The notes beneath the pieces were generated by a model. It searched no databases. It had not been told where the DNA came from and saw only the letters and a list, made by a program, of their open reading frames with translations. From assembly GCA_022841475.1 (NCBI GenBank), contig JALHRJ010000018.1, forward strand, positions 1 to 64,000: a stretch of 64,000 nt of DNA. The letters run 5' to 3'. The position numbers and the translations under genes were made by a program. This stretch comes from Cyclobacteriaceae bacterium. Its GTDB lineage: Bacteria > Bacteroidota > Bacteroidia > Cytophagales > Cyclobacteriaceae. Shown one piece after another: positions 1 to 64,000 of this stretch (position 1 is its first letter; every line of letters starts with the position of its first letter).

Positions 1-251
1 TTCTTGTCGCCCCAATAACTTTCCAGGATTGGCGCAATAGAAGACAATATGAGCATATTGAAAAAAATATGCCACAGGCTACCATGCGCAAACATGTATG
101 TAAAGAATTGATAGGGTTTAAAATAGGGAGAATGAATACTCCACAGCGACATGTATTCCGTAACATGCAGGTTACTAAGCAGATTTTGACCAAGAAATAC
201 TACTACGTTAATAATGATCAAGTTTCTGACCAGCGGAGTAACTCTAAACAT
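1..251 (-). CDS. Rhomboid family intramembrane serine protease, N-terminal part (cut by window edge)
   Basis: Reading the minus strand from an ATG at 249-251 gives 83 codons that stay open to the window edge. A first membrane segment lies at about residues 10-27. A motif of the type HGSLWHIFFNM follows at about residues 54-64, then LESYWG. The HxxHxxxNM pattern and the following LExxWG are typical of rhomboid proteases, which cut substrates inside the membrane with a Ser-His dyad. The catalytic residues would lie beyond position 1. The start is 9 bases after the mutL stop codon, so the two are probably co-transcribed. Confidence in the family is high; whether the protein is active cannot be seen. 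Confidence 0.8.
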   Translation of the reverse strand, partial: MFRVTPLVRNLIIINVVVFLGQNLLSNLHVTEYMSLWSIHSPYFKPYQFFTYMFAHGSLWHIFFNMLILSSIAPILESYWGDK

Positions 252-260
252 GTTGTCTGA

Positions 261-2063
261 TTATCGGGTAAAGTAACTTTCTATCTTAGACGTTTCAAAG
301 GTAAAAAATGTTGGCCTGCCATCGGGAGAAAAGTTTGGTTTGGAGCAGGAAAACAGACCTTCCACAATAGATTTAACTTCTTCTTCAATCAGCTTCTGAC
401 CCGATTTCACCGAAGCTCGTCTGGCTAGTGCCAGCGCCAGGTTATCGCGCAGTGGCAATTGCAGCTCGGATTGATTTTTTTTAAACTGTTCTAAAAATCC
501 TTCGAAAAGTTCTTTCTCAGAAGCGACAACACCGGCCGGTATACCATTCACCAGGAGTGTATTTTTTCCAAAAATTTCAAAACGGAAGCCAAGTGACATA
601 ATCTCGTGTTGCACCTCCATCACCAATGCAAAGTCTGACGCTGATAAGGATACAGTTTGCGGAAAAAGGCTCTGCTGGCTGTTGCCCGGAGTACCCTTCA
701 TTCTTGAAAGATATTTTTCAAACAATACCCGCTCGTGTGCAGCCTGCTGATCAATGATCATCAATCCGGATTTGGTGGCGCGAACGATGTACCTATTTTG
801 AAATTGAAAAATTCCGAGATCAACATCATTCTTATCTGTGGCTTCTGAACTATTGAGCGCGCTTTCAAATCTGAGTACTGTGCCTTCTGTGTCAGATTTT
901 TGAAATAACTTCGACTCAGATGGCGGGGTTTCAAACAACTTGTCCCAGTTCTGAAGGTTTGATCGATGCAAGGAGGTTGAGAACTGCTCATCGATATACT
1001 GATCCTTATTAAGACGTTGGTTAAGCTTGCCAACAAGATTAATATCGGATTTAAAATCGATAGCCGGAGCCAAGTTGTGGGCACCAAGCGCTTGTTTTAC
1101 TGCAGCCCAAACCACTCCATAGACGGCCCGCTCATCATCAAATTTTATTTCTGTTTTGGTTGGATGCACATTTACATCAATGTGTTTGGGATCAATCTCA
1201 ATAAACAAAACATAAAAGGGAAAATTTCCTTCAGGCAGCAAACCTTCAAAGGCGTTGGTCACAGCATGGTTAAGATAATTGTTGCGGATATACCGATGAT
1301 TGACAAAAATGAATTGCTCACCACGGGTTTTTCTTGCCGATTCCGGTCTGCCTATATAACCTGTAATTTTAACCAGTGTTGTTTCTTCCTGGCAAGGAGC
1401 AAGTTGTTCCTGGAATGATTTACCAAACAAGGCTACCACCCGTTGACTTAACTTGGAAGGTGATACTTCATAAATCAGTTCATCATCGTGTTGCAAGCTA
1501 AAGGCGATATCCGGATGCGCTAATGCCAACCTTTGAAACTCGTCAATGATATGGCGCATTTCCACCGGGTTGGATTTCAAGAAGTTTCTACGAGCCGGAA
1601 TATTATAGAACAGATTTTTTACAATGACACTGGTTCCCTTATCACAGGCCACGGGTGTCTGGCTTTTAACTTCCGATGCTGCAACTAGTATGTGCGTTCC
1701 CAAATCAGACTGTGCCTGCCTTGTTTTCATTTCAAATTGCGATACAGCCGCAATGGATGCTAGTGCCTCACCTCGAAATCCCATGGTTCGTAACCGAAAC
1801 AGGTCATCTGCTGTGCGGATCTTGGAGGTGGCATGCCGCTCCAGGCTCATCCGGGCATCGGTATCGCTCATCCCCGATCCATTATCAATTACCTGAATGA
1901 GTGTTTTCCCTGCCTCCTTGACAAATAATTTGATGATAGTAGCTTTAGCATCCAACGCATTTTCCATCAACTCCTTGACTGCCGAGGCCGGCCGCTGTAC
2001 TACCTCACCAGCAGCAATCTGGTTGGCAATAGAATCCGGAAGAAGTTGAATAATATCAGGCAT
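261..2063 (-). CDS. mutL: DNA mismatch repair protein MutL
   Basis: 600 residues, close to the usual length. The N-terminal GHKL ATPase motifs are all visible: ELMENALDA (about 31-39), DNGSGM (about 60-65) and GFRGEALAS (about 95-103). MutL couples MutS mismatch recognition to downstream repair enzymes. The C-terminal domain carries DQQAAHERVLFE in place of the DQHA(x)2E(x)4E endonuclease motif, and SPDGRP near the end in place of CPHGRP, so the metal site of endonuclease-type MutL looks altered. It sits 14 bases after a small membrane protein gene and 9 bases before a rhomboid gene on the same strand, so it is probably in one operon with both. Confidence 0.97.
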   Translation of the reverse strand: MPDIIQLLPDSIANQIAAGEVVQRPASAVKELMENALDAKATIIKLFVKEAGKTLIQVIDNGSGMSDTDARMSLERHATSKIRTADDLFRLRTMGFRGEALASIAAVSQFEMKTRQAQSDLGTHILVAASEVKSQTPVACDKGTSVIVKNLFYNIPARRNFLKSNPVEMRHIIDEFQRLALAHPDIAFSLQHDDELIYEVSPSKLSQRVVALFGKSFQEQLAPCQEETTLVKITGYIGRPESARKTRGEQFIFVNHRYIRNNYLNHAVTNAFEGLLPEGNFPFYVLFIEIDPKHIDVNVHPTKTEIKFDDERAVYGVVWAAVKQALGAHNLAPAIDFKSDINLVGKLNQRLNKDQYIDEQFSTSLHRSNLQNWDKLFETPPSESKLFQKSDTEGTVLRFESALNSSEATDKNDVDLGIFQFQNRYIVRATKSGLMIIDQQAAHERVLFEKYLSRMKGTPGNSQQSLFPQTVSLSASDFALVMEVQHEIMSLGFRFEIFGKNTLLVNGIPAGVVASEKELFEGFLEQFKKNQSELQLPLRDNLALALARRASVKSGQKLIEEEVKSIVEGLFSCSKPNFSPDGRPTFFTFETSKIESYFTR

Positions 2064-2077
2064 ATTTTGGCAAAAAA

Positions 2078-2446
2078 TTAATTGCCCTTGAATTTCAGAT
2101 ATAGATAAACAGGTATGACAAGAAATAAGGAATACAGAGCCGGCTTACCCCACTCCAAAAAAGCAATGATAAGCACGACAAGAAATAATAAGATGCCTAA
2201 GCGAACCATGGTAGCATTGGCACCAATCGATGGTTTACTCCGTTTGCGGGCGGCCTGAAAAGATCCTGCTATTCGCGACCGGTACTGTCCTGGTTCTTCC
2301 TTTGCAGTCCCGCGTTCGCGATCAAGGTCAAACTTTATGCGTCTTTCACGTTCCTCCATTTCCTCCTTTTGCGCATCATAAAACCGAGGGTTATAACTAA
2401 AGCGCTGGTGGTTGGGCGCCTTTGTGAATAAGGAAAAAATCTTCAT
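2078..2446 (-). CDS. Small conserved membrane protein of unknown function
   Basis: 122 residues. The first 75 are charged and rich in Arg, Glu and Lys, with a basic tail before the membrane part. A hydrophobic hairpin follows at about residues 80-118, probably two short membrane segments, and the protein ends in LKFKGN. I do not recognise a named family. It is the first gene of the minus-strand run with mutL (14-base gap) and the rhomboid gene. That arrangement suggests shared transcription, not a shared function. Confidence 0.7.
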   Translation of the reverse strand: MKIFSLFTKAPNHQRFSYNPRFYDAQKEEMEERERRIKFDLDRERGTAKEEPGQYRSRIAGSFQAARKRSKPSIGANATMVRLGILLFLVVLIIAFLEWGKPALYSLFLVIPVYLYLKFKGN

Positions 2447-2555
2447 AGTTTTTCTTTTATTCTAAATGTAGTTTCGCATCTGATTAAGCTTCCTCCTTCG
2501 TTATGTTCTGTATCAGGGCAGAAGAAAGGCAAAGCTACAAAAATCGAACGGCCAG

Positions 2556-5429
2556 ATGGTGAAAAAAGTTTTCTTCGGTATTCTATTCATAGTCATTCAG
2601 TTATCATTATCCGCGCAGGATCTTAAAAGCCGTTGGGTTGATAGTGTTTTCCAAACGCTGAATACAGAGGAAAAAATTGGTCAGCTTTTCATGATTTCCA
2701 TTTCTTCATATGCACAAGGCGAACACTTGGAGAATCTTTTTGACCTGGTTAAATCTCATCATCCCGGTGGCATACTGATAACGCATGGAGGGCCGCTAAG
2801 TCACGCGACACTGATAAATAAATTGCAGAGCCTATCACACGTACCTATGCTGGTTGGCATTCATGCCGAGTGGGGTCTTGCACAATCGATGGATAGTGTT
2901 ATGAGTTTTCAGAAACCTCTCTTACTTGGAGCTACATTGAACGATGAGATTGTTTATAATCTCGGTAAAGAAATTGCAAACCAAATGCGCCAGCTTGGCA
3001 TTCACATAAACTTTGCTCCCGGTGTTGACTATGAATTCACAGAGGTGACTTACCCTAATTCGCTTCGGCTTTTCAGTGACAATAGAATAAGAACGACCCG
3101 GAAAGCAATCTCCTTTGCAAAAGGTTTGGAGGATGCGGGTGTGCTTACTTGCCTGAAGTATTTTCATGAGCATTCCAAACCGACCATTCAGGTAGCTACT
3201 GACACTTCATTGTTCGTTGATAAAAATATCCTTGACTCGTTAAATCTCTTGGTACTTAATCAAGTGTCAAACGAAGGGATCGATGCTATTCTGACGTCAA
3301 ACATTCATTTCACAAACCCCGCTTTGGCCATGGATCCGGTATCGCTTTTCACAGGTGACATATTAAAAACCAAACTCAACTTTAAAGGACTTGTTCTCGG
3401 AGAGATTCCTGAATTACAAAAAATCGCAGGTAACCAGCCTGATGGAGAAATCGAAAAGCTGGCACTTCAAATGGGTCATGACATGTTGATCAATCCGGAA
3501 GACATTGCGGATGCCGTGAGAAAAATTAATCGCGCATTAAGAAAAGACAAAGCACTGGAAGCCAGGTTAAATGATGCCGTGAAAAAAATCCTTGGGGCTA
3601 AATACAAAGCCGGTTTATTCAACAAGACATCCATCAATACCGATAATCTCTATAGCCGGTTGAACGCTTCCCCCGCCAAACTCTTGAAACATCAGATTTC
3701 AGAAGCAGCCGTTACACTGTTGGCGAATTCAAAGAATTCAATTGCCATATCGCTCCTGGAAGGAAAGAAATTCGCTTCTATCAGCATTGGAAAAGAAGAA
3801 CAAAATGAATTTACACAATACTTATCCAAGTATGCATTCTTTCAACATCACGCCATTCGCCAGTCAGCCGATACAACGGACCTCAGGAAAAAATTGGGTA
3901 CGGCTGATGTGATTATAGTGGGAGTCTTTCCGCTCTCCTCTTCTTTTATCAAGGAGGTAATTCCAACCATTAAAAAACTGGCATCAAAAAAAGAAATCAT
4001 CCTGTGTCATTTTGGCGATCCTAACGAACTCATTTATTGGACAGACATGCCCACTGTATTGGCAGGTTACACCGATGAAGATTGGATTCCAAAAATAACT
4101 GCACAAATAATTTTTGGAGGAATGGCCGCACAAGGTGTGTTTCCGATTTCATTGACCAATGGATTTGCAGAAGGTCAGGGTATTAATAGTACAACCACGA
4201 ATCGTTTCTCCTATAGTCTTCCTGAAGCTGTTGGTATTGACAGTAAAACGTTGGCGCAAATTGAAGCTATCGCATACGAAGCCATTGATAGCGGAGCAAC
4301 ACCGGGAAGTCATATTTTGATTGCCAAAGATGGTAAAGTAATCTATGAGCATTCGGCTGGCTGGCTAACCTATGAAAATAAAATCCCGGTTACGGAAAAA
4401 ACCATTTATGACCTTGCTTCTGTAACAAAGGTTTCGGCCACGTTGCAAACAGTTATGTTCATGCATGAAAAAGGACTCATTGACGTGAATAAAAAAATCT
4501 CAGTCTACCTGCCCGAATTAAAGGACTCTAACAAAAAAGATTTTACAATTAAAGACATCCTGACCCACCAGGCCGGGCTATGGCCGTTTCTACCCTTTTG
4601 GTCAGAGACTGTAAAAAAGGGAAGTCTCTTACCTGAATACTACAGCAATCAAAAAAGTAGCGCTTATCCATATCCTGTGGCCGAGGATTTGTTTGCTACC
4701 AAAGCCATGAAAGACAGTCTCTGGCAGTGGATCATTAAAGCAAAAGTTCGGGAAAAACCGCCCCGCACGGTTTATGACTACCGCTATAGCGACATGGGCT
4801 TTTATATTCTGCAAAGACTTGCCGAAAAGTTACTGAATCAACCCATGGAGGATTTTCTGGAGCAGAATATTTATGAACCCCTTGGAGCCTACACGTTGGG
4901 ATATCTTCCCTTACAGAAATTTCCAATCAACCAGATAGCCCCTACGGAAGATGATAAATTGTTCAGGAAAAAACTGCTGACGGGCTATGTGCATGATCAG
5001 GGGGCTGCTATGTATGGAAATATTGCCGGGCATGCCGGGCTTTTTAGTAATGCCAATGACCTGGCTAAACTAGGCCAGATGCTACTGCAAAAAGGAAACT
5101 ATGGCGGTCAACAATTTTTTAAACCTGAAACCATCGACCGCTTTATTGCTAAACAATATGAAACCAGCAGGCGTGGCTTGGGTTGGGACAAACCAACGCC
5201 AAGCGATTGGGCGAGCCCTACATCCTTATATGCCTCACAAAAAACCTTTGGCCATACAGGATTTACAGGTACTTGTATTTGGGTAGATCCTGAGTTCAAT
5301 CTTGTATACGTCTACCTATCCAATAGAGTGCACCCCGACATGACCAATAATAAACTATTAACTGGCAATATTCGTCCTCGTATTCAGGAGGTTATCTATC
5401 GGGCAATTTTTAACTATCGTCAGTATTAA
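2556..5429 (+). CDS. Exported GH3-like / beta-lactamase-fold serine hydrolase fusion
   Basis: 957 residues with an N-terminal signal peptide (about 1-20, ending LSAQ). Residues about 30-370 have the glycoside hydrolase family 3 N-terminal fold (EKIGQLFMIS, GGILITHGGP). About 380-560 resembles the GH3 C-terminal sandwich. About 570-950 is a class C beta-lactamase / esterase-like domain with SVTK as the SxxK nucleophile motif, YSD as the YxN motif and HTGFTG near the end. In active GH3 NagZ-type enzymes KHFPGHG and an SD nucleophile motif are expected. Here these stretches read KYFHEHSKP and LVLGEIPEL, so the GH3 half is probably inactive. Such fusions are usually envelope proteins tied to peptidoglycan or glycan turnover; the substrate is unknown. 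Confidence 0.85.
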   Translation: MVKKVFFGILFIVIQLSLSAQDLKSRWVDSVFQTLNTEEKIGQLFMISISSYAQGEHLENLFDLVKSHHPGGILITHGGPLSHATLINKLQSLSHVPMLVGIHAEWGLAQSMDSVMSFQKPLLLGATLNDEIVYNLGKEIANQMRQLGIHINFAPGVDYEFTEVTYPNSLRLFSDNRIRTTRKAISFAKGLEDAGVLTCLKYFHEHSKPTIQVATDTSLFVDKNILDSLNLLVLNQVSNEGIDAILTSNIHFTNPALAMDPVSLFTGDILKTKLNFKGLVLGEIPELQKIAGNQPDGEIEKLALQMGHDMLINPEDIADAVRKINRALRKDKALEARLNDAVKKILGAKYKAGLFNKTSINTDNLYSRLNASPAKLLKHQISEAAVTLLANSKNSIAISLLEGKKFASISIGKEEQNEFTQYLSKYAFFQHHAIRQSADTTDLRKKLGTADVIIVGVFPLSSSFIKEVIPTIKKLASKKEIILCHFGDPNELIYWTDMPTVLAGYTDEDWIPKITAQIIFGGMAAQGVFPISLTNGFAEGQGINSTTTNRFSYSLPEAVGIDSKTLAQIEAIAYEAIDSGATPGSHILIAKDGKVIYEHSAGWLTYENKIPVTEKTIYDLASVTKVSATLQTVMFMHEKGLIDVNKKISVYLPELKDSNKKDFTIKDILTHQAGLWPFLPFWSETVKKGSLLPEYYSNQKSSAYPYPVAEDLFATKAMKDSLWQWIIKAKVREKPPRTVYDYRYSDMGFYILQRLAEKLLNQPMEDFLEQNIYEPLGAYTLGYLPLQKFPINQIAPTEDDKLFRKKLLTGYVHDQGAAMYGNIAGHAGLFSNANDLAKLGQMLLQKGNYGGQQFFKPETIDRFIAKQYETSRRGLGWDKPTPSDWASPTSLYASQKTFGHTGFTGTCIWVDPEFNLVYVYLSNRVHPDMTNNKLLTGNIRPRIQEVIYRAIFNYRQY

Positions 5430-5537
5430 AAAAATTCGCTAAAAAAGCCATCTTAAGTCAGATTTCGAAACTAAAGGCATTAAAAGCGAGTTAAGTCAGT
5501 AATGTCAGTTTTTGGCATAATTAAAGAAACAAATAGC

Positions 5538-6692
5538 ATGAAAATCGGCATTGTATGTTATCCAACCTTTGGGGGTAGTGGTGTTGTGGCCACAGAATTA
5601 GGAAAGGCATTGGCCAAGGAAGGCCATCAGGTACATTTCATTACCTATAGTCAGCCCAGCCGGTTAGATTTTTTGAATGAGAATCTATACTATCATGAAG
5701 TCGAGTTCCGCTCCTACCCGTTGTTCGAATATCCGCCCTACGAATTAGCCCTGGCCAGCAAAATGGTGAGTGTAGTAAGAAACGAAGGTTTGGATCTGCT
5801 GCATGTTCACTACGCTATTCCGCACGCCTCTGCCGCTTACATGGCTAAACAAATTTTAAAAACCCATGGCATTTATATTCCAGTCGTTACAACACTTCAT
5901 GGTACGGACATTACGCTGGTTGGAAAAGATGCCTCCTACGAACCCGTAGTAACGTTTAGCATCAACCAATCTGATGGCGTAACGTCCGTATCGGAAGATC
6001 TGAAACGCGAAACCTATCATTCCTTCAAAATAACACGCGAAATCGAAGTGATTCCAAACTTCATCGATCTAGAAAAATTCAAAAAACAAAAGAAGGATCA
6101 TTTCAAAAAAGCGATCTGTCCACATGGAGAGTCGCTAATAGTACATACTTCAAATTTCCGCAGGGTGAAAAGAATAGGCGATGTAATGACCATCTTTAAT
6201 AATATTCATAAAGAAATTCCTTCGAAACTTTTGATGATTGGTGATGGACCCGAACGTAGCCCCGCAGAAACCATGGCGCGCGAATTTGGTATTAATGATG
6301 CCGTTCGTTTTTTAGGAAAGCAGGAAGCTGTTGAAGAAGTTTTATCTGTTGCTGACCTGTTTTTGATGCCATCAGAAAAAGAAAGTTTCGGATTAGCCGC
6401 GCTGGAAGCAATGGCTTGTGAAGTGCCCGTGATTTCGAGTAATACGGGTGGAATTCCGGAACTCATGGTTCAAGGAGTTACCGGCTTTATGAGCAATGTT
6501 GGTGATGTGGAAGACATGACCCGAAAATCTTTGTTTGTATTGGATAAGAATAACTTACCCAAATTCAAAGAGAATGCCCTGGCACGAGCTAAGGAGTTTG
6601 ATATTACCAACATTTTGCCATTGTATGAACGATACTATGAAAAAGTTTTACAGAAAGCCACAGCTATCCGGTCGATAGAATCGACTAATTGA
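5538..6692 (+). CDS. bshA: N-acetyl-alpha-D-glucosaminyl L-malate synthase (bacillithiol step 1)
   Basis: A GT4-type glycosyltransferase of 384 residues that joins UDP-GlcNAc to L-malate in bacillithiol synthesis. The start is placed at the ATG at 5538, because MKIGIVCYPTFGGSGVV is the conserved BshA N-terminus. An upstream ATG at 5502 would add 12 residues that do not look conserved. Other family signatures are HVHYAIPHA, TTLHGTDITLVG and the C-terminal ESFGLAALEAMAC donor-site motif. It stands alone between the serine hydrolase and a membrane hydroxylase gene. Confidence 0.93.
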   Translation: MKIGIVCYPTFGGSGVVATELGKALAKEGHQVHFITYSQPSRLDFLNENLYYHEVEFRSYPLFEYPPYELALASKMVSVVRNEGLDLLHVHYAIPHASAAYMAKQILKTHGIYIPVVTTLHGTDITLVGKDASYEPVVTFSINQSDGVTSVSEDLKRETYHSFKITREIEVIPNFIDLEKFKKQKKDHFKKAICPHGESLIVHTSNFRRVKRIGDVMTIFNNIHKEIPSKLLMIGDGPERSPAETMAREFGINDAVRFLGKQEAVEEVLSVADLFLMPSEKESFGLAALEAMACEVPVISSNTGGIPELMVQGVTGFMSNVGDVEDMTRKSLFVLDKNNLPKFKENALARAKEFDITNILPLYERYYEKVLQKATAIRSIESTN

Positions 6693-6753
6693 CACGATAC
6701 ATTTTAAAAAAAATAAATAATTTTTGAAATTGAGCTAAAATTTCGGGGCGTTT

Positions 6754-7380
6754 ATGAGGAACGAGGTTAAACCACAGAAGAAGGGCACCAAACAACTTTT
6801 TGATAACACCCTGTTAGAAACATTAAGTCGCACTCATATCTCTGTGCCCCTCCTAATTTTTTTTTCTTACGCTGCGGGGCTTTTATATTGGAATATCACC
6901 TACACCAATCTAAGAGCAGTAACAACCCTGGTATTATTCTTTGTTGGATTCATTGCTTTTACCTGGGTGGAATACCTGGTTCATCGCTATGTCTTTCATA
7001 TGAAAACATATACTGAATTGCGGAACAAAATTCAGTATATCATCCACGGAGTGCATCACGAGTTTCCTAAAGATAAAGATAGACTGGCCATGCCACCTTT
7101 GTTAAGCATTACCCTTGGCACAATTCTCCTTTTATTGTTTAGAGTAATCATGGGAGATTTTGTGTTTGCATTCCTGCCAGGATTTATGGTTGGTTATGCA
7201 ACCTATCTGGCCGTTCATTATCTGGTGCATGCGTATCCACCACCCAAAAATTTCTTCAAGGCACTCTGGATTAATCACAGTGTGCATCATTACAAAGATG
7301 GCGAGGTTGTTTTTGGGGTATCCTCCCCACTTTGGGATTACCTTTATGGGACGTTAGATCTCAAGAAATCAGGGCACTAA
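6754..7380 (+). CDS. Fatty acid hydroxylase / sterol desaturase superfamily membrane enzyme
   Basis: 208 residues with four likely membrane segments and the histidine clusters of the di-iron membrane hydroxylase family: HRYVFH (about 76-81), HGVHHEF (about 97-103), HYLVHAY (about 154-160) and HSVHHY (about 178-183). These histidines normally hold two irons that activate oxygen to hydroxylate an acyl chain or a carotenoid. The exact substrate cannot be read from the sequence. The gene follows bshA by 61 bases on the same strand and may have its own promoter. Confidence 0.85.
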   Translation: MRNEVKPQKKGTKQLFDNTLLETLSRTHISVPLLIFFSYAAGLLYWNITYTNLRAVTTLVLFFVGFIAFTWVEYLVHRYVFHMKTYTELRNKIQYIIHGVHHEFPKDKDRLAMPPLLSITLGTILLLLFRVIMGDFVFAFLPGFMVGYATYLAVHYLVHAYPPPKNFFKALWINHSVHHYKDGEVVFGVSSPLWDYLYGTLDLKKSGH

Positions 7381-7540
7381 TTCTTGGGTCTTCCTCTATC
7401 AAACTTCAGATAAATTTTTGAAATCCGGAGCTTTGCTGTAGCCTGTTACATATCTTCAGAAATGATTTCAACACAGGCCAACCTCAAAGTGAACAGAATG
7501 CTGATAAATATGGTTAAAAGAGATATCCTAAATATCATCC

Positions 7541-8638
7541 ATGCTAGGTCATCGTTTTTCTAAATACACACCCCCGCCCGACAGCGAGAAAAGCGATTTT
7601 GAGCGCCTGCTGAAAGTTTTCATGCAGCTCATCTTAATTACTTCCGGTAATGTTTCGGAAGCTTTACAATGGCTCACGGAAGTCGACAAACAATATAAAC
7701 TTACAACCGACCAATACGGAATAGGTGATTTTATTGAAGACCTGAAGAAAAACGGGTATATCACGGATGAAGGTCCTAATGGAGAATTTAAACTAAAGCC
7801 AAAGTCAGAACAAAATTTAAGGCAATCAGCCCTCGAGGAAATTTTCGGAAAATTGAAAAAATCGAAAACCGGAGAACACAAAACAAACCATAGCGGACGT
7901 GGTGATGAGCCCACCACTGACAGAAGAGATTATGAATTTGGCGACACGCTGGAGCAAATCTCCATGACCGATTCGTTGCGCAATGCACAAATCAATCATG
8001 GCTTGGAAGATTTTTTCATGACTGAAGAAGATCTTGAAGTAATAGAGAGTGAATTTAAAACGCAGACCTCCACAGTACTCATGATTGATATCTCGCACTC
8101 CATGATTTTGTATGGTGAAGATCGGATTACCCCAGCAAAGAAAGTTGCCATGGCATTGGCGGAATTAATCACTAAAAAATACCCGAAGGACACACTTGAC
8201 ATTTTGGTTTTTGGTGATGACGCCAAACAAATAGAAATAAAGGACTTACCCTATCTGCAGGTGGGACCCTATCATACCAATACCGTTGCCGGGCTTGAAT
8301 TGGCGATGGATATTTTAAGGCGGAGAAAAAATTCAAACAAACAGATTTTCATGATCACCGATGGCAAGCCTACGTGTATCAAGCAAGGAATAAAGTATTA
8401 TAAAAACAGCTTCGGTTTAGATCACAAAATCCTAAACAAAACACTTGAACTAGCCACGCAATTACGAAAAATTAAAATCCCAGTTACCACTTTCATGATC
8501 GCGACTGATCCATACCTGAAAGCTTTCGTAAGAGAGTTTACACAAGCTAACAACGGGCAAGCGTATTATAGCAGCCTACAGGGTCTTGGCAATCTCGTGT
8601 TCGAAGACTTTAAGAAAAACCGGACAAAAAATCTTTAA
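7541..8638 (+). CDS. VWA-domain protein (metal-ion-dependent adhesion site), partner of AAA ATPase
   Basis: 365 residues. The N-terminal half (about 1-170) is charged and unassigned. The C-terminal half is a von Willebrand A domain with an intact MIDAS motif DISHS at about residue 182 and ITDGKPT at about 278. VWA proteins encoded beside MoxR-type ATPases act as adaptors that bind a target for ATP-driven remodelling or metal insertion. The next gene, 32 bases downstream, is such an ATPase, so the two probably form one complex. No membrane segment or signal peptide is seen, so it should be cytoplasmic. Confidence 0.88.
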   Translation: MLGHRFSKYTPPPDSEKSDFERLLKVFMQLILITSGNVSEALQWLTEVDKQYKLTTDQYGIGDFIEDLKKNGYITDEGPNGEFKLKPKSEQNLRQSALEEIFGKLKKSKTGEHKTNHSGRGDEPTTDRRDYEFGDTLEQISMTDSLRNAQINHGLEDFFMTEEDLEVIESEFKTQTSTVLMIDISHSMILYGEDRITPAKKVAMALAELITKKYPKDTLDILVFGDDAKQIEIKDLPYLQVGPYHTNTVAGLELAMDILRRRKNSNKQIFMITDGKPTCIKQGIKYYKNSFGLDHKILNKTLELATQLRKIKIPVTTFMIATDPYLKAFVREFTQANNGQAYYSSLQGLGNLVFEDFKKNRTKNL

Positions 8639-8670
8639 TCATTTCCACACTGTTTCATCTTAACCTTACT

Positions 8671-10188
8671 ATGGACTACAAGAAAATAAAAACCCTTGCA
8701 CAACTTAAAAGTGCCGGCTATAAATTTAAAACTATCAAAGATGAGTTAAGGGAAAACCTGATTGCCAAACTCAGAAAAAAAGAAAACGTGTTTGAGGGAA
8801 TCTGGGGCTACGAAGAAACAGTAATACCTGATCTGGAGCGTGCCATCCTGGCGGGCCATGATATTAACCTTTTAGGTTTGCGTGGTCAGGCAAAAACGCG
8901 TCTGGCGAGATTAATGACAAATCTATTGGATGAATTCATTCCTGTAATTGAAGGTTCCGAATTAAATGATGACCCGCTTCATCCCATCTCCAGGTATGGA
9001 AAAGATAAAATTCAGGATTTGGGGGATGATACACCCATTACATGGCTTCATCGGAATGATCGCTACTCCGAAAAACTCGCCACCCCCGATGTATCCATTG
9101 CCGATTTAATAGGAGATGTGGATCCGATAAAAGCCGCTTCATTGAAGTTACCCTACTCCGATGACCGTGTTATTCATTTTGGATTGATACCCCGATCGCA
9201 CCGATGCCTTTTTGTAATTAATGAGTTGCCCGATTTGCAGGCACGCATTCAGGTTGCCCTCTTCAATATCTTGCAGGAAGGCGACATTCAGATTCGGGGA
9301 TTTAAAATTCGCTTGCCTTTGGATATTCAGTTTGTATTTACAGCCAACCCGGAAGATTATACCAATCGTGGCAGTATTGTTACTCCTTTGAAAGATCGCA
9401 TCGATAGCCAGATCATTACCCACTATCCAAAATCAATGGAGATAAGTAAGAAAATTACACAACAGGAAGCGTTGATCCGACAAGAGCAAAAAAACCTGGT
9501 AACCGTGCCAGAGATTGCCAAAGATCTGATTGAGCAGATTGCTTTTGAAGCACGTAAAAGTGAATTTGTTGATGCCAAGAGTGGTGTTTCAGCCCGACTT
9601 ACAATTTCCGCTTACGAAAACTTATTGGCTGCAGCCGAACGGAGGGCCTTGCTAAACAATGAGAAAAATACATTCGTTCGTCTTTCCGACTTTGCAGGAG
9701 TAGTACCATCTGTTACCGGGAAGGTAGAGTTAGTGTACGAAGGTCAGCAAGAAGGGCCAGGTATTGTTGCTTATAATCTGGTGGGTAAAGCTATTCGCAC
9801 CCAGTTCTTAAACTATTTTCCAGACCCTGATAAATTCCGAAAACAAAAAGATAAAAGTCCTTACAAAAAAATCAGCAATTGGTTTGGTGATGGGAATATG
9901 ATTGATCTGTTGCATGACATGAGTAATGTGGAATATGAGAAAACTCTTCGTTCGGTACCCGGTCTTCTTGACCTGGTGAACGAATTTCACAAAGGTCAGG
10001 ACAATAGTTTAAAGCTGTTCTTCATGGAGTTTGCGTTACATGGTCTTGCTGAATTTAGTTTAATCAGTAAGCACAATCTTACTTCGGGGCTTCAGTTCAA
10101 AGATTTATTAAGCAGTATGTTCAGCTTACCAAAAGATGGGGACGATGAATCGGAAGACGATGAAGCCTTCGGCAACAGTAAGCGCTGA
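8671..10188 (+). CDS. MoxR/magnesium-chelatase-like AAA+ ATPase
   Basis: 505 residues, cytoplasmic. The P-loop is GLRGQAKTR (about 67-75), in the variant form used by chelatase-type ATPases. The Walker B region is FVINELPDL, with Asn in place of the usual Asp before the Glu. FTANPEDYTNRG is the sensor 1 region and PLKDRIDSQI the arginine-finger region. The C-terminal 200 residues form a lid and extra helices. Together with the VWA protein upstream it probably makes an ATP-driven remodelling pair. The following AlbA-domain gene overlaps its 3' end, so all three may form one operon. Confidence 0.88.
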   Translation: MDYKKIKTLAQLKSAGYKFKTIKDELRENLIAKLRKKENVFEGIWGYEETVIPDLERAILAGHDINLLGLRGQAKTRLARLMTNLLDEFIPVIEGSELNDDPLHPISRYGKDKIQDLGDDTPITWLHRNDRYSEKLATPDVSIADLIGDVDPIKAASLKLPYSDDRVIHFGLIPRSHRCLFVINELPDLQARIQVALFNILQEGDIQIRGFKIRLPLDIQFVFTANPEDYTNRGSIVTPLKDRIDSQIITHYPKSMEISKKITQQEALIRQEQKNLVTVPEIAKDLIEQIAFEARKSEFVDAKSGVSARLTISAYENLLAAAERRALLNNEKNTFVRLSDFAGVVPSVTGKVELVYEGQQEGPGIVAYNLVGKAIRTQFLNYFPDPDKFRKQKDKSPYKKISNWFGDGNMIDLLHDMSNVEYEKTLRSVPGLLDLVNEFHKGQDNSLKLFFMEFALHGLAEFSLISKHNLTSGLQFKDLLSSMFSLPKDGDDESEDDEAFGNSKR

Positions 10189-10828
10189 TGTTCTGCACTT
10201 ACGCGAATTAAAAAGACTGGTATCCGAAGGAGAAGGTCTTCAACTTGAGTTTAAAAGAAAGGCAGCCTACCCGGAGAAGATCGTTCGGGAATTAATCGCC
10301 TTTGCCAACACACACGGGGGCACACTACTTATTGGCGTTGACGATGATGGCAGTATACCTGGTATAAAATACCCTGATGAGGAAGCCCATGTAGTCATTG
10401 AATCATTGAAGGCCCATTGCCGACCTCCGCTTCTCTATCATGAAACAACGGTTTCTATTTCTGAAAACAGGTTTGTGGTTCGGTTTGATATTCCACCCAG
10501 CGCTCAGCGACCACATTATCTTGTGATGGGCAAGGCTGCTCGTGAAACGTTTGTTCGTGTTAATGACATGAGTATTAAAGCGAGTGCCGAGATGGAGGAG
10601 ATTTTACGAAGAACTAAAAAGAAGCGTGATACTCGTTTTATCTTTGGTGAAGCTGAAAAAAAATTAATGGAATACCTGGAGATGAAGCCTTCCATAACCC
10701 TCGCGGACTACCGAAAATTTTCCGGGCTAAATCGCTTTCAGGCCAGTCGCAAACTCATTTTATTAGTCTTGGCCAACGTGCTCAAAATTTCCGCTTCTGA
10801 AAAAGGAGATTTATATTCAAGGGTTTAG
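10136..10828 (+). CDS. AlbA_2-domain (Schlafen-like) ATP-binding protein
   Basis: 230 residues if started at 10136. In-frame ATGs at 10145 and 10160 are equally possible, and all overlap the end of the AAA gene. Residues about 30-140 form an AlbA_2 domain: EGLQLEFKRK, ELIAFANTHGGTLLIGVDDDG and FVRVNDMS. The C-terminal 70 residues resemble a winged helix (FGEAEKKLMEYLEM...). Family members are often annotated as putative transcriptional regulators or ATP-binding proteins. The target is unknown. A strong terminator hairpin lies downstream at 10934-11001. Confidence 0.85.
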   Translation: MGTMNRKTMKPSATVSADVLHLRELKRLVSEGEGLQLEFKRKAAYPEKIVRELIAFANTHGGTLLIGVDDDGSIPGIKYPDEEAHVVIESLKAHCRPPLLYHETTVSISENRFVVRFDIPPSAQRPHYLVMGKAARETFVRVNDMSIKASAEMEEILRRTKKKRDTRFIFGEAEKKLMEYLEMKPSITLADYRKFSGLNRFQASRKLILLVLANVLKISASEKGDLYSRV

Positions 10829-10933
10829 CCTTATGCAGTTGAATTAATTGATCATTCATAATAAAAAGATTACCTCAATCTTTTGCATTTTTTCACCTGC
10901 TTTCGTTAGATTTCGCTAATTGAATTGATGTCG

Positions 10934-11001
10934 CGAAGATACGTTTCATACTTGCAGGGTTTATTTACACCATTGTAAGAAACGTGTCTTCGTTTTTTTT
11001 T
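10934..11001 (+). terminator. Rho-independent terminator just upstream of the phoH-type gene
   Basis: CGAAGATACGTTTC (10934-10947) pairs with GAAACGTGTCTTCG (10979-10992) over 14 bases, with one G-U pair. The loop is about 31 bases and nine T follow (10993-11001). It ends the AlbA operon and lies only 12 bases before the next start codon. The next gene must therefore start its transcript inside the loop region (TACTTGC at about 10950 is a possible -7 element) or depend on read-through. Confidence 0.75.
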
Positions 11002-11012
11002 AACCTGATACT

Positions 11013-12356
11013 ATGAGCAAGAAAGACAAGGAAAAGAAGATTTTCGTACTCGACACCTCCGTAATCATTTATGAACACAACAGTATTCTGAACTTCGATG
11101 AGCATGATATCGGAATTCCGATAACGGTGCTGGAAGAGCTTGACAACTTCAAGAAAGGTAATGACACCAAAAATTTTGAGGCCCGTGAGTTTATTCGCTT
11201 AATAGACAAACTGGCTAAAGATCAAATGCTGCACCATTGGCATCCGATCAATGGAAAAGGCAAGGGAAATTTTAAGGTGGTGATGGATACCGGTGGAACC
11301 AGTCAGCTGGATGCGAATAAAGTATTTAACGAGGACAAACCAGATCACCGGATTCTTAACTCGGCATTGTTACTACAAAAAGAAGAGAAAGGTCGAAAAG
11401 TAATTCTGGTTTCGAAAGACATAAACCTTCGACTCAAAGCCAAGGCACTTGGCCTGCAGGCTGAAGATTATACAACGGGAAAAGTACAAAACATCAGCTC
11501 GCTGCATACTGGGCGCACGGTGATAGAAGAGGTAGATCCTTCTATCATTAATCTTATGTATGAGAAAGGCTATTGCCCGCCCGGAGAAGTGCTGGGTAAG
11601 GATAAGCCTATGAAGAACCACTATTATATTTTGAAGAGTGGAAAAAAATCAGTGTTGGCTTTTTATAATTCCGCCAATGGGATGGTGGAGCAGGTTGAAA
11701 AAAGAAATGCGTATGGCATTAAACCCCGCAATGCCGAACAGGCATTTGCTATTCATGCTGTATTAAAACCTGAGATCAAACTGGTTTCCATGCAAGGAGT
11801 AGCCGGAACCGGAAAAACTCTGATTGCCTTGGCCGCTGCCCTCGAACAAAAACGTGAGTACAAACAAATCTATCTCGCAAGGCCTATTGTTCCGCTTAGT
11901 AATAAAGATATTGGCTATTTACCGGGCGATATCAAATCGAAACTAAATCCTTACATGGAACCCTTGTGGGATAATCTGAAGTTTATCCAGAATCAATACA
12001 GCGAATCCGACAAGGAATATTCTAAAATCACAGAAATGGTTACGAATGAAAAGTTAGTGATCACACCGCTGGCTTACATTCGTGGCAGGAGCTTGTCTAA
12101 CATTTGCTTTATTGTTGATGAAGCACAAAACCTGACACCGCATGAGGTAAAAACAATTATCACCCGTGCTGGTGAAAATACAAAAATCATTTTCACTGGA
12201 GACATTCATCAGATTGACACTCCCTATCTTGATTCCCAAAGTAACGGGCTGTCTTACCTGATTGATCGTTTAAAAGATCATGAACTTTATGCTCACGTAA
12301 CCTTAGAGAAGGGTGAGCGATCTGAGTTGGCTAATCTTGCCAACGAACTTCTATAA
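11013..12356 (+). CDS. PIN-PhoH fusion: PhoH-family ATPase with N-terminal PIN nuclease domain
   Basis: 447 residues. The PIN domain (about 8-150) begins VLDTSVIIY, with acidic residues placed as in metal-dependent RNases. The PhoH ATPase domain (about 230-447) has Walker A GVAGTGKT and Walker B FIVDEAQN, followed by FTGDIHQID. Proteins of this layout (PhoH2 type) couple RNA unwinding with RNA cleavage. It is a single-gene unit. Upstream lies a terminator 12 bases before the start, and downstream the hairpin at 12365-12405. Confidence 0.93.
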   Translation: MSKKDKEKKIFVLDTSVIIYEHNSILNFDEHDIGIPITVLEELDNFKKGNDTKNFEAREFIRLIDKLAKDQMLHHWHPINGKGKGNFKVVMDTGGTSQLDANKVFNEDKPDHRILNSALLLQKEEKGRKVILVSKDINLRLKAKALGLQAEDYTTGKVQNISSLHTGRTVIEEVDPSIINLMYEKGYCPPGEVLGKDKPMKNHYYILKSGKKSVLAFYNSANGMVEQVEKRNAYGIKPRNAEQAFAIHAVLKPEIKLVSMQGVAGTGKTLIALAAALEQKREYKQIYLARPIVPLSNKDIGYLPGDIKSKLNPYMEPLWDNLKFIQNQYSESDKEYSKITEMVTNEKLVITPLAYIRGRSLSNICFIVDEAQNLTPHEVKTIITRAGENTKIIFTGDIHQIDTPYLDSQSNGLSYLIDRLKDHELYAHVTLEKGERSELANLANELL

Positions 12357-12364
12357 AATACAAC

Positions 12365-12405
12365 CCACAGATTCGCAGAGTTAATCAGTGAATCTGTGGC
12401 TATTT
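12365..12405. terminator. Bidirectional terminator between phoH-type gene and sucD
   Basis: CCACAGATTC (12365-12374) pairs with GAATCTGTGG (12390-12399), ten perfect pairs with a 15-base loop, followed by CTATTTTATT. It sits between the convergent phoH-type gene (stop at 12356) and sucD (stop at 12421) and can serve both. Confidence 0.65.
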
Positions 12406-12420
12406 TATTCTTTCTCTGTA

Positions 12421-13296
12421 TTATTTTCCTAACGCTGTCAGCATGGTTTCTCCTATCAATGCGGGAGACTCAACCACATGAATGCCGCATTCGCGCATAA
12501 TCTTCATTTTGGCATCTGCCGTATCATCAGCACCACCGATAATTGCACCGGCATGACCCATTCTCCTTCCGGGAGGCGCAGTCTGACCCGCAATGAAACC
12601 AACCACTGGCTTTTTGTTACCATTTTCTTTAATCCAACGAGCCGCTACGGGTTCATAGTTTCCTCCAATCTCACCAATCATTACGATCGCATCGGTCTCC
12701 GGATCATTCATGAGCAATTCTACAGCATCTTTAGTAGGTGTACCGATGATAGGATCTCCCCCAATACCAATCGCTGTCGAGACTCCCAATCCTGCTTTTA
12801 CAATTTGATCAGCCGCTTCATACGTAAGGGTTCCTGACTTCGAAACAATTCCAATTCTTCCCTTCTTAAAAACGAAGCCGGGCATAATGCCCACCTTGGC
12901 TTCGCCAGGAGTAATTACACCCGGACAGTTTGGTCCTACCAGGGTCGCGCCTTTTTCCTTCACATATTTTTTGGCAATCATCATATCCTTGACAGGAATA
13001 CCTTCCGTGATGGCAACGATAACTTTGATTCCTCCTTCAGCCGCCTCCATGATAGAATCTGCAGCGAATGCCGGAGGCACAAAAATTATACTTACATCAG
13101 CACCGGTTTTTTCAACGGCTTCCTTAACAGTATTAAATACGGGACGCCCCAAATGCACTTGCCCACCCTTGGCCGGTGTTACTCCACCCACCACATTGGT
13201 TCCATACTCGATCATCTGACCCGCGTGGAAGGTTCCCTCAGAACCTGTGAATCCCTGAACAATGATGCGGGAGTTTTTATTTACAAGAACACTCAT
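12421..13296 (-). CDS. sucD: Succinyl-CoA synthetase (ADP-forming) alpha subunit
   Basis: 291 residues, the usual length. It catalyses the substrate-level phosphorylation step of the TCA cycle with the beta subunit SucC. The CoA-binding fold begins with [26 protein letters not shown] and [10 protein letters not shown] are conserved, and the phosphohistidine loop reads GHAGAIIGG (about 246-254). sucC is not adjacent, which is common in this phylum. It is the only gene of its transcript; the next gene upstream on the same strand ends in a terminator at 13366-13392. Confidence 0.97.
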
Positions 13297-13365
13297 AAGA
13301 AAAAGGTTAGCTCACAAAATTAGGATAATAATGTTGTTGGCCAAATGAAGCAAACCGGGCAAGAA

Positions 13366-13392
13366 ACAAAAAACCCCGCGGAAAGGCGGGGT
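13366..13392 (-). terminator. Rho-independent terminator of the CHASE2-TPR operon
   Basis: On the minus strand ACCCCGC and GCGGGGT form the stem, with a short CTTTCC loop and a run of six T. It lies 24 bases after the stop codon of the TPR gene and separates that operon from sucD. Confidence 0.88.
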
Positions 13393-13415
13393 CTTTATGT
13401 TCAGTAGCAATGAAG

Positions 13416-14312
13416 TTAAGGCTTGATTACCTTAAGCTTATTTCTAAGCAGAAATTCTTCATAGTATTCTTTGTAGGTTACATCATCCGGTGCAAGTTTG
13501 ATAGCTTGTTCATAGGCTGTAATCGCATCAATCAACAGCTTATTTTGTTCGTAAAAGCCTGCAATGAATAATTTATTGAAAGCTGATTCTCCGGGTAGAT
13601 CATTTACTATTTCCTTATAAGACACATTGATTTTTTCGCGTTCACCAGCTGAAAGCTTTTTGATTAAGTACCTTTCGTCCGACTTGGTGCCTGTGGTCTT
13701 GGATTGAATTTCGACAAGGATAGCCGTTTCACCCGAAAACTTAGGGTCATTTAAATCAATGGAGACAGAATTTTCAGGAGTCTCAATCTTCGTTAAAACA
13801 TCATCAAACATATTCAAGAATGTAACTGTGAAAGGTCCCTTTTCTTCATTGGCCCAGTTCACATAAACGATGTTATTGAACACACTGGAATACTGATTGT
13901 TGGGCAGGTAAACTTTAATTCCCAAACCTCTATGAACAGCCCCTGTTGCACTCAATCTGTTTTTCTTTGCTTCTGCTGAGTTACTACTCAAAATAAAGTC
14001 GGTGTATTTATTTAGAACGCTGGACGTTCCACTCACCTGTTTCGCCAGATCAGCAACTTTATAGGTATCTGCCTTTTTTACTTCAAGTGGCTTGCCTGAG
14101 GAGTGAACTAAGCCAATGGAAGCGTTTTCGGTGATTTTTAGCTCATCACCTAGTTTTAGACTAGCACCGGTTTTAACGGGTTGCCAGGAATCGCCTGTTT
14201 TTATTTCATTTGCACCTTTATTGGCCAAAACCCGGAACGTATAATCCTGGGCATAAACAAGCGTACTCAAAGTGAAAAAGCCAACTAATAACAAAATTCT
14301 GCCTTTTTTCAT
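13416..14312 (-). CDS. Exported FecR-like/TPR protein, partner of CHASE2 membrane protein
   Basis: 298 residues with a signal peptide (about 1-21, ending VYAQ). Residues about 28-100 resemble a FecR-type beta domain (GDSWQPVKTGASLKLGDEL). The last 60 residues form a tetratricopeptide pair (FIAGFYEQNKLLIDAITAYEQAIKLAPDD). It probably acts in the periplasm as a scaffold. The gene lies 55 bases after a CHASE2 gene on the same strand, so the two are probably made together. No enzymatic motif is visible. Confidence 0.75.
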   Translation of the reverse strand: MKKGRILLLVGFFTLSTLVYAQDYTFRVLANKGANEIKTGDSWQPVKTGASLKLGDELKITENASIGLVHSSGKPLEVKKADTYKVADLAKQVSGTSSVLNKYTDFILSSNSAEAKKNRLSATGAVHRGLGIKVYLPNNQYSSVFNNIVYVNWANEEKGPFTVTFLNMFDDVLTKIETPENSVSIDLNDPKFSGETAILVEIQSKTTGTKSDERYLIKKLSAGEREKINVSYKEIVNDLPGESAFNKLFIAGFYEQNKLLIDAITAYEQAIKLAPDDVTYKEYYEEFLLRNKLKVIKP

Positions 14313-14367
14313 GGTTTTTAATGGATTTGCAATTCGAAAATACTAAAAAATCGTGCCAATTTCGACT

Positions 14368-15687
14368 TCACTCACTTAATACTTCCTTTGGTTCTTTGGT
14401 AAGCCACTTCCTGATTTGATTCTGGAATCCTTTATAAATATCATAACAAGGACCCACTAATGCCGAAGCAGCAAGGGTAAGGGAGAGATCGAGCTTGAAA
14501 GTATAAGTAGCAAAACAATAGATAATCAGACCTGAAACCGTAAGAAGTAAAATGACCTGTATAACAACTGATAGCGTATCAAACCAAAGCGGTAAATGCT
14601 CATCAATTAGGATAAATAAAATAACTGTAAAAAAGCAAATAACCAAGGCGATCGATACCTGTAACCACTCGGGGAGTTCGTTCACATAATCCTCATTAAG
14701 AATCATAGCAACTGCATTTGCGTGTACAACCAACCCAAACATATCGGGATTAGCTCGGCCGGCTACCTTTTTATTAAGTGGCGTGAAGAATTTATCTTCC
14801 CAACTAGGATCGCCAAAATAATCACCCATAGACCCCATCATAACAATGCTTCCCTCGAAGATGTCCTTTATGTATTCATCCCTTAACAATTGTTCCCAAT
14901 CCACAGCGTAAAACATAATAGGATAGCGTGTAGTCGAAAGCTCTTTACTTTGCAAACTTCCAAGCCTGTTATCCTGCAATTCTACATTCCCTTTAAAGTC
15001 GATTATCTCCTCCTCTTTATCACGGGCCAAAAACTTTATAGCCTTTACAGAATCATACTTCATAGCCACCTGAACACTAAATGCCAATTCGTCTTTACCA
15101 TTAACTTTCATTTTAGGAAACAAAGACCTGCAAAGTTTTACATCTTCTTGATAATCCGCTCCAGTCGGAAGATTTGCATACGCATTTGTAGCAAACCTGC
15201 TAAACATTTCATCGGAGTATTCGATAGAATCATAAACATCAATCTCTTTCTTTTTCTCCAATTCACGGGTTTGAAGAAGTTTTGTAACCAATACAACATT
15301 CCCCGCTTCCTGAATAGCATTACTTAGCATCAAGTTACCCAGTGTATCCAGGAGTTGCGGACAATTCAACGTGTCATACAACCCTCCTTCACAATCAAAA
15401 AAACTATCTATACCAATTACCTTCGGCTTATGTTGTTTGATTTTCATGATCTGTTGTGCGATTAGTCCGCGATTCGGAGCTAAATTCACAAGTACGATCC
15501 GTTGATCAACAAGGGGATCAGGTCTTAAATTAGAAAACGCATAGTCCGTGAGTTCAAAATCAGTGAGTGCTTGTGAAATGGGATCAAATGCACTGAAAAA
15601 TTTAAAATCAGTAATCTTATCCACCCCCCACATCATGCAGAATACAAAGGTTGTGATGGCGAGACTTTGGAGAGAGAGTTTTTTCAT
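14368..15687 (-). CDS. CHASE2-domain membrane sensor protein
   Basis: 439 residues. One membrane helix lies at about 8-24, then a large periplasmic CHASE2 domain (about 30-330, with RIVLVNLAPNRG, VIGIDSFFDCEGG and GLVVHANAVAMIL). Three membrane helices follow at about 345-430. CHASE2 is an extracytoplasmic sensor domain. Here no kinase or cyclase follows it, so signal output must go through another protein, possibly the TPR protein encoded next. The ligand is unknown. Confidence 0.85.
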   Translation of the reverse strand: MKKLSLQSLAITTFVFCMMWGVDKITDFKFFSAFDPISQALTDFELTDYAFSNLRPDPLVDQRIVLVNLAPNRGLIAQQIMKIKQHKPKVIGIDSFFDCEGGLYDTLNCPQLLDTLGNLMLSNAIQEAGNVVLVTKLLQTRELEKKKEIDVYDSIEYSDEMFSRFATNAYANLPTGADYQEDVKLCRSLFPKMKVNGKDELAFSVQVAMKYDSVKAIKFLARDKEEEIIDFKGNVELQDNRLGSLQSKELSTTRYPIMFYAVDWEQLLRDEYIKDIFEGSIVMMGSMGDYFGDPSWEDKFFTPLNKKVAGRANPDMFGLVVHANAVAMILNEDYVNELPEWLQVSIALVICFFTVILFILIDEHLPLWFDTLSVVIQVILLLTVSGLIIYCFATYTFKLDLSLTLAASALVGPCYDIYKGFQNQIRKWLTKEPKEVLSE

Positions 15688-15740
15688 AGTAGGGCTAAGT
15701 TCATAATAAATTTAGAAATTTAGAACAAATCTGGTTCGCC

Positions 15741-16739
15741 TTGAATAAAACAGTATCAAATCGACTTTCCCTTGCACAGTTTTCCCGGGAAATACTTAAC
15801 GGGAATACAGTGGTTTTGGCACAAGCCATTACACTAATTGAAAGCACGCGTCCCGATGATATTGTTGTGGCCAATGAATTGGTTGAAAAGTTGTTGCCCC
15901 ATTCAGGAAAATCCATACGAATTGGGATTACCGGAGTGCCTGGCGTTGGTAAGAGTACCTTCATCGAGTCATTTGGCAAGTTGCTAACCGCTCAATCCAA
16001 AAAGATTGCTGTACTGGCTGTAGATCCGTCCAGTTCCAAAACAAAAGGAAGTATCCTCGGTGATAAAACAAGAATGGATGAACTATCAAAGGATCCCTAC
16101 GCCTTCATTCGACCCACATCAACCGGAACAACATTGGGTGGTGTGGCCGACCGAACCCGGGAAGCAATTATTCTATGCGAGGCGGCTGGCTTTGAAATTA
16201 TTATCATTGAAACAGTTGGCGTAGGGCAATCTGAAACTGTAGTCCGCAATCTGGTTGATTTTTTTCTTTTGCTGATGCTGGCTGGTGCCGGTGACGAATT
16301 GCAGGGGATAAAGAAAGGAATTATGGAGATGGCCGATGGTGTGGTGATAACGAAAGCGGATGGTGAGAATGTAAGTAAGGCCAATCAGGCCATGGCTGAT
16401 TATCAACATGCTTTGCATTTGTTCTTGGAATCAGATTCTGGCTGGAAGCCAAAAGTAATTACTAGCTCAGCAGTAGAGAACCAGGGCATTCATGAGACTT
16501 GGCAACTCATTAAAGACTATGTAAGCTTTGCTCAATCCAATAATTACTTCAAAAAAAATAGGGAACAACAAAATCTGATCTGGTTTCACGATACGTTGCA
16601 ACATTTACTTAGGAACAAGCTCAATCAGTCAAAAGAAATCAAGCTGAAAATAAAGTCATTCGAAAAAGCTATCATAGATAATGCTGTACTCCCCTCAAGG
16701 GCGGCACAGGAAATTATTCAGGAATTTTTCGGGGCTTAG
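15741..16739 (+). CDS. meaB: Methylmalonyl-CoA mutase-associated GTPase MeaB
   Basis: 332 residues. The G3E-family GTPase protects and reloads B12-dependent methylmalonyl-CoA mutase. Visible motifs are Walker A GVPGVGKST (about 61-69), AVDPSSSKTKGSILGDKTRM, FIRPTSTGTTLGG, ETVGVGQSE and ITKADG. The only start near the conserved N-terminus is a TTG at 15741, since the frame has a stop at 15696-15698 and no ATG before it. Its 3' end overlaps by 26 bases a small gene on the other strand. Nearby B12 uptake genes fit its role. Confidence 0.93.
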   Translation: MNKTVSNRLSLAQFSREILNGNTVVLAQAITLIESTRPDDIVVANELVEKLLPHSGKSIRIGITGVPGVGKSTFIESFGKLLTAQSKKIAVLAVDPSSSKTKGSILGDKTRMDELSKDPYAFIRPTSTGTTLGGVADRTREAIILCEAAGFEIIIIETVGVGQSETVVRNLVDFFLLLMLAGAGDELQGIKKGIMEMADGVVITKADGENVSKANQAMADYQHALHLFLESDSGWKPKVITSSAVENQGIHETWQLIKDYVSFAQSNNYFKKNREQQNLIWFHDTLQHLLRNKLNQSKEIKLKIKSFEKAIIDNAVLPSRAAQEIIQEFFGA

Positions 16740-16893
16740 ATTTTTTATCGGTACCATAAGGACAATGACGGCATTTATTCTCGCAGCAAAATCCTCGCTT
16801 TAAATGATACGCGGAAGTGAAAACCATAAGTCCGTTTTCCATGTAATAGTCCTCACCTTCTGCTGCCTTAACTTTATTGGCTTTAACTCTCAC
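16714..16893 (-). CDS. DUF5522-type small cysteine-rich protein
   Basis: A 59-residue reading frame starts with GTG at 16891-16893 and ends with TAA at 16714-16716. It contains YYMENGLMVFTSAYHLKRG followed by FCCENKCRHCPYG. The five-cysteine pattern CC(x3)C(x2)C and the ending HCPYG match the small DUF5522 family of Bacteroidota and Proteobacteria. The cysteines may bind a metal, but the function is unknown. It begins 5 bases after the BtuB-type receptor gene on the same strand and may be translationally coupled to it. Its end overlaps meaB tail to tail. Confidence 0.8.
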   Translation of the reverse strand: MRVKANKVKAAEGEDYYMENGLMVFTSAYHLKRGFCCENKCRHCPYGTDKKSKPRKIPE

Positions 16894-16898
16894 GGTTT

Positions 16899-18794
16899 TT
16901 AGAGTTTGAATTTTATGCCAGTGGTAACATTTATACCAAACGTGCTGTACCCATACACTTCTTCATAATCAGCATTCAGCAGATTTCGGCCTTCAGCAAA
17001 TACAATCAAATTTCCAACACGATATTCACCGTAAACATCTAACAACGCATACGGTGTAAGGGTAGCCGCTTTGCTGGTAAATGTGTTTGAATCGTAATAC
17101 AAGTCACCACGCTCACCCAACACATTTACATTAACACTGGCGAAGAAACGTTTACTAACCTGATAGCGCATATTCATCCCAGCCGTATGGGTGGGGCGTC
17201 TGATTAAGTTATTATACGTTGTGTCATCACCCAAAGGATCCTTAGCAGTAACTTCTCCCGTAACCCATGCATAAAATAGTCGGGCTTTGATTTTAGAATT
17301 AAGTGCTAGCGAACCCTCTAACTCAATTCCGTGGTCGTTTTGTTTGTTGAGGTTAAAATTAGTAGGATATTGATAGACGATTACATCATTGATCTTTCTT
17401 TTGAATGCTACCGCGCGTAACTCAAACTTTTTACTTAATGAAATCCATTGTGCACCGCCTTCCAGACTTTCACTTCGTTCGGGTTTTAAATCGGGGTTGG
17501 CTCCATACTGTCCATAAAGTTGATAGAGAGAGGGTGCTTTGAAACCGGAAGAAAGATTGGCAAACAATTTCACCCTATTGTTAAACCGATATGACGGATT
17601 AAAACTATAGGTAGCGTTGTTGCCGAATTTAGTATGATGGTTGTAGCGACCACCTAGCTCAACAGAAAAATTACCCACATGCCCAAACAATGATACATAC
17701 GGACTTGTGAGAATAATGGAGGGATCTTTTTCCGTAGAGGTTTCGTCCAGCATTTTTAAATCCTGACGCGCTACACCCGTTAGCATCTGAATTTTATCAC
17801 TCCACACATAATTAAAAAAGATTTCTGTTTGATTAAACAAGCCAGTGTATTCACTCTTACCATAGGTGCCATCAAAAACACGATCTGTTTTATCGTATGA
17901 ATACAAAAGGTTAACCGACCCTTTACTTATCGTATACTTAGCTTGCGCGCCCATGTTAAGCAGTTTTGCTTCATAGGTATTTAATAAATCGTCTGTAAAG
18001 GCGCCCCCATCATACTCACCATCAAATGTACTATAGCGTACGAACGGTTTTATGGAAAGCTTCTCGGAAGGACTGATTCCGAAATTTGCCTGAAATGCAT
18101 TTTGCGAAGCTCCATCTTTGTCAAAATCACCCACACCGGTTTCTTTAGCTTCACTAAGGCCATCTGTGCTCATGCGTGAATAGCCAATATTATAGTCTAT
18201 CTTCTTTGTGCTGCCATTTACAACTGCATTGCCCCTGAATGTATTATAACTTCCATATCCAAGCATGCCACCAGCTTGAAACGGTTTATCACCTCCTTGC
18301 TTGGTAATGATGTTGATAACACCTGCAACAGCATCGCTGCCATACAATGTTGATTGACTTCCCTTCAAAATCTCTATGCGTTCAATTTGATCCAAAGAAA
18401 TCATTCGCAAATCATAGGCCCCTCCTGCTACACCCGATGGATCGTTAAGAGGAACTCCATCCAATAAAATCAATGTGTATTCATTCTTTGCGCCACGCAA
18501 GTACACCGACTTATCTTTACCCGAATTACTATTCGAACCATTCACTACCAATCCAACTTGTTCATTCAGTAGTTGAGCCAGATCCTTCCCTCCGTTTTGT
18601 TTGATCTGATCTTCATCAATGATGGTAAGCACTTTACCCGATTCACTCTGATTTTTAGGAAACTTTGTAGCCGTCACCACCACTTCGCGCAATTGACGCG
18701 AGGTAAGCGAATCTTGCTGCGCTGAAGATTGATTGGGCGCCAGCCACCCAAGGACAATTAAAATTATTGCCCAGACTTTTCTCTCTTTTTTCAT
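16899..18794 (-). CDS. btuB: TonB-dependent outer membrane receptor, BtuB (cobalamin) type
   Basis: 631 residues. A signal peptide ends at about residue 25 (SSAQQ). The plug domain covers about 35-150 (VVVTATKFPKNQSESG, LLDGVPLNDPSG, ERIEILKGSQSTLYGSDAVAGVINIITK). The rest is a 22-strand-type barrel ending in an aromatic C-terminus FKL. Size and plug sequence match BtuB-type vitamin B12 receptors, and a cobalamin riboswitch lies in its leader. Transport would use TonB energy to bring corrinoids into the periplasm, where the BtuF-like lipoprotein encoded divergently could take over. Confidence 0.92.
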   Translation of the reverse strand: MKKERKVWAIILIVLGWLAPNQSSAQQDSLTSRQLREVVVTATKFPKNQSESGKVLTIIDEDQIKQNGGKDLAQLLNEQVGLVVNGSNSNSGKDKSVYLRGAKNEYTLILLDGVPLNDPSGVAGGAYDLRMISLDQIERIEILKGSQSTLYGSDAVAGVINIITKQGGDKPFQAGGMLGYGSYNTFRGNAVVNGSTKKIDYNIGYSRMSTDGLSEAKETGVGDFDKDGASQNAFQANFGISPSEKLSIKPFVRYSTFDGEYDGGAFTDDLLNTYEAKLLNMGAQAKYTISKGSVNLLYSYDKTDRVFDGTYGKSEYTGLFNQTEIFFNYVWSDKIQMLTGVARQDLKMLDETSTEKDPSIILTSPYVSLFGHVGNFSVELGGRYNHHTKFGNNATYSFNPSYRFNNRVKLFANLSSGFKAPSLYQLYGQYGANPDLKPERSESLEGGAQWISLSKKFELRAVAFKRKINDVIVYQYPTNFNLNKQNDHGIELEGSLALNSKIKARLFYAWVTGEVTAKDPLGDDTTYNNLIRRPTHTAGMNMRYQVSKRFFASVNVNVLGERGDLYYDSNTFTSKAATLTPYALLDVYGEYRVGNLIVFAEGRNLLNADYEEVYGYSTFGINVTTGIKFKL

Positions 18795-18934
18795 TTTTGA
18801 AAAAATTTAAGGTTTTGAAAAAAGAGTAAAAGGCTGAAAATGAAACGATGATAATGCGGCAAAGAGAAAGTGTTGATCTCAGCACATTCATCAAATGAAT
18901 CACAGTCGCTTTTTACCCGAAGCACTGAATTTTG

Positions 18935-19130
18935 CGTACCAAGGCAGGTCTCCTGGCTTTCCTGATTTTATTCTCCTTCTCATCAGCCAGTAGGCAGATA
19001 ATGGATTATTGAATAAAATGTTTTCTGCTTTTTGCAGAATCAGGACTACAGTTGCGGGAACAGCCCCCGAATAAAACGGGATTCCCTTTTAACCCCGATA
19101 CGAATCGGGGACCTTAATACCACTGCAAAC
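18935..19130 (-). promoter_or_regulatory. Cobalamin (adenosylcobalamin-type) riboswitch
   Basis: On the minus strand the region reads GCAGTGGTATTAAGG near its 5' end. It continues GGGGGCTGTTCCCGCAACTGTAG (the conserved core with GCAACTGTA) and ends with GCCAGGAGACCTGCC, the B12 box, next to 18940-18955. These elements and their order are those of the cobalamin riboswitch. The btuB start codon is about 140 bases further on. When corrinoid is bound, expression of the receptor and the downstream DUF5522 gene should fall. Confidence 0.93.
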
Positions 19131-19155
19131 ATAATTAATTTATTAAACTTGCTTC

Positions 19156-20295
19156 ATGAAATTTTATAACCACTCCTTCCATAGTTTACTTTCAGTTGCG
19201 CTATTGATTTTTGTTGCGTGCGAACCAAAAAAAACATCTACTAGTAATGAGGCTCAACCAGAATTAAAGTATGCGACCGGTTTTTCAGTTGTTAGGGAGG
19301 GTAGCATAAAACGTGTAACGGTTAACTTTCCTTATCCGGGTGCAACCGAAGGATACGAATACCTACTTGTGCCTGAAGGAGAACCAATACCTGAACACGA
19401 TGACAAAACTCAGGTAATAAAAACACCACTTCAAACCATTGTTTGTACTTCTACTACTCACATTCCATTGCTCGACTATATCAATGAAACCAATGCCCTG
19501 ATTGGGTTTCCAACCACGGATTATGTTAGTTCAGAATCTATGAGAAAACGAATTGACGCTGGCCAGGTAACTGATTTAGGCTTTGATAAAGGAATGAATC
19601 TTGAATTGTTGTTTTCATTGAAACCCGAATTGGTGATGAGCTACACCATGACGAGTGATTTAGGTCAATTAAAAAAGATTAAAGAGCTCGGCATTCCAGT
19701 GGTGATCAATGCCGAATATCTCGAACGGCATCCGTTAGGCCGTGCTGAATGGATTAAATTTATGGCCTTGTTCTTCAATAAAGAAAAGGAGGCCGATTCT
19801 GTTTTTAATGAAATTGAAAAAGAATATTTGGCTGTTCAAAATCTTGTAAACAAGGTTACCCAAAAACCTACCGTGCTCAGTGGCATTGTTTATGGTGACG
19901 CCTGGTTTATGCCAGCCGGAAAAAATTATGCAGCACATCTTTTGCAGGATGCAGGAACAAGTTACTTATGGAAAGACACTAACTCAAACGGATTTTTGGA
20001 GTTGAGTTTTGAATCTGTGTTTGAAAAAGCAAAAGAAGCTGATCTGTGGATTGGAGTAGGTTCCTTCAACTCGTTAAGCGAAATTGAAGCGACTGAATCT
20101 CGCTACACAATGTTCAAACCTTTCCGCGATAAACAAGTGTACACCTACAATGCAAGAAAGGGTGCTAAAGGAGGAAGTGAATTTTTAGAATTGGGATACC
20201 TGAGACCGGATTTGATCCTGAAAGATCTGGTCAAGATTGCTCATCCTGATTTGCTGCCTGATCATACGTTGTTTTTTCATAAGCGATTGGAATAA
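19156..20295 (+). CDS. Periplasmic-binding-protein lipoprotein, probable cobalamin carrier (BtuF-like)
   Basis: 379 residues. The signal peptide ends in a lipobox FVAC, with the lipidated Cys at about residue 22. A two-lobed helical-backbone binding fold of the FepB/BtuF type follows (TPLQTIVCTSTTHIPLLDYI, LLFSLKPELVMSY, WIKFMALFFNKE, LRPDLILKDL). It is transcribed away from the riboswitch-controlled btuB gene, which suggests corrinoid binding. Siderophore or haem binding cannot be excluded. A weak -7-like TAAACTTG lies just before the start at about 19145. Confidence 0.8.
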   Translation: MKFYNHSFHSLLSVALLIFVACEPKKTSTSNEAQPELKYATGFSVVREGSIKRVTVNFPYPGATEGYEYLLVPEGEPIPEHDDKTQVIKTPLQTIVCTSTTHIPLLDYINETNALIGFPTTDYVSSESMRKRIDAGQVTDLGFDKGMNLELLFSLKPELVMSYTMTSDLGQLKKIKELGIPVVINAEYLERHPLGRAEWIKFMALFFNKEKEADSVFNEIEKEYLAVQNLVNKVTQKPTVLSGIVYGDAWFMPAGKNYAAHLLQDAGTSYLWKDTNSNGFLELSFESVFEKAKEADLWIGVGSFNSLSEIEATESRYTMFKPFRDKQVYTYNARKGAKGGSEFLELGYLRPDLILKDLVKIAHPDLLPDHTLFFHKRLE

Positions 20296-20336
20296 CCTTA
20301 GTTGTAGGCCTTCTCAAAAGTTCAATAATATAGGAA

Positions 20337-20411
20337 TGTCATTCCGGCCCTGAGCCGGAATCCCATCATGCACGCACATTACGGGATCGCGGCTCAAAGG
20401 CCGCGATGACA
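20337..20411. repeat. Palindromic MITE-like intergenic repeat
   Basis: A 75-base unit bounded by TGTCAT and ATGACA. It contains two hairpins: ATTCCGGC/GCCGGAAT with a five-base loop, and CGCGGC/GCCGCG with a six-base loop. This layout matches short palindromic repeats scattered between genes in many bacterial genomes. Only one copy is in the window. It lies between the convergent BtuF-like and DUF4097-like genes and may also stop transcription. Confidence 0.6.
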
Positions 20412-20442
20412 AATTGGCTTTTTGGTCAGACTCAACTGAACT

Positions 20443-21171
20443 CTAGAGCGCTTTTCTCAAATACACATTTCCGTATTTCGATTCGAAGCTATAGCGCGGG
20501 CCAGAACCCGGCTTAGCGGATACCTGCGTATGAAAATCTTTAAAGTCAGAACCGGAAAATTTTAATTCCAGGTTTGTATAAATCTGTCCAAAACTGGTTT
20601 CAGCAATCAACTCACCGGTAGTTTTTTCTTGTACGGAAACATCCACCCCACCATACGTTGCTTCAACCGTTAAGGGTCCTAAAAAATTCTTTACTTCGGC
20701 AATTCCATATACACATTCAAGATTTGTCTCCACATTCCTGGGCACTTTCACTTCCAGCACAATGTCCATATCCACACCCCAGGATTTTACATTGAAGTCA
20801 TGACCGGTTTCGTCACAATACTTTTTATAGTCAGCTTTTGATTTGAAGGTTAGCTTTTCTCCACCCCGGGTAACCGTGATGCGTTGTGGCAGGTCTTTCA
20901 AATTCCTGATTCTATTTTCGATGTAAATCAAATTCCCCGATGTGGATTGTAACAATTCAAATGCATCATCGCTCTCGCCACCGTTGATACTTACGGTTCC
21001 GGTAATTGAAATCTCGTTTTTATCCCAGGTACTGATTCGCACTAACTCAGGAAAATCGAAACGAAGAGAAATCTTTTGCCCGGCAGATACAGGGTATACC
21101 TTATTTACCGGAGTCTGGGCTGCCAGCACTCCGGTAAGTAATGTCATTAATAAACATGCAACGGCTCTCAT
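20443..21171 (-). CDS. Exported DUF4097-like (adhesin-type beta-helix) protein 2
   Basis: 242 residues with a signal peptide ending LAAQ at about residue 19. The body has the repeated short beta-strand pattern of DUF4097/DUF2807-type proteins (VYGIAEVKNFLGPLTVEATYGGVDVSV, TSFGQIYTNLELKF, SFESKYGNVYLRKAL). It overlaps the previous gene of the same family by 4 bases (ATGA type), so translation is coupled. Both end with a GxxYLRK motif. They are probably surface or periplasmic products of the ECF sigma regulon encoded just upstream. No catalytic residues are visible. Confidence 0.75.
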   Translation of the reverse strand: MRAVACLLMTLLTGVLAAQTPVNKVYPVSAGQKISLRFDFPELVRISTWDKNEISITGTVSINGGESDDAFELLQSTSGNLIYIENRIRNLKDLPQRITVTRGGEKLTFKSKADYKKYCDETGHDFNVKSWGVDMDIVLEVKVPRNVETNLECVYGIAEVKNFLGPLTVEATYGGVDVSVQEKTTGELIAETSFGQIYTNLELKFSGSDFKDFHTQVSAKPGSGPRYSFESKYGNVYLRKAL

Positions 21172-21926
21172 TTCTTTCTCAGGTAAATCTTGCTGTAATC
21201 CGAACGGAAGTCAACATTGATTCCACCGCCATTGATTTTGCCATACACCCGATCGCTGTAGCGTACAAAGTCACCTTGTTTTTCAATGTCAATTTTAAAT
21301 TCAGGAGCCACCAGTATCTCGCCATACGATGTACTCATTTTGATATTCGCTTTGATAGCCACTGGCATTGCCACATCAACATACCCGTATACAGACACAA
21401 TCGAAATCGGGCCTTTCACATTGGCACCAAGACTTGCCTCCACATGGCCATACACAGTTTTTACCGTTAATGGACCCGTTACATTCTCCATTTCAATGCT
21501 ATTGTAGTTAGCCGAAACTTCAATCTCATTCTCCAGATTTTTGAATATAGCCGTGCCACCATACTGCGACTCATGAGAAAAAGATATAATGACTCCCTTA
21601 GGTACCAAAATCTTTACATCGGGCGCATTCATCTTCTTCAACTGACTTACCTGAACAACATCGCCCTTTTCAGTCACATTGATTCCCAGGCCTGTATTGT
21701 CTTCCAGCCCCAGGCTATTGATGGCTCTTAATCCTTCGGCTCGTTCGTCTTTGCCGCTCTTGTGATCACGAGAAGAAAAAATAATTTCGTTGCCACTGTG
21801 GCCTTCCACCGTTACCCGGCCTATGTTTAACTCCAGCCGGCCGGTACTTTTTGCAACTTTAAACTCCTGTGCAAACGTGGCACTTACTGCCAGCCAGCCT
21901 ATTACTGCTATCACTATTTTTTTCAT
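21168..21926 (-). CDS. Exported DUF4097-like (adhesin-type beta-helix) protein 1
   Basis: 252 residues with a signal peptide ending TFAQ at about residue 19. It shows tandem beta-helix-like strands (YNSIEMENVTGPLTVKTVYG, SIVSVYGYVDVAM, STSYGEILVAPEF) and ends YSKIYLRKK. It is a diverged paralog of the next gene downstream. It follows the HEAT-repeat anti-sigma gene by 82 bases and probably belongs to the same ECF operon. Confidence 0.75.
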   Translation of the reverse strand: MKKIVIAVIGWLAVSATFAQEFKVAKSTGRLELNIGRVTVEGHSGNEIIFSSRDHKSGKDERAEGLRAINSLGLEDNTGLGINVTEKGDVVQVSQLKKMNAPDVKILVPKGVIISFSHESQYGGTAIFKNLENEIEVSANYNSIEMENVTGPLTVKTVYGHVEASLGANVKGPISIVSVYGYVDVAMPVAIKANIKMSTSYGEILVAPEFKIDIEKQGDFVRYSDRVYGKINGGGINVDFRSDYSKIYLRKK

Positions 21927-22008
21927 TTTTCTAAAATTTAATTCGTTTCAGTTTACTACTATCTATCTCCCATTCATAAAATCAATCTCTCTGCAGTGAG
22001 ATTGTCTT

Positions 22009-22785
22009 TTATGAAAGTTTTAATATTCCTTTGTGTGCTTCATCTTTTACCGCCTTCATGGTAGAGGCATCTTTCGTTATTTTCTCCAATTGGTTCAGCA
22101 CGCCCTTCTCTTTCATCTTTACCAGGAGTTGAATGAGCGCAATCTGAACCACCGGGTCTTTTTGCGTTGTGAGCGACTTAATAAGCGATTGGCGCACAAC
22201 TTCTTCATTGCTGAATTTTCCCAGGGCTTCGAGAGCCGCTAAGCGTACGTTACTATTTGTATCTTCATTTAAGGTCTTTACTAAAACCTGCACAATCTGA
22301 TCATCGGCTGTTTCCAATTCATAGGCTACCGAAACCCCTACCATGCGCTGGCTGGCCGACTGCTGATTATCTAGCATGGCGAGCATCAACTGTCTGTTTT
22401 CTTCAACTTGTTGTTTCAACTCTACCAACTCGCGTTCGCGCTCCTGATTTTTATTGATCTCATATCCAATAACCAGACCAGCCATTACCAACAGAAAGCC
22501 TGCCGCCACACGATACACTATTGGCGAGAAGAAAACTGTTTTGGTTGTTTTCTTTTGTACTGCAATCTCTTGCTGGAGCGCCTTATCAAATTCCATTTTT
22601 AGTTGACTGGAGGGCTCAAGGACAGAAACCTTATCCATAGCCAGCATCACTTCCCGCAGTTGTTCAAACAACTTATTCGCTTCAGCATCTTGAGAGAGTT
22701 CCTGCTCCAGTTTTGTGCGTTCTTCTGCGCTTCCTTTGCCATCCAGGTAATCGATAATTCTGCTTTCCCACATTTCCATATCCAT
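22009..22785 (-). CDS. Membrane anti-sigma factor with HEAT repeats
   Basis: 258 residues. The cytoplasmic N-terminus (about 1-85) has the WESRIIDYLDGKGSAEERTKLEQ pattern typical of sigma-binding anti-sigma domains. One membrane helix lies at about 88-108, then a coiled coil (about 110-140). HEAT-type repeats follow at about 150-258 (VLVKTLNEDTNSNVRLAALEALGKF). It starts 3 bases after the ECF sigma gene. It most likely holds that sigma factor inactive until its periplasmic HEAT part senses a change. Confidence 0.82.
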   Translation of the reverse strand: MDMEMWESRIIDYLDGKGSAEERTKLEQELSQDAEANKLFEQLREVMLAMDKVSVLEPSSQLKMEFDKALQQEIAVQKKTTKTVFFSPIVYRVAAGFLLVMAGLVIGYEINKNQERERELVELKQQVEENRQLMLAMLDNQQSASQRMVGVSVAYELETADDQIVQVLVKTLNEDTNSNVRLAALEALGKFSNEEVVRQSLIKSLTTQKDPVVQIALIQLLVKMKEKGVLNQLEKITKDASTMKAVKDEAHKGILKLS

Positions 22786-22788
22786 AGC

Positions 22789-23328
22789 TTACAATTTTTC
22801 GAGTTCAAAATAATTTTCCCGCAATTGCCCAATGGCGCGATGTACTTTCACCTTTACATTGGCTACCGTCATATTTAGAAACCCAGCCACCTCTTCATAT
22901 TTAAGATGCTGAAATCGGGTGAGCACCAATAACTCACGGTAGTCATCTGGCAATTGAGCCAATGCGCGGATCAGTCTTTTTTCATTCTCTTCCTGCTCCA
23001 GTGCTTCCATCAGATCGGGCAAATGATCGTCCAATTTTTCAACCTCCATTTTCACTGGTATGCGTTGTTTCTGCTGTTGGTAATAATCCGAAAATGCATT
23101 ACGGGCCATTTGGTAGATCCACGACTGGAATTTCATTTCGGGCTTGTAGGTGTGTCGATATTTGAGCATACGCAGAAAAACATTTTGCGTCAGGTCCTCT
23201 GCTGCTTCTCGTTCACCTGTCATCCGGGCCAGAAAATTGAAAATCCGTTTATGGTACCGGTCAAAAAGTATGGAAGCCTGCTGCAGGTTGCCGTTTTTCA
23301 CAGCTTCCATGATATGTTCATCACTCAT
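22789..23328 (-). CDS. ECF RNA polymerase sigma factor
   Basis: 179 residues. Region 2 reads YHKRIFNFLARMTGEREAAEDLTQNVFLRML (about 24-55) with FQSWIYQMARN. Region 4 reads LAQLPDDYRELLVLTRFQHLKYEEVAGFL (about 122-150) followed by the helix-turn-helix. It heads an operon with its anti-sigma factor and two DUF4097-like proteins, and probably directs its own transcription. It belongs to the chromosomal side of the tRNA-Pro junction. Confidence 0.93.
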   Translation of the reverse strand: MSDEHIMEAVKNGNLQQASILFDRYHKRIFNFLARMTGEREAAEDLTQNVFLRMLKYRHTYKPEMKFQSWIYQMARNAFSDYYQQQKQRIPVKMEVEKLDDHLPDLMEALEQEENEKRLIRALAQLPDDYRELLVLTRFQHLKYEEVAGFLNMTVANVKVKVHRAIGQLRENYFELEKL

Positions 23329-23437
23329 CAGGTCAATACTTTTTGTCAGTTTTCGGATTAGTTACAGCACAAGCGCTGAAAGGTTACAAAGGAAAGTTAA
23401 GAAAGTAGCAACTATTTCAGAATTTGACATTGTACTT

Positions 23438-23445
23438 TACTTTTG
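23438..23445 (+). promoter_or_regulatory. Probable -7 promoter element of tRNA-Pro
   Basis: TACTTTTG fits the Bacteroidota -7 consensus TAnnTTTG and ends 9 bases before the mature tRNA start. TTTGACA at 23423-23429 is nearby, but its spacing is shorter than the usual -33 distance. Confidence 0.45.
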
Positions 23446-23454
23446 TAGTAGAAT

Positions 23455-23528
23455 CGGGATGTAGCACAGCCCGGTAGTGCGCTACGTTCGGGACGTAGAG
23501 GTCGCTGGTTCGAATCCAGTCATCCCGA
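23455..23528 (+). tRNA. tRNA-Pro (anticodon CGG)
   Basis: 74 bases fold as a complete cloverleaf. The acceptor stem is CGGGATG/CATCCCG. The anticodon stem CTACG/CGTAG holds the loop TTCGGGA, so the anticodon is CGG (codon CCG, Pro). The T arm reads CTGGTTCGAATCCAG. CCA is not encoded. The 3' half is overlapped on the opposite strand by the serine recombinase reading frame, which marks it as the probable integration site of the element to the right. Confidence 0.95.
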
Positions 23529-25044
23529 CTTGACAGGACAAATTGGATTTTTTTCCGTTTGTCCTGTTTTTATTTACTCCTAACTCGCTGTTCATCATGT
23601 AAATAAAACGTACTGCCTCATTGATGCGAGTGGTTCGAAGTACAAATCCGTCAAAAGTCAATTTCTCGGGATACATCGAACCAATCACCTCGCGCTTCTT
23701 TTCAATGTCTCCGCCTTCGTAGATGTAGTCTAGCCTTAACAGATTATCCAATCCACGATTTAATAACTGGTCAATGCTGACTTGACCATCATCGCACGAG
23801 CTGAGTTTAACCTCCAGCTTTTCGAGCTTACTGGAATACTCCGATTTCATCTCCCTGAAATCTTCAGGGTCGAGTTGCTTTGATGAAAGCAAATCCCTAA
23901 TGTAGGACAACTTTTCTTCAAAGGCTTTGATTTGCGCCAGCACTTGTTTCCTATCATTCTGTAAATGATTTGTCTGGTCATTCCATGCTTCAGCCAAAGT
24001 TATCTTGTAGATTTCTGCCATGTCAGGTCGAGGAATATATTTCTTTAGTTCATGCTCAAAGAGATTATTCACATAATCGGCTTTAAATCTACAGGTGCAA
24101 CCATCAAAGCAATGATAATATGAATAGTATTTGTAGCGTCCCTTTGATGCACTCCCTGTCAATAGTTTACCGCAGTGTGGGCAAATGAGAAAGCCACGTA
24201 ACGGCATATTAGCATTTGAAGCAACCTTTAGGCGATACTGTCCTCTCTTTCTACCATCCAAAACGTCTTGCACTTGATAATACAACGCCTCGGTAATAAT
24301 GGGCTCGTGCTGCCCTTTTACAAACCGACTCTCTTCGTCTTTGTATTTAGGGATAAATATTTTCCCACAGTAAACAGGATTCCTTATCACAAACCAGAAC
24401 AGGCTTTTAGTCCCCTTAAATCCTTTCTCTTTTGCAATCTTATAAACCTGCTCTGTGTTGTAGATGCATTCTGCTATTTTTTCAAACGACCATCGAATAA
24501 CATCCGCTTCAGGGTATTTGGGGGCAATAAGCTTTCTGCCACCTTCATCAGTTTTATTGATGTAACCAACAGGAGCCAATCCCATATATCGCCCTTCTTT
24601 TCTTGCTCTTCTCATACCATGAATGACGTTCAAAGCGCGTCTGTCATTTTCGACTTCAGGTGCCGCTAAGTAAAAAGCCAGCATCATCTTATTTTCTGGA
24701 ATAGAAAGATCAAGTGGTTGTTCGATGGCTTGGGGTTCAACTCCGAGCTTTCTTAGGATATTAATCATTTGGTAGGCATCCCCCGCGTTTCGACTGAACC
24801 TATCCCATTTAAGGAAGAGCACCAAATCGGTTTGGCTTTTATGCTTTCGTATATCGTGAAGATATTTCTGCCATTCAGGACGGTTAAATGTCTTCGCAGA
24901 ATGGTCTTCAAAAATAACTTTCCGGATGTTGATCTTATTGATGTCGCAATACCTGCGAAGCAGTTCTTCCTGGCTGCGCTGCGAATAACCCTTATCTGCT
25001 TGCTCGTCCGTACTTACCCTGATGTATAAGTCTGCTGTTTTCAT
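23482..25044 (-). CDS. Large serine recombinase (site-specific integrase)
   Basis: 520 residues. The resolvase catalytic domain (about 1-150) begins [17 protein letters not shown], with the catalytic Ser in RVST, and continues [12 protein letters not shown] recombinase domain covers about 160-270. A zinc ribbon with [10 protein letters not shown] and CFDGCTC lies at about 285-320, and a coiled coil at about 360-420. Enzymes of this layout insert and excise mobile elements. The last 15 or so residues ([14 protein letters not shown]) come from the antisense strand of tRNA-Pro, so the natural stop depends on the integration junction. A small gene lies 34 bases upstream on the same strand. Confidence 0.93.
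23500..23531. other. Putative attachment junction (attL) at the tRNA-Pro 3' end
   Basis: Ordinary chromosomal genes end at the tRNA and mobile-element genes start directly after it, led by an integrase-type recombinase facing the tRNA. The crossover is therefore placed in or just after the tRNA 3' end. No second copy of this tRNA end was noticed in the window, so the other junction should lie beyond position 64000. The exact bounds are an estimate. Confidence 0.45.
23533..23571 (+). terminator. Terminator after tRNA-Pro, inside the recombinase 3' end
   Basis: ACAGGACAAA (23533-23542) pairs with TTTGTCCTGT (23558-23567), ten pairs, followed by a T run. It fits a terminator for the tRNA transcript. 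It lies on the element side of the junction and within the antisense coding region of the recombinase. Confidence 0.7.
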
Positions 25045-25078
25045 ACAAAGAGATTTAGATTACCAAATTCTGACTATC

Positions 25079-25276
25079 CTATTTTTTGTTTCCCCGTTTT
25101 AAGTATTGGCTCACAACAATGTTGGCCATCTTTCGGAGAAATTCGAGAATTGAAGCAGCTTCTTTCACGCTCACATCCACGCCCTTTGCTTTGAGCATTT
25201 CAACTACTCTCTCCGGCTTCAGCTTCTCCATCTGGTACCTCATTAAATTCTCTGTGTTCGATTGAATACACAGCAA
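25079..25276 (-). CDS. Small helical protein upstream of the serine recombinase
   Basis: 65 residues from the first ATG. The methionine at residue 16 (MEKLKPERVVEMLK) is a likely alternative start. It is helical and charged, with KPERVVEMLKAKGVDVSVKEAASILEFL and a basic end KRGNKK. It lies 34 bases before the recombinase on the same strand, so the two are probably co-expressed. Small basic partners of large serine recombinases can act as directionality factors. That role is only a suggestion here, and no family is recognised. Confidence 0.65.
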   Translation of the reverse strand: MLCIQSNTENLMRYQMEKLKPERVVEMLKAKGVDVSVKEAASILEFLRKMANIVVSQYLKRGNKK

Positions 25277-25441
25277 ACGGTACCATCTGTAACGCTAATA
25301 TAAAAATTTATGTTTTGATAACCATGTATTTAGCAAAACTTTTAATAATTTAGTCTGATAATTTCATTAACTGATCACAGCAAGATGTCAGATGAAATAC
25401 TCTAAGCTGATTTGATTCGCAAAACACTGAATTGAACAAAT

Positions 25442-26149
25442 ATGACTCGTACCTATAAGGTTACATACAAGACCTATTTTAATGAACGTCTCAAAAAGGT
25501 TTCTTTTCACGGTGAAATCACCCATCCACTTTATGTTCAAGTGACATTCGACCGCAAAACTATATTCTTCAAGAGCTACTATTTCGAATTGTTTTCAAAA
25601 CCCAAGTACTTGCTGCTTGCTGCAGGTAAGAAAAAAAGTCCTGGTGTTGAGGACATAATTGCGATGGAGAATGAATTGATTGATTTTGTAATAGATAGAA
25701 CCATCGATGAGTATTCCTTAGACCGATTCAGGAAATCGTATTTGTACTATTGCCGTGATCTTTGCGATGTAACAGAGGATGGATTCCGCGACTACCTCTT
25801 GACATTCTTTAACGACAAAGGGCTGCCGAGACTCGGTGATGCAATCATGGAGGGAAGCCGGGAAAGGATACCATTTGAGGTTGTTCAAGATTTAAGGCTC
25901 GCATTGAAGCCGGATCTTTACAGTGAGCTAATCGAAAATTCATTTCATTACGCGCCTCCGTATCTCCCGCTGTACGGTTTTATGATCCAGCAAAAACGAT
26001 GGCCGATGATTTGTCTCTCCGCAATGGAGTGGTCAGACTCAAAAACAAGGATGGCCTTTAAGAAATACATAGAGGAGAAATACGCTGACCAGAATACAAA
26101 TTCTTTAATCGGCCAAATAGACACGTGGTTAAAGGCTTCTAAAATTTGA
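25442..26149 (+). CDS. Hypothetical protein of the mobile element
   Basis: 235 residues, no signal peptide or membrane segment. The first 60 residues are beta-rich and basic (YKVTYKTYFNERLKKVSFHG), with a helical remainder. I do not recognise a family. It is the first plus-strand gene after the divergent recombinase unit, with a 165-base intergenic region that should hold promoters for both directions. Confidence 0.65.
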   Translation: MTRTYKVTYKTYFNERLKKVSFHGEITHPLYVQVTFDRKTIFFKSYYFELFSKPKYLLLAAGKKKSPGVEDIIAMENELIDFVIDRTIDEYSLDRFRKSYLYYCRDLCDVTEDGFRDYLLTFFNDKGLPRLGDAIMEGSRERIPFEVVQDLRLALKPDLYSELIENSFHYAPPYLPLYGFMIQQKRWPMICLSAMEWSDSKTRMAFKKYIEEKYADQNTNSLIGQIDTWLKASKI

Positions 26150-26398
26150 TCCGGCAACTGGTAAGACAGACTTTTCCAAGATAGACATTCAATCCCCTTC
26201 ATTTTTTATTGCAAAGTTCGGCCTTGTTCCGGAACCCCGCCAAGAGAGTTCGGCATAAACGGGCACCTGCCTACGGCCTGCCTTCCCATTTATTCCGCTT
26301 CCTCTTGGCTTCTTCATTGGTCCTCCCGCAATAGCCGTTCCGGAAAAGTCCGGTTTGGTTGAGCACAAAAATGATGTTCAATTAAAACAAATACAGCT
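26150..26398. other. Intergenic region with palindromes
   Basis: No gene is seen in these 249 bases. It contains the palindrome GTTCCGGAAC near 26226-26235 and a second GTTCCGGAA near 26338. An inverted repeat GCCAAGAG (26239-26246) / CTCTTGGC (26302-26309) has a 55-base loop. This could be a structured leader of the following gene or a protein-binding region. No known motif was recognised. Confidence 0.4.
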
Positions 26399-26758
26399 AT
26401 GTTAGACTACATCTATCTCTCGCAAACAACTCCCTGTGACGAAGCTTGCGCACAGGTTGGAACGGACGACTATATGCACAACGCTCGCATTGAAGTTCGC
26501 GTGTACATTGATCAATTGAAACGTGCATTTGGAAATAACCCGGAAGGATCATTTTTCAAAATAGTTCGTTGTCCGCATGACTTCGGTACATACCTCGATA
26601 TCCGGTTTTATTATGACGATGAGGATCAACTCCATGTAAAGTATATGATGGAGATTGAATCTGGTTGCCACGAATGGGACGATCATTCTAAAATAGAATT
26701 AGTTGCGCGAAACTATACCGTCAAGAGTATTGATGAAGAGATTGATTTCTGCTGCTAA
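26399..26758 (+). CDS. Hypothetical acidic protein
   Basis: 119 residues, acidic, no membrane segment. It contains CPHDFGTYLDIRFYYDDEDQ and ends DEEIDFCC. Cysteines are at about residues 13, 17, 59, 90, 118 and 119. No family is recognised. A strong terminator follows 10 bases after the stop, so it is a separate transcript. Proteins with this kind of sequence are seen as single genes in Bacteroidota mobile elements, but no function can be given. Confidence 0.65.
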   Translation: MLDYIYLSQTTPCDEACAQVGTDDYMHNARIEVRVYIDQLKRAFGNNPEGSFFKIVRCPHDFGTYLDIRFYYDDEDQLHVKYMMEIESGCHEWDDHSKIELVARNYTVKSIDEEIDFCC

Positions 26759-26767
26759 TGCAAGCGA

Positions 26768-26790
26768 AGGGGGCTGGCCCCCTTTTTATT
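26768..26790 (+). terminator. Rho-independent terminator
   Basis: AGGGGG (26768-26773) pairs with CCCCCT (26778-26783) over a four-base CTGG loop, followed by TTTTATT. It lies just after the hypothetical gene ending at 26758. Confidence 0.9.
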
Positions 26791-26972
26791 CAGGTATGGA
26801 GGGCAAAAAAAGTTTCATTTTTAACGTGGCAACCCCTAAATTAAGGGAGGCTGTTTAGATAATTTTAATAGCACTATCTTTTTTACTGGATTAACGAGGT
26901 GGTCAAGTACCAACGGTTGCTCTGTGGTTACTGCTATTGGCCAAAAATCATCTATGAGAAATCATTTGCACA

Positions 26973-27533
26973 ATGCCTGATCATGTTAATAATCATGAGA
27001 TTCGAAAATTACTGCTTTCATATCCCAAGAGAGCCGTTAGGATTTTGTGCGATCAATATTACAACAGCCTTGTCCGAATTGCATTTAATCTAACCCATGA
27101 TAAGGAGGCATCGAAAGATATTGTGCAGGAGACTTTCGCTTATGTCTGGCAAAATGCCAAAGAACTGGGCAACTATCATGACCGATCCATTCAGCATTAT
27201 CTGGTAAGAATTGTGAGAAACAAATCCATAACCTATTACAATGAAAATGTACATCTCAGTAAAAAGAAAATAAGATTTATAAACGGCCATACATATGACC
27301 TAGCGCAAGACTCCATAGAATCAAAGATCATCCAGATTGAGGTGACCCAGGAAATCCTCGGCATAATAGCACGATTCCCCAAGAGAGAGCGCGAATGCTT
27401 GATGATGAAAATTGAAGACGAACTGGACAATGACGAAATCTCCGTCCGACTGGGTGTGGGTGTAAAGGCAGTAGAAAGGAGCCTGACGAGCGCTAAAAAA
27501 CGCCTCCGCAGGCGCTTACAGGCTAAACCTTGA
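26973..27533 (+). CDS. ECF RNA polymerase sigma factor of the mobile element
   Basis: 186 residues. Region 2 reads YYNSLVRIAFNLTHDKEASKDIVQETFAYVW (about 28-58) with IQHYLVRIVRNKSI. Region 4 reads IARFPKRERECLMMKIEDELDNDEISVRLGVGVKAVE (about 130-166). The C-terminus is very basic. The next gene is a FecR-type anti-sigma factor, but no TonB-dependent receptor follows. The pair therefore looks like an isolated regulatory unit of the element. Confidence 0.9.
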   Translation: MPDHVNNHEIRKLLLSYPKRAVRILCDQYYNSLVRIAFNLTHDKEASKDIVQETFAYVWQNAKELGNYHDRSIQHYLVRIVRNKSITYYNENVHLSKKKIRFINGHTYDLAQDSIESKIIQIEVTQEILGIIARFPKRERECLMMKIEDELDNDEISVRLGVGVKAVERSLTSAKKRLRRRLQAKP

Positions 27534-27599
27534 AAATATTTCAACCTGAACATAGGAAATTGGGTTCTATCTCTGAGTATAATATAGAAAGCCACCATT

Positions 27600-28157
27600 A
27601 TGGACAGAGTATCGCTTATTTACAAAGTCTTGTCTGGGGAAGCCAGCCTGGACGAAAAACAAGAATTGGATGAATGGATCACTAAAAGCGAAGCCAACCA
27701 GGAAGAGTTCGAGGATATCAAATTACTCTGGGAAAATTCGCCTTTACCCTCCGATACTGAGCAAGATGAAACTGGTTTTGAGAAAATCCGGCAACGAATT
27801 CAACAGCGATCCCGAAGGAAAAAGCAAATTCGCTCTATCCTTTACGCTTGCATCGTTGTCACTCTTGCGGTAATTCTCTTTCTGCTGTTCAGGCAAACGT
27901 GGTTTAGAAATCCGGATGGAATTCAATTTAATGATACCGGAATGAACGAAGTAATTAAGATGCTTGAGAATGAATATCAAATTCAGATCGAGGTGAATAA
28001 CCCGCAGTTATTAAAATGTCATTTTACTGCGACACTTTATAAAATTAAGGACAAACAAGCAGCATTACAATCAATCGAACACTCACTGGATGTCGCGTTT
28101 ATCTCCCAAAGCAAACGCAAATACAGCTTAGTTGGAAACGGGTGCTCAAGTTTATGA
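27600..28157 (+). CDS. Compact FecR-type anti-sigma factor
   Basis: 185 residues, about half the usual FecR length. The N-terminal sigma-binding part (about 1-75) has GEASLDEKQELDEWI. A basic stretch precedes one membrane helix at about 80-100. The periplasmic part (about 110-180) matches only the small C-terminal domain usually found at the end of FecR proteins (MNEVIKMLENEYQIQIEVNNPQLLKCHFTA). The central FecR beta domain is missing. Lost sensing or a different signal are both possible. It follows its sigma gene by 66 bases. Confidence 0.8.
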   Translation: MDRVSLIYKVLSGEASLDEKQELDEWITKSEANQEEFEDIKLLWENSPLPSDTEQDETGFEKIRQRIQQRSRRKKQIRSILYACIVVTLAVILFLLFRQTWFRNPDGIQFNDTGMNEVIKMLENEYQIQIEVNNPQLLKCHFTATLYKIKDKQAALQSIEHSLDVAFISQSKRKYSLVGNGCSSL

Positions 28158-28234
28158 AGGACTAGATTAACGCAAAGGATATTAAGTATCGATATGATTG
28201 AAAATACCGGCTCATCTAACCGGTCTTACAGGCC

Positions 28235-29410
28235 ATGCACCCAAGTGTCAGATATGAATTGCAGGAGTTGGAAAAACTCATTTCATCTGGAGATCAAACA
28301 ATCCTTGATGAAAAGCAACATTCTGCCCTAAAAGAAACAGTTGGAAGCGAGATAGAAAGAATAAAGCAAACATTCGTGCACGAGGTGTTCAGCTTCGAAG
28401 ATGAACGTCATCTGGAGCGCTACATCCAATACCACCAACAAGCGCTGATCAGGTTAATGGATAAAGCTGCATTGTTCATCCACACCGAAAGTCCAGCAGA
28501 TCAGAAACGTAAAAAATTCTATGAAGTGTTCTATGCAGGATTCGAAGGGCTCCTCGTGTTCATTGAGCGGCACTTTGCGAAATATTTTGATCAAGATGCC
28601 AAGGCACCTGAGGGTTACATCGATATGGCCCGAAAGGATGCAAGAGCCAATATCAGAAAGATTCAAAAAGCGTTTAGTGCAAAGCAAACAGACCAACGCT
28701 TGATTGACCTCTTGCTGCACATCCTTAAAAAAGTGGTGGACAGCAAATTGGATCAGGGAATTACATATCGGAAAGTAATGTACGCAAAGGAAGTGCAAAA
28801 AGAATTATTCCGGTTAATTGAAAGAGAAAGTGATGTGCAGGATTGGGACGATGAACTTCGCCAAATTATGTACTACCTGAATTACAACTCGGTGAAGGTG
28901 CTCACGTATCACGCTCACTACATTTCCTCTCTTCTCGATCGATCGGAAACACGGGCTGAAAAGATCGAGACGTTGTCTTTTGTTCTAAAGAAGATCAATC
29001 AGTCGCAAGTGAAACCGGGAATACGGTATAACCAAAATGGCAGTCCCCTGAAGGATCAACTGAACATTTATATTGCAGAAGAAATTGACTACCAGGAAAG
29101 ACTGCAGCAACTGAGCAATAGGTCATCTGACAGATCGCCAGACTCGTTCCTGCCAGGTTTCAAACTCAAGTTTGAAGCCTCTGTTTCGCAACTGGCTTAC
29201 CTGCTCAGGATTTTCATGGAAACAAAATTTATCATCAACAACAATTTAAGCCAGGTGCTTCACTTTCTTGTGAAATACGTAATAACAAAACGTTCCGAAA
29301 CCATCTCTTATGGAAGCTTTAGATCAAAATTTTACAGCGTTGAAGCCGGTACAAAAGAATCAGTTAGAAGCATGCTGGTTTCCATGATCCAATATATTGA
29401 TAGAGCTTAA
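28235..29410 (+). CDS. Large helical protein with RteC-like C-terminus
   Basis: 391 residues, nearly all helical, cytoplasmic. The last 90 residues (FEASVSQLAYLLRIFMETKFI, LVKYVITKRSETISYGSFRSKFY) have the spacing of the RteC C-terminal region, which ends in a similar polar segment. RteC of Bacteroides conjugative elements activates excision genes. The match is weaker than for the second RteC-like gene at 51708. A regulatory role is an inference from position and this likeness. Confidence 0.55.
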   Translation: MHPSVRYELQELEKLISSGDQTILDEKQHSALKETVGSEIERIKQTFVHEVFSFEDERHLERYIQYHQQALIRLMDKAALFIHTESPADQKRKKFYEVFYAGFEGLLVFIERHFAKYFDQDAKAPEGYIDMARKDARANIRKIQKAFSAKQTDQRLIDLLLHILKKVVDSKLDQGITYRKVMYAKEVQKELFRLIERESDVQDWDDELRQIMYYLNYNSVKVLTYHAHYISSLLDRSETRAEKIETLSFVLKKINQSQVKPGIRYNQNGSPLKDQLNIYIAEEIDYQERLQQLSNRSSDRSPDSFLPGFKLKFEASVSQLAYLLRIFMETKFIINNNLSQVLHFLVKYVITKRSETISYGSFRSKFYSVEAGTKESVRSMLVSMIQYIDRA

Positions 29411-29417
29411 CATGTTT

Positions 29418-29750
29418 CTAAAGGATTGACTTTTTCCGCTCACGACTTTTGTACGAATTTATCCAGCGAACGTCCTTACGCCATTGCACAAAACACAAGG
29501 CATAATGCTCATCGATCCGGCTCGTCAGTGACTCAAGGATTTGCTTTGTTTCTTCGAACTGTTTCAGAAGGATTTTCAACTCCTCTGTTTTTTGCATATA
29601 AAAGAACTGGTTCACTTGCTGGTGAGTGACTAAATCATTTCGATCATTTAGATAGGTAACAAGTTGCTGCATCCGTTCGATTAGCTTAGGCAACTTTTCG
29701 TGATCTATCATGTTAGTAAAAAGGCGTTTGATGTAACCAAACGAAAACAA
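29418..29750 (-). CDS. Hypothetical coiled-coil protein
   Basis: 110 residues from the first ATG. A start at residue 14 (MIDHEKLPKLIERMQQLV) is equally plausible. It is predicted to be almost fully helical, with heptad-like leucines (LKILLKQFEETKQILESLTSRI), and has a very basic end (KSRERKKSIL). It converges with the RteC-like gene, leaving only 7 bases between the stops. No family is recognised. Confidence 0.55.
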   Translation of the reverse strand: MFSFGYIKRLFTNMIDHEKLPKLIERMQQLVTYLNDRNDLVTHQQVNQFFYMQKTEELKILLKQFEETKQILESLTSRIDEHYALCFVQWRKDVRWINSYKSRERKKSIL

Positions 29751-29968
29751 ACAGGAACCGGACTATTTCCTTAACCTAAACGTATGAAGAAATTTCTATC
29801 GGATGCCTCCGAAGTATCCGGCCCTGATGTTTGCTATGGGTTATAACAATTACAAAGTGACGGTGGCGCGGTCAATACATAGCCCGCATTTTAAATTTCT
29901 TTAAAAAATTCAGAAATACTTAACCACAAAAAAGTTGATGAGTAGTATTGAACCAGATTACAAAAAAG

Positions 29969-30400
29969 TTAGCTGAACAACTTCTCAAGAATTCTTGCCT
30001 GGACAAATGGAAGATTCTCTTCGTAGAAAGTAGCCGCCCGGATATTGGTGAGTTTGCCCTCGTCATCAGGAATTTCAATAAAAAATTCGTCCCGCACCAC
30101 CCACTTTACCCGAATGTAGAAGTTGCTCCAATTAGAAATGACCTCATGAGAAAGCCCCTCATCGATTAATGATTGTATGAAGCTTTTTTCAACAACGCCC
30201 ACGCCCTTAACCCGAATGGTTCGTGAGCCGGGTTGGTTTGCCTTCAGATACAGTATATCACCAACTTTAAGTAATGAAACCGCTTCATATAAATCTTTAG
30301 CGCTTGCATCGTTCCAGCCAATGATAAATCTTCCTTCTTCAAAAAAACTTTCCTTCATCTCATCGCCACTCCAATTGGATCCTGCTCCATAGATTGCCAT
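29969..30400 (-). CDS. EVE/PUA-like domain protein
   Basis: 143 residues. The pattern FIIGWND at about 25-31, LLKVGDILYLKA at about 42-54 and VKGVGVV at about 64-70 resembles the EVE/PUA-like fold, which in other proteins reads modified bases in DNA or RNA. No nuclease domain is attached. It ends a minus-strand cluster with a helicase remnant, a small HTH-like gene and a membrane protein. It may once have been part of a modification-dependent defence gene whose helicase is now broken. That is an inference. Confidence 0.6.
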   Translation of the reverse strand: MAIYGAGSNWSGDEMKESFFEEGRFIIGWNDASAKDLYEAVSLLKVGDILYLKANQPGSRTIRVKGVGVVEKSFIQSLIDEGLSHEVISNWSNFYIRVKWVVRDEFFIEIPDDEGKLTNIRAATFYEENLPFVQARILEKLFS

Positions 30401-30427
30401 AGGTCGTTCATAGTTAATGCCCTGCCG

Positions 30428-30697
30428 TTAGACCAAAATATTCTCCACCCTTTCAATATGCTTATACAATAACGATGACGGGGTCCTATTGCTACCCTGA
30501 AAGACTTCCGGACATCCAAAGACGATGAAATTCTCTTTCGCCCGCGATACGGCAACATTAAGCATGTTTACACCCTTGTCAAAGAAATAACCTCCACCTA
30601 CGTTATTCTTCCCATAGACAGACGAAAATAAAATTTCAATTCTTGCTGCATCGGCCAGGGTATTCCGCCAATATTTAATAAAATTATTTGCTGACAT
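30428..30697 (-). pseudogene. C-terminal remnant of a UPF1-like superfamily 1 helicase
   Basis: 89 residues that match only the end of SF1 helicases. MLNVAVSRAKENFIVFG is motif VI of the UPF1/AAA_12 type. The Walker A and B parts are absent, and the sequence further upstream (30698-30750) does not continue the protein. This is probably what is left of a larger helicase gene after a deletion. A functional small protein is less likely. Confidence 0.7.
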
Positions 30698-30750
30698 GTA
30701 CAGTCGGTAAAAAGTAACGCGGGCGTTATCCGCTAATTAATTAGTTCAAT

Positions 30751-30957
30751 TCACTTTTTCCTCCTGTTGTAGGGAGATTGGTTTGTTGGCTTCAGTGAGA
30801 CACTGTTATTACTTGCGAACAGTCTTACGGAATTTTCAGTCCTCCCTAACTTATGAGCGATAAGCCCGGTTGGGGTATTTCCTTTTACCAGTTGATTGAA
30901 CTGCTTTTTATCTGCCGATGTCCATTCCTTTCCGTGATTCTTTGGAGTCTTAGCCAT
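30751..30957 (-). CDS. Small SANT/HTH-like protein
   Basis: 68 residues, basic. EWTSADKKQFNQLVKGNTPTGLIAHKLGRTENSVRLFA has the helix-turn-helix look of Myb/SANT or homeodomain-like DNA-binding domains, with a conserved ending SPYNRRKK. Similar small proteins occur alone in many bacteria. It could be a DNA-binding regulator. The following genes on this strand are a helicase remnant and an EVE-like protein. Confidence 0.6.
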   Translation of the reverse strand: MAKTPKNHGKEWTSADKKQFNQLVKGNTPTGLIAHKLGRTENSVRLFASNNSVSLKPTNQSPYNRRKK

Positions 30958-31051
30958 ATGGGATGTGTTTTTACTTGGAATTCTAATATAGGAAAAATGT
31001 TCTGTGATGCGTTCATTTTTCCGGAGCCGATTCCAAAGAAGTAATAACTAC

Positions 31052-31285
31052 TTATGGATTGGCAAAATACCAGACCACAAACAACAAGAGGCCAGCAATG
31101 AAAAGTAAAAAACTTACGAGTTTAAGAATTCTTTCACCCAGGGGGGTGAGTACTGAACTTGAATATGTCCGGAATGTTTCAATGCCGCTTTGATTTCTGC
31201 GGTAGAATTTCCGCCTGCCTACAAAGATGTATATCGCGATAGACAAGAACAGGCAGACGATAGCGAGTATAATTATCGTATTCAT
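31052..31285 (-). CDS. Small two-helix membrane protein
   Basis: 77 residues with membrane helices at about 3-22 and 56-74 and a basic linker (RRKFYRRNQ) between them. No family is recognised. It is divergent from the AbiE-type operon, with a 250-base region in between. Confidence 0.55.
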   Translation of the reverse strand: MNTIIILAIVCLFLSIAIYIFVGRRKFYRRNQSGIETFRTYSSSVLTPLGERILKLVSFLLFIAGLLLFVVWYFANP

Positions 31286-31440
31286 ATCTTGAATTTAAAT
31301 TTTTCCGTTGAACATCGGGACTAATAAAATCCGTTATGGCGTCCCTAATTCATTTAATACCGTTTTTCGCTGCCCTTTCCATGAAAAGGCTTAACGAAAC
31401 GGAAGGCCACTTGGCAATTTAACTATATTTCATATCTGTA

Positions 31441-31544
31441 TAAAGACCTGAAAAGTCCCTAACTGGATATAAAATATTATACATTTTTGTTATATTTGGT
31501 ATCCACTTAGAGACCTATAGAGTCCCTATTAAGATATGAAATAT
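31441..31544. promoter_or_regulatory. AbiE-type operator/promoter: two 37-base direct repeats around a -7 element
   Basis: Two imperfect direct repeats lie at 31441-31477 and 31508-31544. Both share AGACCT, AGTCCCTA and GATAT(A/G)AAATAT, at a distance of 67 bases. A perfect Bacteroidota -7 element TATATTTG (31491-31498) lies between them, and the second copy covers the start codon at 31536. AbiEi-type antitoxins repress their own promoters through repeated sites, so these are good operator candidates. A third CGTCCCTAATT occurs near 31345. Confidence 0.65.
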
Positions 31545-32381
31545 ACCAACCCGGCAAATATTCAAACGAAAACGCTGCTTACCCAGGGGTCGGTACTCCT
31601 GCGGCATTTTAATGATACTGGCCGGCCGGCATTTACCCTTCAGGAAGCTGCCGAAGTGCTTAAAAACTCCACCAGAGAGGCAACCAAAAAGCTGCTTAGC
31701 GGCATGGTTAAACGCGGGCTCTTGCTAAGACTCAAAGAAGGAGTCTATTGGATTATTCCGTATGATCAAGACCCCACTACCTATTTTCCGAACACGCACC
31801 TGGTAGTGAAATATCTTACCGGGAATGTCGGGTATTATGTCGGCTATTATAGTGCGCTGGAACTTCACAGCCTTATCACGCAACCTTCGTTCAGGGAACA
31901 GGTTGTGGTGAACAGGCAGGTCAAGCCGTCATCCGTAAAAATAAAAGGACACAAGTTTCAGTTCATATACCATAACCGTAACCATTACTTCGGAGCAGCC
32001 GAGTTGTGGGTTGATAGCTTCAACAAGGCCAGTTGTTCTGATCTTGAAAAAACCTTCATCGATTGCCTTTATAAACCCGACTATGCAGGTGGTATTAGCG
32101 AGATAGCCAAGGCACTCCATAAGTCACGGGAAAAAATTGATTACCATAAGCTGCTGAATTATTGCGAACGATTTAAAGCTCAGTCGGTAATCAAACGGCT
32201 CGGATTCCTGCTGGAGTTACTTAAAATTAACAATCCTATATCAGATAAACTCCATGCTATGATAACCCCCACTTACATTTTGCTGGAACCTTCATACGAG
32301 AAAAAAGGAAAGATGAACGGCACCTGGTACGTGCGGCAAAACATGGAACTTTCTGATATTCTATCACCTATTTTTAGTTGA
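31536..32381 (+). CDS. AbiEi-type antitoxin / transcriptional repressor
   Basis: 281 residues. The winged helix-turn-helix at the N-terminus (about 20-75, FTLQEAAEVLKNSTREATKKLLSGMVKRGLLLRL) is followed by the AbiEi body (YYVGYYSALELHSL, CSDLEKTFIDCLYKPDYAGG). AbiEi is the antitoxin of type IV AbiE systems: it represses the operon and counters the toxin without binding it. The toxin gene starts one base after this stop. Known AbiE systems act in abortive phage infection and in element maintenance. Confidence 0.88.
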   Translation: MKYTNPANIQTKTLLTQGSVLLRHFNDTGRPAFTLQEAAEVLKNSTREATKKLLSGMVKRGLLLRLKEGVYWIIPYDQDPTTYFPNTHLVVKYLTGNVGYYVGYYSALELHSLITQPSFREQVVVNRQVKPSSVKIKGHKFQFIYHNRNHYFGAAELWVDSFNKASCSDLEKTFIDCLYKPDYAGGISEIAKALHKSREKIDYHKLLNYCERFKAQSVIKRLGFLLELLKINNPISDKLHAMITPTYILLEPSYEKKGKMNGTWYVRQNMELSDILSPIFS

Positions 32382-32382
32382 G

Positions 32383-33183
32383 ATGATAACACCCAAGGAA
32401 CTGAGCGCGGCCGCGGCCAAATATAAACTGAAGGATACCCAGGTGGAAAAGGATTATGTTCTTTCCTGGATTCTATATGGCATCTCAAAGAATGAATTAC
32501 TTTTTAAGAGCCTTGTGTTTAAGGGCGGCACCGTATTAAAGAAAATTTACTTTGAAGACTACCGGTTTTCGGAAGACCTTGACTTCACCCTTATCGATGA
32601 AAAAATTACCAATGAAGAATTGCTAAAGGAATTCGAAAAGATATATGCTTTTGTAAAACAGGAAGCCAATATTTCGCTGAAATTCAAAGAACATGATGAG
32701 CATGAAAGCGGTAGTCTTGTATTTTACGCAAATTATGTTGGGCCGCTTCAGGCAAATATTGACAGCCGCGATATCAAGATCGATATCACACGCGGAGAAA
32801 TACTGGAATTTGACATTGACACAAAGCCATTGATTATCACTTACTCCGACTTACCTCCAGACTCTTTTTTGTTACAGTGCTATTCGCTCTCGGAAGTGCT
32901 GGTAGAAAAAATGGCTGCCTTGATGGGGCGTACCGAACCAAGAGATCTTTACGATTTCTGGTACCTGACCGAGCACGATGGACTTAAACCAAAAGACTGT
33001 CGTGGCGAGTTTGAACGAAAGGCCACGAACAAAAAGCATGATCCCACGAAGTTGGAAGAAAAAGTATTGGCCAAGGAAAAGAACTTTAAAAAAGACTGGG
33101 AAAGAAAGTTGGAAAACCAAATGGACGAACTGCCGAAATTTGATGATGTATTCAGAGAATCAAAAAGAAATTTTAAGTTTTAG
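32383..33183 (+). CDS. AbiEii-type nucleotidyltransferase toxin
   Basis: 266 residues. The nucleotidyltransferase core is visible in FKGGTVLKKIYFEDYRFSEDLDFTL (about 44-68), with GG and DLD motifs as in AbiEii/MenT toxins. VLVEKMAALMGRTEPRDLYDFWYL follows at about 168-192. These toxins transfer nucleotides, for example to tRNA acceptor ends, and stop growth. It sits one base after the AbiEi gene and 3 bases before a third gene, so all three should be co-translated. Confidence 0.9.
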   Translation: MITPKELSAAAAKYKLKDTQVEKDYVLSWILYGISKNELLFKSLVFKGGTVLKKIYFEDYRFSEDLDFTLIDEKITNEELLKEFEKIYAFVKQEANISLKFKEHDEHESGSLVFYANYVGPLQANIDSRDIKIDITRGEILEFDIDTKPLIITYSDLPPDSFLLQCYSLSEVLVEKMAALMGRTEPRDLYDFWYLTEHDGLKPKDCRGEFERKATNKKHDPTKLEEKVLAKEKNFKKDWERKLENQMDELPKFDDVFRESKRNFKF

Positions 33184-33186
33184 TGT

Positions 33187-34041
33187 ATGAAAACCTCCCT
33201 GTCACATCTTTCCGAAAACAAGCAATACGAGATCAGGCGTATTGTGGACATTATCCAGGAGGTCGTGAACCCTGAGAAAATCATTTTGTTCGGCAGCCAC
33301 GCAAAAGGCACGCAGGTGGAGCACCGTTACCAAACCAAAGACGGTATCATCCACGAGTACATCAGCGACTATGATTTTTTGGTAGTGACTAAGGACAACC
33401 CGGAAAAGACTTACGTACAGGAAAGCAAGATCATGGACAGGGTGGATCATTTCAACCCACCGGTAAACCTGGAGATACACGAGATTGACTACATCAACGA
33501 GGGGCTTAGCTGGGGGCAATACTTTTTTGCCGATATAGCAAAGGAAGGAGTATTGTTGTACGACAAAGGCACCGTTCAATTTGTAGAGCCTCGTGTCCTC
33601 ACTCCCAATGAAGCCAAAGAGATTTCGCAACGATATTTTGAAAAATGGTTCAAACGAGCAAATGGCTTCATCAGTGGAATTGATGGTTATATTTCGAAAG
33701 GAGAATATAATGTCAGTGCGTTCATACTTCATCAGGCTGCAGAATCATTTTACTATACAACCCTTCTGGTTTTTACGGGCTATAAACCAAAAACTCATAA
33801 TCTCGGAAAACTAAAAAAGCAAATAAAAAATATTTCGGAGGAAGTATTCCTGCTGTTTCCTGAAAACAACAAGTTTGAAAAGCATCTGTTTGATTTATTG
33901 AAAAGAGGATACGTTGATGCTCGTTACAAAGACGACTATGTAATAACAAAAAGCGAAGTGCTCGCCTTAGTTGAAAGGATTGAAAAAATGCGGACTCTTG
34001 TTGATACTGTATGTTATCAAAAAATCAACGCAACAAACTAA
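33187..34041 (+). CDS. MNT nucleotidyltransferase-HEPN fusion protein
   Basis: 284 residues. The N-terminal minimal nucleotidyltransferase (about 15-110) has LFGSHAKGT and SDYDFLVVT, giving the GSxAxG and DxD-type active site. The C-terminal HEPN domain (about 140-275) has FILHQAAESFYYTTLLVF and HNLGKLKKQI. The RxxxxH RNase motif of toxic HEPN proteins is not evident. MNT and HEPN proteins often form toxin-antitoxin pairs. Here they are fused and placed 3 bases behind an AbiE pair, which suggests a three-gene module. The role of the third gene is unknown. Confidence 0.85.
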   Translation: MKTSLSHLSENKQYEIRRIVDIIQEVVNPEKIILFGSHAKGTQVEHRYQTKDGIIHEYISDYDFLVVTKDNPEKTYVQESKIMDRVDHFNPPVNLEIHEIDYINEGLSWGQYFFADIAKEGVLLYDKGTVQFVEPRVLTPNEAKEISQRYFEKWFKRANGFISGIDGYISKGEYNVSAFILHQAAESFYYTTLLVFTGYKPKTHNLGKLKKQIKNISEEVFLLFPENNKFEKHLFDLLKRGYVDARYKDDYVITKSEVLALVERIEKMRTLVDTVCYQKINATN

Positions 34042-34042
34042 G

Positions 34043-34531
34043 TTATTTTTTTAGGTAAAGAAACCTTCCTTTGATTTTTGCGGGCATCCTTTTCAATACC
34101 TTATCTTCTACTAATTTTTTCAAAACGGCAGAAGTCGCTGAACTTGGGATGGTAACATTGAAACGCTCTTTACAATACTTCACAATGTCAACGACTGACC
34201 TTGGCAAATTCAGGAAGGATGATTTCACAGCTTCGTTGATATGCTTTGTTGTTTCGGGAGATTTCTTCCGAGCCGGTGCTTCAAAATTTGTATTTACTCT
34301 TACCTGATGCTCAGTCCGTAGTAATTCGAATGGCTGTCTCCCGAGGGCTTTTGCGATTGCAGTAATGATGGCAAGCGTTGTAGTGTTCTTGGCATTTTCA
34401 ACTCTTTGTACTTGGTTTTGTTCGATGTTTGCAATATCAGCAAGATGCTTTTGAGACCATCCGAGTCTTTCCCGGAATACTCGAACTTTTATGCCTACAG
34501 CCTTTTCAAATTCAATGTCGCGTTTTTTCAC
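34043..34531 (-). CDS. XRE-family HTH regulator with C-terminal winged-helix-like part
   Basis: 162 residues. The Cro/CI-type helix-turn-helix lies at about 12-70 (VRVFRERLGWSQKHLADIANIEQNQVQRVENAKN). The C-terminal 60 residues (VVDIVKYCKERFNVTIPSSATSAVLKKLVEDKVLKRM) look like a second winged helix. It is tail to tail with the NTase-HEPN gene, with 1 base between stops. It could regulate that module or the divergent structured region at 34600-34930. Confidence 0.85.
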   Translation of the reverse strand: MKKRDIEFEKAVGIKVRVFRERLGWSQKHLADIANIEQNQVQRVENAKNTTTLAIITAIAKALGRQPFELLRTEHQVRVNTNFEAPARKKSPETTKHINEAVKSSFLNLPRSVVDIVKYCKERFNVTIPSSATSAVLKKLVEDKVLKRMPAKIKGRFLYLKK

Positions 34532-34576
34532 GAAGTGAATCTGCGACTCATAGTTGATGAGATTTACGTCAAAAAC

Positions 34577-34607
34577 GTTGCTAAAATTATTTTATACCTT
34601 ATCTTTG
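34577..34607 (+). promoter_or_regulatory. Bacteroidota-type promoter for the structured 34.6-34.9 kb region
   Basis: GTTG (34577-34580) and TATCTTTG (34600-34607) are spaced by 19 bases, close to the TTTG-N19-21-TAnnTTTG consensus. Transcription would start near 34614 and run into strongly structured DNA without a convincing gene. Confidence 0.5.
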
Positions 34608-34613
34608 TATTAG

Positions 34614-34833
34614 CCTCATGTCTGTCCAATCTCATTTACTGATGCCTGAGAAACAGAAGAAAATGAGATCATGGGACAACCCTTCAAGATATTCACCGCA
34701 TTAAGTGCGGGTGCTCCCTGCTTATTGGCGTACCCGGGCATTTTCTCAGGCCTCAGTAATGACGGTAAGCAAAGCCCCGCACTTATTTCTGTGCCTTCCG
34801 GCACCACACTCACCTACCTGTGTGGGTGTTTTC
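34614..34833 (+). ncRNA. Candidate structured RNA or MITE-like inverted-repeat element
   Basis: CATTTACTGATGCCTGAGAAA (34633-34653, given here in full as the left arm) is nearly complementary to 34742-34761. A second perfect ten-base pair TAAGTGCGGG (34702-34711) / CCCGCACTTA (34776-34785) crosses the first, as in a pseudoknot or alternative fold. A hairpin ACACTCAC/GTGGGTGT near 34806-34829 followed by TTTT may end the transcript. Open frames here are not gene-like. It does not match an RNA family I know. Confidence 0.4.
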
Positions 34834-34834
34834 C

Positions 34835-34842
34835 TATATTTG
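34835..34842 (+). promoter_or_regulatory. -7 promoter element before the ECF sigma gene
   Basis: TATATTTG matches the TAnnTTTG consensus, with the start expected near 34849. No good -33 element is seen. The transcript would first pass the hairpin at 34886-34928 and then enter the sigma gene. Confidence 0.5.
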
Positions 34843-34885
34843 TTGCGTACCTCCTGGTAAAAAATATTTATAAGGAGCCCACATC

Positions 34886-34928
34886 GTCCATGCCTGGTTT
34901 CGCCTTCCAGCGCATGGACTTTTGTTTT
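34886..34928 (+). terminator. Terminator/attenuator in the leader of the ECF sigma gene
   Basis: GTCCATGC pairs with GCATGGAC and CTGG with CCAG inside it, a 12-pair hairpin at 34886-34919 followed by TTTTGTTTT. It lies between the probable promoter at 34835 and the sigma start at 34970. It may therefore act as an attenuator of the SusCD locus or end an upstream RNA. Confidence 0.75.
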
Positions 34929-34969
34929 CACCCAGCTTTTATTAAGTCTTGAACCCGTATCACAACCAT

Positions 34970-35515
34970 ATGGATACGGAACTGGTGGATCTGTTCAAAC
35001 AGGGCGATCAACTGGCGTTTGAGATAATCTATCACCGGTATGCCAAAGACCTGTACCGCTATGCACGGAAAACCATACAAGCAAAGGAAGACTGCGAAGA
35101 AATGGTGCACGATGTTTTTGAGTCGCTCCTGGCAAGAAGAGAATCGCTAAACATCACCTCACTCAGGCACTATCTGTTTACTTCCATCCGGTACATGATT
35201 ATCCGCTCTTTCAGCCACCGCGATGTGAAGCGGAAATTTGTTGAACACTACACGGCATTTGAAACAGAGTACGACATGCTGGAGGCCGAACAGAGCCATG
35301 ACCCGGAAGCGGTGCATGCAAGACTTCTTCAAAATCTCGATGGCCTTCCGGAGCGGTGCCAGGAAGCCATCCGGTTGCGCATCACAGAAAACTTATCAAA
35401 CGGGGAGATTGCCAGCCGCATGAACATCAATAAACGCACTGCCGAACTGTATATATTCAGGGCCTTCAGCCACCTGCGTGCCTCCTACGATAAGATTTAC
35501 AAACCAGCAGAATAA
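34970..35515 (+). CDS. ECF RNA polymerase sigma factor (SusCD-locus type)
   Basis: 181 residues from the ATG at 34970. An in-frame TTG at 34949 would add 7 residues. Region 2 has QGDQLAFEIIYHRYAKDLYRYARKTIQ, and region 4 has LLQNLDGLPERCQEAIRLRITENLSNGEIASRMNINKRTAELYIFRAF. This is the common Bacteroidota sigma that works with FecR and a SusC-type receptor, both encoded next. Leader elements at 34835-34928 probably set its expression. Confidence 0.92.
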   Translation: MDTELVDLFKQGDQLAFEIIYHRYAKDLYRYARKTIQAKEDCEEMVHDVFESLLARRESLNITSLRHYLFTSIRYMIIRSFSHRDVKRKFVEHYTAFETEYDMLEAEQSHDPEAVHARLLQNLDGLPERCQEAIRLRITENLSNGEIASRMNINKRTAELYIFRAFSHLRASYDKIYKPAE

Positions 35516-35655
35516 ATCGATTCTTCCTCCAATTAGCTTTTATAATGGGTATTTTTTACCCTAGCCAGAATACGTAAAGGCTCAGATACCGTCACTTTTT
35601 AATGTAAAGAGGCAAACCCTTTGCTTAAATTAGTAGATACGTTATAAAACCACGG

Positions 35656-36627
35656 TTGCCCATGCAAAAATCAGATTTTGACCAATTAATGGAGCGTTAT
35701 GTTACGGGGAAAGTCTCCGAACAGGAACGAAAAAAAATAGAAGCCTGGCTCGATGTGATGAAGACCGAGGACAACACCGATCTGGAATTGAGTGACGAGG
35801 ATGAAGCCCGGATATTCCAGAAACTCACCAGCAGCCAGACCACGGTTGATGATGTGGTGGCCCTGCGCCCCAAGAGAAAAGCGCGCCTTGACCGCTGGAT
35901 GTTGCGAATAGCGGCATCGTTGGTGATCGTTTCAGTCGTTTCATACACCGTGTGGTACTTCACGGCATCAACTGAAAACCAACTTGAAGTAGTATCTAAA
36001 AATGGTGTTGAAAAAATCATTCTTAATGACGGATCGTTGGTGTGGATGCATGGTGAAAGCAAAGTGATGTACTACGAGAAGCAAAGTGATGGCGCGCGTT
36101 ATGCCACGTTTGAAGGCGAGGCGCTATTTGAAGTGGTGAAAGATGAAAAACATCCGTTTATTGTTCAGTGTGGTGATGTAAAAGTAAAAGTGCTGGGCAC
36201 AAGTTTTAGCATCAAAACAAACCCGGAGCATGTGGAGTTAACTGTACTCACCGGAAAAGTGAACCTCTCCTCCTCGGCCAACACAGAAGGGATTGACGTC
36301 TTGCCACAAGAAAAAGTGATTTACAAAAGCAATGGAGAGTTTGAGAAGCTTTCAACAAACCAGCAGGAGATTGCTTCCATCACCAAGAACACAGACTACA
36401 ACATGCAATTCACAAACAACAGAATGAGTGATGTGATCGAGCGGATTGAAAGCAAGTTCAACGTATCCGTAAAACTATCTGACAAGAACATACGCGACTG
36501 CCAGATTACTGCGGACTTCACCGATCAATCGCTGGAAAAATCATTGCAGTTGATTACCGAGGTGTTGGATGTAACCTACTCCATCAACGATAATACCGTA
36601 ACGATTACCGGTACGGGATGTAAGTAA
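35656..36627 (+). CDS. FecR-family anti-sigma / signal relay protein
   Basis: 323 residues. The N-terminal cytoplasmic part (about 1-80, LMERYVTGKVSEQERKKIEAWLD) binds the sigma factor. One membrane helix lies at about 88-105. The FecR beta domain covers about 115-230 (NDGSLVWMHGES, GEALFEVVKDEKHPFIVQCGDVKVKVLGTSF). The C-terminal DUF4974-type domain covers about 250-320 (NRMSDVIERIESKFNVSVKL). It relays substrate sensing by the SusC receptor downstream to the sigma factor upstream. Confidence 0.93.
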   Translation: MPMQKSDFDQLMERYVTGKVSEQERKKIEAWLDVMKTEDNTDLELSDEDEARIFQKLTSSQTTVDDVVALRPKRKARLDRWMLRIAASLVIVSVVSYTVWYFTASTENQLEVVSKNGVEKIILNDGSLVWMHGESKVMYYEKQSDGARYATFEGEALFEVVKDEKHPFIVQCGDVKVKVLGTSFSIKTNPEHVELTVLTGKVNLSSSANTEGIDVLPQEKVIYKSNGEFEKLSTNQQEIASITKNTDYNMQFTNNRMSDVIERIESKFNVSVKLSDKNIRDCQITADFTDQSLEKSLQLITEVLDVTYSINDNTVTITGTGCK

Positions 36628-36808
36628 GAAACCTAAACCTGATTAACTATGAAACTCAGTCTCCCCCCACTTTTCGATTCCACGTAAAAATAAAACAGGA
36701 GTGATTCGACCACTCCTGCTTATTGCCCTCTGCTGTGACACAACCCTTTGCCGGGGTTGATGCGAGGTTGCTTTGTCTTATTTCAGTTAACGAAACCAGA
36801 ACAAAACA
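36628..36808 (+). promoter_or_regulatory. FecR-SusC intergenic leader with hairpin
   Basis: 181 bases without a gene. A hairpin CAGGAGTG/CACTCCTG (36696-36718) with a seven-base loop is followed by only a weak T stretch. It may tune the ratio of receptor to regulator transcripts. A 12-codon frame at 36649 is too short to support. Confidence 0.4.
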
Positions 36809-39800
36809 ATGAAAGTTATGAAAAAAAGTTTTACCGCAAAACTTTGGAAGGTTATGAAAATATGCGCGGTACAGGGAATAATAGCCATCACCCTATGCGG
36901 AGTTACAATAGCCCACACTAACTACGCGCAACTGTTGGACACGGAAGTATCCATCAGCATTACCGATTTGCCTTTTGAAAAAGCCCTGCACGAAATTGAA
37001 GCCATAGCGAAAGTGAAATTCGCATACAGCATCAACCAGTTGCAGGATGAACCGAACGTATCCCTCGTGATTGACAAGCGCACACTGCGCGAAGCGTTGG
37101 ACGAGTTGCTGGCACCGCGCAAAATATCTTACAAGGTGCATGAGAAGGAGGCTGCCATTACCCTAAAAAAGGCTAACGGTGAAGGCAACAAAGAACGGTC
37201 CTCAGTTCATGAGGGTACTAATGGTAGTGCGCATCGTGCACTGATCCAGATAACGGGTACGGTAACCGAAGCATCAACCCAAACTCCGATGGCGGGTGTC
37301 AATGTGATCGTAAAAGGAACATTGAATGGAACGACAACAGACGCCACTGGAAAGTACAGCCTGAGTGCCGAGGATAACGACATACTTGTTTTTTCATCCA
37401 TTGGCTATGCAGCAGTAGAAATTACTGTGAGTGGAAGATCGGTTATTGATGTGTCCATGACGGAGGATGTTCTGAGTTTAAGTGAAGTAGTAGTGAATGC
37501 TGGTTATTGGGAGGTGAAGGATCAAGAACGAACCGGAAACATCAGCCGGGTATCATCGGATGAAATCCAGAAGCAACCGATAAACAATCCGCTCCAGGCG
37601 CTGCAGGGACGTATGGCCGGTGTACAGGTAATCCAAAACACGGGTGTACCCGGAGGAGGATTCAAAATTCAGATTCGAGGTCAAAACAGTTTGCGCTCAG
37701 ATGGCAATGATCCCCTGTATGTCATTGATGGAGTTCCCTTCACACCTGTTTCCCTGACATCCACCGCAATCAGTGGCACGATCATCAAAGAAGGTAATCC
37801 GCTGGCAGCTATCAATCCTGCCGATATTGAGAGCATTGAAATTCTGAAGGATGCCGATGCAACATCGATCTATGGTTCACGCGGTGCTAACGGGGTGGTG
37901 CTGATCACCACGAAACGCGGACAGGCAGGCAGAACGAGATTTCAGATGAATATTTCGCAGGGGATTGGCAGAGTTGGCAATCGCCTCGACTTGCTTAATA
38001 CACAGCAACACGTGCGCATGCGCATTGAGGCACTCCAGAACGATGGCCTGTGGCCGTTGCCCGACTTCCTGCAATCCTACATGCCGGATGTTTTTCTTTG
38101 GGATACCACGCGGTATACGAACTGGCAAAAAGAGTTGGTTGGAGGAACTGCCAATACAACCAACGGCCAGCTTTCCGTTTCGGGTGGAAGTGAAAACACC
38201 CAGTTTTCTATTGGTGGGGGGTATTATCGTGAGACCACTGTATTTCCCGGAGACTTTAATTTTCAGCGCCTCTCTGGCAGCCTGAGCTTAAACCACACGT
38301 CTGATAACCGTAAGTTCAAGACTTCAATCGCGGTGAACTACTCCGGCAGCGTCAACAATTTACTCTCGCAAGACCTGACCAGCATAGCTGTTACTCTTCC
38401 GCCCAATGCCCCCGCTCTGTACGATGAAAACGGAAACATCAACTGGAATTGGCAGAACGACCTTATGCAAAATCCATTAAGTTATGTAAGAAAAAAATAT
38501 GTTAACAATACCGACAACCTTATTACCAATGCCTCCTTCAGCTATGAAGTGATAACCGGCCTTCGCCTGAAGACCAATGTCGGATACACAAGCATGATCG
38601 TGAAGGAACTTTCCACGAATCCCCTAAGCGCCATTCCTCCACAATTCCTTGCGTCAGGACAAACAGGGTCCTCCAACTTTGGCGACAGCTACTACAAAAC
38701 ATGGATTATTGAACCGCAAGCCGACTATACCCGAACTATTGGGGACGGGACGCTGACGATTCTTGCAGGGGGAACGTTGCAAGAATCTATTCAGCAAGGA
38801 GAAACAATCTCAGCCCGCAGATATACTTCGGATGCACTATTGGAAAATATCCGATCGGCCACGAGCATTGACATCATCAACTCGGCCTATTCACAATACA
38901 AGTATGCTGCATTATTCGGTCGGGTAAATTATGTGTGGAAGGAGAAATACATCGCCAACCTGACAGGCAGGCGCGATGGTTCAAGTAGGTTTGGACCAGG
39001 CCAGCAATTTGGAAACTTCGGAGCTGCAGGCGTTGCGTGGATATTCTCTAACGAGAGTTTTGTCAAAAACAACGTTTCGTTCCTAAGTTTCGGCAAACTC
39101 CGGGCAAGCTATGGAACAACCGGAAGTGATGCGATTGGAAACTACCAGTACCTGAATACATTTTCCTCCACTACGTACCCATATAACGGTTCAAGTGGTT
39201 TGGTGCTGACACGTCTGGACAACCCTGACTATTCATGGGAAACGAATAAGAAACTGGAAGGCGGAATTGAACTTGGCTTTATTAAGGATCGCATTCTTTT
39301 TACGGCTAGCCGGTACTATAATGAATCTTCTAATCAGTTGGTAGGTTTGCCGTTGCCAGTAGTTACCGGACAGTCAAGCATTCAGTACAACCTGCCTGCA
39401 ACGGTTGTCAACAAGGGTTGGGAGTTTCAACTCACTACAACAAACATAAAGAGAGATAATTTCAAATGGACAACAACCGTCAACATCACTCTGCCACGTA
39501 ACGAGCTAACGGAATTTTCCAACCTAGAGGCATTTCCTGCATATCGCAATCGATACAAAGTCGGGGAATCAATATTTATCAAGAGAACGCTCAGGTCAAT
39601 AGGTGTTGATCCAACGACAGGCTTGTATACTTTCGAGGACGTTGATGGTGATGGGAATATTTCGGTGGTTAACGATGGCCTTTTCTTAAGGGAAGTATCA
39701 CAGCGATATTTTGGTGGCTTGGGCAACGGTATTTCGATTGGTGGCTTACGGGTGGATTTTCTGTTCCAATTCGTCAAGCAGACAGGTTACAATTATATCA

Positions 39801-40174
39801 ATTCCTTCACGGTGCCGGGCGATTTTTCAAACCAACCTGCAGTTGTAGCTGCACGCTGGCAGAATTCCGGTGATCAAACAGGGATTCAACAATATACGTT
39901 GATCGGCCCGGGAACAGGAGCATTTATCAATCAGAAATTTTCGGATAAGGCGATATCGGATGCTTCATTTATCCGGCTTAAGAATGTATCCATATCATGG
40001 CAGTTTCCAGCTACCCTGTTGAAAAAAGTTAGGATGCAAAATGCAAGACTTTATTTGCAGGGTCAGAACCTTCTAACTATTACGAACTACCTGGGAATGG
40101 ATCCTGAAAATCAGAATGTCTCCTTTCTTCCTCCGCTCAGAATGATCAGCATTGGTACACAGATTACATTTTAA
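36809..40174 (+). CDS. SusC/RagA-type TonB-dependent receptor with STN signalling domain
   Basis: 1121 residues. The signal peptide ends near residue 41 (NYAQ). The STN domain (about 45-115, VSISITDLPFEKALHEIEAIAKVKF) talks to FecR. A carboxypeptidase-like beta domain follows (about 148-225, ITGTVTEASTQTPMAGVNVIVKG), then the plug with the NPLQALQGRMAGVQV and YVIDGVPF motifs, then the barrel. SusC receptors import oligosaccharides or peptides held by the SusD lid encoded 2 bases downstream. No glycosidase is encoded nearby; the locus has a protease and a thioredoxin instead, which favours a peptide substrate. Confidence 0.95.
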   Translation: MKVMKKSFTAKLWKVMKICAVQGIIAITLCGVTIAHTNYAQLLDTEVSISITDLPFEKALHEIEAIAKVKFAYSINQLQDEPNVSLVIDKRTLREALDELLAPRKISYKVHEKEAAITLKKANGEGNKERSSVHEGTNGSAHRALIQITGTVTEASTQTPMAGVNVIVKGTLNGTTTDATGKYSLSAEDNDILVFSSIGYAAVEITVSGRSVIDVSMTEDVLSLSEVVVNAGYWEVKDQERTGNISRVSSDEIQKQPINNPLQALQGRMAGVQVIQNTGVPGGGFKIQIRGQNSLRSDGNDPLYVIDGVPFTPVSLTSTAISGTIIKEGNPLAAINPADIESIEILKDADATSIYGSRGANGVVLITTKRGQAGRTRFQMNISQGIGRVGNRLDLLNTQQHVRMRIEALQNDGLWPLPDFLQSYMPDVFLWDTTRYTNWQKELVGGTANTTNGQLSVSGGSENTQFSIGGGYYRETTVFPGDFNFQRLSGSLSLNHTSDNRKFKTSIAVNYSGSVNNLLSQDLTSIAVTLPPNAPALYDENGNINWNWQNDLMQNPLSYVRKKYVNNTDNLITNASFSYEVITGLRLKTNVGYTSMIVKELSTNPLSAIPPQFLASGQTGSSNFGDSYYKTWIIEPQADYTRTIGDGTLTILAGGTLQESIQQGETISARRYTSDALLENIRSATSIDIINSAYSQYKYAALFGRVNYVWKEKYIANLTGRRDGSSRFGPGQQFGNFGAAGVAWIFSNESFVKNNVSFLSFGKLRASYGTTGSDAIGNYQYLNTFSSTTYPYNGSSGLVLTRLDNPDYSWETNKKLEGGIELGFIKDRILFTASRYYNESSNQLVGLPLPVVTGQSSIQYNLPATVVNKGWEFQLTTTNIKRDNFKWTTTVNITLPRNELTEFSNLEAFPAYRNRYKVGESIFIKRTLRSIGVDPTTGLYTFEDVDGDGNISVVNDGLFLREVSQRYFGGLGNGISIGGLRVDFLFQFVKQTGYNYINSFTVPGDFSNQPAVVAARWQNSGDQTGIQQYTLIGPGTGAFINQKFSDKAISDASFIRLKNVSISWQFPATLLKKVRMQNARLYLQGQNLLTITNYLGMDPENQNVSFLPPLRMISIGTQITF

Positions 40175-40176
40175 AG

Positions 40177-41592
40177 ATGAAGGTAATGAAAACACTTTAC
40201 GTAAATCACATTTTCAACTTCGCAGGTAGAACATTGGTTCAAGCCTTGGTACTGTTCGCAGTAACATCCTGCGAAGAGTTTATCGAAATCGATGCCCCAA
40301 AAACGGAAATCACCAGCAACATTGTTTTTAACAACGATGCAGCAGCCACGTCCGCAATCAGGGGAATTTATAGCTTAATGACATCAAGCCAGAGTTTCAC
40401 CAATGGCGAGATCGAACGATATACAGGGCTTTCTTCGGACGAACTAGTTAATCACTCCAGCCGGAATGAACAACAACAGTTCTACTTCCCTTCACTCACC
40501 AGCCTTAACGGTGTTGTGCATGGTGTCTTCTGGCGAGAGGCTTATAAGTATATCAACAATGCCAACGCGGTTATTGAAGGGCTGTCCAAATCAACATCGC
40601 TTAGCAACGGCACGAGAACTCAATTGGAGGGTGAGGCAAAGTTCATACGGGCATTCTGCCATTTCTACCTAGTGAACTTGTTTGGAGATGTGCCTTATGT
40701 TGCCACAACTGATTACCGTAAGAACTCAACAGAGGTTAGGTTGACCGTAACGGAGGTCTACACAAGAATAGTTGCTGACCTGATCGATGCGAAAAATCTT
40801 TTGGCAGCGGATTATTCATTTTCCAATAACGAGCGAAGTCAACCGAATCGGTATGCGGCAATGGCGCTGCTCGCAAGAGTTTATCTCTATTCCGGCAGGT
40901 GGGCCGAAGCTGACTCGGAAGCCAGCACCATCATTGATAATACCGTTGACTTTGGACTGGAAGAACTGGACAACGTTTTTTTGTCCAATAGCAAGGAAGC
41001 CATTTGGCAGTTGCAGCCAGTGGTACCGGAGAAAAGTACGGCACAAGCTCGCATATTCCTCCTGTTCAACAAACCGACAGAAGTTTCCCTTAATCCAGAC
41101 TTCGTCACTTCATTCGAAACAGGTGATGAAAGAAGAAGCGCCTGGGTTGGAGAATTTTCAGATGCCACGGGAACCTACTACAATCCCTGGAAGTATAAAG
41201 TATACTCAGGCAATACGTTGACGGAGTACGCAATGGTGCTTCGATTGGCCGAGCAATACCTGATACGTGCCGAGGCCCGCTCGCAATTGATGAACCTGTC
41301 CGGTGCGGTAGAAGACATTGACATACTGAGGCAACGAGCCGGGCTTCCACTCATACAGGATACTGAACCAGGGATCAGCCAGGAAAATTTGTTGGCATCC
41401 ATCGCGCATGAGAGAAAATTTGAACTCATGGCGGAATGGGGACATCGATGGTTAGACCTGAAACGTTCGGAAAGTACGGAGGCAACATTAGGTGCAATCA
41501 AATTGGATTGGCAGGAAACGGATGAGCTATACCCAATCCCACAGTCTGAAAGACTACTGAATCCTGCACTAACTCAGAATCCGGGGTACTAA
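40177..41592 (+). CDS. SusD/RagB-type nutrient-binding lipoprotein
   Basis: 471 residues. The lipobox Cys is at about residue 32 (TSCEEF). SusD features are IRGIYSLMTSSQSF, EGEAKFIRAFCHFYLVNLFGDVPYV, RYAAMALLARVYLY and the C-terminal HERKFELMAEWGHRWLDLKR. It lies on the outer face and closes over the SusC barrel. It begins 2 bases after susC. At 471 residues it is on the short side for the family. A hairpin follows at 41626-41646. Confidence 0.93.
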   Translation: MKVMKTLYVNHIFNFAGRTLVQALVLFAVTSCEEFIEIDAPKTEITSNIVFNNDAAATSAIRGIYSLMTSSQSFTNGEIERYTGLSSDELVNHSSRNEQQQFYFPSLTSLNGVVHGVFWREAYKYINNANAVIEGLSKSTSLSNGTRTQLEGEAKFIRAFCHFYLVNLFGDVPYVATTDYRKNSTEVRLTVTEVYTRIVADLIDAKNLLAADYSFSNNERSQPNRYAAMALLARVYLYSGRWAEADSEASTIIDNTVDFGLEELDNVFLSNSKEAIWQLQPVVPEKSTAQARIFLLFNKPTEVSLNPDFVTSFETGDERRSAWVGEFSDATGTYYNPWKYKVYSGNTLTEYAMVLRLAEQYLIRAEARSQLMNLSGAVEDIDILRQRAGLPLIQDTEPGISQENLLASIAHERKFELMAEWGHRWLDLKRSESTEATLGAIKLDWQETDELYPIPQSERLLNPALTQNPGY

Positions 41593-41625
41593 AAAGTTAA
41601 CCAGTAATTTCTTAAGCGCTCTTGA

Positions 41626-41646
41626 GCAGCCTCATTGCGAGGCTGC
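41626..41646 (+). terminator. Hairpin between susD-type and thioredoxin genes
   Basis: GCAGCCTC (41626-41633) pairs with GAGGCTGC (41639-41646) over five bases. No clear T run follows. This looks like a partial stop or an RNA-stability hairpin that separates the SusCD messages from the next genes. Confidence 0.45.
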
Positions 41647-41687
41647 CTGGGACGCCTCATTTCAAAACATAAAAAAAACTGATCAAA

Positions 41688-43214
41688 ATGAAAAAACTTT
41701 CATTAGCAATATTGGTCATCCTCATGGCGTGTTTGCATGCGAATTTGAGCGGTCAGCACGTTGCGACTACCTCCCCACTTTCAGCCGGGGATATGGCGCC
41801 ACCATTCAAGGCATTCAAGTGGATTAAAGGAGAACCTGTAACAGAATTCAAAAAGGGGCATGTTTACATCGTTGAATTCGGAGCGACCTGGTGCGGTCCA
41901 TGTGCCGCTGCCATCCCTGAACTATCAGCGGTGTCGAGAAAATTCCAGGGAAAGGCGACTGTTATTAGTGCCTTCGTTATGGAATACAATGATGACCCTT
42001 CAAACACTGCTAATCCCTCATATGTAAGCCGAGTAGAAAAATACGTAACGAAGCGAGGCGATCAAATGGACTACCGGATTGCTGTGGATGACCCCGCTAA
42101 AACGTTGGAAAACACATGGCTAAAAGCCGCAAACAAGGTCGGCATTCCGCACACATTCGTAATCGACAAAGAAGGCCGAATAGCCTGGATCGGCAGCAAT
42201 CCAAAATTGCTGGACGGAGTAATCGATGCTGTTGTGAACGACAAGTATGCACTAGAAAAAAATACATCAAATGCACCCGGAACACAGTCATCATCAAATA
42301 ATCCTTTCTCACCACTAAAAGAGTGGCTGAATGATGGTGGCGAAAGTATTCTTTTCTTTTCAATGTTGTCGAAGTATGAGAGCGGCCAAACGGGTGAACC
42401 ATACTATCCTCATGTTGCCAATTTTCGCTGGACAGAACCCAATTCTGAATTGTATGAGCGAAGAGGGAAAGTACTTGCGTTAGGTCAGTCGCTCCGGGTG
42501 CTTTATGCCATGGCTTACAGTGACACGCTATGGAATTACCCGCTCAGTAGAACCCTGGGTCTGTGGACATTTCCTGACACGATCAAGTATCCACATCAAC
42601 GGAGATCGTACGGAAAGTATTGGTATTGCCCGCTCCTTGAAATGAAAGACACTGCAAAATTTGAAGCTAAGTACCCCTTGCCGGAGAACCGTTACAACTA
42701 TATGTTGAAAGTTCCTATTGAATTGGGCACTGCCAAGAAGATGCAGCAACTGATGCAGCAGGACCTGACAGCTTATTTCGGTTATCATGTAACTGTTGAA
42801 AAACGCATGATGCCATGTTGGTACGTTAAGGCCTCGCCAGAAACAAAAGCAAAGCTGAAATCAAAAGTACCTGACGGAAAATACAAAATGTATGAAGATG
42901 AAGAAAGCAACGGTTACTTCAAAAATGCCGAAGTGAGGGACATCATCTTTCAACTTGAAATCCGCTACGGTTGCACCAACTCCGGAGCCCTTGTCCACAG
43001 TCCTGATCTTCAGCCACCATTTATCGATGCAACAGGAATAATAGGGAATATTGACTACACCTACCCGGCATCCTTCGCCAACAAACTAAGAAATGAACTC
43101 GATGGCGGTGAGCCCTTCACCTTCGAGGATTATAAAGCAATGCTCGAAGAGATTGGATTCCAACTGGTAAAGGGGACAAAGGAAATGAATGTGATCATAA
43201 TCAAAGACAAATAG
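41688..43214 (+). CDS. Exported thioredoxin (TlpA-like) protein with DUF3738-type C-terminal domain
   Basis: 508 residues with a signal peptide ending LSGQ at about residue 23. The thioredoxin domain (about 30-190) carries the redox motif WCGPC (ATWCGPCAAAIPEL) and the cis-Pro region GIPHTFVIDKEGRIAWIG. The C-terminal half (about 200-508) resembles the DUF3738 / TIGR03435 region (LRNELDGGEPFTFEDYKAMLEEIGFQL). It works in the periplasm or at the surface, probably reducing or rearranging disulfides. It fits a locus that handles cysteine-containing peptides. Confidence 0.85.
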   Translation: MKKLSLAILVILMACLHANLSGQHVATTSPLSAGDMAPPFKAFKWIKGEPVTEFKKGHVYIVEFGATWCGPCAAAIPELSAVSRKFQGKATVISAFVMEYNDDPSNTANPSYVSRVEKYVTKRGDQMDYRIAVDDPAKTLENTWLKAANKVGIPHTFVIDKEGRIAWIGSNPKLLDGVIDAVVNDKYALEKNTSNAPGTQSSSNNPFSPLKEWLNDGGESILFFSMLSKYESGQTGEPYYPHVANFRWTEPNSELYERRGKVLALGQSLRVLYAMAYSDTLWNYPLSRTLGLWTFPDTIKYPHQRRSYGKYWYCPLLEMKDTAKFEAKYPLPENRYNYMLKVPIELGTAKKMQQLMQQDLTAYFGYHVTVEKRMMPCWYVKASPETKAKLKSKVPDGKYKMYEDEESNGYFKNAEVRDIIFQLEIRYGCTNSGALVHSPDLQPPFIDATGIIGNIDYTYPASFANKLRNELDGGEPFTFEDYKAMLEEIGFQLVKGTKEMNVIIIKDK

Positions 43215-43217
43215 GTT

Positions 43218-44666
43218 ATGCGAGCGCTCAAACTATCCACTATTATATTTCCGACTGTGGTTATGATGTTGTCAGGGTGCAGAAGCCTTGACCTGACTAC
43301 GCACAAAATGTTTGGTCTTGACCCGGCTACCCCGACCAACAAAACCATACTCTGGCCTTACCTCGATTTCAACAACGATTCGATTCCTGGTATCAGTTAT
43401 TTCAAAGCAATCAAGGCAATTGGAAAGAAAAAGGGTTCTCCCCTCATCGTGGCGATCATTGACTCCGGCATTGACATAGATCACCCAGAGATACACCCAT
43501 ACCTGTGGAGTAATGGGAACGAAATCAAGGATAATGGACTAGACGATGATGACAATGGGTATATCGATGATTACTACGGCTGGAATTTCCTGGGCAACAT
43601 GTACTATGCTCAATCGGAAGTAACGAGACTGCGAAAACAACTGGCCATACAGCTTGAAAGTTTTTCCGATACCAAATTGAGGGATTCTGTTACTAAAGCA
43701 TTTAGTCAATCGGACTCTCTTTATAAAATAGCTGCCTCGGAAGCTGGTAAACAGTACGCCTACCTGACAGAGAATTACAAGTCAACGGATAAAGCTTTCA
43801 TAGAATACTTCAGTTTTGTTGAACGTCAGAATAAGTACCATCTCAATGACGCAATCGATCCGCGTAAGCTCGTGGGAGACGATCCAGACAACATAAAAGA
43901 TACACGGTACGGTAACAATAATGTTACACCACTGTATCCGGATGAAAAACACGGAACGCATGTAGCAGGAATTGTTGCATCCCTTATTAAACACACTAAT
44001 GGGATAAGGATCATGCCCATCAGGACTATTCCCGATGGTGATGAGTACGACAAGGATGTTGCCCTGGCCATTCGGTATGCCGTTGACAATGGCGCCAATA
44101 TCATCAACATGAGTTTTGGTAAAAGATTGTCACCGCACAAGCAATGGGTGATCGATGCCATGAAGTATGCGGAGAGCATGGATGTTTTGTTAATACACGG
44201 TGCAGGAAACGATCACCTTAATCTGGAGACGAATCACTTTTATCCTGATGATGTAGTGACAGAGAACGGAGTAGAATTTATTGCGAACTTCATCAACGTT
44301 GGTGCAATGACACAGAACTTCGATGAAGGGCTCGTTGCGCCATTTTCAAACTACGGCAAGGATAATGTTGATTTGTTCTCCCCCGGTTTTTCAATATACT
44401 CTACTCTGCCTCAAAGTGCCTATGGCTACAATAGCGGTACTTCGATGGCCGCGCCTTTTGTAAGTGGAGTTGCTGCGTTGATACGGCATTTCTATCCGTC
44501 CCTGAGAGCATCTGTTGTCAAGGAGATCATCCTCCAGACCGGAGTTGAGTATGATGGTTTGGTAATTGTTCCAGGAACAAACAAAGCTATTCCATTCAGA
44601 AAGTTATCGTCATCGGGGAAAATATTAAATGCGTACAACGCGCTAAAGCGGGCGGGAGATTTGTAG
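43218..44666 (+). CDS. Subtilisin-like (S8) serine protease lipoprotein
   Basis: 482 residues. The lipobox is LSGC at about residue 18. The catalytic triad is visible: Asp in VAIIDSGIDIDHP (about 79), His in HGTHVAGIVAS (about 242) and Ser in SGTSMAAPFVSGVAALI (about 410). A longer insert of about 100 residues lies between Asp and His. It starts 3 bases after the thioredoxin gene, so the two are co-expressed. It overlaps the convergent gene by 24 bases. It probably trims or degrades peptides at the outer membrane for the SusCD system. Confidence 0.92.
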   Translation: MRALKLSTIIFPTVVMMLSGCRSLDLTTHKMFGLDPATPTNKTILWPYLDFNNDSIPGISYFKAIKAIGKKKGSPLIVAIIDSGIDIDHPEIHPYLWSNGNEIKDNGLDDDDNGYIDDYYGWNFLGNMYYAQSEVTRLRKQLAIQLESFSDTKLRDSVTKAFSQSDSLYKIAASEAGKQYAYLTENYKSTDKAFIEYFSFVERQNKYHLNDAIDPRKLVGDDPDNIKDTRYGNNNVTPLYPDEKHGTHVAGIVASLIKHTNGIRIMPIRTIPDGDEYDKDVALAIRYAVDNGANIINMSFGKRLSPHKQWVIDAMKYAESMDVLLIHGAGNDHLNLETNHFYPDDVVTENGVEFIANFINVGAMTQNFDEGLVAPFSNYGKDNVDLFSPGFSIYSTLPQSAYGYNSGTSMAAPFVSGVAALIRHFYPSLRASVVKEIILQTGVEYDGLVIVPGTNKAIPFRKLSSSGKILNAYNALKRAGDL

Positions 44667-45710
44667 CGAATTGGTAACGAAATGTAAATCGAAGGTTGTA
44701 AGGATTCGTCCGTGAATGGTGACCAACAGGTCTCCGTACACTTTGAAATCACGCAGTTTCTCTCCGTTGATTCTTGGGATATAGAAACTCCCTGAATAGT
44801 GACCATCACCTAGGCCATATACGTCAACGACATCATTTTGCTCAAAAGTAGATCTGCTTTCATTTGTTGCCCTGATGGTAGAGTGAATAAAGAGCCAGTC
44901 ACCCGATGAGTGGGACTTTTTATTTACGATTCGCGGAGGAGACGCAAGAGCCATCGTTTGACGGGATTCGATTTCAGCAACACGTATCTGCACACGTTCA
45001 ACACCGTCAATTGTCCTCCCCCTGTAAACCACCTGAAGCGCAGTGTCCATACAGATAAACTCATTCCGGTAATAGTAGACATAGATAAGCTGTTTAAGTG
45101 CGGAGTTGTAGTGGAGCATGCCATCCACACAGAAAAGACCATCAAGCTGTTTTTCCAAAATGCCAGGTGATTTAACGGGGAACGCATCAATGGAATGCTT
45201 AAGCGCAAGCACGTACTCCTTCGACTGGTCCAGCGTCCGGATAGCAAACACTTCTCCTCCGAGCGGTACGGCCTCAACAAAGAAGGTGCTGTCAAAAACT
45301 TGTGTTCCCTTGGATACCGAATTCACTGCGTTAAAGGAAAACTCGAAAATATCAAAGTGGTTAAGGTCAGTGATATATACCTGTCCATGGTCAACTGAGA
45401 TATTCGAGTCTTTGAATGTAATCGGGATGTGGATTGTTTGTATTGAATCGCTGTTATCTTCCCATTTGACAGAAAAGAGCTTTCCAGTCTGAAAAATATT
45501 CGCGGCATATAGGTAACCATCGTGCGACCCAGCTATGTAGTGCCTCGGGCCGTTCAATGTCCATTGAGACTTTTTCTCGATACCAGAGGTAATAAAGTTT
45601 CGCTTGAACTCGTAATGTTCAATTTCTTTTTGAGCATACAAGTGAAGCGACAACACCAGTGCGTTGCTGGCAACAAAAAGCGTTAATAAAGTTATTGCTC
45701 TCTTTTTCAT
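44643..45710 (-). CDS. Exported propeller-like protein of unknown function
   Basis: 355 residues from the ATG at 45708-45710, chosen because MKKRAITLLTLFVASNALVLSL is a good signal peptide. A start at 45758 would add 16 residues before it. The repeated short beta segments (HYIAGSHDGYLYAANIF, VYITDLNHFDIFEF, DVYGLGDGHYSGSFYIPRI) fit a TolB/6-bladed propeller of the type often encoded beside small secreted Bacteroidota peptides. It is the last gene of the minus-strand run with the two-cysteine peptide and the MauE-like gene. Confidence 0.7.
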   Translation of the reverse strand: MKKRAITLLTLFVASNALVLSLHLYAQKEIEHYEFKRNFITSGIEKKSQWTLNGPRHYIAGSHDGYLYAANIFQTGKLFSVKWEDNSDSIQTIHIPITFKDSNISVDHGQVYITDLNHFDIFEFSFNAVNSVSKGTQVFDSTFFVEAVPLGGEVFAIRTLDQSKEYVLALKHSIDAFPVKSPGILEKQLDGLFCVDGMLHYNSALKQLIYVYYYRNEFICMDTALQVVYRGRTIDGVERVQIRVAEIESRQTMALASPPRIVNKKSHSSGDWLFIHSTIRATNESRSTFEQNDVVDVYGLGDGHYSGSFYIPRINGEKLRDFKVYGDLLVTIHGRILTTFDLHFVTNSLQISRPL

Positions 45711-45744
45711 CCAACATCCATATTTTAAATCAAAACAAAACTTA

Positions 45745-45769
45745 AGAGTTGGGGACAAGCCCCAACTCT
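45745..45769 (-). terminator. Strong hairpin after the small secreted peptide gene
   Basis: AGAGTTGGGG pairs with CCCCAACTCT over a five-base loop, ten perfect pairs, followed on the minus strand by TAAGTTTTGTTTTG. It lies 11 bases after the peptide stop codon. It probably ends or stabilises that message, giving more peptide than propeller transcript. Confidence 0.7.
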
Positions 45770-45779
45770 CATGGGATTG

Positions 45780-46067
45780 TTAATCGTACCGCAATAGACC
45801 AGCCGAATTGTTGGACTCGGCATTCTCCTTGGTATTGAATGCATTGTGGTCCACGAATCCAACACGAATTTTGCAGATTTGGCTTGTTGCACTTAGAGAG
45901 CACACGGGAGTATCACCCGGTGGAGTCGTGATTGTTCCCTGCATGCCTCCACCGGCAGATGAACCGTTCGAGTCATACCATCCAATTTGAGCAAGCATTG
46001 GCGCAGCTAGCGCACTGGCAACAGCAAAAACAACCGCTACAAGCGGCATGAGAAATTTGTTTTTCAT
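45780..46067 (-). CDS. Small secreted two-cysteine protein, DUF6520-like
   Basis: 95 residues. An N-terminal signal or membrane segment (about 1-27, ALAAPMLAQ) is followed by a Gly/Ser-rich stretch and a short core PVCSLSATSQICKIRV with two cysteines 8 apart. This matches the short DUF6520-type proteins of Bacteroidota in length and layout. The two cysteines could form a disulfide. It is bracketed by hairpins at 45745-45769 and 46128-46160, so it probably has its own abundant message. The function is unknown. Confidence 0.7.
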   Translation of the reverse strand: MKNKFLMPLVAVVFAVASALAAPMLAQIGWYDSNGSSAGGGMQGTITTPPGDTPVCSLSATSQICKIRVGFVDHNAFNTKENAESNNSAGLLRYD

Positions 46068-46127
46068 AAATGTTATTGCTTTTGTAATTCAAAAAGCAAT
46101 TGAAAAACTTTAGGTTGAACATCATTT

Positions 46128-46160
46128 TAAAAACAATCACCCTTCTGCAACGAGGGTGAT
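46128..46160 (-). terminator. Terminator/attenuator between MauE-like and small peptide genes
   Basis: On the minus strand ATCACCCT pairs with AGGGTGAT over a nine-base loop, followed by TGTTTTT. It lies after the MauE-like gene and before the small peptide gene. Confidence 0.7.
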
Positions 46161-46225
46161 CAGAAAAATCTGACTGGTAGTTGCAGTACCGATCAGTTCG
46201 TTATGCCTTAAAGGCAAAATATTTT

Positions 46226-46678
46226 TTAAAGAACCACTCCGTTGGTTTCATGTGAAAGAACTTTATGATTGGATGTAGTTGTGTACAACAGTATGGCTAT
46301 CACAACAAGCAATAAAAATACAAGGTTAAAGATGAGGTGTTGTGCCCAACTCATGTTTTGAATAATGCCACCACAAGAACATGGTACATAATCGCTGAAG
46401 CGAGACGCAAGCACGATGTACGTGGTAAACATCGTCATCAAACTGAATGCAGCATAGAAGCCAGTTAAGCGAGTCGTCTGGAAAATCAGGAGAAGGGATA
46501 TCAGCATTTCTACTCCAGGTATCGACCATGCCAGAAACCGGGCAAAGTCTGTAAGCATTGGTGATTGACCGAGTTGAACCACAAACTTTTGGTAATCCAA
46601 CAGTTTTGTAAGTGCTGCATACACAAACAATAGGATGTATGAGAAAGCTGCTATATCAACGACAATCTTGCGGATCAT
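46226..46678 (-). CDS. MauE/DoxX-like membrane protein
   Basis: 150 residues with four membrane helices (about 5-25, 45-65, 72-92 and 115-138). The motif VPCSCGG in the loop at about 98-104 followed by SWAQHLIFNL is characteristic of the Bacteroidota MauE-like branch. In methylamine utilisation MauE helps disulfide formation in the periplasm. Here, next to a two-cysteine secreted protein, a redox role is a reasonable inference. Confidence 0.85.
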   Translation of the reverse strand: MIRKIVVDIAAFSYILLFVYAALTKLLDYQKFVVQLGQSPMLTDFARFLAWSIPGVEMLISLLLIFQTTRLTGFYAAFSLMTMFTTYIVLASRFSDYVPCSCGGIIQNMSWAQHLIFNLVFLLLVVIAILLYTTTSNHKVLSHETNGVVL

Positions 46679-46792
46679 TTTCGAGGTCTGAAATACATAT
46701 TAAAAGTAAATCAGCCTTGAAGAAAAATCCATTGACCCTTGTTCAGACTTGCAGCAACATAGGTTTAGAAGTATGCTTAACAATTGTTAAGA

Positions 46793-47365
46793 TCATATTT
46801 TGCGCCTTTTTATCCTGCTAAATGACTGTGGTGCAATACCTAAATACGAGGCGATGTGCTCCTGGGTAACATGTTGCTCTACGCGGGGATAAATACGGAT
46901 CAACTTTTCATATCGCTCGATCGCGGTGAGGTGTTGCATGTCGCGTGTTCGCTCACGGCTGTGCTCATAGTATTGATTCATGATCACACGATAAATGAAG
47001 TGTGCTTCAGGGAAAGTCTGAAACAACTGAAGAACGCTATTGTGGGTGACACAAAACAACTCCGAGTGGTTACGAAGTTGTATAAATTCCTGGGACGGAA
47101 CTTGTTCAAAGAAACTTCTGGCCGATACCATGATCTCACCTGTGCGCCAAAACCACTCCACCTGCTTTTTGCCTTTTACAAATGTGTACGACATGGCAAA
47201 TCCATCGTCAAGGAAGTAGGCACATTCAGCAACTTTTGTCGCCTCCAGTAGCATAAAGTAATTAGGAAGTGAAAGAGGCGTAATTACCTTTTCAACAGCT
47301 TGTCTGAAAGAGGTACTCACGGGATGAATAGAGGATAAAACGGAGAATAGCTTTTCTGTCTTCAT
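46793..47365 (-). CDS. Crp/Fnr-family transcriptional regulator
   Basis: 190 residues. A cyclic-nucleotide-binding-like domain covers about 20-120 (LPNYFMLLEATKVAECAYFLDDGFAMSY). The C-terminal helix-turn-helix covers about 140-190 (HLTAIERYEKLIRIYPRVEQHVTQEHIASYLGIAPQSFSRIKRRK). It is of the short Bacteroidota type, without the cAMP-binding arginine pattern. It heads the minus-strand run toward the MauE-like gene, with a 114-base gap, and may control it. Confidence 0.9.
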   Translation of the reverse strand: MKTEKLFSVLSSIHPVSTSFRQAVEKVITPLSLPNYFMLLEATKVAECAYFLDDGFAMSYTFVKGKKQVEWFWRTGEIMVSARSFFEQVPSQEFIQLRNHSELFCVTHNSVLQLFQTFPEAHFIYRVIMNQYYEHSRERTRDMQHLTAIERYEKLIRIYPRVEQHVTQEHIASYLGIAPQSFSRIKRRKI

Positions 47366-47541
47366 GAGGTTGGGATCTATAATAGTGCCGTTTCATTTGG
47401 TATTATCCTCTACTGCTATACTCCGAAATCCGGAGAATTATCCTATGCCCGACCATGAAAAATTTAATCAAAATGAAAAACGTCAATTTAAAATCTTGAT
47501 GACTGAATAATTTTTTCTCCCTGATAATGAAAGCGTTACCG

Positions 47542-47557
47542 GGGGTACTAGTACCCC
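47542..47557. promoter_or_regulatory. Perfect 16-base palindrome GGGGTACTAGTACCCC
   Basis: A fully symmetric site lies in the 254-base region between the divergent Crp-like gene and the excisionase-like gene. It is 62 bases before the latter start. It is a likely operator for an HTH protein or a recombination-associated site. Confidence 0.5.
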
Positions 47558-47619
47558 TGTGACTGTTTTTGAAGCGGATTGAAACCCTCCTTTGTGCCAT
47601 CATCATTTGACAATGATTT

Positions 47620-47922
47620 ATGGCAGCAACAATTATCACCCCTGAGGACTTACAGGCATTCAAACTGGAACTTTTGGAAGACCTCAGAAAACTAATTTCG
47701 GAACGAAATACCATACCCGCGCAACAGTGGTATAAGTCCCATGAAATCCGAAAACTTCTCGGCATCTCACAGGGCACTCTTCAGCACTTGCGCACCACCG
47801 GAACTCTACCCTTTACCAAAATAGGCGGAGTCATTTTGTACGATTATCACGACATCCAAAAGATGATTCAAGACCATAGGCGGACGCGTGATTTTGTCTT
47901 CGAGAATCCAAAATCCCTTTGA
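47620..47922 (+). CDS. Excisionase-like helix-turn-helix protein (HTH_17)
   Basis: 100 residues. The helical N-terminus is followed by a MerR/excisionase-type domain (about 42-90): WYKSHEIRKLLGISQGTLQHLRTTGTLPFTKIGG, then YDYHDIQKMIQ. Such proteins are common just before the mobilization genes of Bacteroidota elements and bend DNA during excision or regulate mob genes. The candidate oriT lies directly downstream. Confidence 0.88.
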   Translation: MAATIITPEDLQAFKLELLEDLRKLISERNTIPAQQWYKSHEIRKLLGISQGTLQHLRTTGTLPFTKIGGVILYDYHDIQKMIQDHRRTRDFVFENPKSL

Positions 47923-47992
47923 CATGGCTAAGTTGATTTTCACGATTCTTCAAAACGGATTTGGCAAGATCGATACCGGCTTTGCAGTATCA

Positions 47993-48027
47993 GCAAGATG
48001 TATTTTTGTCCACAAAAATAATCTTGC
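47993..48027. other. Candidate origin of transfer (oriT) hairpin
   Basis: GCAAGAT, one bulged G, TATTTTTGT, a two-base CC loop, ACAAAAATA and ATCTTGC form a 16-pair hairpin. It lies in the 210-base region just before mobC and the relaxase gene, the usual place of an oriT. A direct copy of GCAAGAT occurs 30 bases upstream (47964-47970). Relaxases of this kind bind such an inverted repeat next to the nick site. The nick position itself cannot be read. Confidence 0.65.
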
Positions 48028-48132
48028 TCCTTACTCCTTTGGTCGTGCGGAGAATGGGAATGCCTCGGAACTCGGCTTCCCTGAACTGAAGGATTCTTCC
48101 ACTTCACCAAGACAACCTTAAAATCAGGGAGC

Positions 48133-48540
48133 ATGTCACGGAAGAAAGCCAAAGATCAAACCAAGTTATACACCCACCCAGTCCGGACGAGGGTTACCGA
48201 GTCAATCTACAACCGGCTCAACGCATTCGTTGGCAATGGCGATTGCCACTCCATCGGGGAAGTTGCCCGCAGGGTGTTGTCGAAAGAGAAGATTCTTTAT
48301 GTGCTTAGGGACGGCTCGATGGATGCTGCGATGGAGGAGTTGATCGCGATCCGGAAGGAACTCAACGCTATCGGGGTAAACATTAACCAGATCGCCCGTC
48401 ACTTCCACAATGCGTCCGCTCCCGACCAGCGGTTGTTCCACGCGCTTAAAGTGGCTGAGCAATACAACAAGGTTGGTGACCAGGTGGAGTTGCTGCTCAA
48501 CGAGATTTCATTACTGGCTAAAAAATGGTTGCAAAAGTGA
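48133..48540 (+). CDS. MobC-type relaxosome accessory protein
   Basis: 135 residues, basic at the N-terminus. It contains a ribbon-helix-helix-like stretch (VRTRVTESIYNRLNAFVG) and the MobC pattern GEVARRVLSKE with LNAIGVNINQIARHFHN. MobC proteins bind oriT DNA and help the relaxase open the nick region. It overlaps the relaxase gene by 16 bases. Confidence 0.88.
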   Translation: MSRKKAKDQTKLYTHPVRTRVTESIYNRLNAFVGNGDCHSIGEVARRVLSKEKILYVLRDGSMDAAMEELIAIRKELNAIGVNINQIARHFHNASAPDQRLFHALKVAEQYNKVGDQVELLLNEISLLAKKWLQK

Positions 48541-49760
48541 TCAGCGGGAAGAATATACGGGGCCTGCTCAACTATAATGAGAACAAGGTGAGCGAAGGGG
48601 TTGCTCAATGCATTGCCGCCAGTAGGTTTGGTTGCGATGCGCATGGCCTTACCTTCTCCGACAAACTTAACCGCTTCCGCAAGGTCACAGACTTAAATCA
48701 GAAGGTACGCACGAATGCTATTCATATCTCCCTGAACTTTGATGTTAACGAAAAGCTGACCAACGAACAGTTACACACCATTGCCTCCGACTACATGACT
48801 CGAATCGGATTTGGTGAACAACCTTATCTCGTTTACCGGCATACCGATGCGGCCCATCCCCATGTACACATCATTACAACCAACGTGCAGAGTGATGGCA
48901 AGCGAATCGACATTCACAACATCGGGAGAAACCAGTCGGAAAAAGCCAGAAAGGAAATAGAGGTTGCGTATGGATTAGTCCGCGCAGAAAGCAGGAAGAA
49001 AAACAGTGACCTGCAATCGATCAACATTGAGAAAGCCGTGTACGGAAAATCAGAGACCAGGCGCAGTATATCCAACATCGTGCGTATGGTCACGCGGTCA
49101 TACAAATACACGTCATTGCCTGAGTTGAATGCGATACTAAAGCAATTCAATGTAGTCGCGGATCGTGGAGCAGAGGGCACGCAAATGCACAACAAGAAAG
49201 GACTGCTATACAGTCTGCTTGATGAAAAAGGCAAAAAGATTGGTGTACCTATCAAGGCCAGTTCAATTTATGGCAAACCAATTCTGGTCAATCTTGAGAA
49301 ACAATTCAAGCTGAATGAAGCCCTGCGAAAACCTTTTCGTGAAGGCTTGAAATCCACTATCGATCAAGTCCTGAAAAAGCCGCTGTCAAAAGATGCGTTC
49401 GCTAAGACGCTTTCCAATAAAGGCGTGTTCGTGCTGTTTCGCGAAAATGACGAAGGCCGAATTTATGGGATCACGTTCGTGGACAACAAGAATAAGGTGG
49501 TCTTCAATGGCAGTGACCTTGGCAAAGCGTACGGTGCAAAGGCAATTCTTGAACAGTTAACTCAGGCTCCCGACACTACCTCGTCTGGTATTCAGCCACA
49601 GTCTCCTCATGCAGAAGTACAACATACTGGTGAAGTTGACCTTCATGTAAATGAACTTCTGAAAGACCTTGTGACAGCACAAGCATACGACTTCACATCA
49701 CCGGAAGCAGCGATGAAAAAACGCAGGAAGAAAAGAAAGAGAAAAGGTCGTTCACTTTAA
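48525..49760 (+). CDS. Relaxase / mobilization nuclease (MobB/MobA type)
   Basis: 411 residues. The relaxase domain (about 1-150) shows NENKVSEGVA, HISLNF, LVYRHTDAAHPHVHIITTNV (the HxH metal motif) and a catalytic Tyr candidate within the first 25 residues (LLNYNEN). The C-terminal 250 residues are basic and helical with a very basic tail. It cuts one strand at oriT and carries it into the recipient. It overlaps mobC by 16 bases and is followed by the coupling ATPase after 10 bases. Confidence 0.93.
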   Translation: MVAKVISGKNIRGLLNYNENKVSEGVAQCIAASRFGCDAHGLTFSDKLNRFRKVTDLNQKVRTNAIHISLNFDVNEKLTNEQLHTIASDYMTRIGFGEQPYLVYRHTDAAHPHVHIITTNVQSDGKRIDIHNIGRNQSEKARKEIEVAYGLVRAESRKKNSDLQSINIEKAVYGKSETRRSISNIVRMVTRSYKYTSLPELNAILKQFNVVADRGAEGTQMHNKKGLLYSLLDEKGKKIGVPIKASSIYGKPILVNLEKQFKLNEALRKPFREGLKSTIDQVLKKPLSKDAFAKTLSNKGVFVLFRENDEGRIYGITFVDNKNKVVFNGSDLGKAYGAKAILEQLTQAPDTTSSGIQPQSPHAEVQHTGEVDLHVNELLKDLVTAQAYDFTSPEAAMKKRRKKRKRKGRSL

Positions 49761-49770
49761 ATGATTTCTT

Positions 49771-51711
49771 ATGGCAAGTACAGGCGAGAACGAACAAGCT
49801 TTACGAAAGATCATCGACTTCATCAGGCTCTTAAGTGTAGTGGTGGTGTTATTCCATCTCTATTTCTTTTGCTACCGGGTCTTTGAAGGCTGGGGACTCA
49901 CATCGGAGTTTGTTGACCGGATTATTTATGGACTCAAGAATACCGGAATATTCAAAAGTGTTTATCACGCCAAGCTGATCTCACTCGGGTTACTTGCCGT
50001 TTCGTTGATCGGGGCTAAAGGAAAGAAAGATGAACAGATCAATCTAAGGACTTCTGTCCTTTACATCATCATCGGACTCATAGTCTTCTTTCTCTGCCAC
50101 TTCATACTCCTGGCTCCATTTGAAAGCATCGTCTTGGTGGGATTATACATCGGCCTTACGTCCTTAGGTTACCTGCTTACGCTTACCGGTGGCACGTGGT
50201 TGTCTCGCCTGATCAAAGTCAATTTCAGGAAGGACATTTTCAACCGCATGAATGAATCCTTTCCGCAGGAGGAACGATTGCTTGAAAACGAATACTCCAT
50301 TAACCTGCCAACCGCCTATAACCTTAGAGGTAAAAGACGAACAAGTTGGATCAATGTGATCAACCCTTTCAGGTCGCTGCTGGTGATCGGAACACCCGGT
50401 GCCGGTAAGTCATATTTCGTTGTCAGGCATATTATCACCCAGCACATTCGTAAAGCCTTCACTATGTTCATCTATGATTTCAAATACGATGACCTGTCGA
50501 GGATTGCTTATAACACCTTGTTGAAAAACGCCCGGAAGTACCCTGTTCTGCCCAGGTTTTACGTGATCAATTTTGAAGACCTCTCGCGTTCTCACCGGTG
50601 CAATCCTCTTGACCCTGCCACGATGGAAGACATTACCGATGCAACGGAGTCATCACGCACAATTATGCTGGGACTTAACCGCGATTGGATCAAAAAGCAG
50701 GGCGACTTTTTTGTTGAATCACCTATCAACTTTGTGACTGCTATCATCTGGTTTTTGAGAAAGCATGAAGACGGTAAATACTGCACGCTCCCGCACGTAA
50801 TCGAGCTGATGCAGCTCGATTATCCTAAACTGTTCAAACTCCTTAGAACTGAACCGGAAATTGAGGTGCTGATTAACCCGTTTGAATCGGCCTTCCGAAA
50901 TGAGGCGATGGAGCAGTTAGAGGGCCAGATTGCGAGCGCCAAGATCGGCATGGCGCGGTTGTCATCACCACAGCTTTATTATGTGCTCTCAGGTAACGAC
51001 TTCACCCTTGATATAAACAATTCAAAAGAACCCAAGATTGTCTGTGTGGGTAACAATCCGCAGAAGCAGCAGATATACGGGGCGGTGCTTTCGCTCTACA
51101 TTTCACGCGTGATCAAACTGGTCAACAAAAAAAACCAGCAGAAGTGCAGCCTGATCTTCGATGAGTTCCCTACAATATATTTCAACGGCATTGATAGTCT
51201 GATAGCGACTGCTCGCGCCAACAAGGTTGCTACATGCCTGGCAGTACAAGACTATAGTCAGTTGAAGAAAGACTATGGCCGGGATCAAGCTGAAGTGATC
51301 ATGAATATCGTGGGTAACGTGATCAGCGGACAGGTCGTGGGTGAAACCGCCAAACTTCTATCAGAGCGTTTCGGAAAGATTGTTCAGGAGCGGGAGAGCA
51401 TTTCTATCAATGCTTCGGATACTTCGATCAGCCGGTCCACCCAACTTGATTCGGCCATACCGCCATCAAAGATTGCCACACTATCATCCGGTGAATTTGT
51501 GGGCACGGTAGCCGATGATCCTGATCAAAAGATCGACCTGAAAGTATTTCATGCTGAGATACTAAATGACCATGCGGCCATCCGCAAGGAAGAAGAAAAC
51601 TACCGGTTCGTCCCCGCCATACGGAAGATCACACCCTACGAAATACAAGAGAACTACTTCCGTATCAAGAAGGAGATTGAACAGATCGTAGAAGACAAAC
51701 TCAAGAAATGA
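49771..51711 (+). CDS. VirD4/TraG-family coupling ATPase
   Basis: 646 residues. Three to four N-terminal membrane helices (about 15-145) are followed by the ATPase domain with Walker A GTPGAGKSY (about 211-219) and Walker B SLIFDEFPTIYF (about 465). It carries the relaxase-DNA complex to the type IV secretion channel. The mob gene order HTH-mobC-relaxase-coupling protein-RteC matches Bacteroidota transfer elements. Its end overlaps the RteC gene by 4 bases. Confidence 0.93.
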   Translation: MASTGENEQALRKIIDFIRLLSVVVVLFHLYFFCYRVFEGWGLTSEFVDRIIYGLKNTGIFKSVYHAKLISLGLLAVSLIGAKGKKDEQINLRTSVLYIIIGLIVFFLCHFILLAPFESIVLVGLYIGLTSLGYLLTLTGGTWLSRLIKVNFRKDIFNRMNESFPQEERLLENEYSINLPTAYNLRGKRRTSWINVINPFRSLLVIGTPGAGKSYFVVRHIITQHIRKAFTMFIYDFKYDDLSRIAYNTLLKNARKYPVLPRFYVINFEDLSRSHRCNPLDPATMEDITDATESSRTIMLGLNRDWIKKQGDFFVESPINFVTAIIWFLRKHEDGKYCTLPHVIELMQLDYPKLFKLLRTEPEIEVLINPFESAFRNEAMEQLEGQIASAKIGMARLSSPQLYYVLSGNDFTLDINNSKEPKIVCVGNNPQKQQIYGAVLSLYISRVIKLVNKKNQQKCSLIFDEFPTIYFNGIDSLIATARANKVATCLAVQDYSQLKKDYGRDQAEVIMNIVGNVISGQVVGETAKLLSERFGKIVQERESISINASDTSISRSTQLDSAIPPSKIATLSSGEFVGTVADDPDQKIDLKVFHAEILNDHAAIRKEEENYRFVPAIRKITPYEIQENYFRIKKEIEQIVEDKLKK

Positions 51712-52532
51712 AAACATACAAGGCTATGGATATACTGACGTTTTCAAAGCAACTGGAAGGCCGCATGAAGGAACGGCTGAATGAGTTCAGTGCAGACCAA
51801 GACGAGATTTTGAAAGCCGGCCATGTGCTGACTTTTATCCGCGAGATCATCGCTGAATTGAAGCAATTCTGCTACAGCTACAAGTTCACAGATGAATCGG
51901 AAGAGATCAAATTTTTCAAGGAGATAAAACCGGTCTTCCTGAGTCAGTTCTTTTTCTATAAAAAAGTATTTGCACTCAGGCTGTTTGACTCATTCAAGGA
52001 TGGGAAGACGAGGCAGGCGAACTACTACAAAATCCTTCAGCAACTTGAGCGTTTTGTTCAGAAGAACCTTGAGTTCTACGAATATTGTATGACCAACACT
52101 ACCTATCTCGACAAGCACTATTTCACCCGCAACAGACAGAATCATAAATCGATTGACAGGGACGAAAAGTTTTCAACAGGTTATGATGCGAAGCTGGCTA
52201 AAATTCTCGCGAATGAGCTGTTGAAAAAGCACATTCTTGAATTGCTAAAGAAGTCACAGGCTGATCGTTCTACCGATACATCCATAACCCTGACCTGGAC
52301 GGGTTCGAAAACTGACTTGATCGAATTAATTTATGCACTCCACAGTGCAGACGTTTTCAACAACGGAACAGCCAACATCAAAGCGATCGCCTCTGCATTT
52401 GAAGAGGTGTTCAATATTAGCCTGGGCGATTATTACCGGACCTTTCAGGATATGCGTATTAGAAAACGGAGTCAGACCCCTTTTCTTGACACGCTTAAAG
52501 AGAGGTTTATAAGCAGGTTATACACAGAATGA
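51708..52532 (+). CDS. RteC family protein
   Basis: 274 residues. The C-terminal part is a clear RteC signature: LTWTGSKTDLIELIYALHSADVFNNGTANIKAIASAFEEVFN, then LGDYYRTFQDMRIRK and TPFLDTLKERFISRL. In CTnDOT-like elements RteC activates the excision operon. It overlaps the coupling-protein stop by 4 bases (ATGA) and is itself overlapped the same way by a tiny frame of 31 codons. No two-component partners (RteA/RteB) are visible. Confidence 0.92.
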   Translation: MKTYKAMDILTFSKQLEGRMKERLNEFSADQDEILKAGHVLTFIREIIAELKQFCYSYKFTDESEEIKFFKEIKPVFLSQFFFYKKVFALRLFDSFKDGKTRQANYYKILQQLERFVQKNLEFYEYCMTNTTYLDKHYFTRNRQNHKSIDRDEKFSTGYDAKLAKILANELLKKHILELLKKSQADRSTDTSITLTWTGSKTDLIELIYALHSADVFNNGTANIKAIASAFEEVFNISLGDYYRTFQDMRIRKRSQTPFLDTLKERFISRLYTE

Positions 52533-52624
52533 AATACTACCTTGACGAGTCGCCTGCGAAGATAGTTGATTACATTGTCAACTCAATCAAACACATCTTA
52601 CTCACGATCGATCGACTCGCGTGA
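52529..52624 (+). CDS. Possible 31-residue small protein coupled to RteC
   Basis: An ATG at 52529 overlaps the RteC stop in the ATGA form and opens a 31-codon frame that begins MKYYLDESPAKIVDYIVNSIK and ends IDRLA. It has a plausible helical composition. Coupled start position is the only positive evidence; the frame is short enough to be chance. Confidence 0.3.
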   Translation: MKYYLDESPAKIVDYIVNSIKHILLTIDRLA

Positions 52625-52699
52625 ATAGTTATCATTCACGAGCGTATCATTTTCCCACGTGCCCTGAAGCAATTTGTAGCTAATCAAAGGAGTACCTCT

Positions 52700-54022
52700 T
52701 CAGTTTAATCGACCTCTAAATAAGCACATAGTAATGACAAATGGAATGTATGGATTATCGGTATGAACGATTATCGGTTGGCCTCCATCTTTAAAACCGA
52801 ATGCCAATACAATTTTATTGTCAGCTTGCTCACTATTTTTGAAGTTTTCATAATTGTCTCTAGAATAATTAAGGGGTTTACTTTCTGCAAATAACTCCTT
52901 TGTTTCTTTGATTTTGATGGCTAACCCTTTTCTATCTTTTCGGATTTCGACACTACATTTATAGCTTGAAAATCTTCGAAGAAAAAGCCCATAAGCTTTT
53001 GATGCAAGAGCGGCTGTCTCGAAGATAATATAGATTACAGGTGGCGATTTTTCATAATTCTCTGAAAGCGCAAACTCAATACTGACAGCCGTGTTGATCG
53101 CTGCCTCCATGTCAGTTCTAAAAAGTCTATTGACTTCTTCCTGCGGATTTGACGGAATACTACGCTTGACATCAGGGTCAATTTTTATTGTTGGACCATA
53201 GTAGAACTCCAAATCTCGATCTGTAATTTCCTCACGCTTTTTAAAGCTATAATAGTATTTAGTGATAATGTGGCTATCAATAGCAACAGGTCCCCCATTG
53301 ACCATAAAGAAAGGGCAAAAGTGAAATTTCTTATCTCGTTCCTGCACAGATGCGAAAGAATAAAATAATGTTCCTTTCAGGTTTGGTAGTGTCTTCCAGT
53401 AAACCATCTGCATTACCATTGATTGCTGAACCTTTCCATATTTTTCATACTTAACATTTTCTCTGTATTGATTGAATGCAACATCAAGCCACTTTCGATC
53501 AGGATTTGCATAGATATATGTGGTGTATGAGTTATCTTCCTCCATAACAAATGATAGGCAAATATTATTGTCTACATCATCTGGATCATTAGTGTTCCAG
53601 GATTTCAAGTAGTCAAAAAACTGTTTCCCGTATACTTCATCCTTGTAAACAGGACCAAAATGATTCTTTAAATCATACTGCTGTTTGTATTGCGGCTCCG
53701 GAAAAAGGTATCCGTTTGTGATCCACTGATCTTCGTCCACTGCAAAATTCGGAGGAGGTTGAACTATTAATACGCTATACTCAAACACAATTTTTTCGAT
53801 TATTACTTCCAAGCCAAGAAGCAATATGGCAACTAAAAAATCAAGAAATGTGGGAAGTGCCATGAGGCTTGCACCAATACCAAGACCAACAATAATACGT
53901 GAAGTCCATTTCGCAACGCTTTCAAATCTCTCATGGAGATAAATTTTGGGTAAAGGAAATTTCCATTCGGTCCGAAACAACAAATTCGTATCTACACTTA
54001 AACCTTGGACCCTAATTTTCAT
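52700..54022 (-). CDS. Unknown membrane-anchored protein (lone cargo gene)
   Basis: 440 residues from the ATG at 54020-54022. A start at 54088 would add 22 residues. Two close membrane helices lie at about 37-80, between short and long soluble parts. The large C-terminal part (about 95-440) is mixed alpha/beta with no motif I can name; YIIFETAALASKAYGLFLRRF and IVLAFGFKDGGQPIIVHTDNPYIPF are its most conserved-looking stretches. It is AT-richer than the mob genes and faces the other way, which suggests separate acquisition. A defence or surface role is possible but not shown. Confidence 0.6.
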   Translation of the reverse strand: MKIRVQGLSVDTNLLFRTEWKFPLPKIYLHERFESVAKWTSRIIVGLGIGASLMALPTFLDFLVAILLLGLEVIIEKIVFEYSVLIVQPPPNFAVDEDQWITNGYLFPEPQYKQQYDLKNHFGPVYKDEVYGKQFFDYLKSWNTNDPDDVDNNICLSFVMEEDNSYTTYIYANPDRKWLDVAFNQYRENVKYEKYGKVQQSMVMQMVYWKTLPNLKGTLFYSFASVQERDKKFHFCPFFMVNGGPVAIDSHIITKYYYSFKKREEITDRDLEFYYGPTIKIDPDVKRSIPSNPQEEVNRLFRTDMEAAINTAVSIEFALSENYEKSPPVIYIIFETAALASKAYGLFLRRFSSYKCSVEIRKDRKGLAIKIKETKELFAESKPLNYSRDNYENFKNSEQADNKIVLAFGFKDGGQPIIVHTDNPYIPFVITMCLFRGRLN

Positions 54023-54225
54023 GCAATTTTTTGAATAATGAATGCTATACCAATATATCCATAAAACATTTGAAACCCATACCCACAATAAATCTACGAT
54101 GTCCTAAAAAACCACCCACCTTGGTACCAACTTGTGAATTCCACAATTGATAGAATCCCATCTTCGCTTTTGTACTTAAGGACCATTCTTCCGTGGTCTG
54201 ATCTTCGGACTTTATCCATTCAACC

Positions 54226-54480
54226 ATGAACAGCTCAAACGAAATATCCAATCTCGATTTTCCGGTAAGCCACGCTATCCGCGCAGCCCTGAAAGATTTA
54301 TCTGAAGAACACCTGAAATTCATCCTCGGCACGATGACGGAGGATGAGTTCATCAGCCATAGGGTTGACATCTATCTCGAAGTGCTGGAGACTGCTATGC
54401 ACAATGGCTACGATGAAGCCGGTGCAAAAGAAATTGCCTTGAAGGAATGCCTGGCCGGAATCAGCGAAGCCGATGAATAA
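54226..54480 (+). CDS. DUF1896-like small protein
   Basis: 84 residues, acidic and helical. FISHRVDIYLEVLETAMHNGYDEAGAKEIALKECLAGI resembles the core of DUF1896 proteins, which are found in Bacteroidota conjugative elements. It overlaps the large methylase-helicase gene by 8 bases, so the two are translationally coupled. The function is unknown. Confidence 0.6.
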   Translation: MNSSNEISNLDFPVSHAIRAALKDLSEEHLKFILGTMTEDEFISHRVDIYLEVLETAMHNGYDEAGAKEIALKECLAGISEADE

Positions 54481-57400
54481 GTTTTCAAAGCGGCAGGCGT
54501 ATGAAAACGGGCTGGTACTGTTGGAAGAATTGCTCACACCAGGTCAATCCAATGGCAGGCTTACAGAGATGCGGTTCAATGGCTTTGGAGCACTGAAGGA
54601 GTTGCTGTTGCCATTGGACAACCGCTCAGCCTGGAGATCCGAAGATTTACGGTATCAGTCGGAGGTCGAAAAATTCCACGAACTTTTGAGAAATCGTTTT
54701 GGTAACCGCTATGATGAAGCGGTGTCTTCCCTGAAGAACAGTATACTCACATCCTTTTATACTCCGGCATTTATAACAGAGCCTATAGTTGCAGCCATCC
54801 AACGCAACAGCGGGTCCATTAACTCTATCCTAGAACCAGCCGCAGGGACTGGAAATTTTGTGAACGCGCTGAAGAAGTATTTTCCACCAAGTTCCATAAC
54901 AGCAATTGAAAAAGACCTCCTGGCTTCGGAGGCATTGAAAAAGCTTCACCCGGACATTGAAGTCGTTCACTCAGGATATGAGAATTTTAAGAACAGGAAC
55001 TTTGATTTTGTGGTCAGTAACATTCCATTCGGAAGTACCAGCGTGTATGATGATCAGATCTTCCGTGAAGCGGTGCCGGTGAAGATCAAAGCCACTACGC
55101 GCATTCACAACTATTACTTTGTTAAGTCGCTCGATAATTTAAAGAATGGCGGAATACTCGCCTTCGTTTCTACCAATGGCCTGATGGATAGTCCGGGTAA
55201 CCGCGAGATCCGGGAGCATCTGATGAAGAATGCCGATCTGATCTCAGCAGTCCGTTTGCCTAATGACACCTTTGCAGAATCAGGAACATTTCCGATCACA
55301 GACATTATCCTGCTTCGAAGGAACGCGCAAAAGCGAAATACATCGCCTTCGGAAAAACTTTTCATTGAGTCGGAGAAAATCAATGTGCCCGATGACAAGG
55401 GATTATCAGTTGAAGTCAACATCAATGCCTACTACAAATCCAACAGCGAGAATGCACTCGGGACATTCACAACTGGCGGGCAGTACCAGCACGATTCGCT
55501 CAATATGCTTCCGAGGGAAGGGTTTGATGAAGATGATTTCCGGAGGTCCATTGCATTACTTATTGACGAGGGGTTCCGGCAATTAGAGCACAAGGTCATT
55601 GCAAAGAAAGTTGAAGATGAAGATGAAGCGGCTTCTTCTGTTGGCATTGTAATTCAGCGTAATCACCCGGACTACGACATCCTGAAAAGAGGAAATCTTG
55701 TTGTTCAAAATAACAAGGTCGGAATTATCGACTATTCGAGCACAGAAAAAATCTTTACACCTGAACCGGTCATTAAAGATATAGATCGTGCTTTCCATCT
55801 TACTGGGCTGCGCAGCAGTCTCGTGCGGCTCGTTCAATCCGAACTGGATGGTGATGAAGCAAAGATGAGGGCATATCGCGCAGAGTTGAACAATCAGTAT
55901 GACCTGTTCACCTTCCGTTACGGAAACCTGAATCTTCCTTCGAATAAAAAGTTAATCCTCTTCGATGCAGAAGGATTTAAAGTGCTCTCCCTTGAACGTA
56001 TTGAAAATAACCGCTATGTCAAGGCCGATATTTTCACAAAGCAGGTCAACAACGTTCAGAAAACATTTTCAAAACCGGAATTATTGAAAGATGCTGTCCT
56101 GCTTTCGCTGAATGCACATAATGGCATTCATGTTGAGTTCATTTCTTCCCTGATGCAGAAGAGCAGGGACGAGATCATCCGCGAAGGCTTCGACCAGGAG
56201 CTTTTATTCCGGGACATCGAAAGCCAAACGTCCCGGTATGTTACCAAGGATGAATTTCTCAGTGGCAATATCGTGCAGAAGATCGAAGCCTGGGAAAAGA
56301 TAAAGAACTCAGAACGAAGGAGCGCATTCCCAGAGCTGACTGACAAGGATATTGACACGTACCTGGAACGGTTAAAAGAAGTACGGCCCGTATTCCTGAA
56401 GCGCGAGCTTATCGACATCAATATAGGTGAACGCTGGATACCCATAGACATCTATGAAAGCTTTGCTGAGCACTTGTTCAGAGAGAAAACGCAACTCAAA
56501 TATTTGGATTCAGCAGATCAATATCTTGTGAATGTATCTCGATACAGCAACGAAGAGAGCATCACGTACGCAGCCACCGTCCATAATGGCAGGATCTCAG
56601 GCAGCAAGATCATGGAGTATGCCATGGCCGACACCCAGCCTTACTTGCAGATCAGAATTGACGGAACCAATCCTCCACAATACAAACCCGACCAGGATGG
56701 AATGAAGAACGTGGAAATGAAGATCAAAGAGGTGAAAGATGAGTTTGAGAATTTTCTGAGTACACGACAGGACATTGCTGGCCGAATTGAAGAACTGTAC
56801 AACCAGAATATCAATAATGCAGTAAGGCGTAACTATGACGGCTCACACCTCCAACTCGCAGGACTGAAACACTTCGCTCTACGCGCGCATCAGAAAGATG
56901 CCATCTGGATGCTGCTTCAGCAGGATGGCGGCATTGTTGACCACAAGGTCGGTGCCGGGAAAACATTGGTCATGGTCGCGGCCGCAATGGAAATGCGCAG
57001 GCTCGGCATTGCACAAAAGCCGATGATCATTTGCATGAAGGCTAATGTAGCCGATGTAGCTAAAGACTTCCTGAAAGCCTATCCTTCAGCCAAAGTCCTT
57101 GCGCCAGACCCTCAGAAGGATTTTACAAAGCAGAAACGGCAGCGGCTCTTCGCCAGCATTGCATCTAACGACTGGGATGCTGTGATCATAACCCACGATA
57201 TGTTCCAGGCAATCCCCCAGTCACCGCGTGTGAAAAAAGAAATACTGGAGCAGGAACTGAAAAATCTAGAAGATGATCTGAAAGCAGTATCGGAAGATCG
57301 TTCATTGTCGAAACGAGTATTGAAAGGACTTGAAGGTCGAAAGCAAAATTTGAAAGTTAGGCTTGAGATCGCCAATGCAGCGATCAGGCGTGATGAGAAT

Positions 57401-59425
57401 ATACTGGACTTCGAGAAGATGGGTTTCGACCACATTTTTGTTGATGAGAGCCAGGCGTTCAAAAATCTTCATTTTACTACTCGCCATCAGCAAGTTGCAG
57501 GGTTAGGCGATCCTACCGGTAGCCAACGGGCACTTAATCTTGAACTTGCGATCCGTACCATTCAGGAGAAAAAAGCCGGAGACAAAGGCGCAACGTTCTT
57601 GTCAGGTACTACGATCAGCAACAGTCTTGTTGAATTGTATCTACTCTTCAAATATTTACGACCGGATAAACTGAATGAACTGCACATCAACTCCTTCGAT
57701 GCTTGGGCGAAGATGTATGCCAGAAAAAGCTCCACTTATGAATTCACCGTGACGAACGAATTAAAGTTGAAGGAGCGTTACCGGGAATTCATTAAAGTTC
57801 CGGAGTTGGCGCGGTTTTATGCAGAAATCACACACGTCATTACTGATGGTAATCTGAAGATCGAAAAGCCACGTGTTGAAAATATCGTGGTTAATATTGA
57901 TCCCACTGAAGACCAGCAAGAGTACACACAAAAGCTTATCAATTTTACTAAAACAAAAAATCCCACCTACGTTGACCTTGTATTTAGTGAAAATGAAAAG
58001 AATGCGTTCATGCTCATTGCAACCAACCTGGCCCGCAAGATGAGCATTGACATGCGCCTGATCGATCCGCTGAAATATTCATTTGAACCGGATGGCAAAC
58101 TGGCAAAGATGTGCAAAACCGTGGCCGCTGAATACAAGGACAGCGAGCGTTATCGAGGGACACAACTCATCTTCAGCGACATCGGCACTCCGGATGGCAG
58201 TGGTTTTAACCTGTATGCAGAGATCAAGCGTGTATTGGCAGAACAACACAATCTCCGGCCGGAGGATATTCAGTTCATTCACGACCACGACTCCAAAACA
58301 AAAAGGGAAAAGCTGTTCCAGGATGTCAATAATGGCAACGTGCGGGTGCTGATCGGGAGCACAAAGAAATTGGGTACGGGCGTCAACGTGCAGGAACGAG
58401 TAATCGCCATGCACCATCTCGACATACCCTGGCGGCCGAGTGATTTTGAGCAGCGCATAGGCCGTGGCGGAAGACAGGGGAACCGGATGGCAAAGGACTT
58501 CCGGGAGAATACTGTGCGGAATTATGTGTATGCCGTAAACCGCACACTGGATGCCTACCAGTTCAACATCCTGTCCAACAAACAGAAATTTATCAGCCAG
58601 ATCAAGAACAACTCCATTGACCAGCGCAAGATCGATGAGGGCGCACTCGACCAGGAAGGAGGAATGAACTTCGGGGAATACGTAGCATTACTCAGTGGCA
58701 ACACTGACCTTTTAGAGAAAGTAAAGCTGGAAAAGAAACTATACGACCTCGAACGCAGCTACCGGGTTTTCCTGAAGCGAAAATCAGAAGCATCGTTCTA
58801 CATTGATATGAACACACGCGACCTGAAACTGAAAGAATCTGCGTTGATAAAATTGGAATCCGACTGGAAACCGATTCATTCCATTGATTTAGAGAAGCCA
58901 CCGTTGGTCATTGCGGGCAAGTCATTTGACGATAAGAAGGAAGCCGGTGAACAATTGCATGTTACTATTGAGCACCTAAAACAGAAAGGCGTAGCTACCG
59001 AAACCGAAATAGCCCGGCTGTTGGACTTCAGACTTTTTTACAACCCCATTCAATCAAAAGTCTATGTCTGCGGTCCGTCCGGGATGATCTACAATTATGC
59101 TGATGGAAAGCTCAATGAGAATCCTTCCCTTGCAGGCCGTTACATGACAGACTCCATCAAACGGATTCCTAAAGTGATCGACAATACCAAAGAATCCATC
59201 CAAATCTTTCAAAAAAAGATTAATACCTACAAGCACGAACTAACGCTCGACTTCAAGGAGAAATCACTCATCCATGATTTGAAACACCAAATTGACCAAC
59301 TTACTACGAAGTTGGAGAAAGCATTTTCGGCAAAAGAAGAATTGCAACTCAATGTTGCTGAAGAACCGGCATCGGAATTCGAAGTTCCCGGAAGACGACA
59401 CAAACGAAAAATGAGAATACAGTAA
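54473..59425 (+). CDS. DarB-like N6-adenine methylase / SNF2-type helicase fusion
   Basis: 1650 residues. The methyltransferase part (about 70-300) has motif I LEPAAGTGNFV and motif IV VSNIPFG, the (D/N)PPF-type catalytic site in NIPF form. The helicase part (about 790-1420) has Walker A HKVGAGKT, DEAH-box variant FVDESQAFKN, and the C-terminal motifs STKKLGTGVNVQ and EQRIGRGGRQGN. A coiled-coil tail follows. Similar giant methylase-helicases occur in conjugative elements and phage P1 (DarB), where they shield incoming DNA from host restriction. It lies directly after the mob genes, which fits an anti-restriction job. Confidence 0.88.
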   Translation: MNKFSKRQAYENGLVLLEELLTPGQSNGRLTEMRFNGFGALKELLLPLDNRSAWRSEDLRYQSEVEKFHELLRNRFGNRYDEAVSSLKNSILTSFYTPAFITEPIVAAIQRNSGSINSILEPAAGTGNFVNALKKYFPPSSITAIEKDLLASEALKKLHPDIEVVHSGYENFKNRNFDFVVSNIPFGSTSVYDDQIFREAVPVKIKATTRIHNYYFVKSLDNLKNGGILAFVSTNGLMDSPGNREIREHLMKNADLISAVRLPNDTFAESGTFPITDIILLRRNAQKRNTSPSEKLFIESEKINVPDDKGLSVEVNINAYYKSNSENALGTFTTGGQYQHDSLNMLPREGFDEDDFRRSIALLIDEGFRQLEHKVIAKKVEDEDEAASSVGIVIQRNHPDYDILKRGNLVVQNNKVGIIDYSSTEKIFTPEPVIKDIDRAFHLTGLRSSLVRLVQSELDGDEAKMRAYRAELNNQYDLFTFRYGNLNLPSNKKLILFDAEGFKVLSLERIENNRYVKADIFTKQVNNVQKTFSKPELLKDAVLLSLNAHNGIHVEFISSLMQKSRDEIIREGFDQELLFRDIESQTSRYVTKDEFLSGNIVQKIEAWEKIKNSERRSAFPELTDKDIDTYLERLKEVRPVFLKRELIDINIGERWIPIDIYESFAEHLFREKTQLKYLDSADQYLVNVSRYSNEESITYAATVHNGRISGSKIMEYAMADTQPYLQIRIDGTNPPQYKPDQDGMKNVEMKIKEVKDEFENFLSTRQDIAGRIEELYNQNINNAVRRNYDGSHLQLAGLKHFALRAHQKDAIWMLLQQDGGIVDHKVGAGKTLVMVAAAMEMRRLGIAQKPMIICMKANVADVAKDFLKAYPSAKVLAPDPQKDFTKQKRQRLFASIASNDWDAVIITHDMFQAIPQSPRVKKEILEQELKNLEDDLKAVSEDRSLSKRVLKGLEGRKQNLKVRLEIANAAIRRDENILDFEKMGFDHIFVDESQAFKNLHFTTRHQQVAGLGDPTGSQRALNLELAIRTIQEKKAGDKGATFLSGTTISNSLVELYLLFKYLRPDKLNELHINSFDAWAKMYARKSSTYEFTVTNELKLKERYREFIKVPELARFYAEITHVITDGNLKIEKPRVENIVVNIDPTEDQQEYTQKLINFTKTKNPTYVDLVFSENEKNAFMLIATNLARKMSIDMRLIDPLKYSFEPDGKLAKMCKTVAAEYKDSERYRGTQLIFSDIGTPDGSGFNLYAEIKRVLAEQHNLRPEDIQFIHDHDSKTKREKLFQDVNNGNVRVLIGSTKKLGTGVNVQERVIAMHHLDIPWRPSDFEQRIGRGGRQGNRMAKDFRENTVRNYVYAVNRTLDAYQFNILSNKQKFISQIKNNSIDQRKIDEGALDQEGGMNFGEYVALLSGNTDLLEKVKLEKKLYDLERSYRVFLKRKSEASFYIDMNTRDLKLKESALIKLESDWKPIHSIDLEKPPLVIAGKSFDDKKEAGEQLHVTIEHLKQKGVATETEIARLLDFRLFYNPIQSKVYVCGPSGMIYNYADGKLNENPSLAGRYMTDSIKRIPKVIDNTKESIQIFQKKINTYKHELTLDFKEKSLIHDLKHQIDQLTTKLEKAFSAKEELQLNVAEEPASEFEVPGRRHKRKMRIQ

Positions 59426-59445
59426 AATCACTTACCCTCGACACT

Positions 59446-59937
59446 ATGTACACGGCCACAGCTATAGCAAATTTCTTTATCGAAAAAGGGAAACTGGAAG
59501 GCAAACCGGTTGACCAAATGAAAGTTCAAAAATTGGTTTACTTCGCGCATGGTTGGTTCCTGGGGATAACCGGGAAGCCACTACTCAATGAACCTATAGA
59601 AGCCTGGCGTTTCGGCCCGGTTATTCCCTCTCTTTACCACAGCCTGAAATATTCTGGTAATCTCCCAATCACAAAATCCATTGAGGTATCTCAATTTGAC
59701 AATTCAACAATAGCGGATGATTCTAACACGGAGTTACAAGCATACCTGAATCGTATCTGGAATTTGTATTCACCATTCACAGGAATTCAGCTTTCCAACA
59801 TGACACACGAGGAAGGAACCCCGTGGGCTAAAATCGCAAAGGAATTCGATCACCGGATACCCGCCAATATGGATATCGATGATCAATTGATCAAAGAATA
59901 TTTTTTAGATCAGAGAAGCAAAACCTCAGAGCCATGA
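59446..59937 (+). CDS. Panacea-domain (DUF4065/SocA-like) protein, probable antitoxin
   Basis: 163 residues. The Panacea signature is visible: IANFFIEKGK, MKVQKLVYFAHGWFLGITGKPLLNEPIEAWRFGPVIPSLYHSLK. Panacea proteins neutralise many unrelated toxins encoded next to them (PanAT systems) and can also act as protease adaptors (SocA). Its stop overlaps the next start by 4 bases (ATGA). The methylase-helicase ends 20 bases upstream, so read-through expression is possible. Confidence 0.9.
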   Translation: MYTATAIANFFIEKGKLEGKPVDQMKVQKLVYFAHGWFLGITGKPLLNEPIEAWRFGPVIPSLYHSLKYSGNLPITKSIEVSQFDNSTIADDSNTELQAYLNRIWNLYSPFTGIQLSNMTHEEGTPWAKIAKEFDHRIPANMDIDDQLIKEYFLDQRSKTSEP

Positions 59938-60314
59938 GCCTTTTAACTGAGATTGATAGGTTAGGTGATCAGCTAAAGAATGTTCTAAAAAAAGGAACTC
60001 ATGCGCCTGACCTTTTTTCATTCGATGAACTGCAAAACAACGAACTCAGAAAACTGAACGAGGAATTAAAAGATTTAAAGCAAGACCGTGACGAACGGAA
60101 GAGTTATGCCTCAAAATTATACTGGCTTGTGTTGATATGGTTAGTTGTAATTTTACTGATCATCATTTTTCAAGGACTGCAGTCTTTGCCGGGGGCTCCT
60201 TTCTATTTTAAACTGTCCGATAAAGTGTTAATAACTTTGATTACAACTACCACTGCCAATGTGGCCGCATTTTTTCTGGTTGTCGTAAGGTATTTGTTTA
60301 GGCCGAAACGGTAA
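59934..60314 (+). CDS. Two-helix membrane protein, candidate PanAT toxin
   Basis: 126 residues. The first 60 are a charged coiled coil (LNEELKDLKQDRDERK). Two membrane helices follow (about 64-82 and 100-121) with FKLSDKVLITLITTTTANVAAFFLVVVRYLF, ending RPKR. The TTTTANV stretch is a recurring pattern in small bacterial membrane proteins. It overlaps the Panacea gene by 4 bases. Several known Panacea-linked toxins are membrane proteins that depolarise the cell, so toxin is the leading guess, without direct proof. Confidence 0.8.
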   Translation: MSLLTEIDRLGDQLKNVLKKGTHAPDLFSFDELQNNELRKLNEELKDLKQDRDERKSYASKLYWLVLIWLVVILLIIIFQGLQSLPGAPFYFKLSDKVLITLITTTTANVAAFFLVVVRYLFRPKR

Positions 60315-60747
60315 AGTAACCTGCCGGCTTAGAAAAGGTGTTTTCAACGAGGCTGAGTTTTGAGTCATTCGAGAGTTCGGTCTGTGGACGAACCTGATCA
60401 TAATGAACATAGCAAACCTAAGGGATAGCAGAAATCAGATCAGGTTCTGAGATTTTCCAATGACACTCTTTAACTTTCCCCTCCTACTCAATTTTCTTTA
60501 AAGCGTTTGAAGCCCTTAATATACAAGGCTAGTAATCATTGATATTTCAGGGATATGCATATTCATGAGATAAGCCAGATTCCATTTCCGGATCAATTTT
60601 AAAAAATTTTGCCCGAGTGACAAAGTCATTAATGCGCGTTGAAGAACTTAGAGAAATATCTAACCTTAATTTTTAGCTGGACTAAGTTTTTAGATCAAAT
60701 TGACAAATAGGTGGATGGGAAGATGCTTTTTTTGACGATATTGAAGA
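60315..60747. other. Intergenic region without a recognisable gene
   Basis: 433 bases. The only notable structure is an inverted repeat GAACCTGATC (60390-60399) / GATCAGGTTC (60438-60447) with a 38-base loop, which could end the PanAT-like transcript. The rest is AT-rich and no conserved frame is seen. Confidence 0.5.
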
Positions 60748-61767
60748 ATGCAAAAGCCTCAACATAATATGGTCCTTCTTTATTCTTCAGACTACTATCC
60801 AGTTTATAAAAAGGACATCTTTGCCGTCTCATCCTTGCCGGAAGGATACTGCTATCATTTCAGGTATCAGGAAATATATGTTTCGCAAAAAATTAAGGAA
60901 GGCTTGAATCTGGAACATAGTATGGCCGTTATCATTTTTGTCCACGGCAATACAAAAACCAACCCAAATCCTAATCTCTCCTACGTTCCTATACGACTAG
61001 CACGAATCGTTAAGGTTCATCGGGATACTCAGACCGATCTGTACCACGTTTACTTTACGCTCGATTCTTTTATCGAAATGATTGACGATGTTAAGGCATT
61101 TGATGAAACACCACCGAATATTTTCTTTGGAAATCAAGTCATTCAGCCAAAATACAGGCGAATCTTATGGCGAGATGTTATCAAGAAATTAGACCTGTAC
61201 AGTAACTCTTTCTTCTTCCATATTAAAATACTGAAGAACCTGAAAGAAATTCGTCCCCGTTATGATTCCGATACCTATGAGTCTTCCTTTGAAGTGACTG
61301 AGGGTAAAAATTATTCTCTTCGAATTTCTATCTCAGATAATAATCCTAACAAAGATGAAAATGAAATTGTAACGAAAGTTGAAGGTACAGATATCAAATC
61401 CAATATTGGTGATAGCATTACGTCAGGCCTCAGTTTGGACGATAGAAGTTTCCGGCTATCCGGACTTATTCTTGGCGATCTCAGTTCACGAGTTAACCAG
61501 ATCAAGATTTCCACAAAGGCGAAAGAAGCAGCTAAAGCGAACGAAGACTATAGCGTTCGATTGCTATTCGATGTGAAAAAAGACCCGGAGCGTCAGTTTG
61601 ATTACTGGTGGCTATCAGCCTTTGTCCTTCTTGGTGGTGGATTAATAACGATAGACCTGACCAAGATAGGTTTGTCTGATGGAGTAACCGTTATCGCTAA
61701 ACTTGTCGGATTGGCAATAGGATCTGTTGCAGCGGCTAAATTATTTTATCTCTTCAACAAAAAGTGA
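60748..61767 (+). CDS. Unknown protein with C-terminal membrane hairpin
   Basis: 339 residues. The soluble N-terminal 280 residues are beta-rich (VIIFVHGNTKTNPNP, VPIRLARIVKVHRD, YSLRISISDNN). Two membrane helices follow at about 285-303 and 314-335 (WWLSAFVLLGGGLITI, VGLAIGSVAAAKLFYLF). The layout, a large sensor-like part followed by a membrane hairpin, resembles membrane-effector proteins of defence systems, but no family is recognised. It overlaps the convergent YunG-like gene by 27 bases. Confidence 0.65.
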   Translation: MQKPQHNMVLLYSSDYYPVYKKDIFAVSSLPEGYCYHFRYQEIYVSQKIKEGLNLEHSMAVIIFVHGNTKTNPNPNLSYVPIRLARIVKVHRDTQTDLYHVYFTLDSFIEMIDDVKAFDETPPNIFFGNQVIQPKYRRILWRDVIKKLDLYSNSFFFHIKILKNLKEIRPRYDSDTYESSFEVTEGKNYSLRISISDNNPNKDENEIVTKVEGTDIKSNIGDSITSGLSLDDRSFRLSGLILGDLSSRVNQIKISTKAKEAAKANEDYSVRLLFDVKKDPERQFDYWWLSAFVLLGGGLITIDLTKIGLSDGVTVIAKLVGLAIGSVAAAKLFYLFNKK

Positions 61768-62139
61768 CAAGTTCTTTTCAACCTCATGCTTTAACATATA
61801 GTAGCGTTGAGGTGTTAATGCGCGTGCCGCAGATTCTGAACTAAGAATATATTCGCGCGTAGTCTCGCCCTGGGGTTTGATGGTAATGTTCTTTCCAAAT
61901 TGATCTTTGGTCAGATCGATAACAGTTCCGTCTTCCAGGACATTCCAATAGTGATGGTAATCAGTGTTATAGACAATCTTTCCACCGTATAAATCGTTTA
62001 CCACCAGACTAGTGACGGCACACTGACCAAACGAAGGATTTTTTGTGCTCCATTGTGCCTTTGTTCGAGGGTAAGACGTCTCCCGGCTCCAACTCTTCAA
62101 AAATGCCTCCCGTAAGGATTTCTTATCTACACTTTCCAT
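61741..62139 (-). CDS. YunG-like protein
   Basis: 132 residues from the methionine at 62139 (MESVDKKSLREAFLKSW). The longer frame from 62202 adds 21 residues without likeness. WSRETSYP, NPSFGQCAVTSLVVNDLYGGKIV and HYWNVLEDGTVIDLTKDQF match the YunG family. Its Cys-His-Asp-like placement suggests a papain/transglutaminase-like fold. No function is established. It is convergent with the membrane-hairpin protein. Confidence 0.7.
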   Translation of the reverse strand: MESVDKKSLREAFLKSWSRETSYPRTKAQWSTKNPSFGQCAVTSLVVNDLYGGKIVYNTDYHHYWNVLEDGTVIDLTKDQFGKNITIKPQGETTREYILSSESAARALTPQRYYMLKHEVEKNLSLFVEEIK

Positions 62140-62306
62140 AAGTTTCAACCTTGCTTTCAAGCAAAACCCCTTATTTTCTACTAAATTACGAAGAAAAAGC
62201 ACAAATAGTTCAGTTTTACGTGAGGATTGTTTCTTGCTTAAGCAGGAGTTGATAATACCATCGGCCGCTGGATGCTTGTGCTGTTTTTTGAGTTTATACG
62301 ATAACT

Positions 62307-62657
62307 ATGCTTGACGAAACCAAAAAGAGCCAAATCAGGGATTTCTTGATAGGACTGGCGAAGAAAAAGTCTACTACCGGGTATGTGAAACTGAATGAGA
62401 AGGTAAAACTGGGATTGAACTTCAGCGAGGAAGCCCAGATGAACGAACTCTATGATGTCTTGGATGGCATATCCGCCCAATCTTACAAGGATAATCAGGT
62501 TTTCCTGGGCATTGTCATCGTGAACAAGATGCGAAACCGGCCAAGCCCCAGGTTTTATAGAGGCATCGAGAAGATCATTGGGTCAAAAATTGACGACACG
62601 GACGACTTCTTTGAAATGGAAAGAGAGAGGCTTTATGACCAGTACGGTCCGAAATGA
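62307..62657 (+). CDS. Hypothetical protein
   Basis: 116 residues, charged, with a helical N-terminal half (SQIRDFLIGLAKKKSTTGYVKLNEKVKLGL). The C-terminal half contains VFLGIVIVNKMRNRPSPRFYRG. No family is recognised. It lies 226 bases before the structured leader and sigma gene on the same strand. Its place in that unit is uncertain. Confidence 0.65.
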   Translation: MLDETKKSQIRDFLIGLAKKKSTTGYVKLNEKVKLGLNFSEEAQMNELYDVLDGISAQSYKDNQVFLGIVIVNKMRNRPSPRFYRGIEKIIGSKIDDTDDFFEMERERLYDQYGPK

Positions 62658-62740
62658 GGCAAAAAAAACGGTTTTGAAACAATTTTTGAAAAAAGTCGCT
62701 GATTGAGGAAAGATTTTTTCGTTTATTACGTATCTAACAG

Positions 62741-62880
62741 TAAGGACGTTGAAAAATCATGTCCTTAAGAAAATTTGAAAACCCAAGGCGGGTTTATCCC
62801 AGGCTGGCCCATAGGGCTGGCGCGAACAGGTAAACGTGTCAGGATGCTCTCCTTGGAATTGTTAAACAATAACCAAGGAG
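62741..62880 (+). promoter_or_regulatory. Structured leader with ribosome-binding site inside a hairpin
   Basis: Four hairpins follow each other: TAAGGAC/GTCCTTA (62741-62767), AAACCC/GGGTTT (62779-62795), GCCC/GGGC (62807-62817) and CTCCTTGG/CCAAGGAG (62849-62880). The last has an inner ATTGT/ACAAT stem. Its right arm holds the ribosome-binding site AAGGAG, 3 bases before the ATG at 62884. The site is fully paired in this fold, so translation of the sigma gene probably needs a trigger that opens it. Confidence 0.6.
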
Positions 62881-62883
62881 CGT

Positions 62884-63495
62884 ATGCACCAGTCTACATC
62901 TGGCCCGGTGGGCCCAAACACCATACCAGGCAATCTGCCTTTCACTTTTGATAGCCTTCTCAAAGAGTTCAAACCAGCCATCGTAAGTCTCACCCGAAAG
63001 TACCCGCAGAAGTACGAGGACGACTTTTATCAGGAAGGATCTTTAGCGTTGCTCGATGCGATGCAAAAGTTCATCATCCTGCCACCCATGCAGGAGTTCA
63101 GACCCTATGCCATGCGGGCCATCAAGTACCGCATGATTGATTTCTACCGGAAGAATGTCAAGAAGTCATCTGCCCACGAGGTAGAGTTGTATGTCCAGAC
63201 CATCGATACGGATTACGATGATAATTCGGACTACATCTCCAATTTCACCGCTGAACCTGAATTCTCAACGACAACGGACTTTGATCTTGACTATAAGATC
63301 ATCTTCTCTGAATCGGTTATGGAAGCCAATGACTTTCTTCCGAAGGAGATCAAGGTCTTCGACCTGCATATCAATAAGGAGTTCACAGTTACAGAGATCG
63401 CAGGCGAACTGCAAATCTCCGTTGGACAAGCCTCAAAACTCCTAGCGCGAACAAAACAAAAGGCGAAAATACTCTGGACTATACACAACAGTTAA
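62884..63495 (+). CDS. Sigma-70-type RNA polymerase sigma factor of a putative defence operon
   Basis: 203 residues. Region 2-like FKPAIVSLTRKYPQKYEDDFYQEGSLALLDAMQKF (about 31-65) is followed by PYAMRAIKYRMIDFYRKN. Region 4-like FDLHINKEFTVTEIAGELQISVGQASKLLARTKQKA lies at about 156-192. The longer region 2 differs from the ECF factors in the window. It is followed after 24 bases by a GHKL ATPase gene and preceded by a hairpin that hides its ribosome-binding site. It probably directs expression of the genes downstream. Confidence 0.85.
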   Translation: MHQSTSGPVGPNTIPGNLPFTFDSLLKEFKPAIVSLTRKYPQKYEDDFYQEGSLALLDAMQKFIILPPMQEFRPYAMRAIKYRMIDFYRKNVKKSSAHEVELYVQTIDTDYDDNSDYISNFTAEPEFSTTTDFDLDYKIIFSESVMEANDFLPKEIKVFDLHINKEFTVTEIAGELQISVGQASKLLARTKQKAKILWTIHNS

Positions 63496-63519
63496 ATCAA
63501 TAACTTAAATAAAAGCATT

Positions 63520-64000
63520 ATGGTAACAACTAAATCAAAATCTCTAGAAAGACAGGATACCTTTACCCAATCGATAGCCGGTCAGGACTTCGATTTCGGA
63601 CTGGTAATGACACAGGCCTTTCTAAAAGGTATCCGAGACATCGGATACAAAAGCACCGCTACCGCGTTGTTTGAAAATTTTGACAACTCTATCCAGGCAG
63701 AAGCCGGCAACATCCACCTTGTATTTGATTTTGACAAGGGCAAGGCTGTGAAAGCTAACCCAAGCCGGATCGCCATCATCGATGATGGTCACGGGATGAG
63801 CAAGGAAATGATTCGCATCGCAGTTCTGTGGGGCGGTTCTGATCGTCTTGGTGACAGAGAAGGAATGGGAAAATACGGGTACGGCCTTCCATCATCTTGC
63901 GTGAGTATAGGTCAACAGTTCACGGTCATTTCAAAACGTGAAGACATGTCCGACTGGCACTCCGTTAAAATCGATATTGAAGCAATCGGTAAGCGTGACT
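63520..64000 (+). CDS. GHKL ATPase, MORC/MutL/Hsp90-like (N-terminal part, cut by window edge)
   Basis: 160 codons from the ATG at 63520 stay open to the window edge. The Bergerat ATP-binding motifs are clear: ALFENFDNSIQAEA (N box, about 50-63), IIDDGHGM (G1, about 88-95) and GMGKYGYGLPSS (G2, about 116-127). The spacing is closer to bacterial MORC-like and MutL-like ATPases of restriction and defence loci than to a histidine kinase. It follows the sigma gene after 24 bases. In such loci Z1-type helicase, AIPR or Vsr/PD-(D/E)xK nuclease genes often come next; these would lie beyond the window. Confidence 0.88.
   Translation, partial: MVTTKSKSLERQDTFTQSIAGQDFDFGLVMTQAFLKGIRDIGYKSTATALFENFDNSIQAEAGNIHLVFDFDKGKAVKANPSRIAIIDDGHGMSKEMIRIAVLWGGSDRLGDREGMGKYGYGLPSSCVSIGQQFTVISKREDMSDWHSVKIDIEAIGKRD

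Follow-up and report, generated by a model that had tools for sequence, protein, structure and literature searches.

A six-gene operon that begins near the end of the analysed window (the whole stretch of 64,000 nucleotides, i.e., positions 1-64000 of contig C18) is probably an anti-invader operon carried as cargo by a Bacteroidetes-type ICE, and would join a putatively sigma-controlled module of MORC-like ATPases and DruA to SPARTA as a probable killing arm. As C18 is 84,748 bases long and extends past the window end, the sequence 3′ of 64000 could be read. In the open reading frames the six genes lie on a single strand, the forward one. Their products are, in order, a sigma-70-family factor (62884..63495; 203 aa), a MORC-like ATPase here called GHKL1 (63520..65373 in C18, of which the window holds the 5′ part to 64000; 617 aa) and, from genes 3′ of the window end, a second such ATPase, GHKL2 (C18 65427-66917; 496 aa), DruA (C18 66917-68935; 672 aa), TIR-APAZ (C18 68963-70369; 468 aa) and a short Argonaute (C18 about 70356-71855; about 499 aa). 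The gaps between the genes are 24, 53, -1, 27 and -14 nt, the last on the assumption that the Argonaute start is the second of two close ATGs, and joint transcription of the six is likely on this layout. In a sequence scan promoter-like and terminator-like counts for the operon were at chance and no sigma-gene promoter was found; the strongest terminator-like hairpin falls between GHKL1 and GHKL2. The first-pass annotation, made from the letters of the window, had seen a sigma factor gene followed by a GHKL ATPase gene, and it was right about both, as each product passes its family cut-off.

How might such an operon act? It would be controlled by a sigma factor of its own, the translation start of which can fold into a hairpin. 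Judging from homologues, GHKL1 and GHKL2 with DruA would be a module for DNA recognition or DNA remodelling, and the short Argonaute would be loaded with guide RNA and, once it meets target DNA, have the TIR domain destroy NAD. The loss of NAD, as shown for homologues, would kill or stall the infected cell. SPARTA here occupies a locus without DruD-DruE, which many related loci have.

The SPARTA pair, DruA and a second copy of the cassette

The last two genes put a short Argonaute in an operon with TIR-APAZ, which is the SPARTA arrangement. With PADLOC, TIR-APAZ is an Argonaute-associated TIR (5.7e-129) and the Argonaute a class I pAgo (5.6e-189), and SPARTA structures (PDB 8ifk, 8qlo, 8fex) are matched over nearly full length by both (5.7e-59 and 3.2e-139, respectively). 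The gene order of the pair is that of L145 and L146. The TIR catalytic glutamate is kept, as E79 aligns with position 77 of 8ifk_A, the chain to which the E77 numbering of PMC10474274 is assumed to apply. That paper uses E77A as its catalytic control mutant and assigns metal binding to the C-terminal Ile507; the present Argonaute also ends in Ile. The paper also describes SPARTA homologues as RNA-guided, sensing target DNA and hydrolysing NAD, and by analogy the present pair may be expected to hydrolyse NAD in dependence on guide RNA and target ssDNA.

DruA, whose domain is DUF4338 (by Pfam and PADLOC names; called GNAT-like in PMC10853773), matches PADLOC DruA1 at 6.8e-173 across residues 7-667, and so is of the long kind found in Druantia type I. 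Is the locus then a Druantia? Relatives of this DruA commonly adjoin DruD and DruE, and Wu et al. (PMC13192584) give DruE as the only protein common to all known Druantia subtypes (Bell et al., PMC12458937, also deals with Druantia). The source genome, scored as 94.4% complete and 4.85% contaminated, has 0 matches to PADLOC DruE1 at E 1e-5. The 337 ORFs of the window, of the remainder of C18 and of contig C30 gave no match at E 0.01 to DruD, DruE and their neighbour gene from L046, nor to the genes 3′ of DruA in the type-I-like plasmid loci L127/L128, which from their order were taken as DruB-D. Since neither DruE nor those follower genes are matched, the locus is not Druantia by the shared-DruE rule (PMC13192584). 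L127/L128 also differ from the present locus in being without GHKL genes.

A second copy of the cassette, with all six genes open, is on C30. Outside GHKL1 the two copies are 79-97% identical at the nucleotide level in 250-nt windows; identity is 51% in window 61501-61750 and, from the cassette end onwards, 74% in the window with the Argonaute stop, 61 and 50% in the next two and mostly 65-87% in tra. A 116-aa ORF (62307..62657, + strand; no Pfam match at E 0.05), with copies 90.3% identical in nucleotides, is at the upstream edge of the block common to both elements. Amino acid identities are 93.1% for sigma, 69.9% for GHKL1, 94.8% for GHKL2, 93.2% for DruA, 92.1% for TIR-APAZ and 96.6% for Argonaute, with 89.5% for TraG, and dN/dS, computable for every cassette gene but GHKL1, is 0.03-0.12 in these five. 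The closeness of the two cassettes points to a single shared origin. Because it is 70% identical where the others are 92-97%, GHKL1 looks like a swapped allele in an otherwise more recently shared cassette, and, if so, it is perhaps the part that meets the target.

Do the two halves of the operon have anything to do with each other? The strong rival to the reading preferred here, though a somewhat unlikely one, is that two independent systems, sigma-MORC-DruA and a stand-alone SPARTA, share one slot side by side under separate control and with no joint action. In its favour, SPARTA was seen next to the module in this genome alone. Ahead of the present pair the operon has the genes of sigma, both MORC-like ATPases and DruA, whereas the three closest Argonaute relatives examined (51, 45 and 44% identity, among the best places in 13 other genomes and the own one) have no GHKL, DruA or sigma match within the 13-17 kb read. 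Among 96 DruA loci (described below; their genome relatives are the best 80 of 151) an Argonaute match is within the flanks of the two own copies only, i.e., in 0 of the 94 others, and another short Argonaute lies near the slot in 4 of 20 related element stretches. Against separateness, the gap from DruA to TIR-APAZ is 27 nt, and the six genes have stayed together with open frames in both elements, with flanks that diverged further. These last features favour a single anti-invader operon with a SPARTA arm. A bolder version of it, which we hold to be rather doubtful, is that sigma, the two MORC-like ATPases and DruA are an undescribed sigma-controlled defence module with swappable effectors (DruD-DruE elsewhere, SPARTA here), in which MORC-DruA would recognise or open invader DNA and feed the Argonaute. 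On the preferred reading, the six-gene operon would show swapping and joint control of bacterial defence parts. A partnership of MORC or other GHKL proteins with Argonaute is known from eukaryotic silencing in plants and worms, and if the MORC-like ATPases and Argonaute do act jointly there would be a simple bacterial system for it.

The sigma factor and relatives of the module

The product of the first gene matches TIGR02937 at 62.7 bits against a cut-off of 42.9, which places it in the sigma-70 family, and Pfam Sigma70_r2 at 25.9 bits against 24; its region 4 has a weak Pfam match, 16.4 against a cut-off of 25.7. Does it belong to the module, or is it a chance neighbour? The 96 DruA loci counted are the two own ones, 10 from plasmids, 80 from genomes (the best 80 of 151 relatives) and four from a viral collection. 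The 10 come from 14 plasmid records, L127 and L128 being left out and two others not included; the remaining viral loci repeat these contigs or match weakly or in part, and DruA loci L270-L272, without GHKL or sigma match, are outside the 96. DruA has one GHKL neighbour in 73 of these loci, two in 11 and none in 12, some of the 12 being cut by contig ends; at least 3 kb 5′ of DruA is present for 63 of the 73. A sigma-like gene is near DruA in nine of the 11 two-GHKL loci (the own copies and two Roseobacter plasmids each counting twice), in 0 of the 73 single-GHKL loci and in 0 of the 12 GHKL-free ones, a contrast that ignores descent, as many single-GHKL loci are from related actinobacteria. 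The two-GHKL loci with no sigma match are L118 and L120 of the viral-contig collection. DruE matches, in the same set with its best 80 of 151, accompany 57 of the 73 single-GHKL loci and three of the 11 with two. In Druantia-like loci with a long DruA, a MORC-like GHKL gene seems to be a component not noted before. As an aside, the GHKL gene of the 73 single-GHKL loci (among L030, L038-L117, L119 and L225; best 80 of 151) is GHKL2 in 66 and GHKL1 in seven.

The order sigma-GHKL1-GHKL2-DruA is that of the own locus and of three metagenome bins, L040 (Verrucomicrobia), L041 (Fulvivirga) and L109 (a betaproteobacterium). The sigma of L040 is over cut-off for both Pfam r2 and r4, that of L041 is over cut-off for TIGR02937 (60.9 bits), and that of L109 is under it (28.4 bits) and over cut-off for Pfam r4_2 (31.9 bits). 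Beside the module, profile sigA (11 of the 30 own-genome sigma loci) finds both own copies, L040, L041 and L109; profile sigB was built from the sigma-like genes of the own locus, L041, L109, L042, L044, L028 and L029. The sigmas of L044, L028 and L042 have NCBIfam matches below cut-off (3e-7, 3.9e-5 and 2.5e-4) and that of L029 was assigned by its 76% identity to L028; in these two Roseobacter plasmids, L028 and L029, the sigma-like gene is convergent to DruA. When compared with 25 sigma sequences, the operon sigma finds its own second copy first, then L041 (2e-7) and L040 (5e-7), and next other sigma genes at 0.001. Due to the co-occurrence with two GHKL genes, the recurring order and the nearest sigmas being those of L041 and L040, membership of the module is a likelier account of the sigma factor than chance adjacency. 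A recurrent sigma factor inside a defence module would be an unusual form of control, which becomes testable through the gene order shared by assemblies labelled Bacteroidota, Verrucomicrobia and Betaproteobacteria. In the Fulvivirga locus a KAP-type NTPase gene, weakly QatA-like, is 3′ of DruA (L041:12016-14025) and is a possible alternative effector.

The GHKL fold is also that of the anti-sigma kinases SpoIIAB and RsbW. GHKL1 could by this token be an anti-sigma switch that sequesters the sigma factor and releases it when ATP or DNA is bound, and the sigma-like genes do track the extra GHKL gene (GHKL1 or GHKL3) and not the single GHKL. However, GHKL1 matches HATPase_c_3 (64.4 bits, cut-off 25), a five-row profile of it has MORC2 as its best match in a PDB sequence search (9.6e-8), and its listed matches include no anti-sigma family, all of which leaves the switch improbable.

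The leader of the sigma gene (62658..62883, + strand) appears structured in its 3′ half by copy identity and folding. Between the C18 and C30 copies identity is 90% in the 250-nt window 62501-62750 and 97% in 62751-63000. Positions 62780-62900 fold at -46.5 kcal/mol (z -3.86), which 0 of 200 shuffles equal, 62770-62850 folded alone has z -1.05, and Rfam gave no match in 62500-63000 at E 1. A perfect 8-bp inverted repeat, CTCCTTGG/CCAAGGAG (62849..62880, + strand), ends 3 nt 5′ of the sigma ATG and has in its 3′ arm the ribosome-site-like AAGGAG; its pattern has this sole match in the window, with 0.00 expected. The repeat region 62835-62900 has z -3.92, with one of 200 shuffles as good, and an equally long repeat arises in 4 of 200 shuffles of C18 and 0 of 200 of C30. 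At the same place and with different sequence there are perfect repeats of 9 bp in L041 and 11 bp in L040 (0 of 200 shuffles each), and of only 4 bp before the sigma-like genes of L109, L042, L044, L028 and L029; this comparison across loci is post hoc, having been prompted by the leader folds (z -3.60 in C30, -1.28 in L041, -2.21 in L040 and +1.84 in L109). As a control, a repeat of at least 8 bp is at 19 of 987 ORF starts, which were those of the longest ORF and many of them therefore wrong, and three of the 19 are the two own ones and L041. A repeat with conserved place and changed sequence fits a translation-gating RNA hairpin or a palindromic operator, and may serve as a lead.

A variable slot in a conjugative element

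The mobilisation-gene region of the host conjugative element (48133..52532, + strand) was assigned by likeness to C30, with Blast matches at 48348-49541 and 49694-52477. The mobilisation genes of C30 match NCBIfam MobC at 1117 bits (cut-off 900) and Bacteroid_MobB at 297 bits, under the cut-off of 400. The 3′ side of the cassette has homologues of TraG, TraJ, TraK and TraM of the Bacteroidetes-type conjugative transposon, all over NCBIfam cut-offs. In L003, L004, L006 and L007 there are no tRNA genes, and the ends of the element were therefore not found; P0001 has no match in the plasmid collection at E 0.01. Also in the window are a gene for a 1650-aa methylase-helicase protein (54473-59425), with matches in several related elements, a SocA/Panacea-like gene (59446-59937) and a YunG-family gene on the minus strand (61741-62202).

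TraG matches at 1e-100 occur in 20 of 96 genomes, the own included, at 28 places of which two are own; of the remaining 26, 20 in 16 genomes form the comparison set, several of its stretches being short or cut by contig ends. In these 20 stretches nothing matches sigma, GHKL1, GHKL2 or DruA at E 1e-3, so the four genes are cargo and not backbone. The genes 5′ of tra vary among the 20, and four of them, L200, L201, L202 and L210 (L201 and L202 alike), have the other short Argonautes near the same slot, with REase-APAZ-type partners in the three scanned, L200, L201 and L210. The cassette is thus cargo in a variable slot that takes other Argonaute systems.

Such a position raises the issue of whether the sigma factor serves conjugation, driving a tra operon 3′ of the cargo with the defence genes merely in between. 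A same-strand gene does follow 125 nt past the Argonaute stop, and then TraE, TraF and TraG, and in L209 and L211 an unrelated sigma gene is shortly 5′ of tra, with fragments in L210 and L212. But L196, whose TraG is 98% identical, has no match to the operon sigma, its sole general sigma-profile match being weak (0.0047) and on the opposite strand, and the operon sigma is nearest to the same-module sigmas of L040 and L041, so that a conjugation role is very improbable. General sigma-profile matches at E 1e-13 or better are in five of the 20 stretches (L207, L209, L210, L211 and L212, two of them fragments), and none of the five aligns with the operon sigma beyond 14 residues at E 1. The coordinates of the two unrelated genes are L209:5811-6368 and L211:5797-6354.

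The two ATPases

The GHKL motifs that had been read by eye in the window are confirmed in GHKL1, with ENFDN at residue 52, DDGHGM at 88 and GMGKYGYG at 115, and three of the four motifs of GHKL ATP binding in the strict MORC sense (Iyer 2008) are present in each ATPase. The strict S5 motif of MORC from the same source, GhXhhpXXRhl, is missing from all four own proteins, where R-[QE]-I stands instead; it is in 0 of 71 GHKL2 rows and three of 15 GHKL1 rows, one of the three looking like chance, and a relaxed pattern is in 62 of 71 and 10 of 15. The best PDB matches of the two ATPases are MORC2 and MORC3, with MORC2 best for GHKL2 at 6.1e-8. That they are ordinary Hsp90, histidine-kinase or MutL proteins of a housekeeping locus, for which GHKL2 offers matches below cut-off to the models of MutL (40.4 bits against 180), histidine kinases and HtpG, as well as matches to MutL chains in the PDB at E 0.0025 and weaker, is refuted by those best matches and by neighbours such as DruA and SPARTA, and the annotated ATPase has kept its place outside Hsp90 and the kinases.

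Among PADLOC systems both ATPases match MzaB of the MZA system best, at 56.6 and 84.0 bits against an NCBIfam cut-off of 850, well short of membership, and no other Mza name is among the listed PADLOC matches of the six proteins. In Iyer et al. 2008 (PMC2292703) the MORCs of prokaryotes belong to restriction loci, usually alongside helicases. The present locus resembles those MORC/paraMORC loci in being a mobile defence locus whose GHKL ATPase finds its best match of solved structure in MORC. It differs in that its six genes include no restriction enzyme, methylase or helicase match, and in having sigma and Argonaute, words absent from the main text of that paper. The earlier proposal that the sigma and ATPase genes start a defence operon is partly supported, as the genes downstream are those of DruA and SPARTA and none of the six matches the restriction-type company. 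Further related papers are PMC8565338, PMC8011034 and PMC12137116. Among the matches listed from open-licence literature no paper was found that joins DruA/DUF4338 with GHKL, or short Argonaute with GHKL, and for the MORC-DruA pair, widespread and often with DruD and DruE, the literature searched gave no description. In a tree of 95 GHKL rows (quick method, SH-aLRT) the 15 rows of GHKL1 group with support 99, the 71 of GHKL2 with 97 and a third group of four rows with 100.
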